Assembly (NCBI GenBank): GCA_002816715.1
Contig: MUCJ01000060.1
Location: 1 to 44,556 of the forward strand
Reading direction: 5' to 3'
Source of the DNA: SAR202 cluster bacterium Casp-Chloro-G3
GTDB taxonomy: Bacteria; Chloroflexota; Dehalococcoidia; Lucifugimonadales; UBA3495
DNA: 44,556 nt
Under the pieces are notes generated by a model. It searched no databases. It was not told the origin of the DNA and saw nothing but the letters and a program-made list of their open reading frames with translations. Numbering within the stretch: the first letter of the stretch is position 1; every line of letters begins with the position of its first letter. Positions 1-44,556 of the stretch are shown piece after piece. Both the position numbers and the translations under genes were made by a program.

Positions 1-136
1 TCGCTCCTCTGAACCCATCACTCGTATCTGTACAAGAGGGCCGTGACGGGGTGAATACCGACATTAACCCCATAATTAGAATTGCTGCCGGTTGAGGTCT
101 CACTGAGCGACAGTTTTTGGCGAGGACTGACAACAG

Positions 137-211
137 CCCCTTCTCCCTTGATGGGAGAAGGTTGGGATGAGGGTGATACCCCTAACCTCGGTCCTGCTCC
201 CCCACGGGGAG
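137..211 (+). repeat. 75-bp palindromic intergenic repeat, copy 1
   Basis: The element starts with a CCCCTTCTCCC arm and ends with a CCCCCACGGGGAG arm; each arm folds into its own small hairpin. Its reverse complement aligns end to end with 37424-37497, with scattered substitutions. It lies between genes, upstream of the class III CoA-transferase. It is probably a non-autonomous interspersed repeat; no protein is encoded in it. Confidence 0.75.
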
Positions 212-236
212 TGGATGCCGTTAACTAAAACTACCA

Positions 237-245
237 TGCTATAAT
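237..245 (+). promoter_or_regulatory. Extended -10 promoter for the class III CoA-transferase gene
   Basis: TGCTATAAT is a perfect TATAAT hexamer with the TGn extension, 54 bp before the ATG at 299. No good -35 hexamer is seen at the usual distance, which extended -10 promoters can tolerate. The rest of 1-298 holds only the palindromic repeat at 137-211; I see no gene in it. Confidence 0.5.
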
Positions 246-298
246 CGTTCACTGAGTAGCGCAGATAATATTCCTGACTCGGTTACCGAGAGTTGAAC

Positions 299-1495
299 AT
301 GCCTTCCGCATTGGAAAACATCAAAGTAGTTGACCTTACCCGCACCCTGGCCGGCCCCTTCTGTACGATGATGCTGGGTGACATGGGAGCAGATGTCATC
401 AAAATTGAAGAGCCAGAGCATGGCGACGAAATTCGCAGTTGGCTGCCTTTCTGGAACAGCGAGAGCACCCAGTTCGTTACTTTCAATCGCAACAAGCGCA
501 GCCTGTCGATCAACCTGAAGGAGCAAGAAGGGATCGACATTGTTCTGGCCCTGGCCAAAGATGCCGATGTGATGATTGAGAGCTTCCGGGCTGGCGCGTT
601 AGACCGGATGGGATTGGGTTATGCAGCGGTCAAGAAAATCAAGCCCGACATCCTCTACTGTTCCATTTCGGGATTCGGGCGTACCGGCCCAATGGCCGAT
701 AAGCCCGGCTATGACTTGCTGATTCAGGCTTACAGCGGGCTGATGAACCTGACCGGAGAACCCGACGGCATGCCCATGCGGGTGGGGTTTTCTCTGGTTG
801 ACCTGTTCACCGGTATGATGGCCTACGGCTCCATTATGACCGCCCTGTATCATCGGGAGCAGACCGGGCAAGGCCAGTGGATTGAGGCCGCGCTGCTTGA
901 CGGACAGGTGGCCGCCATGAGTTACCACGCCGCCGCCTACATGGCCACCGGGGTGGAACCGACCCGGATGGGTTCCGGCCATCCCGGCCTGGTGCCCTAC
1001 CAGACCTTCCCAGCATCGGACGGCTTTTTCATTCTGGGAGTGGCCAACCAGGGTCTGTGGCAGCGGTTCTGCCATTCGATCCAGCGTCCGGACCTGTTGA
1101 CGGACCCTCGTTTCGTAACCAATGACGACCGGGTGGAGCACCGCGCCGAATGCGTGCAGCTCTTGAGTGAACTTTTTCAGACCAAGACCGTAGCCGAGTG
1201 GATGGAAGCCATCGGCGATGCCGGCGTGCCCTGCGGGCCGATCAACCGGGTCTCGGAGGTGCTGTCCGACCCCCAGGTTTTGGCCCGCAACATGGTGCTG
1301 AACCTCCCTCACCCCAACGTGCCTAACCTACGAGTGGCCGGCTCACCGCTAAAGCTCACCGAGACTCCGCCCAGTGTCCGGTATCCCCCGCCGTTGCTGG
1401 GCCAGCACAACGAAGAGGTGCTGACCGAATTGGGTTACGACGCCAAGAATATCGCCCGACTGATAGAAACCGGAGTCATCGGTAAATCTAAATAG
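299..1495 (+). CDS. CaiB/BaiF family (class III) CoA-transferase
   Basis: A 398-residue cytoplasmic protein of the family III CoA-transferases, which move CoA between an acyl-CoA and a free carboxylic acid through an aspartyl-CoA anhydride. The N terminus (KVVDLTRTLAGPFCTMMLGD, then GADVIKIE) and the region MRVGFSLVDLFTG are family hallmarks. Asp168 falls at the position of the catalytic aspartate of formyl-CoA transferase (Asp169). Length is normal for the family (about 400). ATG at 299 is preferred over the in-frame TTG at 293 because the GAGAG at 288-292 is then better spaced. The next gene follows after 18 bp, so the two may be cotranscribed. The substrate cannot be read from sequence; carnitine, oxalate and succinyl/benzylsuccinate-type transferases all share these motifs. 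Confidence 0.93.
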   Translation: MPSALENIKVVDLTRTLAGPFCTMMLGDMGADVIKIEEPEHGDEIRSWLPFWNSESTQFVTFNRNKRSLSINLKEQEGIDIVLALAKDADVMIESFRAGALDRMGLGYAAVKKIKPDILYCSISGFGRTGPMADKPGYDLLIQAYSGLMNLTGEPDGMPMRVGFSLVDLFTGMMAYGSIMTALYHREQTGQGQWIEAALLDGQVAAMSYHAAAYMATGVEPTRMGSGHPGLVPYQTFPASDGFFILGVANQGLWQRFCHSIQRPDLLTDPRFVTNDDRVEHRAECVQLLSELFQTKTVAEWMEAIGDAGVPCGPINRVSEVLSDPQVLARNMVLNLPHPNVPNLRVAGSPLKLTETPPSVRYPPPLLGQHNEEVLTELGYDAKNIARLIETGVIGKSK

Positions 1496-1513
1496 ACTAA
1501 ACAGGACTTCAAC

Positions 1514-2245
1514 TTGCCATCCAAAAAGAAAATACGCCTGATCCATACGTCGGATACCCATCTTGGGGATGACTGGCACGCCGCGCTATCCGAGCAGGCA
1601 TTGCGCACCCTGGTCAGCGGCGTTGCTCAACTGAACGGCGACGCGCTGCTGCTGGTCGGTGACGTGTTCGACCATGCCCGGGTGTCTGACGAGACCCTGG
1701 CGTTCTTTGTCCAGCAAATGGGCCGCCTGTCCGTCCCGGCGATAGTCCTGCCCGGCAATCATGATCTTTACGATGAGACTTCCCTGTATTTGCGGGAGCC
1801 TTTCCGCAACAAGTCCAGCAACCTGCACATCCTTTCCAAATCCAAAGGAGAGATGGTCTCCTTCCCCGACTTGACTCTGGATGTCTGGGGCCGGGCCATG
1901 CCAGCGCATACCCCGGAGTTTCAGCCACTGTTAGGTATGGAGGCGGGCCGCGACGATCACTGGCTGGTGGCCTTGGCTCACGGGCATTATCACTTTGCGC
2001 ACGATACCGACCGCCGCTCAGCGCCGATCTACCCCCAGGAAGTGGCCGATGCTCCCTGCAATTACTTGGCCCTAGGCCACTGGGAGCGGCACGTAGATGT
2101 GTCGCAGGGAGACACCAGGGCGGTCTATTCCGGGTCGCCTCTGGGGGCCTTGCAAAGCAATGATCAGGTTACAGTCACCGTCGCCGACCTGGACCCGGAC
2201 TCCGGAGTCCAGACCCATCAGGCCACCCTGGATATGCAGGGATAA
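1514..2245 (+). CDS. SbcD/Mre11-like calcineurin-type metallophosphoesterase
   Basis: A 243-residue metallophosphoesterase of the DNA-repair exonuclease group (COG0420). All metal-site motifs are present in order: SDTHLG near residue 14, GDVFDH near 50, GNHD near 81, HGHYH near 157 and GHWERH near 191. It is shorter than true SbcD (about 400) and lacks the C-terminal capping region, and no sbcC partner is nearby, so a nuclease role is only inferred. The start is TTG at 1514 with AGGA 7 bp upstream; no earlier in-frame ATG fits. It follows the CoA-transferase by 18 bp. A second, full-length SbcD-like gene lies at 17782-19041. It could also be a cyclic-nucleotide or phosphoprotein phosphatase-type enzyme. 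Confidence 0.85.
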   Translation: MPSKKKIRLIHTSDTHLGDDWHAALSEQALRTLVSGVAQLNGDALLLVGDVFDHARVSDETLAFFVQQMGRLSVPAIVLPGNHDLYDETSLYLREPFRNKSSNLHILSKSKGEMVSFPDLTLDVWGRAMPAHTPEFQPLLGMEAGRDDHWLVALAHGHYHFAHDTDRRSAPIYPQEVADAPCNYLALGHWERHVDVSQGDTRAVYSGSPLGALQSNDQVTVTVADLDPDSGVQTHQATLDMQG

Positions 2246-2260
2246 GAGCCTATCTAATTG

Positions 2261-2330
2261 TGGTTCGACAAGCTCACCACGAGCGGTTGTGAACCTCTTA
2301 TTATCCGACCATCCTGAGCCTGTCGAAGGA
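2261..2330 (+). repeat. REP-like element with TTCGACAAGCTCA core
   Basis: The left end reads TTCGACAAGCTCACCACGAG and the right end carries the inverted form CCATCCTGAGCCTGTCGAAG, so the element is an imperfect inverted pair. Related cores occur at 3309-3349, 5557-5643, 20106-20137 and 30767-30799, always between genes. Confidence 0.7.
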
Positions 2331-2399
2331 TAAATCAGTAGAGTTTTTAGCTCGGCTCAAGATTATTTGACATAACGTAACGATCTTGGAGTACGCAAC

Positions 2400-3275
2400 A
2401 TGAAGCGATTGGGACGAGAGAATCTGATCTACTTTCTGGAACCCGACACTCCTCCGGTCATCACCATTGATTCCGGAGAGGAGTTGATGGTTGAGACCTG
2501 GGACGCCTTCGAGGGCATCCGTGACCCGAAACTATTGGAGGCTAAATCTCTGAAAGGCCCGGCCATCGGCCCGATTCACGTCAATGGCGCTGAGCCTGGC
2601 GATGCTCTGCGGGTTGAGTTTATCAGCATCGTTCCCAAAGAAGGCGCGGCCCACATGGTGATGCCCGGTCGGGGGTTTCTGGAGGAAGAATTTCCCGATG
2701 CCTACCCTACTGTGATGACCCTGGAAGGCGGGAATCTGGTGCTGCCCAGCGGCATCAAGCTGCCCCTGGTACCCTCTATGGGGGTGGTAGCCACCACGCC
2801 CACCTATAAGCAGTCCACCGCCAGCGACAGCGGCCCCTACGGCGGGGACATTGACATGAAAGAATTGGTGGCGGGTAGCACGTTGTTCCTGCCGGTGTTT
2901 GTGCCCGGCGGTATGCTGGCCCTGGGCGACTGCCACGCGGTGGTCGGCGATGGCGCGGTGGCGGGCACCGGAGCGGAGTGCTCGTCCGACACCCATATTC
3001 GGGTGACCGTGGAAAAGGGGATGGGTATCACCGGCCCCCGGGCCATCACGCCCGACTATTTTGTGGTGCTGTCTCACGGGGAAGAATTGGGCCCGGCCAT
3101 GAAGCAGGCGGTGCATGACATGGTCGAGTTTCTGGTGGCAGAAAAGGGCATGGCCCCGTATGACGCCTACACCCTGTGCAGCCTGGCCGGAGATATTCGA
3201 GTGTCCCGAACCTTCCGGCCCATCAGTCCGGTGAAGATGATGCTTTCTAGAGTGGCGTTAGATCAGTTGGCGTAA
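2400..3275 (+). CDS. Acetamidase/formamidase family protein
   Basis: A 291-residue member of the FmdA/AmdA family, enzymes that hydrolyse short amides such as formamide or acetamide to ammonia and the acid. Family features are the N-terminal VETWDAFEG stretch, the PGDALRVEF segment, and the central GDCHAVVGDGAVAGTGAE block that carries the conserved metal/active-site residues. Length matches the short bacterial members (about 300). The start is ATG at 2400, preceded by TTGGAG about 10 bp upstream. It stands alone behind the REP-like element and is closed by a strong intrinsic terminator at 3309-3349. The exact amide substrate is not deducible. Confidence 0.9.
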   Translation: MKRLGRENLIYFLEPDTPPVITIDSGEELMVETWDAFEGIRDPKLLEAKSLKGPAIGPIHVNGAEPGDALRVEFISIVPKEGAAHMVMPGRGFLEEEFPDAYPTVMTLEGGNLVLPSGIKLPLVPSMGVVATTPTYKQSTASDSGPYGGDIDMKELVAGSTLFLPVFVPGGMLALGDCHAVVGDGAVAGTGAECSSDTHIRVTVEKGMGITGPRAITPDYFVVLSHGEELGPAMKQAVHDMVEFLVAEKGMAPYDAYTLCSLAGDIRVSRTFRPISPVKMMLSRVALDQLA

Positions 3276-3308
3276 AAAATTCAGTCACCTTCAATTGGTA
3301 TAAGCCCC

Positions 3309-3349
3309 AACCGCTCATGGATCGACAAGCTCACCATGAGCGGTTTTTT
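3309..3349 (+). terminator. Intrinsic terminator formed by a REP-like element
   Basis: AACCGCTCATGG pairs perfectly with CCATGAGCGGTT around a 13-nt loop that contains the ATCGACAAGCTCA repeat core, followed by TTTTTT. It ends the acetamidase transcript before the convergent SDR gene. A member of the interspersed repeat family has here become a terminator. Confidence 0.85.
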
Positions 3350-3362
3350 GTGCGTGTCCTAT

Positions 3363-4136
3363 TTACATAACCGAATATCCGCCGTCCACGCTGATCACCG
3401 CCCCGGTAACATAGTCGGAAGCCTGGCTGGCCAGAAACACCGTTGTCCCCTGCAATTCCGCCGGTTCGCCCCATCGCCCGGTGGGAATGCGGCGGCAGAT
3501 CAAGTCGTAGCGGTCGGGCTGGTTGGCGGGCACCGCCGCCGTCAGATCAGTCATAAACCAGCCGGGCAGGATGGCGTTGCACTGGATGTTGTCCTTGGCC
3601 CAGGACACCGCCAGGCTTTTGGAAAGCTGCACCACTCCGCCCTTGCTGGCAGAGTAGGGCGCGCCGCTGCCCCCGCCGCCGAAGATGGAGAACATGGAGC
3701 CGATGCTGATGATCTTGCCGCCCCCTTGGGCCTTCATGTGGGGGTACACCGCCTTGGACGCCAGAAACGCCGCCCGCAGGTTCACGTCCAGCACCTGGTC
3801 CCATTCGTCGGCAGAGAGGTCCTGCGGCTCCTTGCGCATTGTGATACCAGCGTTATTAATCAAGATGTCCACCCGGCCCAAGGCATTTACAGTCTGGGAC
3901 ACCATCTGCTGAATCGCCGCTTCTTGGGTCACATCGACCTGGATACCCTCGGCTATAACGCCCTCGGTCCGGATTTCCGCCAGGGCGGTAGCGGTCTTGT
4001 CCGTGTTTCGGGCGGCGATTGCGATATCGGCTCCGGCCTGAGCTAGACCCAAAGCCATTGCCAGACCCAAACCACCGTTCCCGCCGGTGACCAGGGCCAC
4101 TCTGCCGCTCAAATCGAAAAGCCGGTTGATGCTCAT
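3363..4136 (-). CDS. SDR family oxidoreductase (NAD(P)-dependent)
   Basis: A 257-residue classical short-chain dehydrogenase. The cofactor motif TGGNGGLG is at residues 17-24, NNAG is in the middle, and the catalytic Ser-Tyr-Lys set is present as IGSMFS and YSASK. The C terminus ends DYVTGAVISVDGGYSVM, typical of gluconate 5-dehydrogenase, 2-deoxygluconate 3-dehydrogenase and 3-oxoacyl-ACP reductase-like SDRs. ATG at 4136 has AGGAG 8-9 bp upstream on the minus strand. It is convergent with the acetamidase gene and divergent from the DUF3179 gene. The sugar or acyl substrate is not determined by these motifs. Confidence 0.92.
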   Translation of the reverse strand: MSINRLFDLSGRVALVTGGNGGLGLAMALGLAQAGADIAIAARNTDKTATALAEIRTEGVIAEGIQVDVTQEAAIQQMVSQTVNALGRVDILINNAGITMRKEPQDLSADEWDQVLDVNLRAAFLASKAVYPHMKAQGGGKIISIGSMFSIFGGGGSGAPYSASKGGVVQLSKSLAVSWAKDNIQCNAILPGWFMTDLTAAVPANQPDRYDLICRRIPTGRWGEPAELQGTTVFLASQASDYVTGAVISVDGGYSVM

Positions 4137-4257
4137 GTTGTATTGCTCCTGTTGTGGAATTGGCTAACTCTACCACATTGCATCCGCTAGGACGCCGCAC
4201 CGGTATGCTTGACACCGCATCCAAACTACCAACACTCGGAAGCGTTAGGGGAGTCCA

Positions 4258-5520
4258 ATGCGGGTAAGCAGTCTAAGCGGGCGGCGGCTGACCAGGTATC
4301 TATGGTATGCCTTGGGGGCTAGCCTATTGGCGGCGGCGATGGCCTGTGGAATTGCGGCATCTGACCGCGCGGCACTCGCACCAGCCAGCTCTGATGATCC
4401 TTCCAATATCAACCAAGATTCTGCGGCATCCATCGAGAAGGTAAACATTTTCGCGGTGCCGATGCTTGATACCAGCAAAGCCAGTGTGCCTTTGAACGAC
4501 ATCGTTTTTGACACCTTTGGTCGCGTCAGGGCCCGCTATGTTCCGCTGGATGAAGCCGACGCAGAGTTCATCCTGGAACTGCGCGATGCCATTGCGCCCA
4601 TCTATCAGCCGGTCTATGGCTCAGGAGCAGACCTGCCCTGGTTGAGTGACTACGATTTAGTTATGGGCTATGTGTCGGGCAATGATGCCTACGCATATCC
4701 GATTAACATTCTGAACAATCATGAGTTGGTCAACGATGAGATAGACGGGATACCGGTGTTGGTCTCCTACTGCCCTTTATGTGTCAGCGGAGTGGTCTAC
4801 AATCGAGAATTGAACAATCAGGTCTTGCTCTTCGGCAATACCAGCGCGTTGTACCAGTCTGACCTGGTGATGTACGATCATCAGTCTGGCTCCTACTGGT
4901 TTCAGGTGGGTGGCGAGGCGGTGGTCGGGGAGATGACCGGCGCACATTTGGGCTTGATGCCCTCAACTACGGTGGTTTGGAAGGAATGGAAGGCCCTCTA
5001 CCCCGACACCAGAGTGCTGGTCGGTACGTCCAGCTCGCCAAGTCAATTCAGCAGCCGACGCTATGGCCAGGGCTTCTCGCCGGGTTACAAAGACAGGATT
5101 GAAGATGAGAAGTTCCTGTTTCCGGTGGACTCGGACTTGCTGGACCGGCGTCTGAGTTCAAGTGATCTGGTTTTGACCGTAGAGGTTGACGAATCAGCTA
5201 CCGCCTATCCATTGGACCGAATTGGTGATGCTGCAGTCAACGATCAGGTGGGCGGGCGTCCCGTCGTTGTGTTCAGCCGAGAAAATGGTCGAGCCGTGGG
5301 AGCCTTCTTCAGGGAAATGGATGGCCGGTCGCTGACTTTCGACTACGATGCGGATAGCAATAGCTTCGTCGACCGGGAGACCCAGAGCGTGTGGGACGCG
5401 GCGGGTCGGGCAATTGACGGGCCATTAGCCGGCAAGGAAATGGAGCGTACGAATACCCGGCGAGCCTTCTGGTTCTCCATTGCGATCACCCTCCCTGATG
5501 TCCGGATTTACGCTCCGTAG
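4258..5520 (+). CDS. DUF3179 domain-containing exported protein
   Basis: A 420-residue protein with an N-terminal signal: basic RRLTR, a hydrophobic stretch at about residues 15-29, then Cys30 in AAMAC, a weak lipobox. It is probably a membrane-anchored, outside-facing lipoprotein; the RR pair also makes Tat export possible. From about residue 150 it matches DUF3179, with SYCPLCVSGVVYNRE, a FGNTSALYQSDLVMYD segment and the SYWFQVGGEAVVGEMTG block. The function of DUF3179 proteins is unknown; the CPLC cysteines suggest metal or redox chemistry but this is inference. ATG at 4258 is preceded by AGGGGAG. It is a single gene followed by a repeat-rich spacer. Confidence 0.85.
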   Translation: MRVSSLSGRRLTRYLWYALGASLLAAAMACGIAASDRAALAPASSDDPSNINQDSAASIEKVNIFAVPMLDTSKASVPLNDIVFDTFGRVRARYVPLDEADAEFILELRDAIAPIYQPVYGSGADLPWLSDYDLVMGYVSGNDAYAYPINILNNHELVNDEIDGIPVLVSYCPLCVSGVVYNRELNNQVLLFGNTSALYQSDLVMYDHQSGSYWFQVGGEAVVGEMTGAHLGLMPSTTVVWKEWKALYPDTRVLVGTSSSPSQFSSRRYGQGFSPGYKDRIEDEKFLFPVDSDLLDRRLSSSDLVLTVEVDESATAYPLDRIGDAAVNDQVGGRPVVVFSRENGRAVGAFFREMDGRSLTFDYDADSNSFVDRETQSVWDAAGRAIDGPLAGKEMERTNTRRAFWFSIAITLPDVRIYAP

Positions 5521-5556
5521 ACTCTGTTGAACAATTTGTAAATCCTCCCAGATTCA

Positions 5557-5643
5557 TCCTTCGAAAGGCTCAGTATGAGCGGGTTTAGAGTGATAGGCCG
5601 CTTGGCGTGAGCCTTCGACAGGCTCAGCACAGGCTTGTCGAAC
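5557..5643 (+). repeat. REP-like element, double copy
   Basis: Contains TCCTTCGAAAGGCTCAGTAT, then GCCTTCGACAGGCTCAGCAC, then an inverted GCTTGTCGAAC. It belongs to the same family as 2261-2330. It occupies much of the 318-bp gap between the DUF3179 gene and the pyrophosphatase gene; the only other signal there is the candidate promoter at 5765-5792. Confidence 0.65.
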
Positions 5644-5764
5644 AACTTCATTGTAGATTGCGGCCCAGTCTGTACTTACGTATCACCTACCTCTTATCTG
5701 TACTCTCCACCGTTATAGCTTGTATTTGTGCCTGGGATTGCCCGTGGCTCGTAAGCTGAGCGAC

Positions 5765-5792
5765 TTGACACACTCAAAATCTTTGTGATAAG
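5765..5792 (+). promoter_or_regulatory. Candidate promoter for the membrane pyrophosphatase gene
   Basis: A consensus TTGACA at 5765-5770 is followed after 16 bp by GATAAG at 5787-5792, about 47 bp before the ATG at 5839. The -35 is perfect and the -10 is moderate. Confidence 0.4.
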
Positions 5793-5838
5793 TTTCGCAC
5801 GCTTAAAAAGTGGGTTCCTAATCTCAGAGAGGTTGTAC

Positions 5839-7932
5839 ATGTTCTCCATTGATCCCATTTACCCTATTTACTTTGCCCTTGGCGCGGGTGTCCTTGCGCT
5901 GGCCTTCGCCGCGTTCATGGCGATGCGGGTTGTATCCGCCGACTCCGGTAACCAGGTCATGATCGGCATTGGTGACGCCATACGGGAAGGCGCATCGGCG
6001 TTCTTGCGGGCGGAATATATTGCCCTGGTGCCTTTTGTCGTGATTATGACAATCGTCCTAGGGGTACTTATAGATTGGTACACCCTGGGTTCTACGGTTC
6101 CCGCCACCGCAATTTCTTACCTGGCCGGTACCATCTGCTCCGCCACGGCTGGCTATATTGGCATGAACGTAGCGGTACGGGCCAACGTTAGGACTGCCGC
6201 CGCCGCCATGCGCGGTCTGAATCCGGCCCTCCGGGTTGCCTTCTCCAGCGGCACGGTGATGGGAGTCACCGTGGTGGGAATTGGACTGCTGGGCGTGACG
6301 ATCCTGTACCTGATCTTCCAGGACATCAGCTCCGTGGCTGGCTTTGGATTCGGGGCCAGTTCCATTGCCCTCTTCGCTCGCGTCGGCGGTGGCATTTTCA
6401 CCAAGGCCGCCGATGTCGGGACCGATCTGGTGGGTAAAGTAGAGGCGGGTATTCCTGAAGACGACCCCCGCAATCCCGGGGTTATTGCCGACAACGTCGG
6501 CGACAACGTCGGCGATGTTGCTGGCATGGGAGCCGACCTGTTCGAGTCCTATGTCGGGTCGATCATTGCAACCATCGCGCTGGCTGGCGTTGTCCTCTAT
6601 ACCGACGGCAGAGCGGTCCTACCGCTGCTGTTGGCAGGGGCTGGAATCGTCGCGGCCATCCTGGGTACCTTTGTGGTGCGCAGCGGTGAGCAGGCCGACT
6701 TTGGCCAACTGTTGTGGGCGCTGCGGAGAGGCATATTTGCCGCCGCCATTTTGCTGGCAGTCTTCGCCCTGATCATCACTCTGGTGATGGGGTTGGACTT
6801 CAGTCTGTTCTGGGCGATTCTTTCTGGACTGATCGCGGGAATAGTGATTGGGTTATCAACCGAGTATTACACTTCCTACGATTACAAGCCGACCAAAGAG
6901 ATTGCGGCTTCCTCCCAGACTGGTGCGGCCACCGTAATCATTAGCGGCATGGCCACCGGAATGCTGAGCACGGTGATACCGGTAGTCGCAATTGGAATTA
7001 CCATCTTGGTGGCCTTCGAACTGGCCGGATTCTATGGAGTGGCTTTGGCCGGTGTGGGACTTCTGTCTACTTTGGGTATCACCCTGGCCACTGACGCTTA
7101 CGGGCCGGTGGCCGACAACGCTGGCGGTATCGCCGAGCAGGCCAAGCTCGACCCTGAGGTGCGCGAGCGTACCGACGCTCTGGATGCACTGGGCAATACA
7201 ACGGCCGCTACCGGCAAAGGGTTTGCCATTGGGTCGGCGGCTCTAACTTCTCTGGCTTTGCTGGCGGCCTACTCCACGGCGGCCTGTATCGGCCTGCCCG
7301 GAGTCACCCTACCCGGCCACTGCGAAGGCCGAACAGAAATTCTTGGCATCAATCTGCTGAGCCACACCACTCTGGTGGGTGTGTTGCTGGGAGCAATGCT
7401 GCCCTTTGTGTTCTCGGCTTTCACCATGAAAGCAGTGGGGCGCGCGGCGTTCGCAATCGTAGAGGAAGTACGAAGGCAATTCCGGGAAATTCCAGGCATT
7501 ATGGAAGGCACCGGGCGGCCAGACTATGCCCGGTGTGTTGAGATCAGCACCAAGGGTTCTCTGAAAGAGATGATTGTCCCAGGTCTGTTGGCGGTGATTG
7601 CACCCATCCTGGTCGGTTTTGTCCTGGGTACCCAAGCCCTGGGCGGTCTGCTGATTGGGTCGGTGGCGTCTGGGTTCATGCTGGCGATCATGATGGCTAG
7701 CGCTGGAGGGGCTTGGGATAACGCAAAGAAGTACGTCGAGTTAGGGAATTTTGGTGGTAAAGGTTCCGAGGCCCATAAAGCCGCGGTTGAGGGAGACGTG
7801 GTAGGCGATCCTTTCAAAGATACTTCCGGGCCTTCGTTGAACATTCTGCTCAAGCTGATGGCGATAGTTTCCCTGGTGTTCGCGCCGGTCTTTCTTAATT
7901 TTGCTCCGCTGATTAGTTTGCTACCAGAATAA
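5839..7932 (+). CDS. hppA: Membrane-bound ion-translocating pyrophosphatase
   Basis: A 697-residue polytopic protein that couples pyrophosphate hydrolysis to H+ or Na+ export across the inner membrane. The catalytic loop DVGTDLVGKVEAGIPEDD and the NVGDNVGDVAGMGADLFE block are intact, as is the C-terminal DNAKKYVE. The sequence GNTTAATGKG has Ala where K+-independent pumps have Lys (GNTTKA), so this is the K+-dependent type, a group that includes Na+ pumps; which ion is moved is not settled here. ATG at 5839 is preferred over an in-frame upstream start at 5785 because AGAGAGG precedes it and the protein then begins in the first membrane helix. It is monocistronic, with its own promoter and terminator. 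Confidence 0.97.
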   Translation: MFSIDPIYPIYFALGAGVLALAFAAFMAMRVVSADSGNQVMIGIGDAIREGASAFLRAEYIALVPFVVIMTIVLGVLIDWYTLGSTVPATAISYLAGTICSATAGYIGMNVAVRANVRTAAAAMRGLNPALRVAFSSGTVMGVTVVGIGLLGVTILYLIFQDISSVAGFGFGASSIALFARVGGGIFTKAADVGTDLVGKVEAGIPEDDPRNPGVIADNVGDNVGDVAGMGADLFESYVGSIIATIALAGVVLYTDGRAVLPLLLAGAGIVAAILGTFVVRSGEQADFGQLLWALRRGIFAAAILLAVFALIITLVMGLDFSLFWAILSGLIAGIVIGLSTEYYTSYDYKPTKEIAASSQTGAATVIISGMATGMLSTVIPVVAIGITILVAFELAGFYGVALAGVGLLSTLGITLATDAYGPVADNAGGIAEQAKLDPEVRERTDALDALGNTTAATGKGFAIGSAALTSLALLAAYSTAACIGLPGVTLPGHCEGRTEILGINLLSHTTLVGVLLGAMLPFVFSAFTMKAVGRAAFAIVEEVRRQFREIPGIMEGTGRPDYARCVEISTKGSLKEMIVPGLLAVIAPILVGFVLGTQALGGLLIGSVASGFMLAIMMASAGGAWDNAKKYVELGNFGGKGSEAHKAAVEGDVVGDPFKDTSGPSLNILLKLMAIVSLVFAPVFLNFAPLISLLPE

Positions 7933-7959
7933 CTCATCGGGGATTGTCGGCAACATATA

Positions 7960-7988
7960 GGCGGGCTGCGATTGCGGCCCGCCTTTTT
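7960..7988 (+). terminator. Intrinsic terminator after hppA
   Basis: A 10-bp GC-rich stem (GGCGGGCTGC with GCGGCCCGCC, one G-U pair) closes a GATT loop and is followed by TTTTT. It lies 28 bp after the hppA stop codon. Confidence 0.9.
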
Positions 7989-8048
7989 GGTTATACTGAT
8001 TTTACTGGAAATTGCGGAGACCCGGGCCTTTTACGAGGAGATGGGGCT

Positions 8049-8435
8049 TCAGGGCAGGGCTTTTCGTGAGGCAGCGTTCAAAACCGACGTCAGCGTTTCA
8101 ATGATAGTATTGACGCTGAATGGCTTATTCAAAATCGCGGCGGCATCCAGGGACTCGGCGATGGACCGCGTGTTAACCTCGTCTAGAGCGGTGGTGATAA
8201 TCATCGGGACATCCGGCAAGATGCCCATATCCCGCAACTTTCGGGCTACTTCGCTACCGGACATTTTCGGCAGCAACAAGTCCAAGAATATTACATCGGG
8301 GCGGTCATTTGCAGCGGCTTCTAGTCCAGCCTCACCAGTAGTGGCAAACACAATCTGGTGATTGAACTTGTGCAGCACCGTCTGGTACAAATTGCACAGG
8401 GGCTCTTGGTCTTCAATTATCAGGATTTTCGTCAT
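8049..8435 (-). CDS. Single-domain response regulator (CheY-like receiver)
   Basis: A 128-residue receiver domain with no output domain. The acidic pair Glu8-Asp9 (IIEDQE), phospho-acceptor Asp52 (VIFLDLLLPKMSG), Thr82 (IITTA) and Lys104 (LNKP) are all present, so it should be phosphorylatable. ATG at 8435 starts the protein exactly at the first beta strand and has GGGAAAAGG upstream; the frame runs 14 codons further without a better start. No histidine kinase is adjacent, so its partner is elsewhere. It may relay phosphate or act by protein-protein contact. Confidence 0.9.
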   Translation of the reverse strand: MTKILIIEDQEPLCNLYQTVLHKFNHQIVFATTGEAGLEAAANDRPDVIFLDLLLPKMSGSEVARKLRDMGILPDVPMIITTALDEVNTRSIAESLDAAAILNKPFSVNTIIETLTSVLNAASRKALP

Positions 8436-8621
8436 CGGCCTTTTCCCGCATTTAACTCCAGAATCTCCAACCAACACAGTCGATCACTGACTCTGACTGA
8501 TGATCTCAGATTAGCCGTGCATACCAGCTTCCGCAAGGGTGCACGCCCCCTTTCTCCAAGGCCGCAAGGTGGCGGTGATTCGTGGGGCTTCCCGTCAGTT
8601 AGTTGAGTGCTTCGGCATCTC

Positions 8622-8646
8622 GTGATACCTGGCTTGTGATACCTGG
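8622..8646 (+). repeat. Short tandem duplication, period 14
   Basis: GTGATACCTGG occurs at 8622-8632 and again at 8636-8646. It lies between the response-regulator gene and the phosphoesterase gene. The surrounding gap (8436-8671) contains no other feature I can name. Confidence 0.55.
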
Positions 8647-8671
8647 TAGGAGAAATTGGGTTAATCTGCGG

Positions 8672-9226
8672 TTACAGCAGGTCGATCAGCCGGGCGTAAA
8701 CTGCACGGTCTTGGATTTCCAGTATCCCCAATGTTCCTGGGGAGCCAGGCCGGTGGCGGCGTCCTGGATAGGTGGGGCTGCCCGGGTTAACGAAGAGGGT
8801 ACCGCCATAGTGACAGATTAACTCCTCATGGGTGTCTCCAAACAACACGACTTCCACGGGCTGACCGAACTTTTTCGCCAGTAACTGGTTGACATCTCCC
8901 GCCGGGAAAACCAGGGCGGCGCCATCTGGGCTGGTGGTGATGCCGGTGGTGGGCCATTGAATGTCGTGTACCATGCCGATACTGACACCCTCTGCGTGTA
9001 CCACCCGCGTAGTGCTCGCTAGGCGATCTCCTGGTTCCATTGGGTCTTCGTAGCCGCGCACGGCCAAAACCGGGGCTACGGTTTCCAGATAATCCAGCAC
9101 GCCCAAGCATTCCAGATCGCCGCAGTGCAGAATGAGATCAACACCCTGCAATGCGGCCAAGACTGGGTCAGGCAGGTCGCGACCGCTACCGGCGGAATGA
9201 GTATCTGAGATAATGCCGATTTTCAT
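8672..9226 (-). CDS. YfcE/MJ0936-like metallophosphoesterase with altered metal ligands
   Basis: A 184-residue protein of the small COG0622 phosphodiesterase family. ISDTH (residues 6-10) and HCGDLE fit the metallophosphoesterase fold, as does the VNPGSPTYPGRR signature near the C terminus. Two ligand positions differ from the family norm: the usual GN[HCN]D motif reads RGYED, so the Asn ligand is Tyr, and the usual GHTH reads GDTH. Catalysis may therefore be changed or lost. ATG at 9226 is chosen because it begins directly at the first strand; the Shine-Dalgarno sequence is weak. The gene is monocistronic, and a 12-bp tandem duplication lies just upstream. Confidence 0.85.
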   Translation of the reverse strand: MKIGIISDTHSAGSGRDLPDPVLAALQGVDLILHCGDLECLGVLDYLETVAPVLAVRGYEDPMEPGDRLASTTRVVHAEGVSIGMVHDIQWPTTGITTSPDGAALVFPAGDVNQLLAKKFGQPVEVVLFGDTHEELICHYGGTLFVNPGSPTYPGRRHRPGSPGTLGILEIQDRAVYARLIDLL

Positions 9227-9259
9227 GAAAGAACACAAGAAATAATAGTGGAATACATT

Positions 9260-9283
9260 AAATGCCCCAAGAAATGCCCCAAG
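9260..9283 (+). repeat. Exact 12-bp tandem duplication
   Basis: AAATGCCCCAAG is repeated twice head to tail (9260-9271 and 9272-9283), 34 bp upstream of the phosphoesterase start codon. It is followed by a CTCTGCGGTGA-containing stretch (about 9298-9335) that resembles 16450-16482. Confidence 0.65.
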
Positions 9284-9371
9284 CGGTTATCTGTTTATCT
9301 CTGCTTTATCTCAGTATACTCTGCGGTGATTTTTGAGAAGAGTTTGGTGGGAATATGGCCAGAATCTTTGA

Positions 9372-9947
9372 TCAGTTCCGGTTCTCCCACAGAGTGAAGT
9401 AATCGGGCGAGTCGGTGCTCAATGCCTCGGTCAATTCCTGCTGGTTGATTTCCTGGAGCGCTTCGTTTTCCTGCTTGACCAGACGAGCCAGGACTTCTTC
9501 CCAGCGCCTCAATTCCTGATCCACGGTGAATGTGCCTAGGAACTCCTTCACGCTCTGGATCAGTTTCTCCGAGTGCATTGCCAGCGCGCCGCCGCTGATT
9601 ACAAAAACCACAATTGATGGGATGTGTTCATCATCTTCTGGGTCAATGTCCAAGCGTTCCAGGATGAAGTTCATCGCCACGCCCCGAATGATTTCCTCCA
9701 GTAGCAGCGGCAGGTTGATCAGGTGGGCAAAGGGGAATTCGTTATCTTCACGGACGGTTAAAGAGAACTCTTTTTCTACAGACTCAAAGAAATCCTCACC
9801 AAACACCTCCTCGGTGTTCAACAGCATAACCTGGGGCGAACCCTCTCGCAGGTCAATGGTCAAGAACTCTTGGAGGTGAGGAAAGATGTAAATCTGTATA
9901 TCGGGCTGCTCGCCTTCAGGCAAATAGCCCTTGAACAATTCGTCCAT
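9372..9947 (-). CDS. Conserved-looking acidic protein of unknown function
   Basis: I do not recognise this 191-residue protein. It is rich in Glu and Asp, has no signal peptide and no clear membrane helix, though a hydrophobic stretch VVFVISGGALAM lies near residue 120. The C-terminal third (about residues 140-175) is helical and charged and may form a coiled coil. Codon use and GC-rich third positions resemble its neighbours, supporting a real gene. ATG at 9947 has GAGGAG upstream but at a long spacing of about 12 bp. It is on the same strand as the glycosyltransferase gene behind it, 163 bp away, so cotranscription is possible. Confidence 0.65.
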   Translation of the reverse strand: MDELFKGYLPEGEQPDIQIYIFPHLQEFLTIDLREGSPQVMLLNTEEVFGEDFFESVEKEFSLTVREDNEFPFAHLINLPLLLEEIIRGVAMNFILERLDIDPEDDEHIPSIVVFVISGGALAMHSEKLIQSVKEFLGTFTVDQELRRWEEVLARLVKQENEALQEINQQELTEALSTDSPDYFTLWENRN

Positions 9948-10110
9948 CAGAAATAATGCTCCTCATGCACCGCCAACTACCTATGGATACGGACGTTGAC
10001 GCATAGTGGATCCAACCTCAGAGCGTTAAGAACCCACGTTAAAGACCAATGATAACCCTGAGGTGGTAAATAATCTATCCGTTAAACTATTTTGCTATTA
10101 GATTGAGGGG

Positions 10111-11601
10111 TTACACCAGTTTGCTAATATCCTGTAGTTGGCTGATGATCCAGTGGTTGAGGTCTTCTAGTTGTATCGATTTCGACAACGCTAATGCTCG
10201 CTGCTGGCGTTCGGCTGCCGGCATTTGTATCGCTTGATACAAGGTTTCCATCGTGCCCTCAATGTCGGTGGGAGACACTGAAAGAGCGTCCTTCTTAAGT
10301 TGAGGGTAAGCGCCGCTGCTCTCCGACAGCACCAATACTCCGTCCCGGCTGTTTACGACCGGGCCTTCTTTGGCAACCAGGTTCATGCCTTCGATTATGG
10401 TGTTAGCCAGCAGTACATCATACAACTTCATGCCGGCAATGGCCTGGGTGTAATTGTTCTCGATAAACGCTCGTATGGGCTGCCACTCTGCATCGCCCAA
10501 GGCGCGGTTTACCTGGTCAATGGTCTGCTGAATCTCGTCCATATAACGCTGGTACTGACGGATGTGAGTTCGCGAAGGGACCAGAAATGCCAGGAAGGTA
10601 ACTTTTCGGTGCAATTCAGGGTGACGCGATAGCAACAGTTCATAGGCGCGAAATCCGCGAATCACGTTCTTGTTGGGTTCGGCTCGGTCAATTCGGACAA
10701 TGGTGGTATCGTTGCATAACGGGCGGAGCCGCGACTCGTACTCCACCGCCCGGGGTGAACTGGCGATGCGCTGCACGTCAGCCACGTTAATCGAGATGGG
10801 ATAGACTTCCACTTGAGTTTTTTGTTGCTCAAAACATACCAGATGTTGGACCCGGTCCACCGTGGCTTCCGGCAAAAATTCCTCCACCGAATCTAGAAAG
10901 CTCTGGCGATCCTGCGGGGTTTGGAAGCCAACCACGTCGGCGCGGCAAAGGGACGAACAAATCTCGGTGATGATATACCTGGGGATCATCTGCCAGTATC
11001 TGGGGGTGGGCCAAGGTATGTGAATGAAGTGCTGAATTATAGCTTCGGGAATTTCTTTGCGGACAAACTCGGGCAGCAAATAAAGGTGATAATCGTGCCC
11101 GATCACCACCGGGGGGAGCCCGCTTGCCTGAGCTTCTTCGATCACCGCTCTGGCGAAAGCCTGGTTTACGGCGATGTACCCGGAACGCCATGCGTCATGG
11201 ATGCTGGCGTCTACGTTAGGGTTGTAGGGAGGGTTCCACATGTAATGCTGTAGAAACCAGAGCAGCGGGTTGCACATCACGTTGTAGTATTTGTGATATA
11301 CCCGACGGGGAGTTACTACGTAGCGGAGATTGATCTGGTGTCCCGGCAGTGGGGATTTCAGATGGGGGCCCTGACCGTTGTTTGAGATAACCCGGTCGCC
11401 TTCCCCCATTGCGCTGGAGATCCAGGTGAATTCCGCGCTCTGAGTCAGCGCGCCGAGCGCGGTGACGAGGCTGCCACTGCCCCGGCGGGCTTCGGGCAGG
11501 CCGTCGGGATTCATACTATGCTCTACCGGGCCACGATTGCTTGCAACGATCAAAGAGCGGCGCGCCAGTATCTCATCGCATAGCTGATTCAAGTCAGCCA
11601 T
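10111..11601 (-). CDS. GT20 glycosyltransferase, trehalose-6-phosphate synthase type
   Basis: A 496-residue enzyme of family GT20, which builds trehalose 6-phosphate (or glucosylglycerol phosphate) from a nucleotide sugar and a sugar phosphate. Family motifs in order are VASNRGPVEH near the N terminus, GHDYHLYLLP, HIPWPTPRYW, RIDRAEPNKNV and EGMNLVAKEGPVVN, covering acceptor and donor sites. ATG at 11601 has a strong GGGGTGAT 5-6 bp upstream; the frame is open for 11 further codons. No otsB-type phosphatase of the standard kind is adjacent, but a HAD protein lies 242 bp upstream on the same strand. The exact acceptor (glucose 6-phosphate or glycerol 3-phosphate) is not certain. The likely role is compatible-solute synthesis. 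Confidence 0.88.
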   Translation of the reverse strand: MADLNQLCDEILARRSLIVASNRGPVEHSMNPDGLPEARRGSGSLVTALGALTQSAEFTWISSAMGEGDRVISNNGQGPHLKSPLPGHQINLRYVVTPRRVYHKYYNVMCNPLLWFLQHYMWNPPYNPNVDASIHDAWRSGYIAVNQAFARAVIEEAQASGLPPVVIGHDYHLYLLPEFVRKEIPEAIIQHFIHIPWPTPRYWQMIPRYIITEICSSLCRADVVGFQTPQDRQSFLDSVEEFLPEATVDRVQHLVCFEQQKTQVEVYPISINVADVQRIASSPRAVEYESRLRPLCNDTTIVRIDRAEPNKNVIRGFRAYELLLSRHPELHRKVTFLAFLVPSRTHIRQYQRYMDEIQQTIDQVNRALGDAEWQPIRAFIENNYTQAIAGMKLYDVLLANTIIEGMNLVAKEGPVVNSRDGVLVLSESSGAYPQLKKDALSVSPTDIEGTMETLYQAIQMPAAERQQRALALSKSIQLEDLNHWIISQLQDISKLV

Positions 11602-11843
11602 GTATATCACCCCAACAGGCCCTTTCGTAGACAATCGACCTACTCAGGGTCCAGTTCCTCCCTTGACACTCGCTCTTGGATACTAATTCGCTAGTGGTTT
11701 GCTAACCGTGGAACAAAAGTGCGGTGTGAGCCTCATCAAGATTAGCGGCAACGCAACAGCATTGTCAAGCAAACTGGAACCTGCTCGGGACGTTTATTTG
11801 CAGCCGACATATCTATTTATATCCGGGTTTATCTAGGAAACAA

Positions 11844-12605
11844 TCAGCGTCGGTGTATGTCCTGGATCGCCGCCGTAACCATCCCCAATTGGGACACCGA
11901 AGCATCGGCGTTGGCTTCCGGTCCAGCGTCCGCCGGCTTCTCGTAGAAACCTTCAATCCACACCGTCCTCATCCCAACCTGATTGGCGCCCACCACGTCG
12001 TTCTTAACGTGATCTCCCACGTGAACCGACTCTGACGGTTCCACTCCCAAATCCCGCAGGGTCATCAAGAATATTTCCCGTCCTGGTTTGGACAGTTTCA
12101 CTTCGTCGGAGAAAGTAAGAGTGTCGAAGAAATCCAGCAGGTTGTGCTGGTCCAGAAACTTTCGAAAAGCCACCCCCGGGGTCATGCCAGTGTTGGAAAT
12201 TAACCCAATACGCAGACCAGCAGACTTGGCTTGGGCCAAGACGCTAAAGGCGTGAACATGGGGCAATGGCGGATGCTCGAAGAATGAGTCGGAATAGGCC
12301 GTCAGAATCTCCAGCACCAATTCTTCGGGCAATCGGTCAACCAGACCGGGGTTGATGTTGGCGATAAAGACTTCTACCTGCTCCCGGAACGTCATGTCGA
12401 GATTCTGGTCTCGCACTGCGTGGCAATGGCGATAACAGGATCGGTAGGCCTCGCGGATGTGTTCCAGGTCATAGACTTCCCCAAACTTGTGGAGCGCTTT
12501 TTGGGCGCCTTCCAGGCGCACCTGAGCGCGGGCGCGGCCCAACTCCCGATTGTCCAGCAGCAGAGTTTGCCATAGGTCAAAGGTGACCGCAGTAATATTC
12601 GGCAA
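11844..12605 (-). CDS. HAD superfamily hydrolase
   Basis: A 253-residue HAD-fold protein with an alpha-helical cap between motifs I and II (type IA-like). Motif I reads FDLWQTLL with nucleophile Asp10; the +2 position is Trp12 rather than the Asp that phosphatases use as general acid. Motif II is ISNTG, motif III is in KLSKPGREIF and motif IV is VGDHVKNDVVGA. The +2 substitution is seen in haloacid dehalogenase-like members, so phosphatase activity should not be assumed. The start is TTG at 12605 with GGGAG 8 bp upstream. It precedes the GT20 gene on the same strand; a pathway link is possible but unproven. Confidence 0.85.
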   Translation of the reverse strand: MPNITAVTFDLWQTLLLDNRELGRARAQVRLEGAQKALHKFGEVYDLEHIREAYRSCYRHCHAVRDQNLDMTFREQVEVFIANINPGLVDRLPEELVLEILTAYSDSFFEHPPLPHVHAFSVLAQAKSAGLRIGLISNTGMTPGVAFRKFLDQHNLLDFFDTLTFSDEVKLSKPGREIFLMTLRDLGVEPSESVHVGDHVKNDVVGANQVGMRTVWIEGFYEKPADAGPEANADASVSQLGMVTAAIQDIHRR

Positions 12606-12785
12606 GGTGAAAAACTCCCAATTTATTGCATGTAAATATGTGTAATGGGTGTGTTATGTGTATAGTTTCCGTAAGAGTGATTGTAATGGTAGAGAAATAG
12701 GACGATATTTACCATTGTAACAAAATGCTCACAGGCCCATCCGGCAGTGGATGACTGTGCAACTGGAACCGAGAGGTGCATTGGC

Positions 12786-13043
12786 ATGATTTCGGAAAAC
12801 GACAGGACACCGCAGAATTCAGCTCAGGCAGCAGATCAAACCAATACCTGCTGTCACCATTGGATAATCGATTCGGCGGAGGGGCCGGTGAGCGCAGGTT
12901 CTTGTCAAAACTGCGGCGAGGTCAAGGAGTTCAAGAACTCCATAGATTATGAGGCTGAATGGACTAACCGCCGGGACGTGGCTCGGTCGAAAGTTTATGC
13001 GCCGGCTGATGGCCTTGAAGAGGCGACCAAGATTGCTGGCTAG
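12786..13043 (+). CDS. Small CHHW zinc-ribbon-like protein
   Basis: An 85-residue protein with CCHHW at residues 22-26 and CQNCGEVKEF at 40-49. The spacing C/H-x(15)-C-x2-C with GPVSAG between is a pattern I recall from short actinobacterial and Chloroflexota proteins, and it probably binds one zinc. ATG at 12786 has GAGAGGTG 8 bp upstream; an in-frame GTG at 12747 would add 13 residues but is less well placed. Function unknown; such proteins have been suggested as transcription-associated or nucleic-acid-binding, which is inference. It is followed 84 bp later by another small cysteine-containing gene on the same strand. Confidence 0.7.
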   Translation: MISENDRTPQNSAQAADQTNTCCHHWIIDSAEGPVSAGSCQNCGEVKEFKNSIDYEAEWTNRRDVARSKVYAPADGLEEATKIAG

Positions 13044-13127
13044 CAGCCCGTTGAAAGCTAGTATAGCGAGGGGCGATAAAGGGTAGGGATCTCGGAGCAA
13101 CCAAATCTAGACTTTGAGAGGGAAGTG

Positions 13128-13430
13128 ATGAATCAAGCTGGAACCATCGAAGTCATCAAAATACGTGACATAGCATTACAGGTTTCTCGTGATCAGGTCG
13201 TTTCTAACGATGCTGTCGAAGATGCGCGCCTCACTATCCGCGCCATCTGTAAAGAAGCTTCCAAGTTCGGATTGACCACCGCGGATGTGGTCCGCGCAGT
13301 GTTCCGTCCCGCGCTGGAAGACCGCACCAATGCCTGTAATTGCCCGACTTGCCGCTCTCGCAGCACCAGGCTCGATTTGGATGAACTTCGGCCAATGGGC
13401 GACGTGGCTAGCCCGTCTCCCTTGGCCTAG
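13128..13430 (+). CDS. Small protein of unknown function with C-terminal CxCPTC
   Basis: A 100-residue protein I do not recognise. The first 75 residues look like a compact alpha-helical domain (IRDIALQVSRDQVV, then repeated charged helices), and the C-terminal part carries CNCPTC, a possible metal or redox site. ATG at 13128 is preceded by GAGAGGGA, a good ribosome-binding site; GTG at 13125 is the alternative. It lies behind the CHHW protein gene on the same strand, and an intrinsic terminator follows at 13489-13516, so the two small genes may form one short transcription unit. Confidence 0.65.
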   Translation: MNQAGTIEVIKIRDIALQVSRDQVVSNDAVEDARLTIRAICKEASKFGLTTADVVRAVFRPALEDRTNACNCPTCRSRSTRLDLDELRPMGDVASPSPLA

Positions 13431-13461
13431 CTAGACTTGTAGTTCTGGTTTAAACCTCAAG

Positions 13462-13485
13462 ATTGACTTGCCAATTGACTTGCCA
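13462..13485 (+). repeat. Exact 12-bp tandem duplication
   Basis: ATTGACTTGCCA is repeated head to tail (13462-13473, 13474-13485), directly before the terminator stem at 13489. Confidence 0.65.
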
Positions 13486-13488
13486 TAG

Positions 13489-13516
13489 AAAGGGGCGCAC
13501 TCAGGTGTGCCCTTTT
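13489..13516 (+). terminator. Intrinsic terminator after the small-protein genes
   Basis: GGGCGCAC (13493-13500) pairs with GTGTGCCC (13505-13512) around a TCAG loop, with one G-U pair. The stem is extended by A-T pairs into TTTT. Confidence 0.8.
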
Positions 13517-13587
13517 GCATCTTACGTCCCAATTCCCCTAAACCCCAATTTTCACACAACTTAGCCGAGCAAGAGCGATTTAACCGG

Positions 13588-15000
13588 CTAAATTGGCGGT
13601 CGGCGGCTGCGCCAATTGGTGGCCTGTTCGTAGGCGTGGGCGGCGCGCAGCACGGTCAGTTCGTCAAAGGGCCTTCCCGCCAATTGCAGGCCAATGGGCA
13701 AGCCGGCTTGGGAGAATCCGCAGGGAACCGATATCGCCGGAAACCCGCTAATGTTGTAGGGGCGGGTGTAATGCGTCAAAGCGGCGGTGGTGCCAATGGT
13801 CTGGTCGCCAGCCTGGACTCTTTCGGCCAGAATTGGCGGTGCAGTTACCGGCTCGGTTGGGCCGATCAGCAAGTCTACCTCGTTAAGCAATTGTCGCGCC
13901 TCTAGATTGAACACCGACCGCGCTTGTTGTGCTTTCAAGTAATCGACGGCGGTGATGAACAGCCCGGCCTCCAGGCGCAACCGCACTGGTGGGTACAGCT
14001 TGTCTCCATCTTTGGCCAGCAATTCGCGATGGTAGGCGGCGGCTTCAGCCATCAAAATTGTGCCGGAAATGGCCTGAGCATGCTGGAACATGGGAAATGA
14101 TACCTCGGTGGTTACTGCTCCCAGGTCTTCCAACTGTCTGATGGCCTGCTGAACGGCGGCGGCCACTTCTGGGTCTAGAGGAGATTCAAAAAATTCCTTG
14201 GGTATTCCAATTCTCAACCCGCGCACATCTCCGGTCAGGGCGGTGGTGTAGTCGGGTACCTCTACCCTGGCCGAAGCAACGTCGTTGGGGTCGTGGCCAG
14301 CGATTACATTCATCGCCAGCGCAGTGTCCTCTACCGTCCGCGTCATTGGCCCAGGGTGATCCATGCACCACGACAAAGGGGTTAACCCGTAGCGGCTGAC
14401 CAGACCATAAGTCGGCTTCAGGCCCACAATGCCGCAGAGTGCGGCGGGTATGCGAACCGAACCGCCGGTGTCGCTGCCCATGGTGATGGTGCACTGCCCG
14501 GCTGCCGTCGCTGAACCGGAGCCGCCGCTGGAGCCTCCGGTGATCAGTTCAGGATTCCAGGGATTGTGCATGTGCCCGTAGTCGGCGTTTTCCCCGGTGG
14601 GGCCGTAGGCAAAGGGATGCATGTTCAGTTTGCCCAGGAGAATCGCTCCAGCCTGGCGGAATCGGGCGGCTACGGTGCAGTCCCGCTCCGGGATGAAGTT
14701 GTCAAAGATGCGCGAACCGGAGGTTGTGCGCACGCCGCCAGTGTTGAACAAGTCCTTGAGCCCGACGGGAATGCCGTGCAAAGGGCCGCGATAGTTCCCA
14801 GCCTGAATCTCCGATTCGGCGCGTCGGGCGGCGGCCTTGGCTTGTTCCGACAGCAGAGTGATGAAGGAGTTCAGTGTCCTGTCGGTTTCGCCGATGCGGG
14901 CCAGATGCGCGTCGACTACTTCCACCGGCGAGACATCTTTATTCTTGATCATCCGGGACAACTCACCGGCGCTCAGGTAGCAGAGTTCTAGCGCGTCCAT
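13588..15000 (-). CDS. Amidase-signature family hydrolase (GatA/AtzF-like)
   Basis: A 470-residue amidase-signature enzyme, which hydrolyses an amide by a Ser-cisSer-Lys triad. Lys82 (VGLKDL), Ser157 (GGSSGGSGSA) and Ser181 (SDTGGSVRIPA) form the triad. It resembles GatA through much of its length, but it is separate from the gatCA pair at 25.2-27.0 kb and differs in the C-terminal third. Immediately upstream, with one base between the stop of the partner and its own ATG, is a 66-residue gene that may supply a GatC/AtzG-like helper, as in bacterial amide-catabolism operons (AtzG-AtzE type). A free amide or a carboxamide catabolite is the likely substrate; the exact one is unknown. Confidence 0.9.
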   Translation of the reverse strand: MDALELCYLSAGELSRMIKNKDVSPVEVVDAHLARIGETDRTLNSFITLLSEQAKAAARRAESEIQAGNYRGPLHGIPVGLKDLFNTGGVRTTSGSRIFDNFIPERDCTVAARFRQAGAILLGKLNMHPFAYGPTGENADYGHMHNPWNPELITGGSSGGSGSATAAGQCTITMGSDTGGSVRIPAALCGIVGLKPTYGLVSRYGLTPLSWCMDHPGPMTRTVEDTALAMNVIAGHDPNDVASARVEVPDYTTALTGDVRGLRIGIPKEFFESPLDPEVAAAVQQAIRQLEDLGAVTTEVSFPMFQHAQAISGTILMAEAAAYHRELLAKDGDKLYPPVRLRLEAGLFITAVDYLKAQQARSVFNLEARQLLNEVDLLIGPTEPVTAPPILAERVQAGDQTIGTTAALTHYTRPYNISGFPAISVPCGFSQAGLPIGLQLAGRPFDELTVLRAAHAYEQATNWRSRRPPI

Positions 15001-15001
15001 C

Positions 15002-15202
15002 TCAGTTTGCCTCCGGCGATGGGATGAAGGCCAGGTCGGGTTCGTTGGTGCCTACGTCAATATCGTCGAGCGCGCGGACGCTGGACAGAACGCTCACGAC
15101 GTAGGGATAGAGTTCGGCCAGGTGAGGACTGGCGGTGTCCAGACCAGCCTGCGCGGCCAGGTACAGAAAAGCATCACGGTTCAGCGGGTTGTCTCCAGGC
15201 AT
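15002..15202 (-). CDS. Small AtzG/GatC-like amidase partner
   Basis: A 66-residue protein just upstream of the amidase gene; its stop codon ends one base before the amidase ATG, so translation is probably coupled. The ribosome-binding site AGGAGG at 5 bp before the ATG is the strongest in this area. The sequence is a short helical region (RDAFLYLAAQAGLDTASPHL) followed by LYPYVVSVLSSVRALDDIDV and an acidic tail ending in FIPSPEAN. That arrangement recalls AtzG and GatC, which wrap around their amidase. I base the assignment on size, layout and position, not on a certain family match. Confidence 0.7.
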   Translation of the reverse strand: MPGDNPLNRDAFLYLAAQAGLDTASPHLAELYPYVVSVLSSVRALDDIDVGTNEPDLAFIPSPEAN

Positions 15203-15473
15203 GGCGACCTCCTGATGGCGAGACCAAAGTGTTGTCGGCTAGTTGATAGTCGGGAATTGCCTGCTCACAGACGTTGCTCATTATTACTGACCGCGCCGCT
15301 TCTGGCAACTGGTGGGGATAGCCGCACTGCTAAGATCACAATTAAATCCAGGCGATTCAGCACAACTTGAATAGCTGATATACTCATTTGGGCGCAACTA
15401 GGCCACATCTAATAGTTCGCCTAACCGTTCGTCCAAATTTATCGGCTTGCCTCATCGCTTGGAGCATAACCCT

Positions 15474-16277
15474 TTGCATTGCACTAACTGCGGCCACCAG
15501 TCCCAGAACGGGGCCTCCTTCTGTGGACAGTGCGGTAATGACTTCAATTCTTTAGCCATTCCCCGGCCAATCACCGACTCAGAGGGTTCGACTGGCCCCA
15601 GGCTAGTTCCGTGGCGTGGTGGACAGGTCGCCTTGGGTATCATCACCGTCGTGTGCGTCTTTTTGTTGCTGTTGGCGGTTATAGTGCCCGCAGTAGGGAT
15701 TGATAACCTGGCGGCGGTGACGTTTTTGACCAGTCTGGTTCTGGGGTTGGTCATACTGAGTGCCGTGGCTTTGATTGGTCTGCTGCCCTACCGGGTCTGG
15801 CTGTCTTCGCTGGGAATTGCACCATTGGGCGTGCCCAGCGTCAAAGTTGCGCTGATGACCGTGGGCGTTCTGGTTTTGAGCTTGGGAAGCACTGCGCTGT
15901 ATTCGGCCTTGGTCCGGTTGAGCGGATTTGAAATATTAGAGCCTCCCGAGATTCCGCAGGGGATAGTCCTCCCCGGTGCTGGTGCTGTATTCACCTTCAT
16001 TGCTCTGGTGCTGTGGACTCCGTTTACCGAAGAGGTGTTTTTCCGGGGGTTTGTCCTCGCAGGTCTGCTGTCGAGATTAGGCGGAGTTGGAGCCATGATC
16101 GTCAGTGCGCTGATTTTCAGCGCCTTCCACATTGCTCCCGGCGTGCTGATACCCATATTTATTACCGGACTTCTGCTGGCCTGGCTGTATCGACGGACGG
16201 GGTCGCTCTGGCCTAGCATCTGCGCCCACGCTGGCCAGAACGGGATTGCTCTGGCCGTTACGATTCTGGAATTATAG
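15474..16277 (+). CDS. Zinc-ribbon CPBP family intramembrane metalloprotease
   Basis: A 267-residue membrane protein with an N-terminal zinc ribbon (CTNCG at residues 3-7 and CGQCG about 15 residues later) and a CPBP/Abi protease domain. Hydrophobic segments begin near residue 55. The protease motifs are FTEEVFFRGF, FHIAPGVLI and the C-terminal SICAHAGQN, giving the Glu-Glu, His and His/Asn active site. TTG at 15474 starts the protein at the zinc ribbon and has GGAG 9 bp upstream; an in-frame TTG at 15447 would add nine residues without a ribosome-binding site. CPBP proteases process membrane-bound peptides in self-immunity or prenyl-protein processing; no substrate is evident here. Confidence 0.87.
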   Translation: MHCTNCGHQSQNGASFCGQCGNDFNSLAIPRPITDSEGSTGPRLVPWRGGQVALGIITVVCVFLLLLAVIVPAVGIDNLAAVTFLTSLVLGLVILSAVALIGLLPYRVWLSSLGIAPLGVPSVKVALMTVGVLVLSLGSTALYSALVRLSGFEILEPPEIPQGIVLPGAGAVFTFIALVLWTPFTEEVFFRGFVLAGLLSRLGGVGAMIVSALIFSAFHIAPGVLIPIFITGLLLAWLYRRTGSLWPSICAHAGQNGIALAVTILEL

Positions 16278-16303
16278 ACAATCCACGCTGGCTGATATAC
16301 ATT

Positions 16304-16349
16304 GGGCAGGTGTCTGGGGGCAGGTGTCTGGGATGGGACGTCCCGTCCC
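16304..16349 (+). repeat. 14-bp tandem duplication plus 20-bp palindrome upstream of trpA
   Basis: GGGCAGGTGTCTGGG at 16304-16318 repeats at 16318-16332 (period 14, sharing a base). It runs into the near-perfect palindrome GGGATGGGACGTCCCGTCCC at 16330-16349. The position in the trpA leader region (160 bp before the start) would allow an operator role, but it may be a simple repeat. A CTCTGCGGTGA-containing stretch at 16450-16482 resembles one near 9330. Confidence 0.55.
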
Positions 16350-16508
16350 TCAGGTAATTATCCAATGGCTAATACTTTGAATAAGAAACTATCTCAAAAC
16401 CGTGGTGACGCAGAGTTCGCAGAGATTTTCCCGGTGACGTTGTTCCGCTCTCAGCGCCCTCTGTAGCTCTGCGGTGAGTATTGAGATGTCACTAAGGCTT
16501 CCAGTAAC

Positions 16509-17339
16509 ATGACAAGGAAAATGACTAGGGACCGGATAAAAGAAAAGTTTGCTGCGATTAAGCGCGAAGAACGCGGCGGCTTAATCGTCTTTCTCACCGT
16601 TGGGTTTCCCGATCTGGCCGCGACCAGAGAGTTGGTTCCGGCGTTGGTCGCCGCTGGCGCTGATGCCGTGGAGCTGGGTGTGCCCTTCAGCGATCCAATT
16701 GGCGAAGGGCCGACCATTCAAGAGTCCAGCTTCCGCGCTCTGGAACAAGGGGTCACCCTACAAGACTGCATCGACCTGGTCGCCGACCTTCGGGAGCAGG
16801 TGCCGGACACACCCCTGGTTCTGATGGGTTACTACAACCCCATTTACAGCTATGGCCTCTCCAGGTTCGCTGAAGCATCTCGAAAAGCCGGGGTTGATGG
16901 TCTGATCGTGGTCGACCTGCCCCACGAAGAGGGTGCGCCGCTGGCCGATGTTTGCGCGCCACTGGGCATCAATATTATTCCTCTGTTGGCCCCCACCAGC
17001 ACCGATGCCAGCATCAAAGCGTCGGTGTCCAACGCCGGAGGATTTGTCTACTGCATTGGCCTGACCGGTGTGACTGGAGCCAGAGACCAGGTATCCCAAC
17101 GCAGCTTTGACCTGCTGAGTCGGGTGCGCCCGCATACTCAGTTGCCGCTGGCGGTGGGTTTTGGCATCTCCAAACGCGAGCACGTTGAGGAAGTCTGCCG
17201 CCAGGCGCAAGCGGCGGTGGTGGGTAGCGCGCTGGTCCGGGTAGTGCTAGAATCGCCCCGAGACCAACTGGTTGCCAATGCCAGCGCTCTGGTCGCGGAG
17301 TTGGCCGGGACGCCGTTTCCGATTCAAGGGGGACCGTAA
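16509..17339 (+). CDS. trpA: Tryptophan synthase alpha chain
   Basis: A 276-residue TIM-barrel enzyme that splits indole-3-glycerol phosphate to indole and glyceraldehyde 3-phosphate; indole then passes to the beta subunit. ELGVPFSDPIGEGPTIQ contains Glu55 (E. coli Glu49) but Glu66 stands where E. coli has catalytic Asp60. The remaining signature segments LMGYYNPIYSYG, YCIGLTGVTGAR and the phosphate-binding AVGFGIS are intact. Length is normal. ATG at 16509 has only a weak AAGG upstream; ATG at 16521 is possible. No trpB is in the window. The chorismate mutase gene follows after 16 bp, so the pair likely forms an aromatic-amino-acid operon. Confidence 0.95.
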   Translation: MTRKMTRDRIKEKFAAIKREERGGLIVFLTVGFPDLAATRELVPALVAAGADAVELGVPFSDPIGEGPTIQESSFRALEQGVTLQDCIDLVADLREQVPDTPLVLMGYYNPIYSYGLSRFAEASRKAGVDGLIVVDLPHEEGAPLADVCAPLGINIIPLLAPTSTDASIKASVSNAGGFVYCIGLTGVTGARDQVSQRSFDLLSRVRPHTQLPLAVGFGISKREHVEEVCRQAQAAVVGSALVRVVLESPRDQLVANASALVAELAGTPFPIQGGP

Positions 17340-17355
17340 AGGGAGGGACTGCTCA

Positions 17356-17727
17356 ATGCTAGTGTGCCGAGGAATCCGTGGGGCCACTACCACCAAGGAA
17401 AATACAGATACTGCGATCTACGCCGCCACCCGGGAACTGTTGACCCAGCTTATTGAGGCCAACCATATTGTGGAAGAAAATGTGGCGGCGGCCTACTTTA
17501 CCGTTACCACTGATCTGAATGCCGCGTATCCGGCTGCTGCGGCCCGACAGTTGGGCTGGAACGACGCCGCTTTGATGTGCTCCACTGAAATCCCTGTCCC
17601 TGGAAGTCTGTCCAGTTGCATCCGCGTTATGGTGCTGTACAACACCGAGAAATCCCAACAGGATATGGTCAACATCTACCTGAACGGGACTGACGTATTG
17701 CGGAAGCAGGGCGTCGAGTCAATCTAG
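17356..17727 (+). CDS. aroH: Chorismate mutase, AroH type
   Basis: A 123-residue AroH-fold chorismate mutase, converting chorismate to prephenate at the branch to phenylalanine and tyrosine. Residues equivalent to the Bacillus subtilis active site are visible: Arg8 in RGIRGATT, Cys and Glu in CSTEIPVPGSL, Arg in CIRVM and Tyr in NIYLNG. Length is close to B. subtilis AroH (127). ATG at 17356 has GGGAGGGA upstream. The frame is open further back into trpA, but that start would be inside trpA and lacks a ribosome-binding site. It is translated just behind trpA and is likely cotranscribed. Confidence 0.93.
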   Translation: MLVCRGIRGATTTKENTDTAIYAATRELLTQLIEANHIVEENVAAAYFTVTTDLNAAYPAAAARQLGWNDAALMCSTEIPVPGSLSSCIRVMVLYNTEKSQQDMVNIYLNGTDVLRKQGVESI

Positions 17728-17781
17728 AGCCACGGCCTCAATCAAACAGCCCCGGTCGACCAGCAGAGGTAATATTCAGGC

Positions 17782-19041
17782 TCATACTTGATCTTCGTCT
17801 GGGTCCAGTTCTTCCTCCGACTGCACCAATTCGCCAGCGTATCGTAAGACCTTCTCCTGGCGGCCACTGTCAACCTCCCTGCTTTCCAGATACAAACGAA
17901 CCGCCTGCATCGGTTGCAGGCCTTCTGCGACGTCACTCCCCAGACGGGAGCGGCGCGTGCCTGCTACTTCGCGGCTGATGGCGGCAATGTAGTGTGCGCC
18001 ATCCAGGGCCTGCCGAATGTCCGGTTCGCGCAGGTGAGGCTCCAAATCCGAGGGTATGGTGATGCGCACCCGCACCACGGAGTCGGTAAGGTCATTTCTG
18101 CCGATCGCTCGAATTACCGCATCGGTGGGGTCAAGCTCCCCGGCGCTGATTCTGGCGTCCACGGTCACGAAGGGGCGGGCGTCGACTCTATGAAACTGGA
18201 AGTCGACCATCCGCTGGCCCTGGGGCGCTGCCGGGTCTATATCGACAACGCAGAAACCCTTCAGGTCGGCCTCTTCGCTGAAGTCCACCCGCTGCAGACT
18301 GCCCGAGTACACCACCATTGGCGGGTCCTGGCGCAGCACCTGGTGTTTGTGGATGTGCCCTAACGCCACATACTCAAGCTGGGGTTTATGCACCGCGCTG
18401 ACCAGCAGAACGTGGTCCTGGCCCAGCATCATCGACCTTTCCGTGCCGACGGTCGCGCCGCTGATGGTGGCGTGGGCGGTGAGAATTGCTGGGATATTGG
18501 GGTCTAGATTCTTGACCCGATCTTCAATGGCCGCCGTCATGCGGCCCTCAATCTCCTGGCGTACCTCGTCAATGGACAACCCCCGCGAGTCATCCCTGCT
18601 TAGAATCCCGCCCCGCCGTGGCCAGGGCACCGCCACGATCTGGAGCGGCCCTTTCCTGGTGGTGACGGTGTAGGTCTGGAGGCTGTCTCCAATGTATACG
18701 TTGGGCACTTGCAGGGTAGGGAAAATATCCACCGCGGTGGCCCTGCTGGTGGCATTGGGCAGGTCGTGGTTGCCCACCAACAAGAAGACCGGGATGCCCG
18801 CTTCGGTCAGAGTGAGCAGCCGTTTGGCAAACTCCCGCTGGTGGGTCTGGGAAGGGTCGCGGCCCTTGTAGACGTCCCCCGCCAGCAGCACCAGGTCTAC
18901 GTTATCGGTCAGGGCGAACTCCACCACCTCGTCCAGCGAGGCCAGGAAATCGCCCAGCCGCGTGGAAAGGCCGGTGGCCGGGTCGATACGTCCGTAGTTC
19001 TCTACGCCAATGTGCAGGTCAGAAAAGTGCAGGATGCGCAT
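17782..19041 (-). CDS. SbcD-like DNA repair exonuclease
   Basis: A 419-residue metallophosphoesterase of full SbcD/Mre11 length. The motifs are FSDLHIG (residues 6-12), AGDVYKGRDPS, VGNHDLP, TAHATI and GHIHKH, covering both metal sites. A C-terminal region of about 130 residues corresponds to the capping/DNA-binding part. SbcD normally works with the SbcC ATPase at DNA ends; no sbcC gene is adjacent, so the partner is elsewhere or absent. ATG at 19041 has GGAG 7-8 bp upstream. The C-terminal tail is acidic (EEELDPDEDQ). It is convergent with aroH. Confidence 0.88.
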   Translation of the reverse strand: MRILHFSDLHIGVENYGRIDPATGLSTRLGDFLASLDEVVEFALTDNVDLVLLAGDVYKGRDPSQTHQREFAKRLLTLTEAGIPVFLLVGNHDLPNATSRATAVDIFPTLQVPNVYIGDSLQTYTVTTRKGPLQIVAVPWPRRGGILSRDDSRGLSIDEVRQEIEGRMTAAIEDRVKNLDPNIPAILTAHATISGATVGTERSMMLGQDHVLLVSAVHKPQLEYVALGHIHKHQVLRQDPPMVVYSGSLQRVDFSEEADLKGFCVVDIDPAAPQGQRMVDFQFHRVDARPFVTVDARISAGELDPTDAVIRAIGRNDLTDSVVRVRITIPSDLEPHLREPDIRQALDGAHYIAAISREVAGTRRSRLGSDVAEGLQPMQAVRLYLESREVDSGRQEKVLRYAGELVQSEEELDPDEDQV

Positions 19042-19205
19042 GGTGATGCTCCAAGGGATTTTTAGGCAATCACGTAATAATAATCTGGTGACGAATAACC
19101 AGCGAGTTCAATATACAGAACTATGGTCAAGCGGGAAAGCTGGGCTGAATCTGGATTATGCGGATTAATTGATATCGGCACCGGTGGTTCTGATGATAGT
19201 CTCCG

Positions 19206-19234
19206 TTGACAATGTCCCCCAACCTACCTAGAAT
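19206..19234 (+). promoter_or_regulatory. Promoter for the zinc-ribbon coiled-coil gene
   Basis: Perfect TTGACA (19206-19211), 17-bp spacer, then TAGAAT (19229-19234), 48 bp before the ATG at 19283. This is a sigma-70-like consensus promoter. Confidence 0.75.
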
Positions 19235-19282
19235 CGGTAGAGCGATGCGAAATCCAATAGGATTCTACAGGTAAGCTGCTAT

Positions 19283-19987
19283 ATGACCATCATTAAACAA
19301 TTATTTTCACTGCAGGAGCTTGATCTGGCTCTGGACAGCGTTAGAAGCCAGAAAGCTGACGCAGAGAAAGAGCTTACCGCCAGAGTGGCGTTGGAGAAAA
19401 TTGAGCGGTCTCTGGATGATGAGCGCAGTAAGTTGGAAGTGATTCAGAGCGCACATCGGATGCAGCAGGTTGAAGCGGAGACCATGCGCCAGCGCTCGAG
19501 CACCCTGGATGAACAGCTTTACAGCGGTGAAGTGGCCAATTCCCGGGACTTGCCCAGCCTGCAGTTGGAAGTCAGCAACGTAAAAGCTCAGGTCGACCAG
19601 AAAGAAATTTTGCTTTTGGAATTGTCGGTGCGAGCTGAAGATACCCGACGCCGGATTGCCGACTTGGAAAAGGAACTGGCTGAAGTGCAAGCGGCCTGGG
19701 ATCTACGCCAAGCTTACCTGAACCAGCAGGTGGCCTTGTTGACCGCAGAAGAGGCCGAATTGTCGGCGCAGAGAAGCCAACTGGCCCAGACCCTGGACCA
19801 GTTGGAAGTTCTCAAGTACGACACACTGCGCCGGAGCAAGGGCGGCACGGCGGTGGCCAAGGTGGAGCGAGGTCTTTGCCAGTCCTGTAGAATGTCTCTG
19901 CCCAGCCAGCACCTACAGCGCGTGCGCGCGGGACGGCAGACGGTGAACTGCAGTAGCTGCGGTCGGATGCTGCTCTTTCTAGCTTAG
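19283..19987 (+). CDS. CdsZ/DUF164 family coiled-coil zinc-ribbon protein
   Basis: A 234-residue protein. Residues about 10-180 are a long, charged coiled coil; the end (about residues 195-230) is a C4 zinc ribbon with CQSCRMSLP and CSSCGRML. This layout is that of the DUF164/CdsZ family (chlamydial CT398 relatives). The cellular role in free-living bacteria is unknown. ATG at 19283 is fixed by a consensus promoter 48 bp upstream and by the family's usual N terminus (LFSLQELDLALD). It sits directly in front of the RNase P RNA gene on the same strand; I recall DUF164 genes near rnpB in other phyla, so the pairing may be old. Confidence 0.85.
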   Translation: MTIIKQLFSLQELDLALDSVRSQKADAEKELTARVALEKIERSLDDERSKLEVIQSAHRMQQVEAETMRQRSSTLDEQLYSGEVANSRDLPSLQLEVSNVKAQVDQKEILLLELSVRAEDTRRRIADLEKELAEVQAAWDLRQAYLNQQVALLTAEEAELSAQRSQLAQTLDQLEVLKYDTLRRSKGGTAVAKVERGLCQSCRMSLPSQHLQRVRAGRQTVNCSSCGRMLLFLA

Positions 19988-20105
19988 CTTTCTTCTCTAT
20001 CGGATATTCCCTCACAATCTGATTTGGTTACTGTCGAAGACGATCAGAGCAAAGTTAACCGCCCATATTGGGCTTGTCTAAGGATATCGTTCAGAACCAA
20101 GACCA

Positions 20106-20137
20106 CTCATGGTTCGACTGGATCACCACCAGCGGGT
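20106..20137 (+). repeat. Diverged REP-like element
   Basis: CTCATGGTTCGACTGGATCA followed by CCACCAGCGGG is a decayed copy of the TTCGACAAGCTCA...GAGCGG core found elsewhere in the window. Confidence 0.45.
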
Positions 20138-20189
20138 TTCCGGCAATTCTCAGTTATTTGAATAGTCTCCCACCCCACAACTCCTCAGC

Positions 20190-20218
20190 TTGACCCCCCC
20201 ATACCGTTATGCTAGAGT
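20190..20218 (+). promoter_or_regulatory. Promoter of the RNase P RNA gene
   Basis: TTGACC (20190-20195), 17-bp spacer, TAGAGT (20213-20218). The start expected 6-7 bp later coincides with the first base of RNase P helix P1 at 20225. Confidence 0.75.
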
Positions 20219-20224
20219 CCCTTG

Positions 20225-20700
20225 GAGAGGGTCAGGTAGACCGGGTGACCGCCGTTCCGACTCGTTCGGGAGGGAGGAAAGTCCGGGCTCCACTGGACGG
20301 GGTGCTGGGTAACGCCCAGGATTCTGCAGCAATGCGGAAGACGGAAAGTGGCACAGAAACATACCGCCATCGAGTTCACCAGTGAAGACGTGGGGAGTAA
20401 ACTGAGATGGGCGTGAAGTCGATGGTAAGGGCGAAATCGGACGGTAAGAGCGTCCGGTCGTTTGCGGTGACGCAGCGACGGCCAAACCCCACCTGGAGCA
20501 AGGCCGAATAGGGGGACAATGGGTGTCCGGCCCGTCCCCGGGTTGGCTGCTTGACCCCGATGGCAACATCGTACCATCCCGATTTATCGGCGTGGTTTCT
20601 GACGGTTTCGCCGCCAGAGGGCTAGACAGATGGTCACCACCCCGGCATCTGCAAAGTGTCGGGTGACAAAACCCGGCTTACAGGTCTGCTTGGCCCTCTC
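20225..20700 (+). ncRNA. rnpB: RNase P RNA, A-type
   Basis: The catalytic RNA of ribonuclease P, which cuts the 5' leader from pre-tRNA. The conserved 5' block GAGGAAAGTCCGGGCTCC, the central AACCCCACCTGGAGCAAGG and GGTTGGCTGCTTGA, and the 3' ACCCGGCTTACAGG are present. Helix P1 can be drawn exactly: GAGAGGGTCAGGTAGACC at 20225-20242 pairs with GGTCTGCTTGGCCCTCTC at 20683-20700, with G-U pairs. These pairing ends define the boundaries, about 476 nt. That is longer than E. coli RNase P RNA (377); the extra length includes an additional hairpin before the 3' conserved block, at about 20620-20670 (P19-like). It lies between the zinc-ribbon gene and the aldolase gene. I see no intrinsic terminator immediately after it. 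Confidence 0.95.
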
Positions 20701-20828
20701 AATAGACACCATCTATCCCGGAGACCATCCATCCCGTTTTCCACTGCCAAACTTGTGCAATCAAACAAACTATCGCTCTCTGCCATTTGGTACGAGGGTT
20801 GGAAATTATACGAAAAACCGGAGGCATA

Positions 20829-21599
20829 ATGGTTCGGACAAACAAGACCAAGGCCAAGCTACTGAATGGCGAAATAGCCATTGGCGCTGCGCTTAATTTC
20901 TATGCGCCCATCCTGGCCGAGCTTTATGGCGTAATGGGATTCGATTGGGTCTGGATTGACTGCGAGCACGGCTCATCCAACGATTCCGAGACCGAAAACA
21001 TGGTGCGGGCCGCCGAGCTTTATGACTTGACTCCGATTGTTCGGGTTCCCAACGCTGAGCCATCCACGCTGCTGCGATTTTTGGATCGAGGAGCGCAGGG
21101 CCTGATCGTGCCCCACATATCCACCAGGCAAGAAGCGGAAGCCGTGGCCAAAGCGTCTCACTACTACCCAATGGGCGACCGTAGCAGCGCGACCGGTGGC
21201 CGGACCAATCTACTGGGCAGCGGTCTGCCGCCAGCCGAGTATTACGAAGCCGCGAATCGGGAGACCCTGATCATCACCATGATTGAGACCCCGGAAGCGG
21301 TGGAGAACGCTCAGGAGATTGCCTCAGTGCCCGGTATCGACGCTATCCTGGTCGGCAGCAGCGACCTGACCCAGGCGATGGGCATGCCCGCCATGGCTGA
21401 AGTTGAGGCTGCCATCGACAAGGTCATCGCAGGAGCCAAGGCCGCTGGCAAAGTGGTCGGTGTCGCCGGGGCGGGGATGACGGTGAACAATATTGGTAGG
21501 TTCCAGCAGTTCGCGGGACGGGGCGTCCAGTTGCTTTCGGCCGGGGCGCAGGACTTCATTCGGCAGAGCGGCGGCGATTTCCTGAGGGCGTTGCGTTAG
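20829..21599 (+). CDS. HpcH/HpaI family aldolase/citrate lyase-like protein
   Basis: A 256-residue class II (metal-dependent) aldolase of the HpaI family, which cleaves 2-keto-3-deoxy acids to pyruvate plus an aldehyde. The catalytic set is readable: His47 (WIDCEHGSS), Arg72 (IVRVPN), metal ligands Glu153 (MIETPEA) and Asp179 (GSSDLTQAMG). Length is normal. ATG at 20829 has GGAGG 4 bp upstream; the frame extends 14 codons earlier without support. The substrate could be a sugar-acid derivative (2-dehydro-3-deoxyglucarate type) or an aromatic-degradation keto acid. It is monocistronic behind rnpB. Confidence 0.92.
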   Translation: MVRTNKTKAKLLNGEIAIGAALNFYAPILAELYGVMGFDWVWIDCEHGSSNDSETENMVRAAELYDLTPIVRVPNAEPSTLLRFLDRGAQGLIVPHISTRQEAEAVAKASHYYPMGDRSSATGGRTNLLGSGLPPAEYYEAANRETLIITMIETPEAVENAQEIASVPGIDAILVGSSDLTQAMGMPAMAEVEAAIDKVIAGAKAAGKVVGVAGAGMTVNNIGRFQQFAGRGVQLLSAGAQDFIRQSGGDFLRALR

Positions 21600-21760
21600 A
21601 GTCAAGATTAATGAGTTATGCTTACGATGCCTGTAGCGCGGTGATGGTGGTCGGCTACGGCAATCGGGTTGCCGGTTGCTGAATCCACCCCCACCATTTA
21701 TCATGAAGTGCAATAACTTGCCCTAATGTTCATTCGCCTTTGGGAGGCAGATAAACCTTA

Positions 21761-22417
21761 ATGTACCTGGATTTGCATTCTCACTCCGTTTCCTCCGACG
21801 ACTCAAGGGCCACCGTCGAGCAGTACGTTAAATGGATTCAGGTCTTGCGGAAGCGAGGCAATGTCGTCGATGGCATTGTTCTGACCGAACACCGCAAGTT
21901 TGACTTTGACAGGGACTACTCACAGTTGGCCGCCGAATACGGCGTTTTAATCCTGAAAGGTTCGGAACTGGACACGCTCTACGGCCACTTTCTGGTCTAC
22001 GGAGTCAACCAGGGTCTGACCAATGACCTGGACTTTTCCAACGTCCGCCTTGACTCTCGGGAGTTGATGAAAGCCGCCCGACAGCACGGCGCGCTGGCCA
22101 TCCCGGCCCATCCGGGACGCTTCGGCATTGGCTTGGTGGACTACATGGAGCAGGGCGAAAGCTTTGAGGACGTCCACATTGTGGAACGGCTCAATGGCGG
22201 CAGCCGTGCTGGCGAAAACGAGCGGGCCGAAGAGTTGTGCTCGCAAAAGGGTTACCTGGGCACCGGCGGCAGCGATGCACATCTGGCTAGCCACATCTGC
22301 GCCTGCGTCACCGATTTCCAAGCCACTATACAAAATGAGCAAGACCTGGTGCAGGCGCTCCTTTCCGGAGAGTTCAAGCCGGTGCGTCTTGAGGAGACCC
22401 AAAACGGTTCGGTCTAA
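21761..22417 (+). CDS. PHP domain metal-dependent phosphoesterase
   Basis: A 218-residue PHP-fold protein. Metal-ligand motifs are LHSHS (residues 5-9), TEHRKFDFD, KGSELDT, PAHPGRFG and the C-terminal GGSDAH. The family includes histidinol phosphatase, polymerase-associated PHP domains and 5'-nucleotide phosphatases; the substrate is not evident. ATG at 21761 has GGGAGGC upstream. Three genes follow in quick succession (two hot-dog dehydratases and an ABC ATPase), with gaps of 24, 3 and 8 bp, so all four look like one operon, although their combined purpose is unclear. Confidence 0.9.
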   Translation: MYLDLHSHSVSSDDSRATVEQYVKWIQVLRKRGNVVDGIVLTEHRKFDFDRDYSQLAAEYGVLILKGSELDTLYGHFLVYGVNQGLTNDLDFSNVRLDSRELMKAARQHGALAIPAHPGRFGIGLVDYMEQGESFEDVHIVERLNGGSRAGENERAEELCSQKGYLGTGGSDAHLASHICACVTDFQATIQNEQDLVQALLSGEFKPVRLEETQNGSV

Positions 22418-22441
22418 CTGGCCTGGCAAGGAGTTCAATTC

Positions 22442-22891
22442 ATGGTCATGGAACTGGAATACGATCGGTCGCTGTACGGCAAAGAACACGAGGCCGGCCC
22501 CTTTGAAGTCACCAAGGAAATGATTCAGGCATTCAGCCAGAGCATCGGAGAAACCGGTGCGGTGTTCAACGATGAGTCGGCGGCCCAGACCGCTGGGTAT
22601 CGCGGCGTTGTTGCGCCCCCAACGCTGTGCACGTTGTACGTGCGTCGGGTCGAACTTCCGGACATCAACCTTAATTTTGGTAAAACACGCTTCCACGCCG
22701 GTCAGCGGGTACAGTCCAAGGCTCCCATCGTTGCCGGGGATTTTCTGACCGCGTCGTCGCACTTGAAAGAGGTGTACCCCAAGACTGGACGCAGCGGCAC
22801 CATGGTGTTCATTGTTTGGGAGACCACTTTCCGCAACCAGGACGGCGTGGTGGTGGCCGACGTTCAAGAATCCTACGCGGCCCGGGAGTAG
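22442..22891 (+). CDS. FAS1-like/MaoC N-terminal hot-dog domain protein
   Basis: A 149-residue hot-dog fold protein matching the FAS1-like dehydratase domain (MaoC_dehydrat_N) type: GPFEVTKEMIQAFSQSIGET, then AGYRGVVAPPTLCTLY, then FHAGQRVQSKAPIVAGD. Such proteins pair with a MaoC domain to hydrate or dehydrate acyl-CoA or acyl carrier substrates. ATG at 22442 (or 22448) has GGAG about 9 bp upstream. The next gene, also a hot-dog protein, starts 3 bp after its stop, consistent with a two-subunit dehydratase. Confidence 0.85.
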   Translation: MVMELEYDRSLYGKEHEAGPFEVTKEMIQAFSQSIGETGAVFNDESAAQTAGYRGVVAPPTLCTLYVRRVELPDINLNFGKTRFHAGQRVQSKAPIVAGDFLTASSHLKEVYPKTGRSGTMVFIVWETTFRNQDGVVVADVQESYAARE

Positions 22892-22894
22892 CAA

Positions 22895-23335
22895 ATGACG
22901 CAGCAGAATATGCCCTATTTTGAAGATGTGGAACTGGGCGACGAGATTGGCCCTTTGCAGAAGGTGGCGGCTGACGACCAGGTGGTCGGGTTCTGCCAGC
23001 TATGGGGCAATCCCATGCCCAACCGTTTTACCGACGCGGCAATAGCCGCCAAGGCTAATCTTCCCGGCCCCATCCTACCCGGAGTGATGAGCATGGCCTT
23101 GATGTCCCAGTTGCTCACCCAGTGGGGCGGCCCCGGCGCGTTGAAAGACCTGGACCTGGTGTTCCGACAGCCAGTGCCCCACGATCAGCCTCTGAATATC
23201 GCCGCCACCGTAACCGACACGCGGCAGGAAAACGGCGAGAACCTGGTGGAGTGCGACATTCTGATGACCGGCGCGGCCGGCGAGCGGTATGTCGGCGGGA
23301 CGGCGTTGCTGAGCCTGCCCAGCAAGAGTCAATAG
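22895..23335 (+). CDS. MaoC-like hot-dog protein, degenerate hydratase motif
   Basis: A 146-residue MaoC-type protein. It begins like the family (YFEDVELGDEIGPLQKV), and the expected active-site segment is CQLWGNPMPNRFTDAAIAAK followed by PGPILPGVMSM. Canonical (R)-hydratases have an Asp and a His in the N-P-[IL]-H-x-D segment and HG in the following loop; here His is replaced (NPMPNRFTD) and the loop reads PG. It may therefore be a non-catalytic partner of the preceding gene, or use different chemistry. The start at 22895 is 3 bp after the previous stop, with GGGAG overlapping that gene's end. Confidence 0.82.
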   Translation: MTQQNMPYFEDVELGDEIGPLQKVAADDQVVGFCQLWGNPMPNRFTDAAIAAKANLPGPILPGVMSMALMSQLLTQWGGPGALKDLDLVFRQPVPHDQPLNIAATVTDTRQENGENLVECDILMTGAAGERYVGGTALLSLPSKSQ

Positions 23336-23343
23336 TCCATCCA

Positions 23344-24222
23344 GTGGCTGTCCAGCGAGAAAATACGAGACCGTCGCCAGTCAACAATGAGCCGGATGTC
23401 CGACCTCTAGCGTTAGACATTCGGGACCTCACCGTTCGCTACAACAATGTGTTAGCTCTGGAGCAGGTCACTTTTTCGGCGGCTCAGCAGGAAATCGTCG
23501 GAATCATCGGCCCCAACGGTTCTGGCAAGTCCAGCCTGATGAAGTGCATCATGGGGCTGATCAAGCCCTGGCAGGGAGAAATCCTGGTCTTGGGTCAGCC
23601 CAATACTGAACAGCGCAAGCTCATTGGCTATATGCCTCAGATTGAGGATGTCGAGTGGGACTTTCCAGTGACGGTGGGCGATGTGGCGTTAATGGGCCGC
23701 TACGCCCGGCGTGGCCTGTTCCGTCGGCCTACCCGCGAGGATCGGGAAGCGTCTGACGCAGCCCTGCAACGACTGGGTATGTACGAGTTTAGGCAGCGTC
23801 TCATTGGCGAACTGTCTGGCGGACAACGGCGTCGAGTGCTGCTGGCCAGGGCGTTGACCAACAACCCGGCGTTACTGCTGATGGACGAGCCGATGGCTGG
23901 TCTCGATGCCAGGGCGCAGCACCGGTTGCTGGACATAATGGATGAATTGCGGGACGAAGGCACGACGATCATCCTGAGTACCCACGACCTGTCCTGCGTC
24001 TCCACCTGCGCCGCCAAAGTCGCCTGCCTGAACCAGAAGCTGATTGCCTTTGGTGACCCGGCGGAGGTGCTGACCGAGAAGGTGCTGAACCAGACCTTTG
24101 GCACTCACCTGCTGTTGGTGCATCTGGACGGCCAGGCCTACGCCTATCAGCACCACACCCACTCAAGTGGGGCGGCAATTGAACCGCCTGAGGCTGAGCC
24201 GGCCGAGCAGCAATTTCCATAG
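23344..24222 (+). CDS. ABC transporter ATP-binding protein, Zn/Mn (ZnuC/MntB) type
   Basis: A 292-residue ABC ATPase. Walker A GPNGSGKSS (residues 56-64), Q-loop Gln99 (MPQ), signature LSGGQRRR, Walker B LLLMDEPMAGLD and the switch STHDL are all intact. EDVEWDFPVTVGDVALMGRY is typical of manganese/zinc import ATPases. The C terminus carries YQHHTHSS, a small histidine cluster. GTG at 23344, 8 bp after the previous stop, gives a normal N terminus; a far upstream in-frame start lies inside the preceding gene. No permease or binding-protein gene is adjacent, which is unusual for this family. Confidence 0.88.
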   Translation: MAVQRENTRPSPVNNEPDVRPLALDIRDLTVRYNNVLALEQVTFSAAQQEIVGIIGPNGSGKSSLMKCIMGLIKPWQGEILVLGQPNTEQRKLIGYMPQIEDVEWDFPVTVGDVALMGRYARRGLFRRPTREDREASDAALQRLGMYEFRQRLIGELSGGQRRRVLLARALTNNPALLLMDEPMAGLDARAQHRLLDIMDELRDEGTTIILSTHDLSCVSTCAAKVACLNQKLIAFGDPAEVLTEKVLNQTFGTHLLLVHLDGQAYAYQHHTHSSGAAIEPPEAEPAEQQFP

Positions 24223-24343
24223 TCTGGGATTAGTTAGTCCCTCCAGACTCCTCTCCAAATTCTTCGGTCAAGCTCCTCCCTTGCAATGGCATTTCTCAAA
24301 ATTCAAGAACCTGGGGTGATACACCTCACCAGAAAGGAGCAAG

Positions 24344-25192
24344 ATGTACAATCTTAATGGAAAAGTCGCAATTGTTACTGGCGCTGGCGGCAGGAACGGC
24401 ATCGGCCGGGCCATCGCCACTCGTTTGGCGCAGGAAGGGGCCGACGTGGTGGTTACCGACATTGAGCAATCTCTGGACGCCATCCGCCCGGAAGACCTCC
24501 AGGCGGGCTGGCAAGGACTGCCCAGCGTCGTGGCGGAAATCGAAGCAATGGGTCGGCAATCGCTGGGGTTGTTCTCCGACGTATCCGATAGCGCCCAGGT
24601 TGATGTTATGGTGGGCCAGGTCTTGGCGAAGTTTGGCCACATTGATATTCTGGTGAACAACGCCGGTTCCCGTCCCGGTCGCGACCGGGTGCCGGTGATT
24701 GAACTGGAAGAGGACGCCTTTGACGAGGTGATGCGGGTTAACGTCCGGGGCACCTACCTTTGCTCCCGAGCAGTCGCCCGGCATCTGGTGGAACGTGGCG
24801 GTCCCGGCAAGATAATCAGCATCTCCTCGGGCGCGGGCAAACGCGGCATCGCCCGCTATGCAGTTTACTGCGCGTCCAAATTTGCCATCGTCGGCTTCAC
24901 CCAGGCCCTGGCCCAGGAACTGGCTCCGCAACGCATCAACGTCAACGCCATCTGTCCTGGATTGGTCGACACCGAGCGAGTGGACTTCATCGCCGCCGCG
25001 CTGGTGCCCGAAGGTCAGTCATCCCAGGAACACCGGGCAATGATGATTCAGGAGCGAAATCTGCGAGTGCCGCTGGGCCGGGTGGCCGCTGGCGACGACA
25101 TCGCCAGGATGGCCGCTTTTCTAGCGTCCAGTGAGTCGGACTACATGACCGGGCTATCCATCAGTGTTTCCGGCGGCGCGGAGATGAATTAG
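24344..25192 (+). CDS. SDR family oxidoreductase
   Basis: A 282-residue classical short-chain dehydrogenase. Cofactor motif TGAGGRNGIGRA near residues 13-24, NNAG near residue 105, catalytic Ser (ISISSGAG), Tyr and Lys (YCASK). The glycine motif has two extra residues (GGRNGIG), as in some 3-oxoacyl-ACP-reductase and alcohol-dehydrogenase SDRs. The C terminus (SGGAEMN) matches the family. ATG at 24344 has AAAGGAG 5-6 bp upstream. It follows the ABC ATPase gene by 121 bp, a gap with a small AGTCTGG/CCAGACT stem, so it is probably a separate unit. Substrate unknown. Confidence 0.9.
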   Translation: MYNLNGKVAIVTGAGGRNGIGRAIATRLAQEGADVVVTDIEQSLDAIRPEDLQAGWQGLPSVVAEIEAMGRQSLGLFSDVSDSAQVDVMVGQVLAKFGHIDILVNNAGSRPGRDRVPVIELEEDAFDEVMRVNVRGTYLCSRAVARHLVERGGPGKIISISSGAGKRGIARYAVYCASKFAIVGFTQALAQELAPQRINVNAICPGLVDTERVDFIAAALVPEGQSSQEHRAMMIQERNLRVPLGRVAAGDDIARMAAFLASSESDYMTGLSISVSGGAEMN

Positions 25193-25196
25193 TGCG

Positions 25197-25226
25197 TTGG
25201 CTTTCCTTCTGCGCCGTCGCTATACT
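25197..25226 (+). promoter_or_regulatory. Promoter for gatCA
   Basis: TTGGCT (25197-25202), 18-bp spacer, TATACT (25221-25226), 36 bp before the gatC ATG. It starts just after the end of the preceding SDR gene. Confidence 0.6.
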
Positions 25227-25261
25227 GCGATGAGTGCAACCGCTTTCTTTGGGAGAGTACC

Positions 25262-25552
25262 ATGTCTCTTGACCGTGCCGAAGTCGAACACCTGGCCTCG
25301 CTGGTCCGAATCGGTCTCAGCAACGACGAAATTGAAACCCTCCGTGACCAGTTATCCCAGATTCTAGAGCAGTTCGACGTGTTGCGCGAACTGGACACCA
25401 GCAGTGTTATCCCCACCGGACACGCTGGTAATTTGCAAACCGTGATGCGGGATGACCTACCCGGAGAGTGTTTGACCGCTGAAGAGGTGGTCAGCAACGC
25501 TCCCCGCACCGAGGGCGACCTGATTCGGGTGAAAGCGGTGTTGGAGGAATAG
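25262..25552 (+). CDS. gatC: Aspartyl/glutamyl-tRNA amidotransferase subunit C
   Basis: A 96-residue GatC, the small stabilising subunit of the GatCAB complex that amidates Glu-tRNA(Gln) or Asp-tRNA(Asn). It shows the family pattern [20 protein letters not shown], then [20 protein letters not shown] and the C-terminal [18 protein letters not shown] at 25262 follows GGGAGAG. gatA begins 2 bp after its stop codon. gatB is not in the window. Confidence 0.95.
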
Positions 25553-25554
25553 TT

Positions 25555-27012
25555 TTGGCGGAACTCTGGCAACTGACCATCCACGAGGCCCACCAGAGTC
25601 TCGTCCAGCGCGAAATTAGCTCAGTCGATTTGACCCGGGCCTGTCTAGACCGTATTGGGCAGGTCGAGGATCGGGTCAAATCCTTTGTGACTATCACCGA
25701 AATTGTGGCGTTGCAGCAAGCGGAGGCCGCTGACCAGCGTATTGCTAACGGCGACTCCACGGCGCTGACCGGTATTCCGGTTCAGATTAAAGACTTGATG
25801 TCCACCAAGGGTATCCGCACCACCTGCGCGTCGCGGATGCTGGAGAACTACGTTCCGGTCTACGACGCCACCGCGGTGTCCAAACTACTGGACGCCGGGG
25901 CGGTGCTGTTGGGCAAGGGCAACATGGACGAGTTTGGCATGGGGTCTTCCTGCGAAAACTCAGCCTTCTTTCCCACCAGCAATCCCTGGGATCTGGCCCG
26001 GGTTCCCGGCGGCAGCAGCGGCGGTGCGGCAGCTTCAGTGGCGTCGGGTGAGGTTGCCTATGCCCTGGGTTCCGACACCGGCGGCAGCATCCGGCAGCCC
26101 TCCTCGCTATGCGGCGTGGTGGGACTCAAACCCACCTACGGTCTGGTTAGCCGGTACGGGTTGGTGGCCTACGCGTCCTCGCTGGACCAGATTGGCCCAA
26201 TCACTCAGGATGTCACCGACTGCGCCCAGGTTCTAAACGCCATCACTGGGCATGATCCGAAAGACTCGACGTCGCTCCCGCAACAACCCAGGGACTATAC
26301 CCAAGCCTTAACCGGCGATATCAAGGGACTGCGTTTGGGTGTGCCCGCTGAGTATTTTGTCGAAGGGATGCAGGACGGGGTGCGCGATGCGGTGCAGAAA
26401 GCCATCGGTGATCTGGAATCGCTGGGCGCCACGGTAGTCCCGGTATCACTGCCCACCACCAAATACGCGTTGGCTTGCTATTACATCATCGCACCATCGG
26501 AATGTTCCGCCAACCTGGCCCGTTATGATGGCGTCAAGTACGGCTACTCCTACCAGGACACCGACAACATGCTGGAGGCGATGGAGCAGACGCGACAGCA
26601 CGGGTTTGGCATGGAGGTCAAGCGACGGATTATGCTGGGCACCTACGCTCTGTCCACTGGTTACTACGACGCCTACTATCTGAAGGCGCAACAAGTCCGC
26701 ACCCTGATCCGCGAAGACTTTGCGCGAGTGTTCCAGGAAGTGGATGCCCTGGTCACGCCAACCTCGCCGGTGGTGGCCTTCCCTCAGGGCGAGAAAATCA
26801 ACGACCCGGTGCAGATGTATCTGATCGACGTATGCACTCTGCCGATTAACATCGCTGGACTGCCTGCTATATCGGTGCCCTGCGGTTTTTCCCAGGGACT
26901 GCCGGTGGGTATGCAACTGATCGGCCCGCACCTGTCCGAAGAAGCCTTGCTGCGCGTTGCTCACGCTTACGAGCAATCGACGGAGTGGCACAAGGCAAGA
27001 CCGGAGTTGTAG
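25555..27012 (+). CDS. gatA: Aspartyl/glutamyl-tRNA amidotransferase subunit A
   Basis: A 485-residue glutamine amidase subunit that releases ammonia for tRNA-bound glutamate. The catalytic triad falls at Lys79 (IKDLM), Ser154 (PGGSSGG) and Ser178 (SDTGGSIR), the same numbering as Staphylococcus aureus GatA. The C-terminal regions are typical of GatA ([20 protein letters not shown], then [20 protein letters not shown]). The start is TTG at 25555 with GGAGG 8 bp upstream inside the end of gatC. Because asnS follows, the complex is expected to serve glutaminyl-tRNA formation rather than Asn-tRNA. Confidence 0.97.
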
Positions 27013-27075
27013 ACCGCTCTGATTGTGGTGCTGACGCACTTCCGATGCTAAAATCGATCAGCGGGAGGGGATATT

Positions 27076-28461
27076 ATGCATCGGAGCAAAGTTAAAGAAA
27101 TACTGGCCAGGGACAGCGCGGGCGGACCAGTCTTGGTCCAGGGTTGGGTCAAAACTCGACGCTCCTCTGGCGCTGTTTCTTTCATCCAGATTAGCGACGG
27201 TTCAACCCTGAGCGACCTTCAGGTGGTGGTACAGGAATCCTTGCCGGATTTCGCCCTGGCTGAGTCGCTGACCACCGGGTGCAGCATCAGCGTTGAAGGG
27301 GAACTGGTGCAGTCGCAGGGCAAGGGCCAGAAGTACGAAGTCCAGGCCAGCAAACTGGAAGTGCTGGGTCTCGCCGACCCGGAAACTTATCCGCTGCAAA
27401 AGAAGCGGCACACTCTGGAGTTCCTTAGAGAGATTGCCCATCTCCGGCCCCGCACCAACACCTTTGGCGCGGTGGCTAGAGTCAGGAACGCCACCGCTTA
27501 TGCCATCCACACCTTTTTCCAGAACCGGGGATTCCAGTACATCCAGACGCCCATGATAACCGCCAGCGACGCCGAGGGTGCCGGTTCCATGTTCCGCGTG
27601 ACCACTCTCGACCTGCTTGACGTGCCGAAAAAAGACGGCGCGGTCGCTGTGGAGGAAGATTTTTTCGGTAAGCCGACATTCTTGACCGTTAGCGGCCAGC
27701 TAGAGGCGGAAATATTCGCCCTGGCCCTGTCTGATGTCTACACTTTTGGGCCGACTTTCCGGGCTGAGAACTCCAACACCTCGCGCCACCTGGCCGAGTT
27801 CTGGATGGTGGAGCCAGAGGTGGCCTTCTGCGACCTTGATGGCCTGGCGGATCTGGCCGAGGACTTCCTCAAGCACGTATTCCGCCAGGTTCTAGAGGAC
27901 TGCCCAGATGACCTGGGTTTCTTCAACCAGTGGTACGATAAGAGCACTATCGCCACATTGGAGGGAATCGTTAACTCCAACTTTGAGCGGTTGACCTATA
28001 CCGAGGCGGTCGACATCCTCAAAAGCTCTGGCGAGAACTTCGAGTTTCCGGTGGAATGGGGTCTGGACTTACAGTCGGAGCATGAACGGTATATCACCGA
28101 AAAGAAAATTGGCAGGCCGGTGGTGGTTACCGACTATCCCAAAGAGATCAAGGCCTTTTATATGCGTGTCAATGACGATGATAAAACGGTGCGGGCGATG
28201 GACGTACTGGTGCCCAGAATCGGCGAGATTATTGGCGGCAGTCAGCGGGAAGAACGCCGGGACATTCTGTTGGAGCGCATGAAGCAGGCGGGTATGGACG
28301 AGAAAGACTACTGGTGGTACCTGGACTTGCGGCAGTATGGCACCGTGCCCCACGCTGGTTTCGGCCTTGGTTTCGAGCGCACCGTACAGTTCATCACCGG
28401 CATGCAGAACATTCGGGACATCATTCCCTTCCCCCGCACGCCCAAGAATGCTGAGTTTTAG
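27076..28461 (+). CDS. asnS: Asparaginyl-tRNA synthetase
   Basis: A 461-residue class II synthetase that charges tRNA(Asn). It has an N-terminal OB-fold anticodon domain ([20 protein letters not shown]), motif 2 in [20 protein letters not shown] and motif 3 in [15 protein letters not shown]. The AEFWMVEPE segment fits AsnRS rather than AspRS. Length is normal. ATG at 27076 has GGGAGGGGA upstream. A TAAAAT hexamer lies at 27049-27054, but I see no good -35 at normal spacing, so cotranscription with gatCA is also possible. Confidence 0.95.
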
Positions 28462-28592
28462 CATGGGGAGTTCAACTGATTGGCTTTTCGATGGGAAAGT
28501 GATTGTGCCTATTCGTGTGACCAGTACCAAAGGTTCAGCGACGTGTTCTTCGACGGCTAGAATTTAGATATAGCTTGTGATTGACCCTCAAG

Positions 28593-28622
28593 TTGACTCC
28601 CCAACTTGCCCCCGAATATAAT
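28593..28622 (+). promoter_or_regulatory. Promoter for the ComDE-like operon
   Basis: TTGACT (28593-28598), 18-bp spacer, perfect TATAAT (28617-28622), 57 bp before the first ATG. The -35 region lies in an imperfect 12-bp repeat (TTGACCCTCAAG, TTGACTCCCCAA). Confidence 0.75.
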
Positions 28623-28678
28623 GGGGCATCGTTACGGAAACAGTAACCCAGATACAATAACCCACAGAAGGAGATTTC

Positions 28679-29188
28679 ATGACCACCCATGAAGCGGTGC
28701 TGCACCCGCCAGCGCTGATAAACGAGCTGAAAAAAAACAACATAACCCACATTGTCTGGCTGCCAGACAGCGAGACTAACTTCATGTACCAGATGCTCAT
28801 GGCCGAGCCGTCCATTGACCTGGTGCCGGTCTGCCGTGAGGGTGAGACCATGGCCATCGCCGCCGGTCTCTGGGTGGGCGGCAAAAAGCCGGTGGTGCTG
28901 ATTCAGAACACCGGCATCTTCGAGTCTGGAGACTCCATCCGTGGCTTGGGCCTGGACATCAACCAGCCTCTGGTCATGCTGATCGGCTATCGTGGTTGGA
29001 CCCGGCGCGGGGCTACTCCCGACTCGGCGGCCCAATTTATCGAGCACATACTGCACGCCTGGAACCTCAACTACTATTTGATCGAATCCGACGCCGACGC
29101 CGACCGCATCGGCCTCGCCATTGCAGAAGCCGATCGGACTCAAAGGCCGGTGGGTGTGCTCATTGGCGCTGAATTCGGGTCCGAGTAA
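28679..29188 (+). CDS. ComD-like thiamine diphosphate enzyme, PYR-domain subunit
   Basis: A 169-residue protein matching the alpha subunit of sulfopyruvate decarboxylase (ComD) and the N-terminal domain of phosphonopyruvate decarboxylases. The cofactor-activating glutamate is in CREGETMAIAAG (Glu54), and LIQNTGIFESGDSI and GYRGWTRRGATPDSA are family-like. It would pair with the following PP-domain gene to decarboxylate a 3-substituted pyruvate. In archaea ComDE serves coenzyme M; here a catabolic sulfopyruvate/phosphonopyruvate-type or another 2-oxo acid role is more likely. ATG at 28679 has AAGGAG 6 bp upstream. The next gene starts 18 bp after its stop. Confidence 0.88.
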   Translation: MTTHEAVLHPPALINELKKNNITHIVWLPDSETNFMYQMLMAEPSIDLVPVCREGETMAIAAGLWVGGKKPVVLIQNTGIFESGDSIRGLGLDINQPLVMLIGYRGWTRRGATPDSAAQFIEHILHAWNLNYYLIESDADADRIGLAIAEADRTQRPVGVLIGAEFGSE

Positions 29189-29206
29189 GCGAGAAGGAGT
29201 AAATTA

Positions 29207-29797
29207 ATGATTAAAAACCAAGACGCTGTGCGAGTAATCGACAGCAAGCGCAACGGCGCATTATTTGTGCCCACCATGAACGCCAACAACGTCCATTTTG
29301 GCCTGCCCACGGTCACCACCGACCAGAAACACGACCTGCCGGTTTCGGGAGCTATGGGCAAGGCTTCATCTCTGGCGTTGGGTCTGGCCCTGGCTCAACC
29401 CGACAAGAAGGTGTTCTGCCTGGACGGCGACGGCAGCCTGCTGATGAATCTGGGGGCCCTGGTTACTATGTCCAACAAAGCGCCCAAGAACCTGTACCAT
29501 TTCCTGTTCAACAACGGCGTTTATGCGGTAACCGGCGGTCAGCCAATCCCCGGGTCGGGTCAGACCGACTGGGAAAACATGGCCAAAGCTGCTGGTTACG
29601 CCTCGGTGTTCTCCTTCGATAACCTGGAAGACCTGACCACCAGCATGGATGAAGTGCTGGCATCGGTCGGGCCGGTGTTTATCCACCTGGAAGTCGAGCC
29701 GGAGGTTGAGAACACGCCGGTGCAGTTCCGCACACGGCCCAGCCGCACGGTGCAACAGGCTTTCCGAGAATTGCCGGAGACCTTGGGCGTGCGATAG
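29207..29797 (+). CDS. ComE-like thiamine diphosphate enzyme, PP-domain subunit
   Basis: A 196-residue protein matching the beta subunit of sulfopyruvate decarboxylase. The thiamine-diphosphate motif is complete: GDGS at residues 74-77 and Asn102-Asn103, 25 residues apart (GDG...NNGVY), giving the Mg2+ and diphosphate ligands. The preceding LPVSGAMGKASSLALGLALA is the family's substrate-side helix. ATG at 29207 has AAGGAG 8 bp upstream. It is cotranscribed with the ComD-like gene and is followed by a strong terminator at 29839-29878. The exact 2-oxo acid is not predictable. Confidence 0.9.
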   Translation: MIKNQDAVRVIDSKRNGALFVPTMNANNVHFGLPTVTTDQKHDLPVSGAMGKASSLALGLALAQPDKKVFCLDGDGSLLMNLGALVTMSNKAPKNLYHFLFNNGVYAVTGGQPIPGSGQTDWENMAKAAGYASVFSFDNLEDLTTSMDEVLASVGPVFIHLEVEPEVENTPVQFRTRPSRTVQQAFRELPETLGVR

Positions 29798-29838
29798 TTG
29801 CCCTATAAATTACGGGCGAGGTAATACAATCGTAACAA

Positions 29839-29878
29839 AACCGGGACGACAGCTTGATTGTCGTCCCGGTTACTTTTA
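29839..29878 (+). terminator. Strong intrinsic terminator after the ComDE-like pair
   Basis: A 13-bp perfect stem (AACCGGGACGACA with TGTCGTCCCGGTT) closes a 7-nt loop and is followed by ACTTTTA. The T-run is short but the stem is very stable. Confidence 0.8.
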
Positions 29879-29909
29879 TAGTTAACTTGATGTGTATAGG
29901 GCTTTGCCA

Positions 29910-30191
29910 GTGCTGAAAGACTTGGGTAAGGGCCTGTTGGCCCGATCGCTGGCTTACGCTGTGTTCGGACTGGGATTCTGGCTGCTGTTTCAAGGGTTCC
30001 TGAAGCCCAGCGTAGTGCTGGGAATATTGGGCGGTGCGATGATTCCGTTCGGCATGTACTTGATAGTCAAAGCCAGGCGCGCATCAATTTTACCGCCAGA
30101 CCTCACACCCGAAGATAACCAGGAGCCAGAAAATATGACGGAGGAAGACTCTATTGATCCCACCCCTGATCCCATCGATAGAAGCCGCTAA
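29910..30191 (+). CDS. Small two-helix membrane protein
   Basis: A 93-residue protein (start GTG at 29910; GTG at 29892 would add six residues) with two hydrophobic segments, LAYAVFGLGFWLLFQGF and VVLGILGGAMIPFGMYLIV, then a basic stretch KARRAS and an acidic, proline-rich cytoplasmic-type tail. I do not recognise a family. Its last 38 bases overlap the next gene, and the next gene's ribosome-binding site (GGAGG) lies inside its tail, so the two are translationally coupled. This ties it to the degenerate ComE paralogue. Start evidence is modest. Confidence 0.6.
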   Translation: MLKDLGKGLLARSLAYAVFGLGFWLLFQGFLKPSVVLGILGGAMIPFGMYLIVKARRASILPPDLTPEDNQEPENMTEEDSIDPTPDPIDRSR

Positions 30192-30735
30192 GGCCATTGA
30201 TTTCCACCGGAAGGATGCCCTGGTGGTGGCTACCTCGTCGGCTCTTCGGGACTGGAATCAAGTGTCCAAACGTCGCGATTTAGACATTGACCTGACCGAT
30301 TGTATGGACCGCGCCCCGGCGGTGGGTCTAGGTCTCTGCCTTGCCCGCCCCGACCGGAAAGTGCTGGTCTTGGACTGCGACGCTACCCTGCGCACCGACC
30401 TGGCTGGTCTGGCGACCATCGGCGAGTCCAAACCGGAGAACTTCGTTCATTTTGTCTTTGAAGATGCCGCCTTCACCTCGACTGATGGAATCCCAATCCG
30501 CGGCATGGATAACCTGGATTTCGCGGCAATCGCCCGGGCTTCCGGCTACGCCCAGACCTACGAGTTCGATAGTTTGGAAGACCTTCTCATCGGCCTGGAA
30601 GAAGTAATGGTGCAGACTGGGCCCACCTTTGTGGTAATCAAGGTGCTGCGCGATGATAATCCGCATCCCTTCCCAGAGCGGAGCATGGCTGAAGGCTGGG
30701 CCGAAGTGCGGGAGACCCTCTCCGCCGAGCTTTAG
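30154..30735 (+). CDS. ComE paralogue with degenerate thiamine diphosphate motif
   Basis: A 193-residue protein that aligns with the ComE-like protein at 29207 over the cofactor region with no gap. The motif has decayed: GDGS is CDAT (residues 75-78) and the Asn-Asn pair is Glu103-Asp104 (FEDAAF), 25 residues apart as before. Mg2+ and diphosphate binding are therefore unlikely. The fold-defining surroundings (VLVLD, NFVHFVF, AAIARASGYAQTYEFDSLED) remain. The start is TTG at 30154 with GGAGG at 30140-30144, inside the preceding membrane-protein gene. It may be a regulatory or structural pseudoenzyme; no stop or frameshift suggests a dead gene. Confidence 0.82.
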   Translation: MIPPLIPSIEAAKAIDFHRKDALVVATSSALRDWNQVSKRRDLDIDLTDCMDRAPAVGLGLCLARPDRKVLVLDCDATLRTDLAGLATIGESKPENFVHFVFEDAAFTSTDGIPIRGMDNLDFAAIARASGYAQTYEFDSLEDLLIGLEEVMVQTGPTFVVIKVLRDDNPHPFPERSMAEGWAEVRETLSAEL

Positions 30736-30766
30736 CGCCCCCCCGATGTTTTAATCCACAACGCAG

Positions 30767-30799
30767 ACCGCTCGTGGTACTTGGTCGAACCACGGTCGA
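30767..30799 (-). repeat. REP-like element between convergent genes
   Basis: Reads GACCGCTCGTGGTACTTGG then TCGAACCACGGTCGA on the plus strand, which is the inverse orientation of the TTCGA...GAGCGG family. It contains a CGTGGT/ACCACG stem and sits between the ComE paralogue and the DUF4392 gene. Confidence 0.5.
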
Positions 30800-30802
30800 A
30801 TA

Positions 30803-31657
30803 TCAGCCAATATACCCTTCAACCAGACGGTGCAGCTTACCCAGCACTTCTGCATTCTCTTCTAGCGTAAAATTGTCCACGTAGTATTTGCTTTCACCGG
30901 TAGTGCCGTCCACCGCGCCGGTGTCCACCATGCGCTCAATCAGCCGCCGGTCTGCTTCGATAGGCGGCAGTAGATTGCGCCCTACCAGGCAGGACAGCGC
31001 AGCCACCAGTCCGTAGCCGCCCCAGTTGGACACGCTGGCGATGACCAACTGGTCTACTCTGGTCACTGCCGGGTCATCGGGCAGCTTATCCACAGTAGGA
31101 ATAATCGCGGCCAGGTTGCCCATGCCGATTTCGTTGCCGCCGTCGCCGATGCCCAGCGAGGGTATTCCCGACTCAAACAGGTAGTCCAGCCGGGCGGTGT
31201 GCTGCGTGATCTCCACCGAGCGCATGTTTAAGTAAGCGTCGCTGCTGGTGCGACTACATCTCTCAATTGATACGAGCAACCCCGGTTTGAGACGTTTCAG
31301 TATTTCGTTGGCTTCCCGTCGGCTGGTCGCAACATCGGCGATGGGAAACTCGATCACTTGGGACTTATCGCCTAGCCAGTCCCGCAGCATGGGAACAGTA
31401 TGAATATCCGCAACATAGCCGACCTTGCGCCCCAGGGCTTGCAGCGCGTTGCCGATGGCGATGGCCCCCGGCGGGCCGTCGGTCTCGTGTTTTCCTGCCG
31501 ACAGGATGTAAAAGCCGGTGGCGATAAGGGCGTCGCCCGGGTGATCGAGAATGTACTGAGCGGCCTGGGTGCAGAAGTCCCCGGGCAGGTGCGGTCGCAA
31601 GGCCGACACCCCCCGCTGGTCGTGGTCCAGGATGATGTCTTCAATGGTGTCGGACAA
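30803..31657 (-). CDS. D-glutamate cyclase-like C-terminal domain protein (DUF4392)
   Basis: A 284-residue protein equivalent to the DUF4392/GLUCM-like C-terminal domain of vertebrate D-glutamate cyclase (DGLUCY), which turns D-glutamate into 5-oxo-D-proline. Characteristic stretches are ATGFYILSAGKHETDGPPGA, SIERCSRTSSDAYLNMR and GIGDGGNEIGMGNL. TTG at 31657 is chosen because AGGAGAG lies 7 bp upstream; the frame continues to a TTG at 31690 that has no ribosome-binding site. The upstream same-strand gene encodes the DUF1445 half of DGLUCY, so the pair recreates the two-domain enzyme as separate subunits. The catalysed reaction in bacteria is inferred from the vertebrate protein. Confidence 0.85.
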   Translation of the reverse strand: MSDTIEDIILDHDQRGVSALRPHLPGDFCTQAAQYILDHPGDALIATGFYILSAGKHETDGPPGAIAIGNALQALGRKVGYVADIHTVPMLRDWLGDKSQVIEFPIADVATSRREANEILKRLKPGLLVSIERCSRTSSDAYLNMRSVEITQHTARLDYLFESGIPSLGIGDGGNEIGMGNLAAIIPTVDKLPDDPAVTRVDQLVIASVSNWGGYGLVAALSCLVGRNLLPPIEADRRLIERMVDTGAVDGTTGESKYYVDNFTLEENAEVLGKLHRLVEGYIG

Positions 31658-31716
31658 GCTGTGTCTCTCCTGAACCTTCGTTACTTCCAACGAGGCAATA
31701 GTGTGAGGGTTTTTAT

Positions 31717-32511
31717 CTAAAAAACCGCGTAGTCGGCGTCGCGCTGGTCGGTGATGAACATATGGCCCGGCGCGTGGGTAATCATCAGTGATGGCTTGGA
31801 GCTTATCGCAACTGCCTGGGGCGTCACACCGCAGGCCCAGAACACTGGCTCCTCGCCGGAGCGAATCTCCACCGGGTCGCCAAAGTCGGGGCGGCTGATG
31901 TCCTTGATGCCAATGGCCGCTGGGTCGCCAATGTGCACCGGCGCGCCGTGGGTGGCTGGAAACCGGGAGGTGACTTGCACCGCCCGCACAATCTGATCGC
32001 GCTTGATGGGCCGCATACTGACTACCATTGGGCCGGAGAATGTCCCGGCAGGGATGGTTGGTATGTTGGTGATGTACATCGGCACGTTGCAGCCCATCTC
32101 CTGGTGCCGTAGGGGTATTCCGACGTCGGTCATGGCCGACTCAAAGGAGAAGCTGCACCCCAGTAGGAAGGAAACCAGATCGTCGCGCCAGTGTTCCGCC
32201 AGGGTCAGCACTTCGGCGGTAAGCTCGCCATTTTCGTAAATGCGGTAGCCGGGAACGTCGGTGCGGATGTCTGCTCCGGGAGCGGTCAGCGCTGGCTCAA
32301 CCTGTCCCGCTTCGATCACCTCCAGCAATGGACAGGGCCGGGGATTGCGCTGGCAGAAGAGCAGAAAATCAAAGGCCAAAGCCTGGGGCAGAATGGCCAG
32401 GTTGGCTTGTACGTATCTGGGGGCGACTCCGGCGGTAACTCCGCGCCATTGTCCCGTTCGGATCAAGCCCCGTACTTCTGCTGGACTATTGGGGAGCTCG
32501 GTGGTACCCAT
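31717..32511 (-). CDS. DUF1445 family putative hydro-lyase (YcsI-like; DGLUCY N-terminal domain)
   Basis: A 264-residue protein of the DUF1445 family. Hallmarks are [32 protein letters not shown], the SFSFESAM segment, [10 protein letters not shown] and [11 protein letters not shown] near the C terminus. In DGLUCY this domain precedes DUF4392 in one polypeptide; here DUF4392 is encoded by the next gene, 59 bp downstream on the same strand. ATG at 32511 has GGGGGA upstream. Family members are often named hydro-lyases without biochemical proof; D-glutamate turnover is the best-supported idea here. Confidence 0.9.
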
Positions 32512-32536
32512 AGATCCCCCTTTGACGACAATTGCG

Positions 32537-32559
32537 TTTCACCCATGCATTTCACCCAT
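32537..32559 (-). repeat. Short tandem duplication, period 13
   Basis: TTTCACCCAT occurs at 32537-32546 and 32550-32559 on the plus strand. This is 25-48 bp upstream of the DUF1445 start codon, within its likely promoter or leader region. Confidence 0.5.
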
Positions 32560-32664
32560 AATAGTGGCCGTTGTTGTTCCTAGTCAATTCAAACGCTGGC
32601 TTGTGGTAATCCAGCCACACCCCCTACCATGTAAACAGCACCAGGATATAGTTTTCCAGTCTAT

Positions 32665-32693
32665 TTGGCATCCCGACTACCGATAGCTATAAT
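32665..32693 (+). promoter_or_regulatory. Promoter for the OmpR-type regulator gene
   Basis: TTGGCA (32665-32670), 17-bp spacer, perfect TATAAT (32688-32693), 36 bp before the TTG start at 32730. Confidence 0.75.
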
Positions 32694-32729
32694 GCGTCGG
32701 GGAGTATTATTGGGCGCAAGAGCGAATGA

Positions 32730-33398
32730 TTGAATAGCGTTTACTTACTGGCGGCACCTACCAACGGCTCGCATCCCCTGGCCGGAGAAATCGGGAGAGC
32801 GGGACTGTCTTATCAACTAATCCAAGACCTCGATTATCTGGGGGAGTCGGCCACCGATCCAGAGCCGGAAGCGGTGCTGATCGACTTATCTACGGTGAGC
32901 ACGTCGCAGGCGAGAGCGCTGATTGACCGCTGTCGTGAGTTGAAGCTGCCGGTGCTCACCGTGGTACACCAGGCTATTATCAACGACTTCGACCCCGCAT
33001 TGAACTCCGACGATTTCATTCTGAGCCCGATTCACCCTGGTGAGTTGCAGGCCCGGATCAAACAGGCAATCTTTCGGGTGAAAGGGCCAGTCAGCCAGAA
33101 CGTGCTAAAAGCGGGGGACCTGGTTATCGACCTGGAAAAGTACGATGTGCTGATGGGCGGTCGGCGTATCTCGTTGACCTACAAGGAGTTCCAGTTGCTG
33201 GTGCTGCTGGCTTCCAATCCGGGCCGGGTTTACACTCGTGATGTCTTGTTGAGCCAGGTGTGGGGCTACGACTACCTGGGGGGCACCCGCACTGTGGACG
33301 TGCACATCCGGCGGCTACGCTCCAAGATAGAAGACACGGACCACTCTTTTGTAGAGACCATTTGGAACGTGGGATACCGCTTTAAGGATGATGCTTAG
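32730..33398 (+). CDS. OmpR/PhoB-type regulator with atypical receiver domain
   Basis: A 222-residue protein with an N-terminal receiver-like domain (1-112) and a C-terminal winged helix (about 125-220). The DNA-binding part is canonical: LTYKEFQLLVLLASNPGRVY, QVWGYDYLGGTRTVDVHI, RRLRSKIE and WNVGYRF. The receiver keeps Asp52 (VLIDLS) but lacks the N-terminal acidic pair (LLAAPT instead), and the Thr and Lys switch residues are missing (SPIHP instead of xKPF). Phosphorylation control is therefore doubtful. TTG at 32730 is used because a consensus promoter ends 36 bp upstream and no ATG fits. No histidine kinase is adjacent. It is convergent with recG. Confidence 0.88.
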   Translation: MNSVYLLAAPTNGSHPLAGEIGRAGLSYQLIQDLDYLGESATDPEPEAVLIDLSTVSTSQARALIDRCRELKLPVLTVVHQAIINDFDPALNSDDFILSPIHPGELQARIKQAIFRVKGPVSQNVLKAGDLVIDLEKYDVLMGGRRISLTYKEFQLLVLLASNPGRVYTRDVLLSQVWGYDYLGGTRTVDVHIRRLRSKIEDTDHSFVETIWNVGYRFKDDA

Positions 33399-33400
33399 GT

Positions 33401-35962
33401 CTAACTAGACTCATCGCTGACCCGATCCAGAAAGCGGGCAACCTGCTTGGCCAGGCCGGCGTGTTCCGGCGAATTTAATTCGGGGTCTTGCTCCATCAAC
33501 TGGGAGGCTTCCTCCCTGGCCACGGTCAGCAGTTCCCGGTCGGAAAGGCGGGCCATTCTCAGGTCGGGCAGTCCGCTCTGACGAGTGCCGAAGAAGTCGC
33601 CGGGGCCGCGCAGTTCCAGGTCAACCTCGGCCAACTGGAAGCCGTCGTCAATCTGTTCCAGGGCCGACAGCCGCTCCTTGGCGACCTCTGACGGGTCATC
33701 GGACAGCAGAATGCAGTAGCTCTTGTGCTCGCCCCGCCCAACTCTGCCCCGGAACTGGTGCAGTTGCGACAATCCGAAGCGGTCAGCGCCTTCAATTAAC
33801 ATAACTGTGGCGTTAGCTACGTCGATGCCCACCTCCACCACGGCCGTGGAGACCAGGATGTCCAACTCGCCGTCGCGGAACTGGCGCATCACCTTGTCTT
33901 TCTCCTTGGCCGACATCCGGCCGTGCAGCAGGCCCACCCGCAGTTCCGGGAACACATCTTGGGACAGCCGTTTGTGGTCTTCGGTGGCGGCTTTGGCTTC
34001 AATTGCTTCCGACTCTTCGATCAGCGGGTAGATGATGAATGCCTGACGGCCTTCTTGGACTTGCTTCCGCACGAACCCGTGGGCCGCGTCTCTCCGGTCC
34101 GGCCCCAGCCAGCGAGTCTGTATTTTCTGGCGGCCCGGCGGCAGTTCATCGATGGTCGAAATGTCCAGGTCGCCGTACAGAGTCAGCGAAAGGGTTCTGG
34201 GGATGGGAGTGGCCGACATGACCAGCGTGTGCGGGTTTTCCAGGCCCTTTTGCCGTAAAGCCGAACGTTGCAGCACGCCGAATCGATGCTGTTCGTCCAT
34301 CACCGCCAGGGCCAATTTGGGGATTTCCACACCCGACTGAATCAGGGCGTGGGTGCCGATCAACAAGTCCAGGTTGCCATCGGTAGACATCTGGATTAGC
34401 TCTCGGCGTACTTTCGCGCGAGTGCTGCCGGTCAGCAGTCCCACCGAAATGGGGCGTCCCAGCGACGCCAGGTAGGCGGTCACCAGGTTATCCTCCTGCA
34501 CCGGGCGGGCCAAGCCGCCCAACAACCTGCCGACCGTCTGGAAATGCTGCTCGGCCAGCACTTCAGTGGGCACCATGACTGCTCCCTGGTAGCCCGCCGC
34601 CGCTGCCGCCAGCAAGGCCACCAGCACCACCACCGTTTTGCCGCTGCCCACCTCGCCCTGCAACAGGCGGTTCATGGGCGGGGTGCCCTGATCCAGATCC
34701 GACAGAATTTCGTCAATGCACCGAAGCTGAGCGCCGGTCAGCGCAAAGGGCAATGATTCAATGAATCCTTTCAGTATGTTGGGGTCGGCCTTGATCGACA
34801 CGCCCTCAACCCCCAGGCTCAGGTGTTTCCGTCGGGACAGCACCGCCAGTTGCAGGGTGAGCAGTTCATCGAAGGCCAGTCGTCGGCGCGCTTCCGCGAA
34901 AGTGTCCAGGTCGTCTGGGTAATGGGCCTGCATGATTGCGGTTGGCAGGGGCATCAACTTGGTGCGTTCCAGCACGTCGGCGGGCAAGGTCTCCTCAGTA
35001 CCGCCCAGCCACTGCGTGAGGGCTTGCCAGGTGAAGCGACGAAGATTGCGGGCGGTTATTCCTTCAGTCAGGGGATAAACCGGGATTAGCCGACCGGTGT
35101 GGATCGGCGTTTGCCCTTCGTCCAGCAATTCGTAGTCCGGCGACTGGAACACCAATTGCCCCCGGTAGACATCGGCGCTGCCGCTGATGGAGATGCGGGC
35201 GTTGGACTTGAGACTCTGGGCCAGATAACCCTGTCCGAACCAGAGAATCTTGATGTTGCCGGTTTCGTCGCTGAGCACCGCTTCGGTGGCTTTCAAGCGC
35301 CCTTTTTGTCCCATCGTAACCACTCGGGATTCCCAGAGATGGCCGATTACGGTGCATTCCAGCCCGGGTTCCACCTCGGCAATCTTGACCACCCGGGAAT
35401 AGTCCCGGTGGCGTCGCGGAAACAGGTAGAGCAGGTCGCGGATGGTTGTCACGTCCAGCCGCTGGAAGCGGGCCGATAGCTTGGTGTCCACACCGCGCAA
35501 CCGGTCTACGGGAGTGTCAATGGTCAGGCCGGCCGGGGGTGCGCGAAAGTTGATCGACGGCCTGGATGTCTGGGCTTTCGGAGCCGTGGCTTTAGCGGTG
35601 AGGGACTTCTGCCGGGATGCCCCGTCGGACACCCCTTGGGAAGGAAATATTGGTTCAGCGTCTTTTGAATCTCTTACCGGGGTTTCGCTTACTGAATCAC
35701 CAACTCCGTCCAGCAGAACTTTCCAAAGATCAACCCACTCGGCCCGTTGCTTGGTCGAAAACTCATTGTAGGAAGCTTGCAGCAGATTTCGGACGGCTTC
35801 GGTATTGGCTAGAAATCCGGTGATTGACTCAGACCAATGCTGAATGAACCGGTCCAGACCGCCCATAACCGCGGTATTGTTGAAGCCCCGCAACGTTTCA
35901 AGTTCCATGATTTTTCGGAGAGATTCCACCCAGGGAGGCGTTTTTGTCGGTTGGGAAGCCAT
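33401..35962 (-). CDS. recG: ATP-dependent DNA helicase RecG
   Basis: An 853-residue helicase that remodels stalled forks and Holliday junctions. Order: an N-terminal extension of about 160 residues absent from E. coli RecG (693), a wedge/OB domain beginning DLLYLFPRRHRDYS, then Walker A QGEVGSGKT, the DEQH box MDEQHRFG, SATPIPRT, and in the second motor domain LLHGRMS and QFRGRVGRGEHKSYC. The C-terminal RecG wedge-interaction region DGFQLAEVDLELRGPGDFFG is intact. ATG at 35962 lacks a strong Shine-Dalgarno sequence. Its stop lies 2 bp from the regulator's stop (convergent). It is divergent from ruvB, so two branch-migration genes flank one spacer. Confidence 0.96.
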   Translation of the reverse strand: MASQPTKTPPWVESLRKIMELETLRGFNNTAVMGGLDRFIQHWSESITGFLANTEAVRNLLQASYNEFSTKQRAEWVDLWKVLLDGVGDSVSETPVRDSKDAEPIFPSQGVSDGASRQKSLTAKATAPKAQTSRPSINFRAPPAGLTIDTPVDRLRGVDTKLSARFQRLDVTTIRDLLYLFPRRHRDYSRVVKIAEVEPGLECTVIGHLWESRVVTMGQKGRLKATEAVLSDETGNIKILWFGQGYLAQSLKSNARISISGSADVYRGQLVFQSPDYELLDEGQTPIHTGRLIPVYPLTEGITARNLRRFTWQALTQWLGGTEETLPADVLERTKLMPLPTAIMQAHYPDDLDTFAEARRRLAFDELLTLQLAVLSRRKHLSLGVEGVSIKADPNILKGFIESLPFALTGAQLRCIDEILSDLDQGTPPMNRLLQGEVGSGKTVVVLVALLAAAAAGYQGAVMVPTEVLAEQHFQTVGRLLGGLARPVQEDNLVTAYLASLGRPISVGLLTGSTRAKVRRELIQMSTDGNLDLLIGTHALIQSGVEIPKLALAVMDEQHRFGVLQRSALRQKGLENPHTLVMSATPIPRTLSLTLYGDLDISTIDELPPGRQKIQTRWLGPDRRDAAHGFVRKQVQEGRQAFIIYPLIEESEAIEAKAATEDHKRLSQDVFPELRVGLLHGRMSAKEKDKVMRQFRDGELDILVSTAVVEVGIDVANATVMLIEGADRFGLSQLHQFRGRVGRGEHKSYCILLSDDPSEVAKERLSALEQIDDGFQLAEVDLELRGPGDFFGTRQSGLPDLRMARLSDRELLTVAREEASQLMEQDPELNSPEHAGLAKQVARFLDRVSDESS

Positions 35963-36196
35963 TTTATCTGGTCGGTTCTCCCGGTTGCCTGCCCGCCTGC
36001 CTCTTCAGTCCCCACTGCTGGATATTTGTGTTCAGTATATCATTCAGCAGGTTTTTGGCATCTGGCATTGCTCATAATGATCAAGACGTCTTGAGAGCCA
36101 TTATATCGCAGCAGCAGCTGGGCTCAGTCAGGCGGCATCAACCAATTGCCAAATTGTTTAAGACCGGCATCCACTAAATGCGGTGACACGTTTTCC

Positions 36197-36226
36197 TTGA
36201 CGCTGTTCCAAATTGCGGCCTAGAAT
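36197..36226 (+). promoter_or_regulatory. Promoter for ruvB
   Basis: TTGACG (36197-36202), 18-bp spacer, TAGAAT (36221-36226), 66 bp before the ruvB ATG. It lies in the 329-bp recG-ruvB divergent spacer; a TATACT on the minus strand near 36035 could be the recG -10, but I see no good -35 for it. Confidence 0.65.
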
Positions 36227-36291
36227 GAAGTTCCAAGGCATTATTTCTGAATCCCAATTACTGCGATTTCTACCGAGAGGCGGTACCAGCG

Positions 36292-37347
36292 ATGGTAGAC
36301 CAAAAGGAAGCGGGCCGGGTAATCTCTGGCGATGCTCAACCCGATGACGATGCTTTAGACCGCTCCCTGCGTCCCCGTCGGATGTCCGACTTTGTCGGGC
36401 AAGCGCAGGTTAAAGACATCCTGGGCATAGGCATCCAGGCGGCCAAACTCCGTGGGGAGTCGCTGGATCACGTCATCATCTATGGGCCTCCTGGCCTGGG
36501 CAAGACCACCCTGGCTCACATCATCGCCAATGAAATGGGCGTCAATATCAAGGTAACTTCTGGCCCAGCCATTGAGCGGGCCGGTGATATGGCCGCCATA
36601 CTGACCGGACTGCAGCCCGGCGACCTGCTGTTCATTGACGAGATTCACCGCCTCAATCGGGTGGTTGAAGAGGTCATGTACTCGGCGATGGAGGACTTCT
36701 TCCTGTCCTGGATGGTGGGCAAAGGTCTGGCCGCCCGCAACATCAACCTGCGAATCAACCCCTTTACATTGGTCGGGGCGACCACCCGCTTCTCGTTGAT
36801 TAGCGCACCCATGCGCGACCGGTTTGGGTCAGTGTTCCGGCTGGACTACTACAATCAGGCGGATATGGAAGTGGTGGTGCGAAGGTCGGCGCAGATTCTG
36901 GATTTGCAGACCGAGCCAGATGGCATCTTGGAAATAGCCTCGCGAGCGCGGGGGACTCCCCGCATCGCCAACCGTCTGCTGAAACGTGCGCGGGATTATG
37001 CCCTGGTTGAGGCCGATAACGAGGTCACCGGCAACGTCGCCAGGGCTGCCCTGGACATGCTGCGGGTTGACCGCTTGGGCTTGGACGAGTCAGACCATCG
37101 TCTGCTGAGCAGTATAATTGACAAGTTCAGCGGCGGGCCGGTGGGGCTAGACACTCTCTCAGCCTGCCTCAGCGAAGATGCCGACACCGTCATGGAGGTC
37201 TGGGAGCCCTATCTGCTTCAGTTGGGCTTCCTGGAGCGCACCAGCCGAGGCCGCGTTGCTACGCCGCTGGCCTACAATCATCTGGGCCGCCCCTGGGTCG
37301 ATAAGGCGCAGTCCTCAACCGACCAAACTCGCTTTTCCGGCTTTTAA
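36292..37347 (+). CDS. ruvB: Holliday junction branch migration helicase RuvB
   Basis: A 351-residue AAA+ ATPase that drives branch migration with RuvA. Walker [10 protein letters not shown] (residues 65-73), Walker [10 protein letters not shown] (113-121), sensor 1/arginine region [18 protein letters not shown] and the C-terminal winged-helix domain ending [11 protein letters not shown] are all intact. ATG at 36292 has GAGAGG about 11 bp upstream. ruvA and ruvC are not beside it, unlike the usual ruvCAB cluster. It has its own promoter and is divergent from recG. Confidence 0.97.
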
Positions 37348-37423
37348 GCATACCCTCCAACCGGGTCTTTTCAGATGAGACGAGCCAGTGCTTTGTCTGT
37401 CCTGTTTTGATTGTTGGCTTCCT

Positions 37424-37497
37424 CTCCCCTTGTGGGAGAGGACTGAGGTGAGGGATATCACCCTCTTCCTAACCTTCTTCCATCGAGGGAGAAGGGG
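37424..37497 (-). repeat. 75-bp palindromic intergenic repeat, copy 2
   Basis: Aligns end to end with the reverse complement of 137-211, from CTCCCC to GAGAAGGGG. Both ends are hairpin arms (CTCCCCTTGTGGGAG; CTTCTTCCATCGAGGGAGAAG). It occupies the centre of the 307-bp ruvB-NIPSNAP gap. The only other structure in that gap is an ACTAGGG/CCCTAGT inverted repeat at 37582-37612 in the NIPSNAP leader. Confidence 0.75.
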
Positions 37498-37654
37498 TGG
37501 CCGAGCATAACGCGGTCAGAGTGAGGGCCAGCCGCCCAAATAAAAACCCCGGGTTAACCCTGCCCCCTTTACTGCCTCACGACTAGGGGTTAGTATGCGA
37601 TGTATCCCTAGTGATAAACCTTTTCGCCCGTATCGCTCATAATTAGGAGATTGC

Positions 37655-37978
37655 ATGATTTACGAACTTCGTACCTACGACACAATGCCCGGGAGGCTGC
37701 CAGCCCTCAACGACCGGTTCGCCAACCACACCGCGGGATTCTTCAAAAGACACAACATTCATATAGTCGGTTTCTGGACTGAGGAAATTGGCACCAGCAA
37801 CCGGCTGGTATACATGCTGGGCTTTGACAGCCTGGCTGATCGTGAGAAGAAGTGGGCCGCTTTTCAGGCCGACCCAGACTGGAACAAGGTTCGGGCGGAA
37901 TCTGAGAAGGATGGCCCGATCAACGCCGTGGTAAACAACAGAATTCTAAGGCCGACCAGCTACTCGCCGATGCAGTAA
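37655..37978 (+). CDS. NIPSNAP family protein
   Basis: A 107-residue protein of the NIPSNAP family, dimeric alpha/beta-barrel-like proteins of uncertain function. It shows the family start MIYELRTYDTMPGRLPALN, the middle HNIHIVGFWTEEIG and the ending NRILRPTSYSPM. ATG at 37655 has AGGAG 6 bp upstream. It lies 219 bp before the F420 operon on the same strand. An inverted repeat at 37582-37612 is in its leader. No catalytic residues can be assigned. Confidence 0.88.
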   Translation: MIYELRTYDTMPGRLPALNDRFANHTAGFFKRHNIHIVGFWTEEIGTSNRLVYMLGFDSLADREKKWAAFQADPDWNKVRAESEKDGPINAVVNNRILRPTSYSPMQ

Positions 37979-38197
37979 CCCCAGCGATAAGATGGGGAGG
38001 TGATACCAGTGGAACCTGCCTCTCCGGCTTCGCTTGCTTGCCCAGCATGGGGCGGATAGAATAGTCCGATACCTCTAGGGAAAGGCATCGTGATCTGCAC
38101 TCAGGGGACGGCCGCGCCAAACTCTATATCTCATAAGTTCACCGAGGCTCGGTTAATAGAGTCTCGGTCAGTAAAGCCTTGAACCAGGCAGTTTAGG

Positions 38198-39430
38198 TTG
38201 AGCATTTCGGCCAGCAAAATTGAATCGCCCATCGGTGATAGACCGGTCTCCGACATGCTGGAGCAAGTTCGGTTTGGGCAGTCGCTCACCGATGCCGAAG
38301 CGTTGACCCTCTTAACCGTTGAAGAGGAGTCAATGGCAGACCTGTGCCAGGTGGCCGCCGGTCTGCGAGACCAGGGCAAAGGCAGAGTCGTGACCTTTTC
38401 GCCCAAGGTGTTCATTCCGCTGACTCGTTTGTGCCGTGACTACTGCGGCTACTGCACTTTCCGTCAGGAACCGGCCTCCGCCGAGACTCTATATTTGTCG
38501 CCAGAGGAAGTCTTGGCAGTTGCCAGCGCCGGACAGCAGCTGGGTTGTACTGAAGCCCTTTTCACTCTCGGCGAGCGACCCGAGCAGAAGTACTCTGAAG
38601 CTAAAGACTGGCTGGAGCGTCGTGGTTACGCTACCACCCTGGAATATCTGGCCGACATGTGCAAATTAGTGCTGAATGAAACGTTGCTGTTGCCCCATGC
38701 TAACCCGGGCACCATGAGCCGTCGTGAGATGGCAGCGTTGCAACCCTACAATCCGTCAATGGGCCTGATGCTGGAAAGCACCAGCGAAAAACTATATGCT
38801 ACTGGCGGCCCCCACGAGTTCGCGCCCAGCAAGCGGCCCCGGGTGCGGCTGCGAACCACCGAAATTGCGGGCGAATTGGGGATACCCTTCACCAGTGGTA
38901 TCCTGATCGGAATTGGTGATTCTCGCCGAGACCGCGTCGAATCGTTGCTGGCCATCCGCCGCCTGCACCAGACCTACGGCCACATCCAGGAAATGATCAT
39001 CCAAAACTTCCGGGCCAAGCCGGATACGCCAATGAGTAATTCAGCAGATGCTACTTCGGCGGAAATGCTCTGGACGGTAGCCGTCGCCCGGATTCTTTTG
39101 GGGCCGAATATTAACATTCAGGTACCTCCCAACCTGAGCGCCCAGGACTACCAGATTTATCTGGATGCCGGGATCAATGACTGGGGCGGAGTTTCTCCGT
39201 TGACCATCGACTACGTGAACCCGGAAGCACCCTGGCCCGGCTTGTCCGATCTGCGAGACCGCACCCTTGCCATGGGGTTCGAGTTGCGTCCCAGATTACC
39301 GGTTTACCCGGAATACTTTGTCAACACTGACCAGTATCTGCCCACCGCCCTGCGTGCCAAGGCGATAGCCTTGGCTGACGGCGATGGATACGTAAAAGGG
39401 GGAATGCAACGATATGTCAGCTCCAACTGA
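38198..39430 (+). CDS. cofG: FO synthase subunit 1 (7,8-didemethyl-8-hydroxy-5-deazariboflavin synthase, CofG)
   Basis: A 410-residue radical-SAM enzyme; with CofH it makes the deazaflavin FO of coenzyme F420. The iron-sulfur cysteines are in LCRDYCGYCTF (C-x3-C-x2-C), preceded by VTFSPKVFIPLTR, a CofG signature. Further matches are LGERPEQKYSEAK and FTSGILIGIGDSRRDRVESL. The start is TTG at 38198 with weak ribosome-binding evidence; ATG at 38255 (MLEQVRFGQSL) is a possible alternative. cofH overlaps its end by 17 bp, indicating translational coupling. Confidence 0.93.
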   Translation: MSISASKIESPIGDRPVSDMLEQVRFGQSLTDAEALTLLTVEEESMADLCQVAAGLRDQGKGRVVTFSPKVFIPLTRLCRDYCGYCTFRQEPASAETLYLSPEEVLAVASAGQQLGCTEALFTLGERPEQKYSEAKDWLERRGYATTLEYLADMCKLVLNETLLLPHANPGTMSRREMAALQPYNPSMGLMLESTSEKLYATGGPHEFAPSKRPRVRLRTTEIAGELGIPFTSGILIGIGDSRRDRVESLLAIRRLHQTYGHIQEMIIQNFRAKPDTPMSNSADATSAEMLWTVAVARILLGPNINIQVPPNLSAQDYQIYLDAGINDWGGVSPLTIDYVNPEAPWPGLSDLRDRTLAMGFELRPRLPVYPEYFVNTDQYLPTALRAKAIALADGDGYVKGGMQRYVSSN

Positions 39431-40733
39431 AGAACGACCCGCCTCCCAGGACTTGGCAGCACTGATTAGCTGCCTGAAGCCCCCGGTGGCCCGCATTCTG
39501 GACCAGGCGCTGGCCGGACAGGACATTTCTGTCGAGGATTCCGTTGCTCTGTTTGATACCGCTGGCTTGGAGTTTAGCGCTCTGGGCATGGTGGCCGACG
39601 AGTTGCGCCGCCGCACGGTGGGTGACCTGGTTACCTATGTGGTCAACCGCAATGTCAATTTCACCAACGTCTGCATCAAACGCTGCGGATTCTGCGCCTT
39701 TAGCCGGGACTTCCGCGAAGAAGAAGGCTACTTCTTGCCGGTTAACGAGATTGTCCGTCGGGCCAAGGAAGCGTGGGACTATGGCGCGACCGAGGTGTGC
39801 ATTCAAGCCGGACTGCCGCCACAGATGGAAGGTGACCTTTACATAAAGTTGTGTGAGGCGATCAAGCAAGACCTGCCTGACATGCACATACACGGGTTTT
39901 CGCCTGAAGAAGTGCTGTATGGGTCGGTCCGCTCCCGCTGCACCATCAGGGAGTACCTGGAAGGCCTCCGCGATGCTGGAGTGGGCAGTCTGCCCGGCAC
40001 TTCGGCGGAGATTCTCGATCAAGAGTTGCGCGACCTGATCTCCCCCGGTCGAATCACCGTCAAACAGTGGGTGGAGGTAATTACCACCGCCCATGAACTG
40101 GGCATTCCAACCACCTCCACGGTAATGTTCGGCCATGTTGAAACCAACCAACATATCGCCAATCACATCGCCTTACTGCGGGACATTCAGAAGCAGACCG
40201 GCGGCTTTACCGAGTTTGTGCCTCTCAGCTTTGTTAACTCGGAAGCACCCATGTTCCTCAAGGGCCTGGTTAACAATGTCCGCTCCGGCCCCACTGGCAT
40301 GGACGTGATTAAAGTCCATGCCATCGCCCGCATTATGCTGAACAACTGGATACCCAACATCCAGGCGTCGTGGGTCAAGGAAGGCAGCCGGATGTCCCAG
40401 TTGTTGCTGACTGCCGGCGTCAACGACCTGGGCGGTACATTGATTAACGAGAGCATCTCCACATCGGCGGGCGCGCAGCACGGCCAATTAATGCGACCCT
40501 CAGAGTTCCGGCAAATCATCCGTCAGGCCGGACGCGTTCCGGCGGAACGGTACACCGATTACCGGCTGAAGCGGGTGTTCAACGACACCGATGTAGAGCT
40601 AGACCCGCTGGACCTGGTGGGCGACAACGTGGAGGATATTTTCGGCTCCTACAATCGTCTGGTTAAAATGGACGCCTACCGCTTTGAGCATCCCCGACAA
40701 ACCTCAAACCAGGGCGCTGAAACCCGGTCTTGA
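39414..40733 (+). CDS. cofH: FO synthase subunit 2 (CofH)
   Basis: A 439-residue radical-SAM enzyme that couples the pyrimidine precursor with a tyrosine-derived moiety for FO. The cluster motif is CIKRCGFCAF (C-x3-C-x2-C), after VTYVVNRNVNFTNV, which is specific to CofH. AGLPPQMEGDLY, MHIHGFSPEEV and TTSTVMFGHVE are also typical. ATG at 39414 overlaps cofG by 17 bp and has GGGGGA about 9 bp upstream. Together with cofG it gives a complete FO synthase as two subunits, rather than the fused FbiC of actinobacteria. Confidence 0.95.
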   Translation: MSAPTEERPASQDLAALISCLKPPVARILDQALAGQDISVEDSVALFDTAGLEFSALGMVADELRRRTVGDLVTYVVNRNVNFTNVCIKRCGFCAFSRDFREEEGYFLPVNEIVRRAKEAWDYGATEVCIQAGLPPQMEGDLYIKLCEAIKQDLPDMHIHGFSPEEVLYGSVRSRCTIREYLEGLRDAGVGSLPGTSAEILDQELRDLISPGRITVKQWVEVITTAHELGIPTTSTVMFGHVETNQHIANHIALLRDIQKQTGGFTEFVPLSFVNSEAPMFLKGLVNNVRSGPTGMDVIKVHAIARIMLNNWIPNIQASWVKEGSRMSQLLLTAGVNDLGGTLINESISTSAGAQHGQLMRPSEFRQIIRQAGRVPAERYTDYRLKRVFNDTDVELDPLDLVGDNVEDIFGSYNRLVKMDAYRFEHPRQTSNQGAETRS

Positions 40734-40752
40734 AAGTGAGTCACTAGTCAGC

Positions 40753-41694
40753 ATGGATGGCAAAGTCTTGGCCCTGGCCGGCGGCACCGGGGGTGCGAAG
40801 CTGGCGTTGGGTTTGGCCCGTATATTGCCTACAGAGCAACTGGTCATCGTGGTGAACACCGGCGATGATGAGTGCTTTCACGGGCTGCACGTATCTCCCG
40901 ACCTGGACACCATCATGTATACCTTGGCTGGTCTGGTGAACCAGGAAACCGGCTGGGGACTGTCCGGCGATACTTTCAACGCGCTGGACATGCTGCGGAA
41001 GTATGACGTCGATACCTGGTTTAATCTGGGAGACAATGATCTGGCAACCCATGTACGGCGCACCCAACTGTTGCGGCAGGGACTCAGCCTGTCCCAGGTG
41101 ACCGAAGAACTGTGCCGGAGGCTGGGGGTTGAGCATCAAGTATTGCCCATGAGTGACCAACCAGTCAGGACTGTCTTGACCACCGACATCGGTGACCTGC
41201 CTATGCAAACTTACTTCGTCCGGCATCGCAGCAAACCGAAGGTCAGCAGTATCGCCTACGTGGGCGCAGAGTCGGCAGAGGTTGCTCCCCAGTTTGCGGC
41301 GGCAATTGCTGATGCCGACATAATAGTGTTTTGTCCCTCCAATCCTTACCTCAGCGTAGGGCCAATTCTGGCGGTGCCCGGCGTGAGAGAGAACCTAGCC
41401 AAAATCCGCTCAACTCAGCTTCGGGTAGCAGTCAGTCCCATCGTTGGTGGGGCGGCGATCAAGGGGCCAGCGGCTAAAATCATGGCTGAATTGGGGCATG
41501 AGGTGTCCTGCGTCGGCGTTGCCCAGACCTACCAGGGCATCTGCGATGTGTTCGTGATCGACGAGCAGGACGCTCACCTGGCACCTGATATCCAGAGAAT
41601 GGGCCTCAAACCGCTGGTTGCCCCTACCATTATGAACACCGAAGCGGATAAAATAACCCTGGCTGGACGTATCCTCCAACTGAAAGGCAACTAG
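40753..41694 (+). CDS. cofD: 2-phospho-L-lactate transferase (CofD)
   Basis: A 313-residue enzyme that joins the phospholactyl (or related) group to FO to make F420-0. The N terminus LALAGGTGGAKLALGLAR binds the nucleotide substrate, and VVNTGDDECFHGLHVSPDLD and WGLSGDTFNALDML follow the CofD pattern. The C-terminal SPIVGGAAIKGPAAKIMAEL is conserved. ATG at 40753 lies 19 bp after the cofH stop and starts the protein at the usual point; an in-frame TTG at 40684 would overlap cofH. cofC follows 4 bp after its stop. Confidence 0.94.
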   Translation: MDGKVLALAGGTGGAKLALGLARILPTEQLVIVVNTGDDECFHGLHVSPDLDTIMYTLAGLVNQETGWGLSGDTFNALDMLRKYDVDTWFNLGDNDLATHVRRTQLLRQGLSLSQVTEELCRRLGVEHQVLPMSDQPVRTVLTTDIGDLPMQTYFVRHRSKPKVSSIAYVGAESAEVAPQFAAAIADADIIVFCPSNPYLSVGPILAVPGVRENLAKIRSTQLRVAVSPIVGGAAIKGPAAKIMAELGHEVSCVGVAQTYQGICDVFVIDEQDAHLAPDIQRMGLKPLVAPTIMNTEADKITLAGRILQLKGN

Positions 41695-41698
41695 ACCC

Positions 41699-42349
41699 AT
41701 GCTGGACATACCCGCTACCATACCTATCATTCCCATGAAACCGCTCTCCGAGGGTAAGACCCGGCTGGCCCGCCAATTGACCAAGGACCAGCGGGCCGAG
41801 TTGATAGCTGGGATGCTGCGGCGGGTGATTTCGGCCATCAAGGGCGCATCCATCGAGTTGTTCTGGGTTATTGGCGGCGACGAACGGGTGATGCAACTGA
41901 CCCGCAATAACGGCGGGTTGTGGCTTGAAGAACTGGGTCGAAACTTGAACGATACCGTGACCAAGGGTTTTGAGCGAGCCTGCCAGCAAGGCAACGCGGC
42001 GCTTTACATGCCGGGTGACCTGCCCTTTATCAAACCCAGCGATGTAACAAATCTGCTGCGGTCATCGGAGCGGGGCAACAATATCACCCTGGCTCCCGCC
42101 CGTCGCGACGGCGGCACCAACGGCATCGTGGTACCGCACGGGATACCCTTCGTGCCTGAACTGGGACAACGCAGCTTCGCCAAACACCTGGCGCAGGCCG
42201 CCGCCAAAGAAATTTCGGTGTCCATCTACTACAGCCAGGGATTGGGCTTTGACCTGGATACTATTGATGATCTGGAATCCTACGAGCATATGGAATCAGG
42301 CTTGTTGAAACGGCTGGTGCCACTTTGGGAAGGCCCAACCGGAAACTGA
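41699..42349 (+). CDS. cofC: 2-phospho-L-lactate guanylyltransferase (CofC)
   Basis: A 216-residue nucleotidyltransferase that activates phospholactate (or phosphoenolpyruvate) with GTP for CofD. The N-terminal IPMKPLSEGKTRLAR is the GTP-binding signature; LYMPGDLPFIKPSDV carries the metal-binding Asp, and RRDGGTNGIVVP and GFDLDTIDDL are also CofC-like. ATG at 41699 is 4 bp after cofD. It completes cofG-cofH-cofD-cofC; a glutamyl ligase (cofE) is not in the window. Confidence 0.92.
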   Translation: MLDIPATIPIIPMKPLSEGKTRLARQLTKDQRAELIAGMLRRVISAIKGASIELFWVIGGDERVMQLTRNNGGLWLEELGRNLNDTVTKGFERACQQGNAALYMPGDLPFIKPSDVTNLLRSSERGNNITLAPARRDGGTNGIVVPHGIPFVPELGQRSFAKHLAQAAAKEISVSIYYSQGLGFDLDTIDDLESYEHMESGLLKRLVPLWEGPTGN

Positions 42350-42376
42350 ACGCGCACCCTCTAACAAGAAAAGCCG

Positions 42377-43345
42377 ATGCCAAAGACTAAAGTTAAATTA
42401 GGAATTCTGCTGCCCACCAGGGGGCTGCTGCTGGCCGACACCCCGCCGTGCAATGCCAACCTGGTGCTGGACTTGGCCCAAAAAGCCGAGGAAGCCGGTC
42501 TGGACTCGGTGTGGGTGGGAGACAGCCTGACCGCAAAACCCCGACTAGAGCCGTTGAGTATTCTAGCGGCAATTGCGGCGCGAACCAGTCGGGTAAGACT
42601 GGGTACGGCGGTGCTGCTGATGGCGCTGCGTCACCCGCTTTTGCTGGCTCAGACGCTGGGCACGGTGGACTTGATCTCCCAGGGTCGATTGTTAATCGCC
42701 GCCGGTACCGGCGGGGCTTTCAACGATGAGCAGAAGCAGGAGTGGCAGAGCGTCGGGGTTAAAGCGTCGCAGCGTGCCCGACGCCTGGAAGAGATGGTTC
42801 AGATTATCAAAGGTTTGAACCGGGGTGAGCGGGTTTCGTTCCCGGGCAGGCATTTTGATCTGGACTCAGTTTCTATGCGGCCCCAGTCGGTGCAGGCTGG
42901 CGGCGTACCTATCTTGCTGGCCTGTCATGGGCGTTTTCAGGTGCGGGAGGCGCAAATCCAGCGGGCGGCGCGTTGGGCCGATGGCATAATCTCCATCTCC
43001 GACACTCCCGAAGAGTACCGACAAGTGGTAAGGGATGTCCGGGCGTTGGCTGCCGATCTGGGTCGGGACGCCAGCTTGATGGAAGCCACCATGTACCTGA
43101 CGGTTAACCTGAACCAGGACGCCGCCAAAGCCACTGAGGAAGCCGAGAAGTGGCTGCTGGGCTACTATGGGGCCAACATCTGGGGGAGCCGTTGGGGGCC
43201 GTTTGGCGACCCAAGCCAGGTTAAAGAGCGGATAGGCGAGTATGCGGAAGCCGGAGCGGAAACAGTTATCGTCCGGTTTGCCTCTTTTGAACCGGAAAAA
43301 CAGCTAGACACTTTCCTGGATAAGGTGGCCCCGGTTTTCCAGTAG
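42377..43345 (+). CDS. LLM class flavin/F420-dependent oxidoreductase
   Basis: A 322-residue luciferase-like TIM-barrel oxidoreductase. The order KLGILLPTRGLLL, SVWVGDSL, RVRLGTAVLLMALRHPLLLA, TVDLISQGRLLIAAGTGG and the C-terminal ETVIVRFASFEP is typical of F420- or FMN-dependent members such as methylene-tetrahydromethanopterin reductase-like proteins. Its place directly behind the F420 genes, 27 bp after cofC, makes F420 the likely cofactor, but the motif set does not exclude FMN. ATG at 42377 is preceded by AAGAAAAG. A terminator closes the operon at 43351-43388. Substrate unknown. Confidence 0.9.
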   Translation: MPKTKVKLGILLPTRGLLLADTPPCNANLVLDLAQKAEEAGLDSVWVGDSLTAKPRLEPLSILAAIAARTSRVRLGTAVLLMALRHPLLLAQTLGTVDLISQGRLLIAAGTGGAFNDEQKQEWQSVGVKASQRARRLEEMVQIIKGLNRGERVSFPGRHFDLDSVSMRPQSVQAGGVPILLACHGRFQVREAQIQRAARWADGIISISDTPEEYRQVVRDVRALAADLGRDASLMEATMYLTVNLNQDAAKATEEAEKWLLGYYGANIWGSRWGPFGDPSQVKERIGEYAEAGAETVIVRFASFEPEKQLDTFLDKVAPVFQ

Positions 43346-43350
43346 CCGGA

Positions 43351-43388
43351 TGACAAGCACCGGGTTTCAGTTCACGGTGTCATTTTTT
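43351..43388 (+). terminator. Intrinsic terminator of the F420 operon
   Basis: CACCG (43358-43362) pairs with CGGTG (43375-43379), extended by TGA/TCA with a small bulge, followed by TTTTTT. It lies just before the tandem repeat upstream of fabI. Confidence 0.7.
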
Positions 43389-43450
43389 CTGGTGTAATTT
43401 CTGGTGTAATTTCTGGTGTAATTTCTGGTGTAATTTCTGGTGTAATTTCT
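43387..43450 (+). repeat. 12-bp tandem repeat, 5.3 copies
   Basis: TTCTGGTGTAAT is repeated exactly five times (43387-43446) and followed by TTCT. It lies 24 bp before the fabI start codon, in its leader or promoter region. No spacers separate the units, so it is not a CRISPR array. Confidence 0.9.
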
Positions 43451-43473
43451 AAGGAAGGGCGGAGGAGGCAGGT

Positions 43474-44247
43474 TTGTATCCCATAGACCTATCGGGCAAA
43501 AAGGGCATAGTCTTCGGTGTCGCCAACGACCGGAGCATAGCATGGGCGATAGCCAGCGTTTTGGCCAAGGCCGGCGTGCAGTTGGCCTTCACTTACCAGA
43601 ATGATCGGCTCAAAGAACGGGTTGACCGGCTGGCCGGTACGCTGGACGGAGCGATAACCCTACCCTGCGATGCCTCCGACGATCAGCAAATCATAGATGT
43701 GTTTCAGCACACCGCCGAAGCTTTCGGCGAAATTTCCTTCCTGGTGCACAGTATTGCCTTCGCCAACCGGGACGACTTGGAGGGCAGTTTCTCCGACACC
43801 GGCCGGGAAGGGTTCCGCTTGGCTCTGGAGATAAGCGCGTTCTCGTTGTTGCCACTGGTCAAACACGCCGCTCCGCTGATGAAGAACGGCGGCAGCGTAA
43901 TCGCGATGACCTTTCAGGCTTCACAGCGCGTGTACCCAGGGTACAACGTAATGGGCACGGCAAAGGCTGCTTTGGAGCATGAGGTGAGGCAGCTAGCCTA
44001 TGAGTTTGGGGAACAGAATATACGGGTAAATGCCATTTCCGCCGGGCCGTTGGATACGCTGGCCGCCCGAGGCATCCACGGGTTCCTGGACATGAAAAAG
44101 ATTCATGCAGAGAAAGCGCCCTTGCAGCGTAATATCACCGCCGATGAAGTGGCCAAGACCGCCTTGTTCCTGTGCAGCGACCTGTCCAGCGGCATTACCG
44201 GCTCGGTCATTCCGGTGGACGCGGGCTATCACATCATGGCGGTGTAG
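43474..44247 (+). CDS. fabI: Enoyl-[acyl-carrier-protein] reductase (NADH), FabI
   Basis: A 257-residue reductase of the last step of each fatty-acid elongation cycle, an SDR relative. The cofactor motif GVANDRSIAWAIA is at residues 15-27, and catalytic Tyr157 and Lys164 are in PGYNVMGTAKA (Tyr-x6-Lys). At the position of the second FabI tyrosine (E. coli Tyr146) there is Phe147, as in mycobacterial InhA. The C terminus LCSDLSSGITGSVIPVDAGY is normal. The start is TTG at 43474 with GGAGGAGG about 6 bp upstream. The tandem repeat at 43387-43450 directly precedes the ribosome-binding site. Confidence 0.95.
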   Translation: MYPIDLSGKKGIVFGVANDRSIAWAIASVLAKAGVQLAFTYQNDRLKERVDRLAGTLDGAITLPCDASDDQQIIDVFQHTAEAFGEISFLVHSIAFANRDDLEGSFSDTGREGFRLALEISAFSLLPLVKHAAPLMKNGGSVIAMTFQASQRVYPGYNVMGTAKAALEHEVRQLAYEFGEQNIRVNAISAGPLDTLAARGIHGFLDMKKIHAEKAPLQRNITADEVAKTALFLCSDLSSGITGSVIPVDAGYHIMAV

Positions 44248-44253
44248 AGCCGG

Positions 44254-44556
44254 TTAGCCAGCCGTCTGACCCTGTAGGCCAACCAAATGCCTCCGGTCAT
44301 CCTCAGCTTTACCGTGGCGGCCCATATGTTCGTAGGCTTCAGCACGCCGCGTCCAAGCCGGTAGGTAGGCTGGATCCAGGGCGATGGCTTTGGTGAACTG
44401 ATCGATAGCTTCCTGGAACATGTCCTCCCCCATCAACGCCAAGCCGCGCTCCGTGAAACCTGCCGGTGTGATCGGGTAGCGTTTTACCGGCTTTTGGACT
44501 TCCAATTCTGGCTCAGGAGGCGTATCCGTAGACACCCCATCGGACGCCGACGCTTC
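44254..44556 (-). CDS. TPR repeat protein, C-terminal part (continues past window edge)
   Basis: A tetratricopeptide-repeat protein whose frame stays open to the window edge. The visible 94 residues from an in-frame GTG at 44535 begin with an acidic linker, then GLALMGEDMFQEAIDQFTKA and IALDPAYLPAWTRRAEAYEH form about two TPR helices pairs. Because upstream codons (44536-44556) are also open, the GTG may be internal and the gene may be partial. It is convergent with fabI, with 6 bp between stops. A scaffolding role is typical of TPRs; no partner is evident. Confidence 0.75.
   Translation of the reverse strand, partial: EASASDGVSTDTPPEPELEVQKPVKRYPITPAGFTERGLALMGEDMFQEAIDQFTKAIALDPAYLPAWTRRAEAYEHMGRHGKAEDDRRHLVGLQGQTAG

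Follow-up and report, generated by a model that had tools for sequence, protein, structure and literature searches.

A ComE-like protein lacking the ThDP motif, conserved with a small membrane protein in SAR202 bacteria, is a predicted maintained pseudo-subunit

Introduction

The known two-subunit thiamine diphosphate (ThDP) decarboxylases include the phosphonopyruvate decarboxylase RhiEF (PDB 9IZ3/9IZ4) and the sulfopyruvate decarboxylase ComDE (PMC12141560), in which the PYR and PP domains reside in separate subunits. Such enzymes are termed rare in the report on the quinoxaline decarboxylase LumK/LumL (PMC12746152), and AzcB/AzcC (PDB 9U8Q) is of the same two-subunit type. Non-catalytic paralogues of biosynthetic enzymes have been described as well; in plant vitamin B6 synthesis, PDX1.2 is presented as a regulator of this kind (PMC6829848).

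Here we describe a four-gene cassette in a 44,556-nucleotide stretch of DNA (hereafter, the window) from SAR202 cluster bacterium Casp-Chloro-G3, one of the uncultured ocean Chloroflexota of the SAR202 cluster, with the gene order D-E-M-X, where D and E are ComD-like and ComE-like subunits, M is a small membrane protein, and X is a second ComE-like protein. The cassette resembles RhiEF and ComDE in that D and E are separate PYR and PP subunits with canonical motifs and X has the PP fold. However, it adds to this pair a PP subunit devoid of the ThDP motif and a membrane protein, and both D and E score far below the NCBIfam equivalog cut-offs. A pseudo-PP subunit is not noted in the accessible parts of the LumK/LumL and AzcB/AzcC descriptions. 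As a predicted non-catalytic paralogue of an enzyme, X is comparable to PDX1.2; it differs in persisting where the cognate enzyme has been lost and in its link to a membrane protein. Within the partial coverage of our literature search, we found no account of a two-subunit ThDP decarboxylase with a pseudo-PP subunit or of the D-E-M-X cassette, and nothing relevant on sulfopyruvate decarboxylase in SAR202 or on ThDP pseudoenzymes; the SAR202 papers PMC6946804 and PMC10444878 do not mention the cassette.

Results

The gene for X (30154..30735; like the rest of the cassette, on the forward strand) is an intact ORF encoding 193 amino acids, with a TTG start at 30154 and a GGAGGA sequence located 8 nt 5' of the start. 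In a Pfam profile search, X passes the cut-off of TPP_enzyme_C (PF02775; 35.9 vs 21.9 bits), and BLASTP aligns it with the adjoining E at 34% identity (3e-39), in agreement with the original prediction of an undamaged ComE paralogue in this position. The alignment, which had been taken to be ungapped, is so in the core; toward the ends, it contains 8 gap positions. The AF2 model of X (pLDDT 90, pTM 0.89) has as its best structural match the RhiF subunit of RhiEF (9iz3_B; Z 24.1, 1.9 Å, 171 residues), followed by the PP domains of pyruvate oxidase, AHAS, and benzoylformate decarboxylase. The scores of X against the equivalog families are well under the respective cut-offs (65.2 vs 221.5 for TIGR03846 and 89.6 vs 312.5 for TIGR03297). 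By profile and fold, X is a member of the PP-domain family of ThDP enzymes, without the GDG...N motif.

E and X differ in three segments of the cofactor site. In the GDG site (30376..30399), GDGSLLMN of E is replaced by CDATLRTD, and in the site that corresponds to the paired asparagines of E (30460..30465), NN is replaced by ED; the changes LDGDGS to LDCDAT and NN to ED are separated by the identical 25-residue spacing in the two proteins. The third segment, the first cofactor loop (30289..30318), reads DLTDCMDRAP in X against PVSGAMGKAS in E; this change of SGAMGKAS to TDCMDRAP in the loop that precedes the GDG site is as strong as the one in the GDG site itself and was overlooked in the original prediction.

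The state of these segments is the same across X. Among 47 distinct X sequences, D46, D49, C50, D76, R80, and D104 are invariant (47/47), and D52, T78 (43/47), and T81 are nearly so; in the same columns as the six invariant residues, E has P, G, A/C, D, L/V, and N, respectively. None of the 47 X sequences contains GDG: both glycines are gone, and the metal-binding aspartate (D76) is kept. The expectation that the CDAT/ED state is conserved among homologues is thus borne out, and the fixation of the motif in 47 distinct sequences indicates that it did not come about by chance. The two halves of the motif, which had both been read as signs of ThDP motif loss, do not carry the same weight. At the NN site, ED or DD, including the FED form, occurs also in relatives that possess GDGS, and therefore only the GDG half marks the loss; we rejected the NN to ED change as a mark.

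The constraint within X is concentrated around the altered loops: the mean entropy in loops 49-55 and 74-81 is 0.345, compared with approximately 1.1 outside the pocket (permutation p 0.00015). On the substrate side, Y107, G111, and Q113 are fixed or nearly fixed in E and variable in X. Together, these patterns imply that the diphosphate/Mg side of X is constrained in a new state, whereas the substrate side is free. Judged from the sequences, the cofactor site of X has been rewritten under constraint and has not eroded; D49 and D52 would block ThDP, given the known role of the glycines that they replace. Variant binding of ThDP by X, with catalysis in conjunction with D, would be compatible with the retention of D76, the presence of threonine (T78) in place of serine, and the location of D104 at an asparagine position where relatives tolerate aspartate. 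Nevertheless, we consider such binding to be quite improbable because three conserved acidic residues, D46, D49, and D52, take the place of Pro, Gly, and Gly near the diphosphate, both glycines of GDG are missing, and the substrate-side residues of E are not conserved in X.

A promoter-like site (TTGACT-18-TATAAT, 28593..28622; 11/12 matches in a consensus scan) precedes D (28679..29188; PF02776, 27.6 bits; TIGR03845, 80.5 bits), in which the catalytic Glu54 (REGE) is kept, as it is throughout the D proteins. E (29207..29797; PF02775, 73 bits), with the canonical GDGS...NN, has as its closest solved relative RhiF (9iz3_B); GDGS is invariant in 44 E sequences. Like X, E is under the equivalog cut-offs (124.3 against 221.5 for TIGR03846; 130.7 against 312.5 for TIGR03297). 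M (29892..30191, with a GTG start at 29892 or 29910) is a small protein with two hydrophobic, putative membrane helices read from the sequence; it has no clear Pfam family, only weak scattered matches. The M gene is present in all 53 of the 53 X genomes and at every X-bearing locus, and the reading frames of M and X share 4-50 nt in 29 of the 44 loci (with the X start inferred at aligned residue 5, the true start being uncertain in some). An intrinsic terminator-like hairpin (29839..29871) lies between E and M in the window and in some other loci (8/44, in a simple scan); in the deep relatives, E and M are within approximately 40 nt of each other.

The order D-E-M-X is kept in four families (f1, f4, f10, and f15). 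The E clade of the cassette is represented in 50 genomes, all of which have X, and 50 of the 53 X genomes have the matching E. The conserved neighbours of X loci, named by eye from their sequences, are GatA, AsnS, a DtxR-like regulator, and ABC/iron transport genes; these look like housekeeping genes and offer no lead to the substrate of D-E. Several loci deviate from the common layout. In L044, L048, L050, and L051, E and M are separated by ~790-1395 bp of extra DNA, which in several cases contains a shared ORF of ~170 aa. In two small f15 genomes, an M-like gene without X is located directly 3' of gltX (L156:4845-5036, reverse strand; L157:4807-5028, forward strand). In the window, two adjacent genes of the D-glutamate cyclase family (PF14336, PF07286; 30803-31690 and 31717-32511, reverse strand) are convergent to X and have no match at the other X loci.

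We searched for X in 59 relatives and genome contigs, in 250 genomes of the order, and in 400 genomes of the phylum, calling it by a gap in the scores (at least 216 bits vs at most 201 bits). X was found in 53 genomes of a single Chloroflexota order (among the 250 searched). The window's family, with 50 genomes, accounts for 46 of them, and families f4, f10, and f15 together for the other seven; outside the order, no genome of the phylum sample scored at the level of X. X is missing from four genomes of the window's family (G013, G014, G022, and G225), which are 67-85% complete and lack the E of the clade too; in this family, we observed no loss of X with E retained.

In trees built without the motif columns, X forms one clade (SH-aLRT 99; 100/97 in a second tree), and E forms a separate one. 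X is positioned among second-copy PP proteins that are encoded 3' of the first copy in D-E1-E2 or D-E1-E2-E3 arrays (L061, L062, L063, and L103-L106), so an origin of X as a recent duplicate of E is disfavoured, even if a single X+E clade is not rejected (AU p 0.127); neither is a clade that unites all second copies (p 0.34). These phylogenies suggest that the lineage of X goes back to the second-copy branch of a more ancient D-E1-E2 arrangement and not to E. Changes in the cofactor sites of PP copies are found elsewhere in the order as well, as indicated by the second copies of family f30, with partial changes at X's sites (TDG and an aspartate at position 49), and by L067:4534-5136, a highly degenerate second PP copy directly 3' of D-E, which has LQSNES in place of LDGDGS and a very long branch in the tree. 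In L103:2500-5668, L104, and L105, a single ComD-like gene precedes three ComE-like genes in tandem, of which the middle one has TDG and an aspartate at the position of D49 of X. The first-copy ComE-like genes L062:4003-4599, L069:3832-4443, and L076:1434-2039 encode DSEG where DGDG would be expected, which represents another type of altered cofactor site in the order.

In the closest pairs, with those that involve the distant L095 set aside, X has a dN/dS (Nei-Gojobori) of 0.06-0.19. The corresponding values are 0.01-0.22 for E, no more than ~0.12 for D, and 0.09-0.37 for M; by this measure, X is constrained as much as E. We looked for the signature of a decaying duplicate, that is, nearest relatives with the normal motif together with relaxed selection, and did not see it. 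The loss of the GDG glycines is what could be expected of a decaying duplicate of E, but the new motif is fixed, the pocket is constrained, dN/dS is low, and X is one clade in four families, so we reject this reading as having next to no probability. The conserved motif state, the single clade, the purifying selection similar to that on E, and the canonical motifs of D and E agree with the original prediction of a maintained pseudoenzyme beside an active copy. Thus, X is a maintained pseudoenzyme by the evidence of its sequences, with a motif loss conserved in one clade under purifying selection and a predicted non-catalytic status.

Three genomes of one genus (G018, G004, and G029) have undergone natural deletion of the parent enzyme. 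Their syntenic locus consists of GatA, AsnS, a neighbour, M, and X, with D-E gone and DtxR next in two of the three; no D orthologue was found in any of them, and the loss may represent one deletion or two. In G004, a 3' remnant of E, ~73 aa long, retains 53-63% identity to intact E, compared with 76-92% among the intact E proteins in this region. The X proteins of the three genomes share 80-90% identity with their relatives, with dN/dS of 0.03-0.11 where dS is unsaturated, and a promoter-like element resembling that of the cassette remains 5' of M-X. G018 and G004 keep two other ComD-like genes (~208-219 bits); G029, which is 87% complete, has no close ComD (best score 44 bits). Because M-X is intact and constrained after the loss of D-E, X must be more than an accessory of D-E, unless paralogous D-E pairs serve in trans.

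These deletions weigh on how X is to be understood. Were X a regulatory or scaffold subunit dedicated to the D-E enzyme only, the operon, the co-inheritance, the homology to E, and the arrangement in the D-E-X model (see below) would all be accounted for; this possibility seems unlikely, given that M-X persists without D-E in three genomes at the low dN/dS values above and X remained highly similar to its relatives while the E remnant of G004 diverged. In the main rival to the adaptor role, M-X might be an independent module that has ceased to serve the decarboxylase, in which the acidic residues D46, D49, D52, D76, and D104, along with R80, bind a metal or small ligand, and X and M make up a membrane-associated receptor or a new enzyme. 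Selection on M-X after the D-E deletion, the location of the most conserved residues of X in the pocket alongside variable substrate-side positions, and the acidic nature of both Mg-ligand positions are in line with such a module; however, E of the clade never occurs without X, almost all X genomes have the matching E, and the D-E-M-X genes are tightly spaced in the deep relatives. It is conceivable, if less probable than the adaptor role discussed below, that the PP domain of a ThDP enzyme became a ThDP-independent metal or ligand binder paired with a membrane protein, a new module that would outlive its parent decarboxylase. Taking the genomic patterns together, X is a maintained pseudo-subunit whose predicted stable partner is M, and it is likely a subunit of D-E also, though with another role besides.

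In L056, D, E, and X are in one reading frame, and we folded the read-through chain with AF2. The model has low overall confidence (pTM 0.53, with 250 residues under pLDDT 50) and includes a long linker that has no structural meaning. Its alignments with single-chain ThDP enzymes extend from residue ~27, in D, to residues ~713-719, in X, and cover ~315-325 residues at 3.1-3.3 Å in the better fits; these ranges mark just the end points of the alignments, and a second E could fit likewise. The model weakly suggests that X could occupy the PP position relative to D. In that position, X might bind the ComD-like subunit as a regulator or scaffold, as originally proposed, but it cannot be solely a subunit of D-E, as M-X outlives D-E in three genomes.

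Discussion

Our preferred reading, still a tentative one, makes X an ancient non-catalytic subunit of the PP fold, maintained as an M-tethered adaptor on ComD-type PYR subunits that anchors or regulates the decarboxylase. M would tether X to the membrane, as the gene order hints; X, free of ThDP, would sit in a PP position on these PYR subunits; and this docking would anchor or regulate the decarboxylase. The usual client would be the cognate D-E, and M-X would also work without it, either through paralogous ComDE pairs in trans or in a second role. Our confidence in this mechanism as a whole is moderate at most.

Pseudoenzymes are well known; in the case of X, the loss is old and common to one clade, and the dead site is constrained rather than decayed. 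The natural deletions of the parent enzyme constitute a ready-made test of whether a pseudo-subunit has a job of its own, and the retention of X even where the decarboxylase is deleted implies that this job is real. The cassette is nearly universal in one family of SAR202, a group whose role in the organic carbon of the ocean has been studied.
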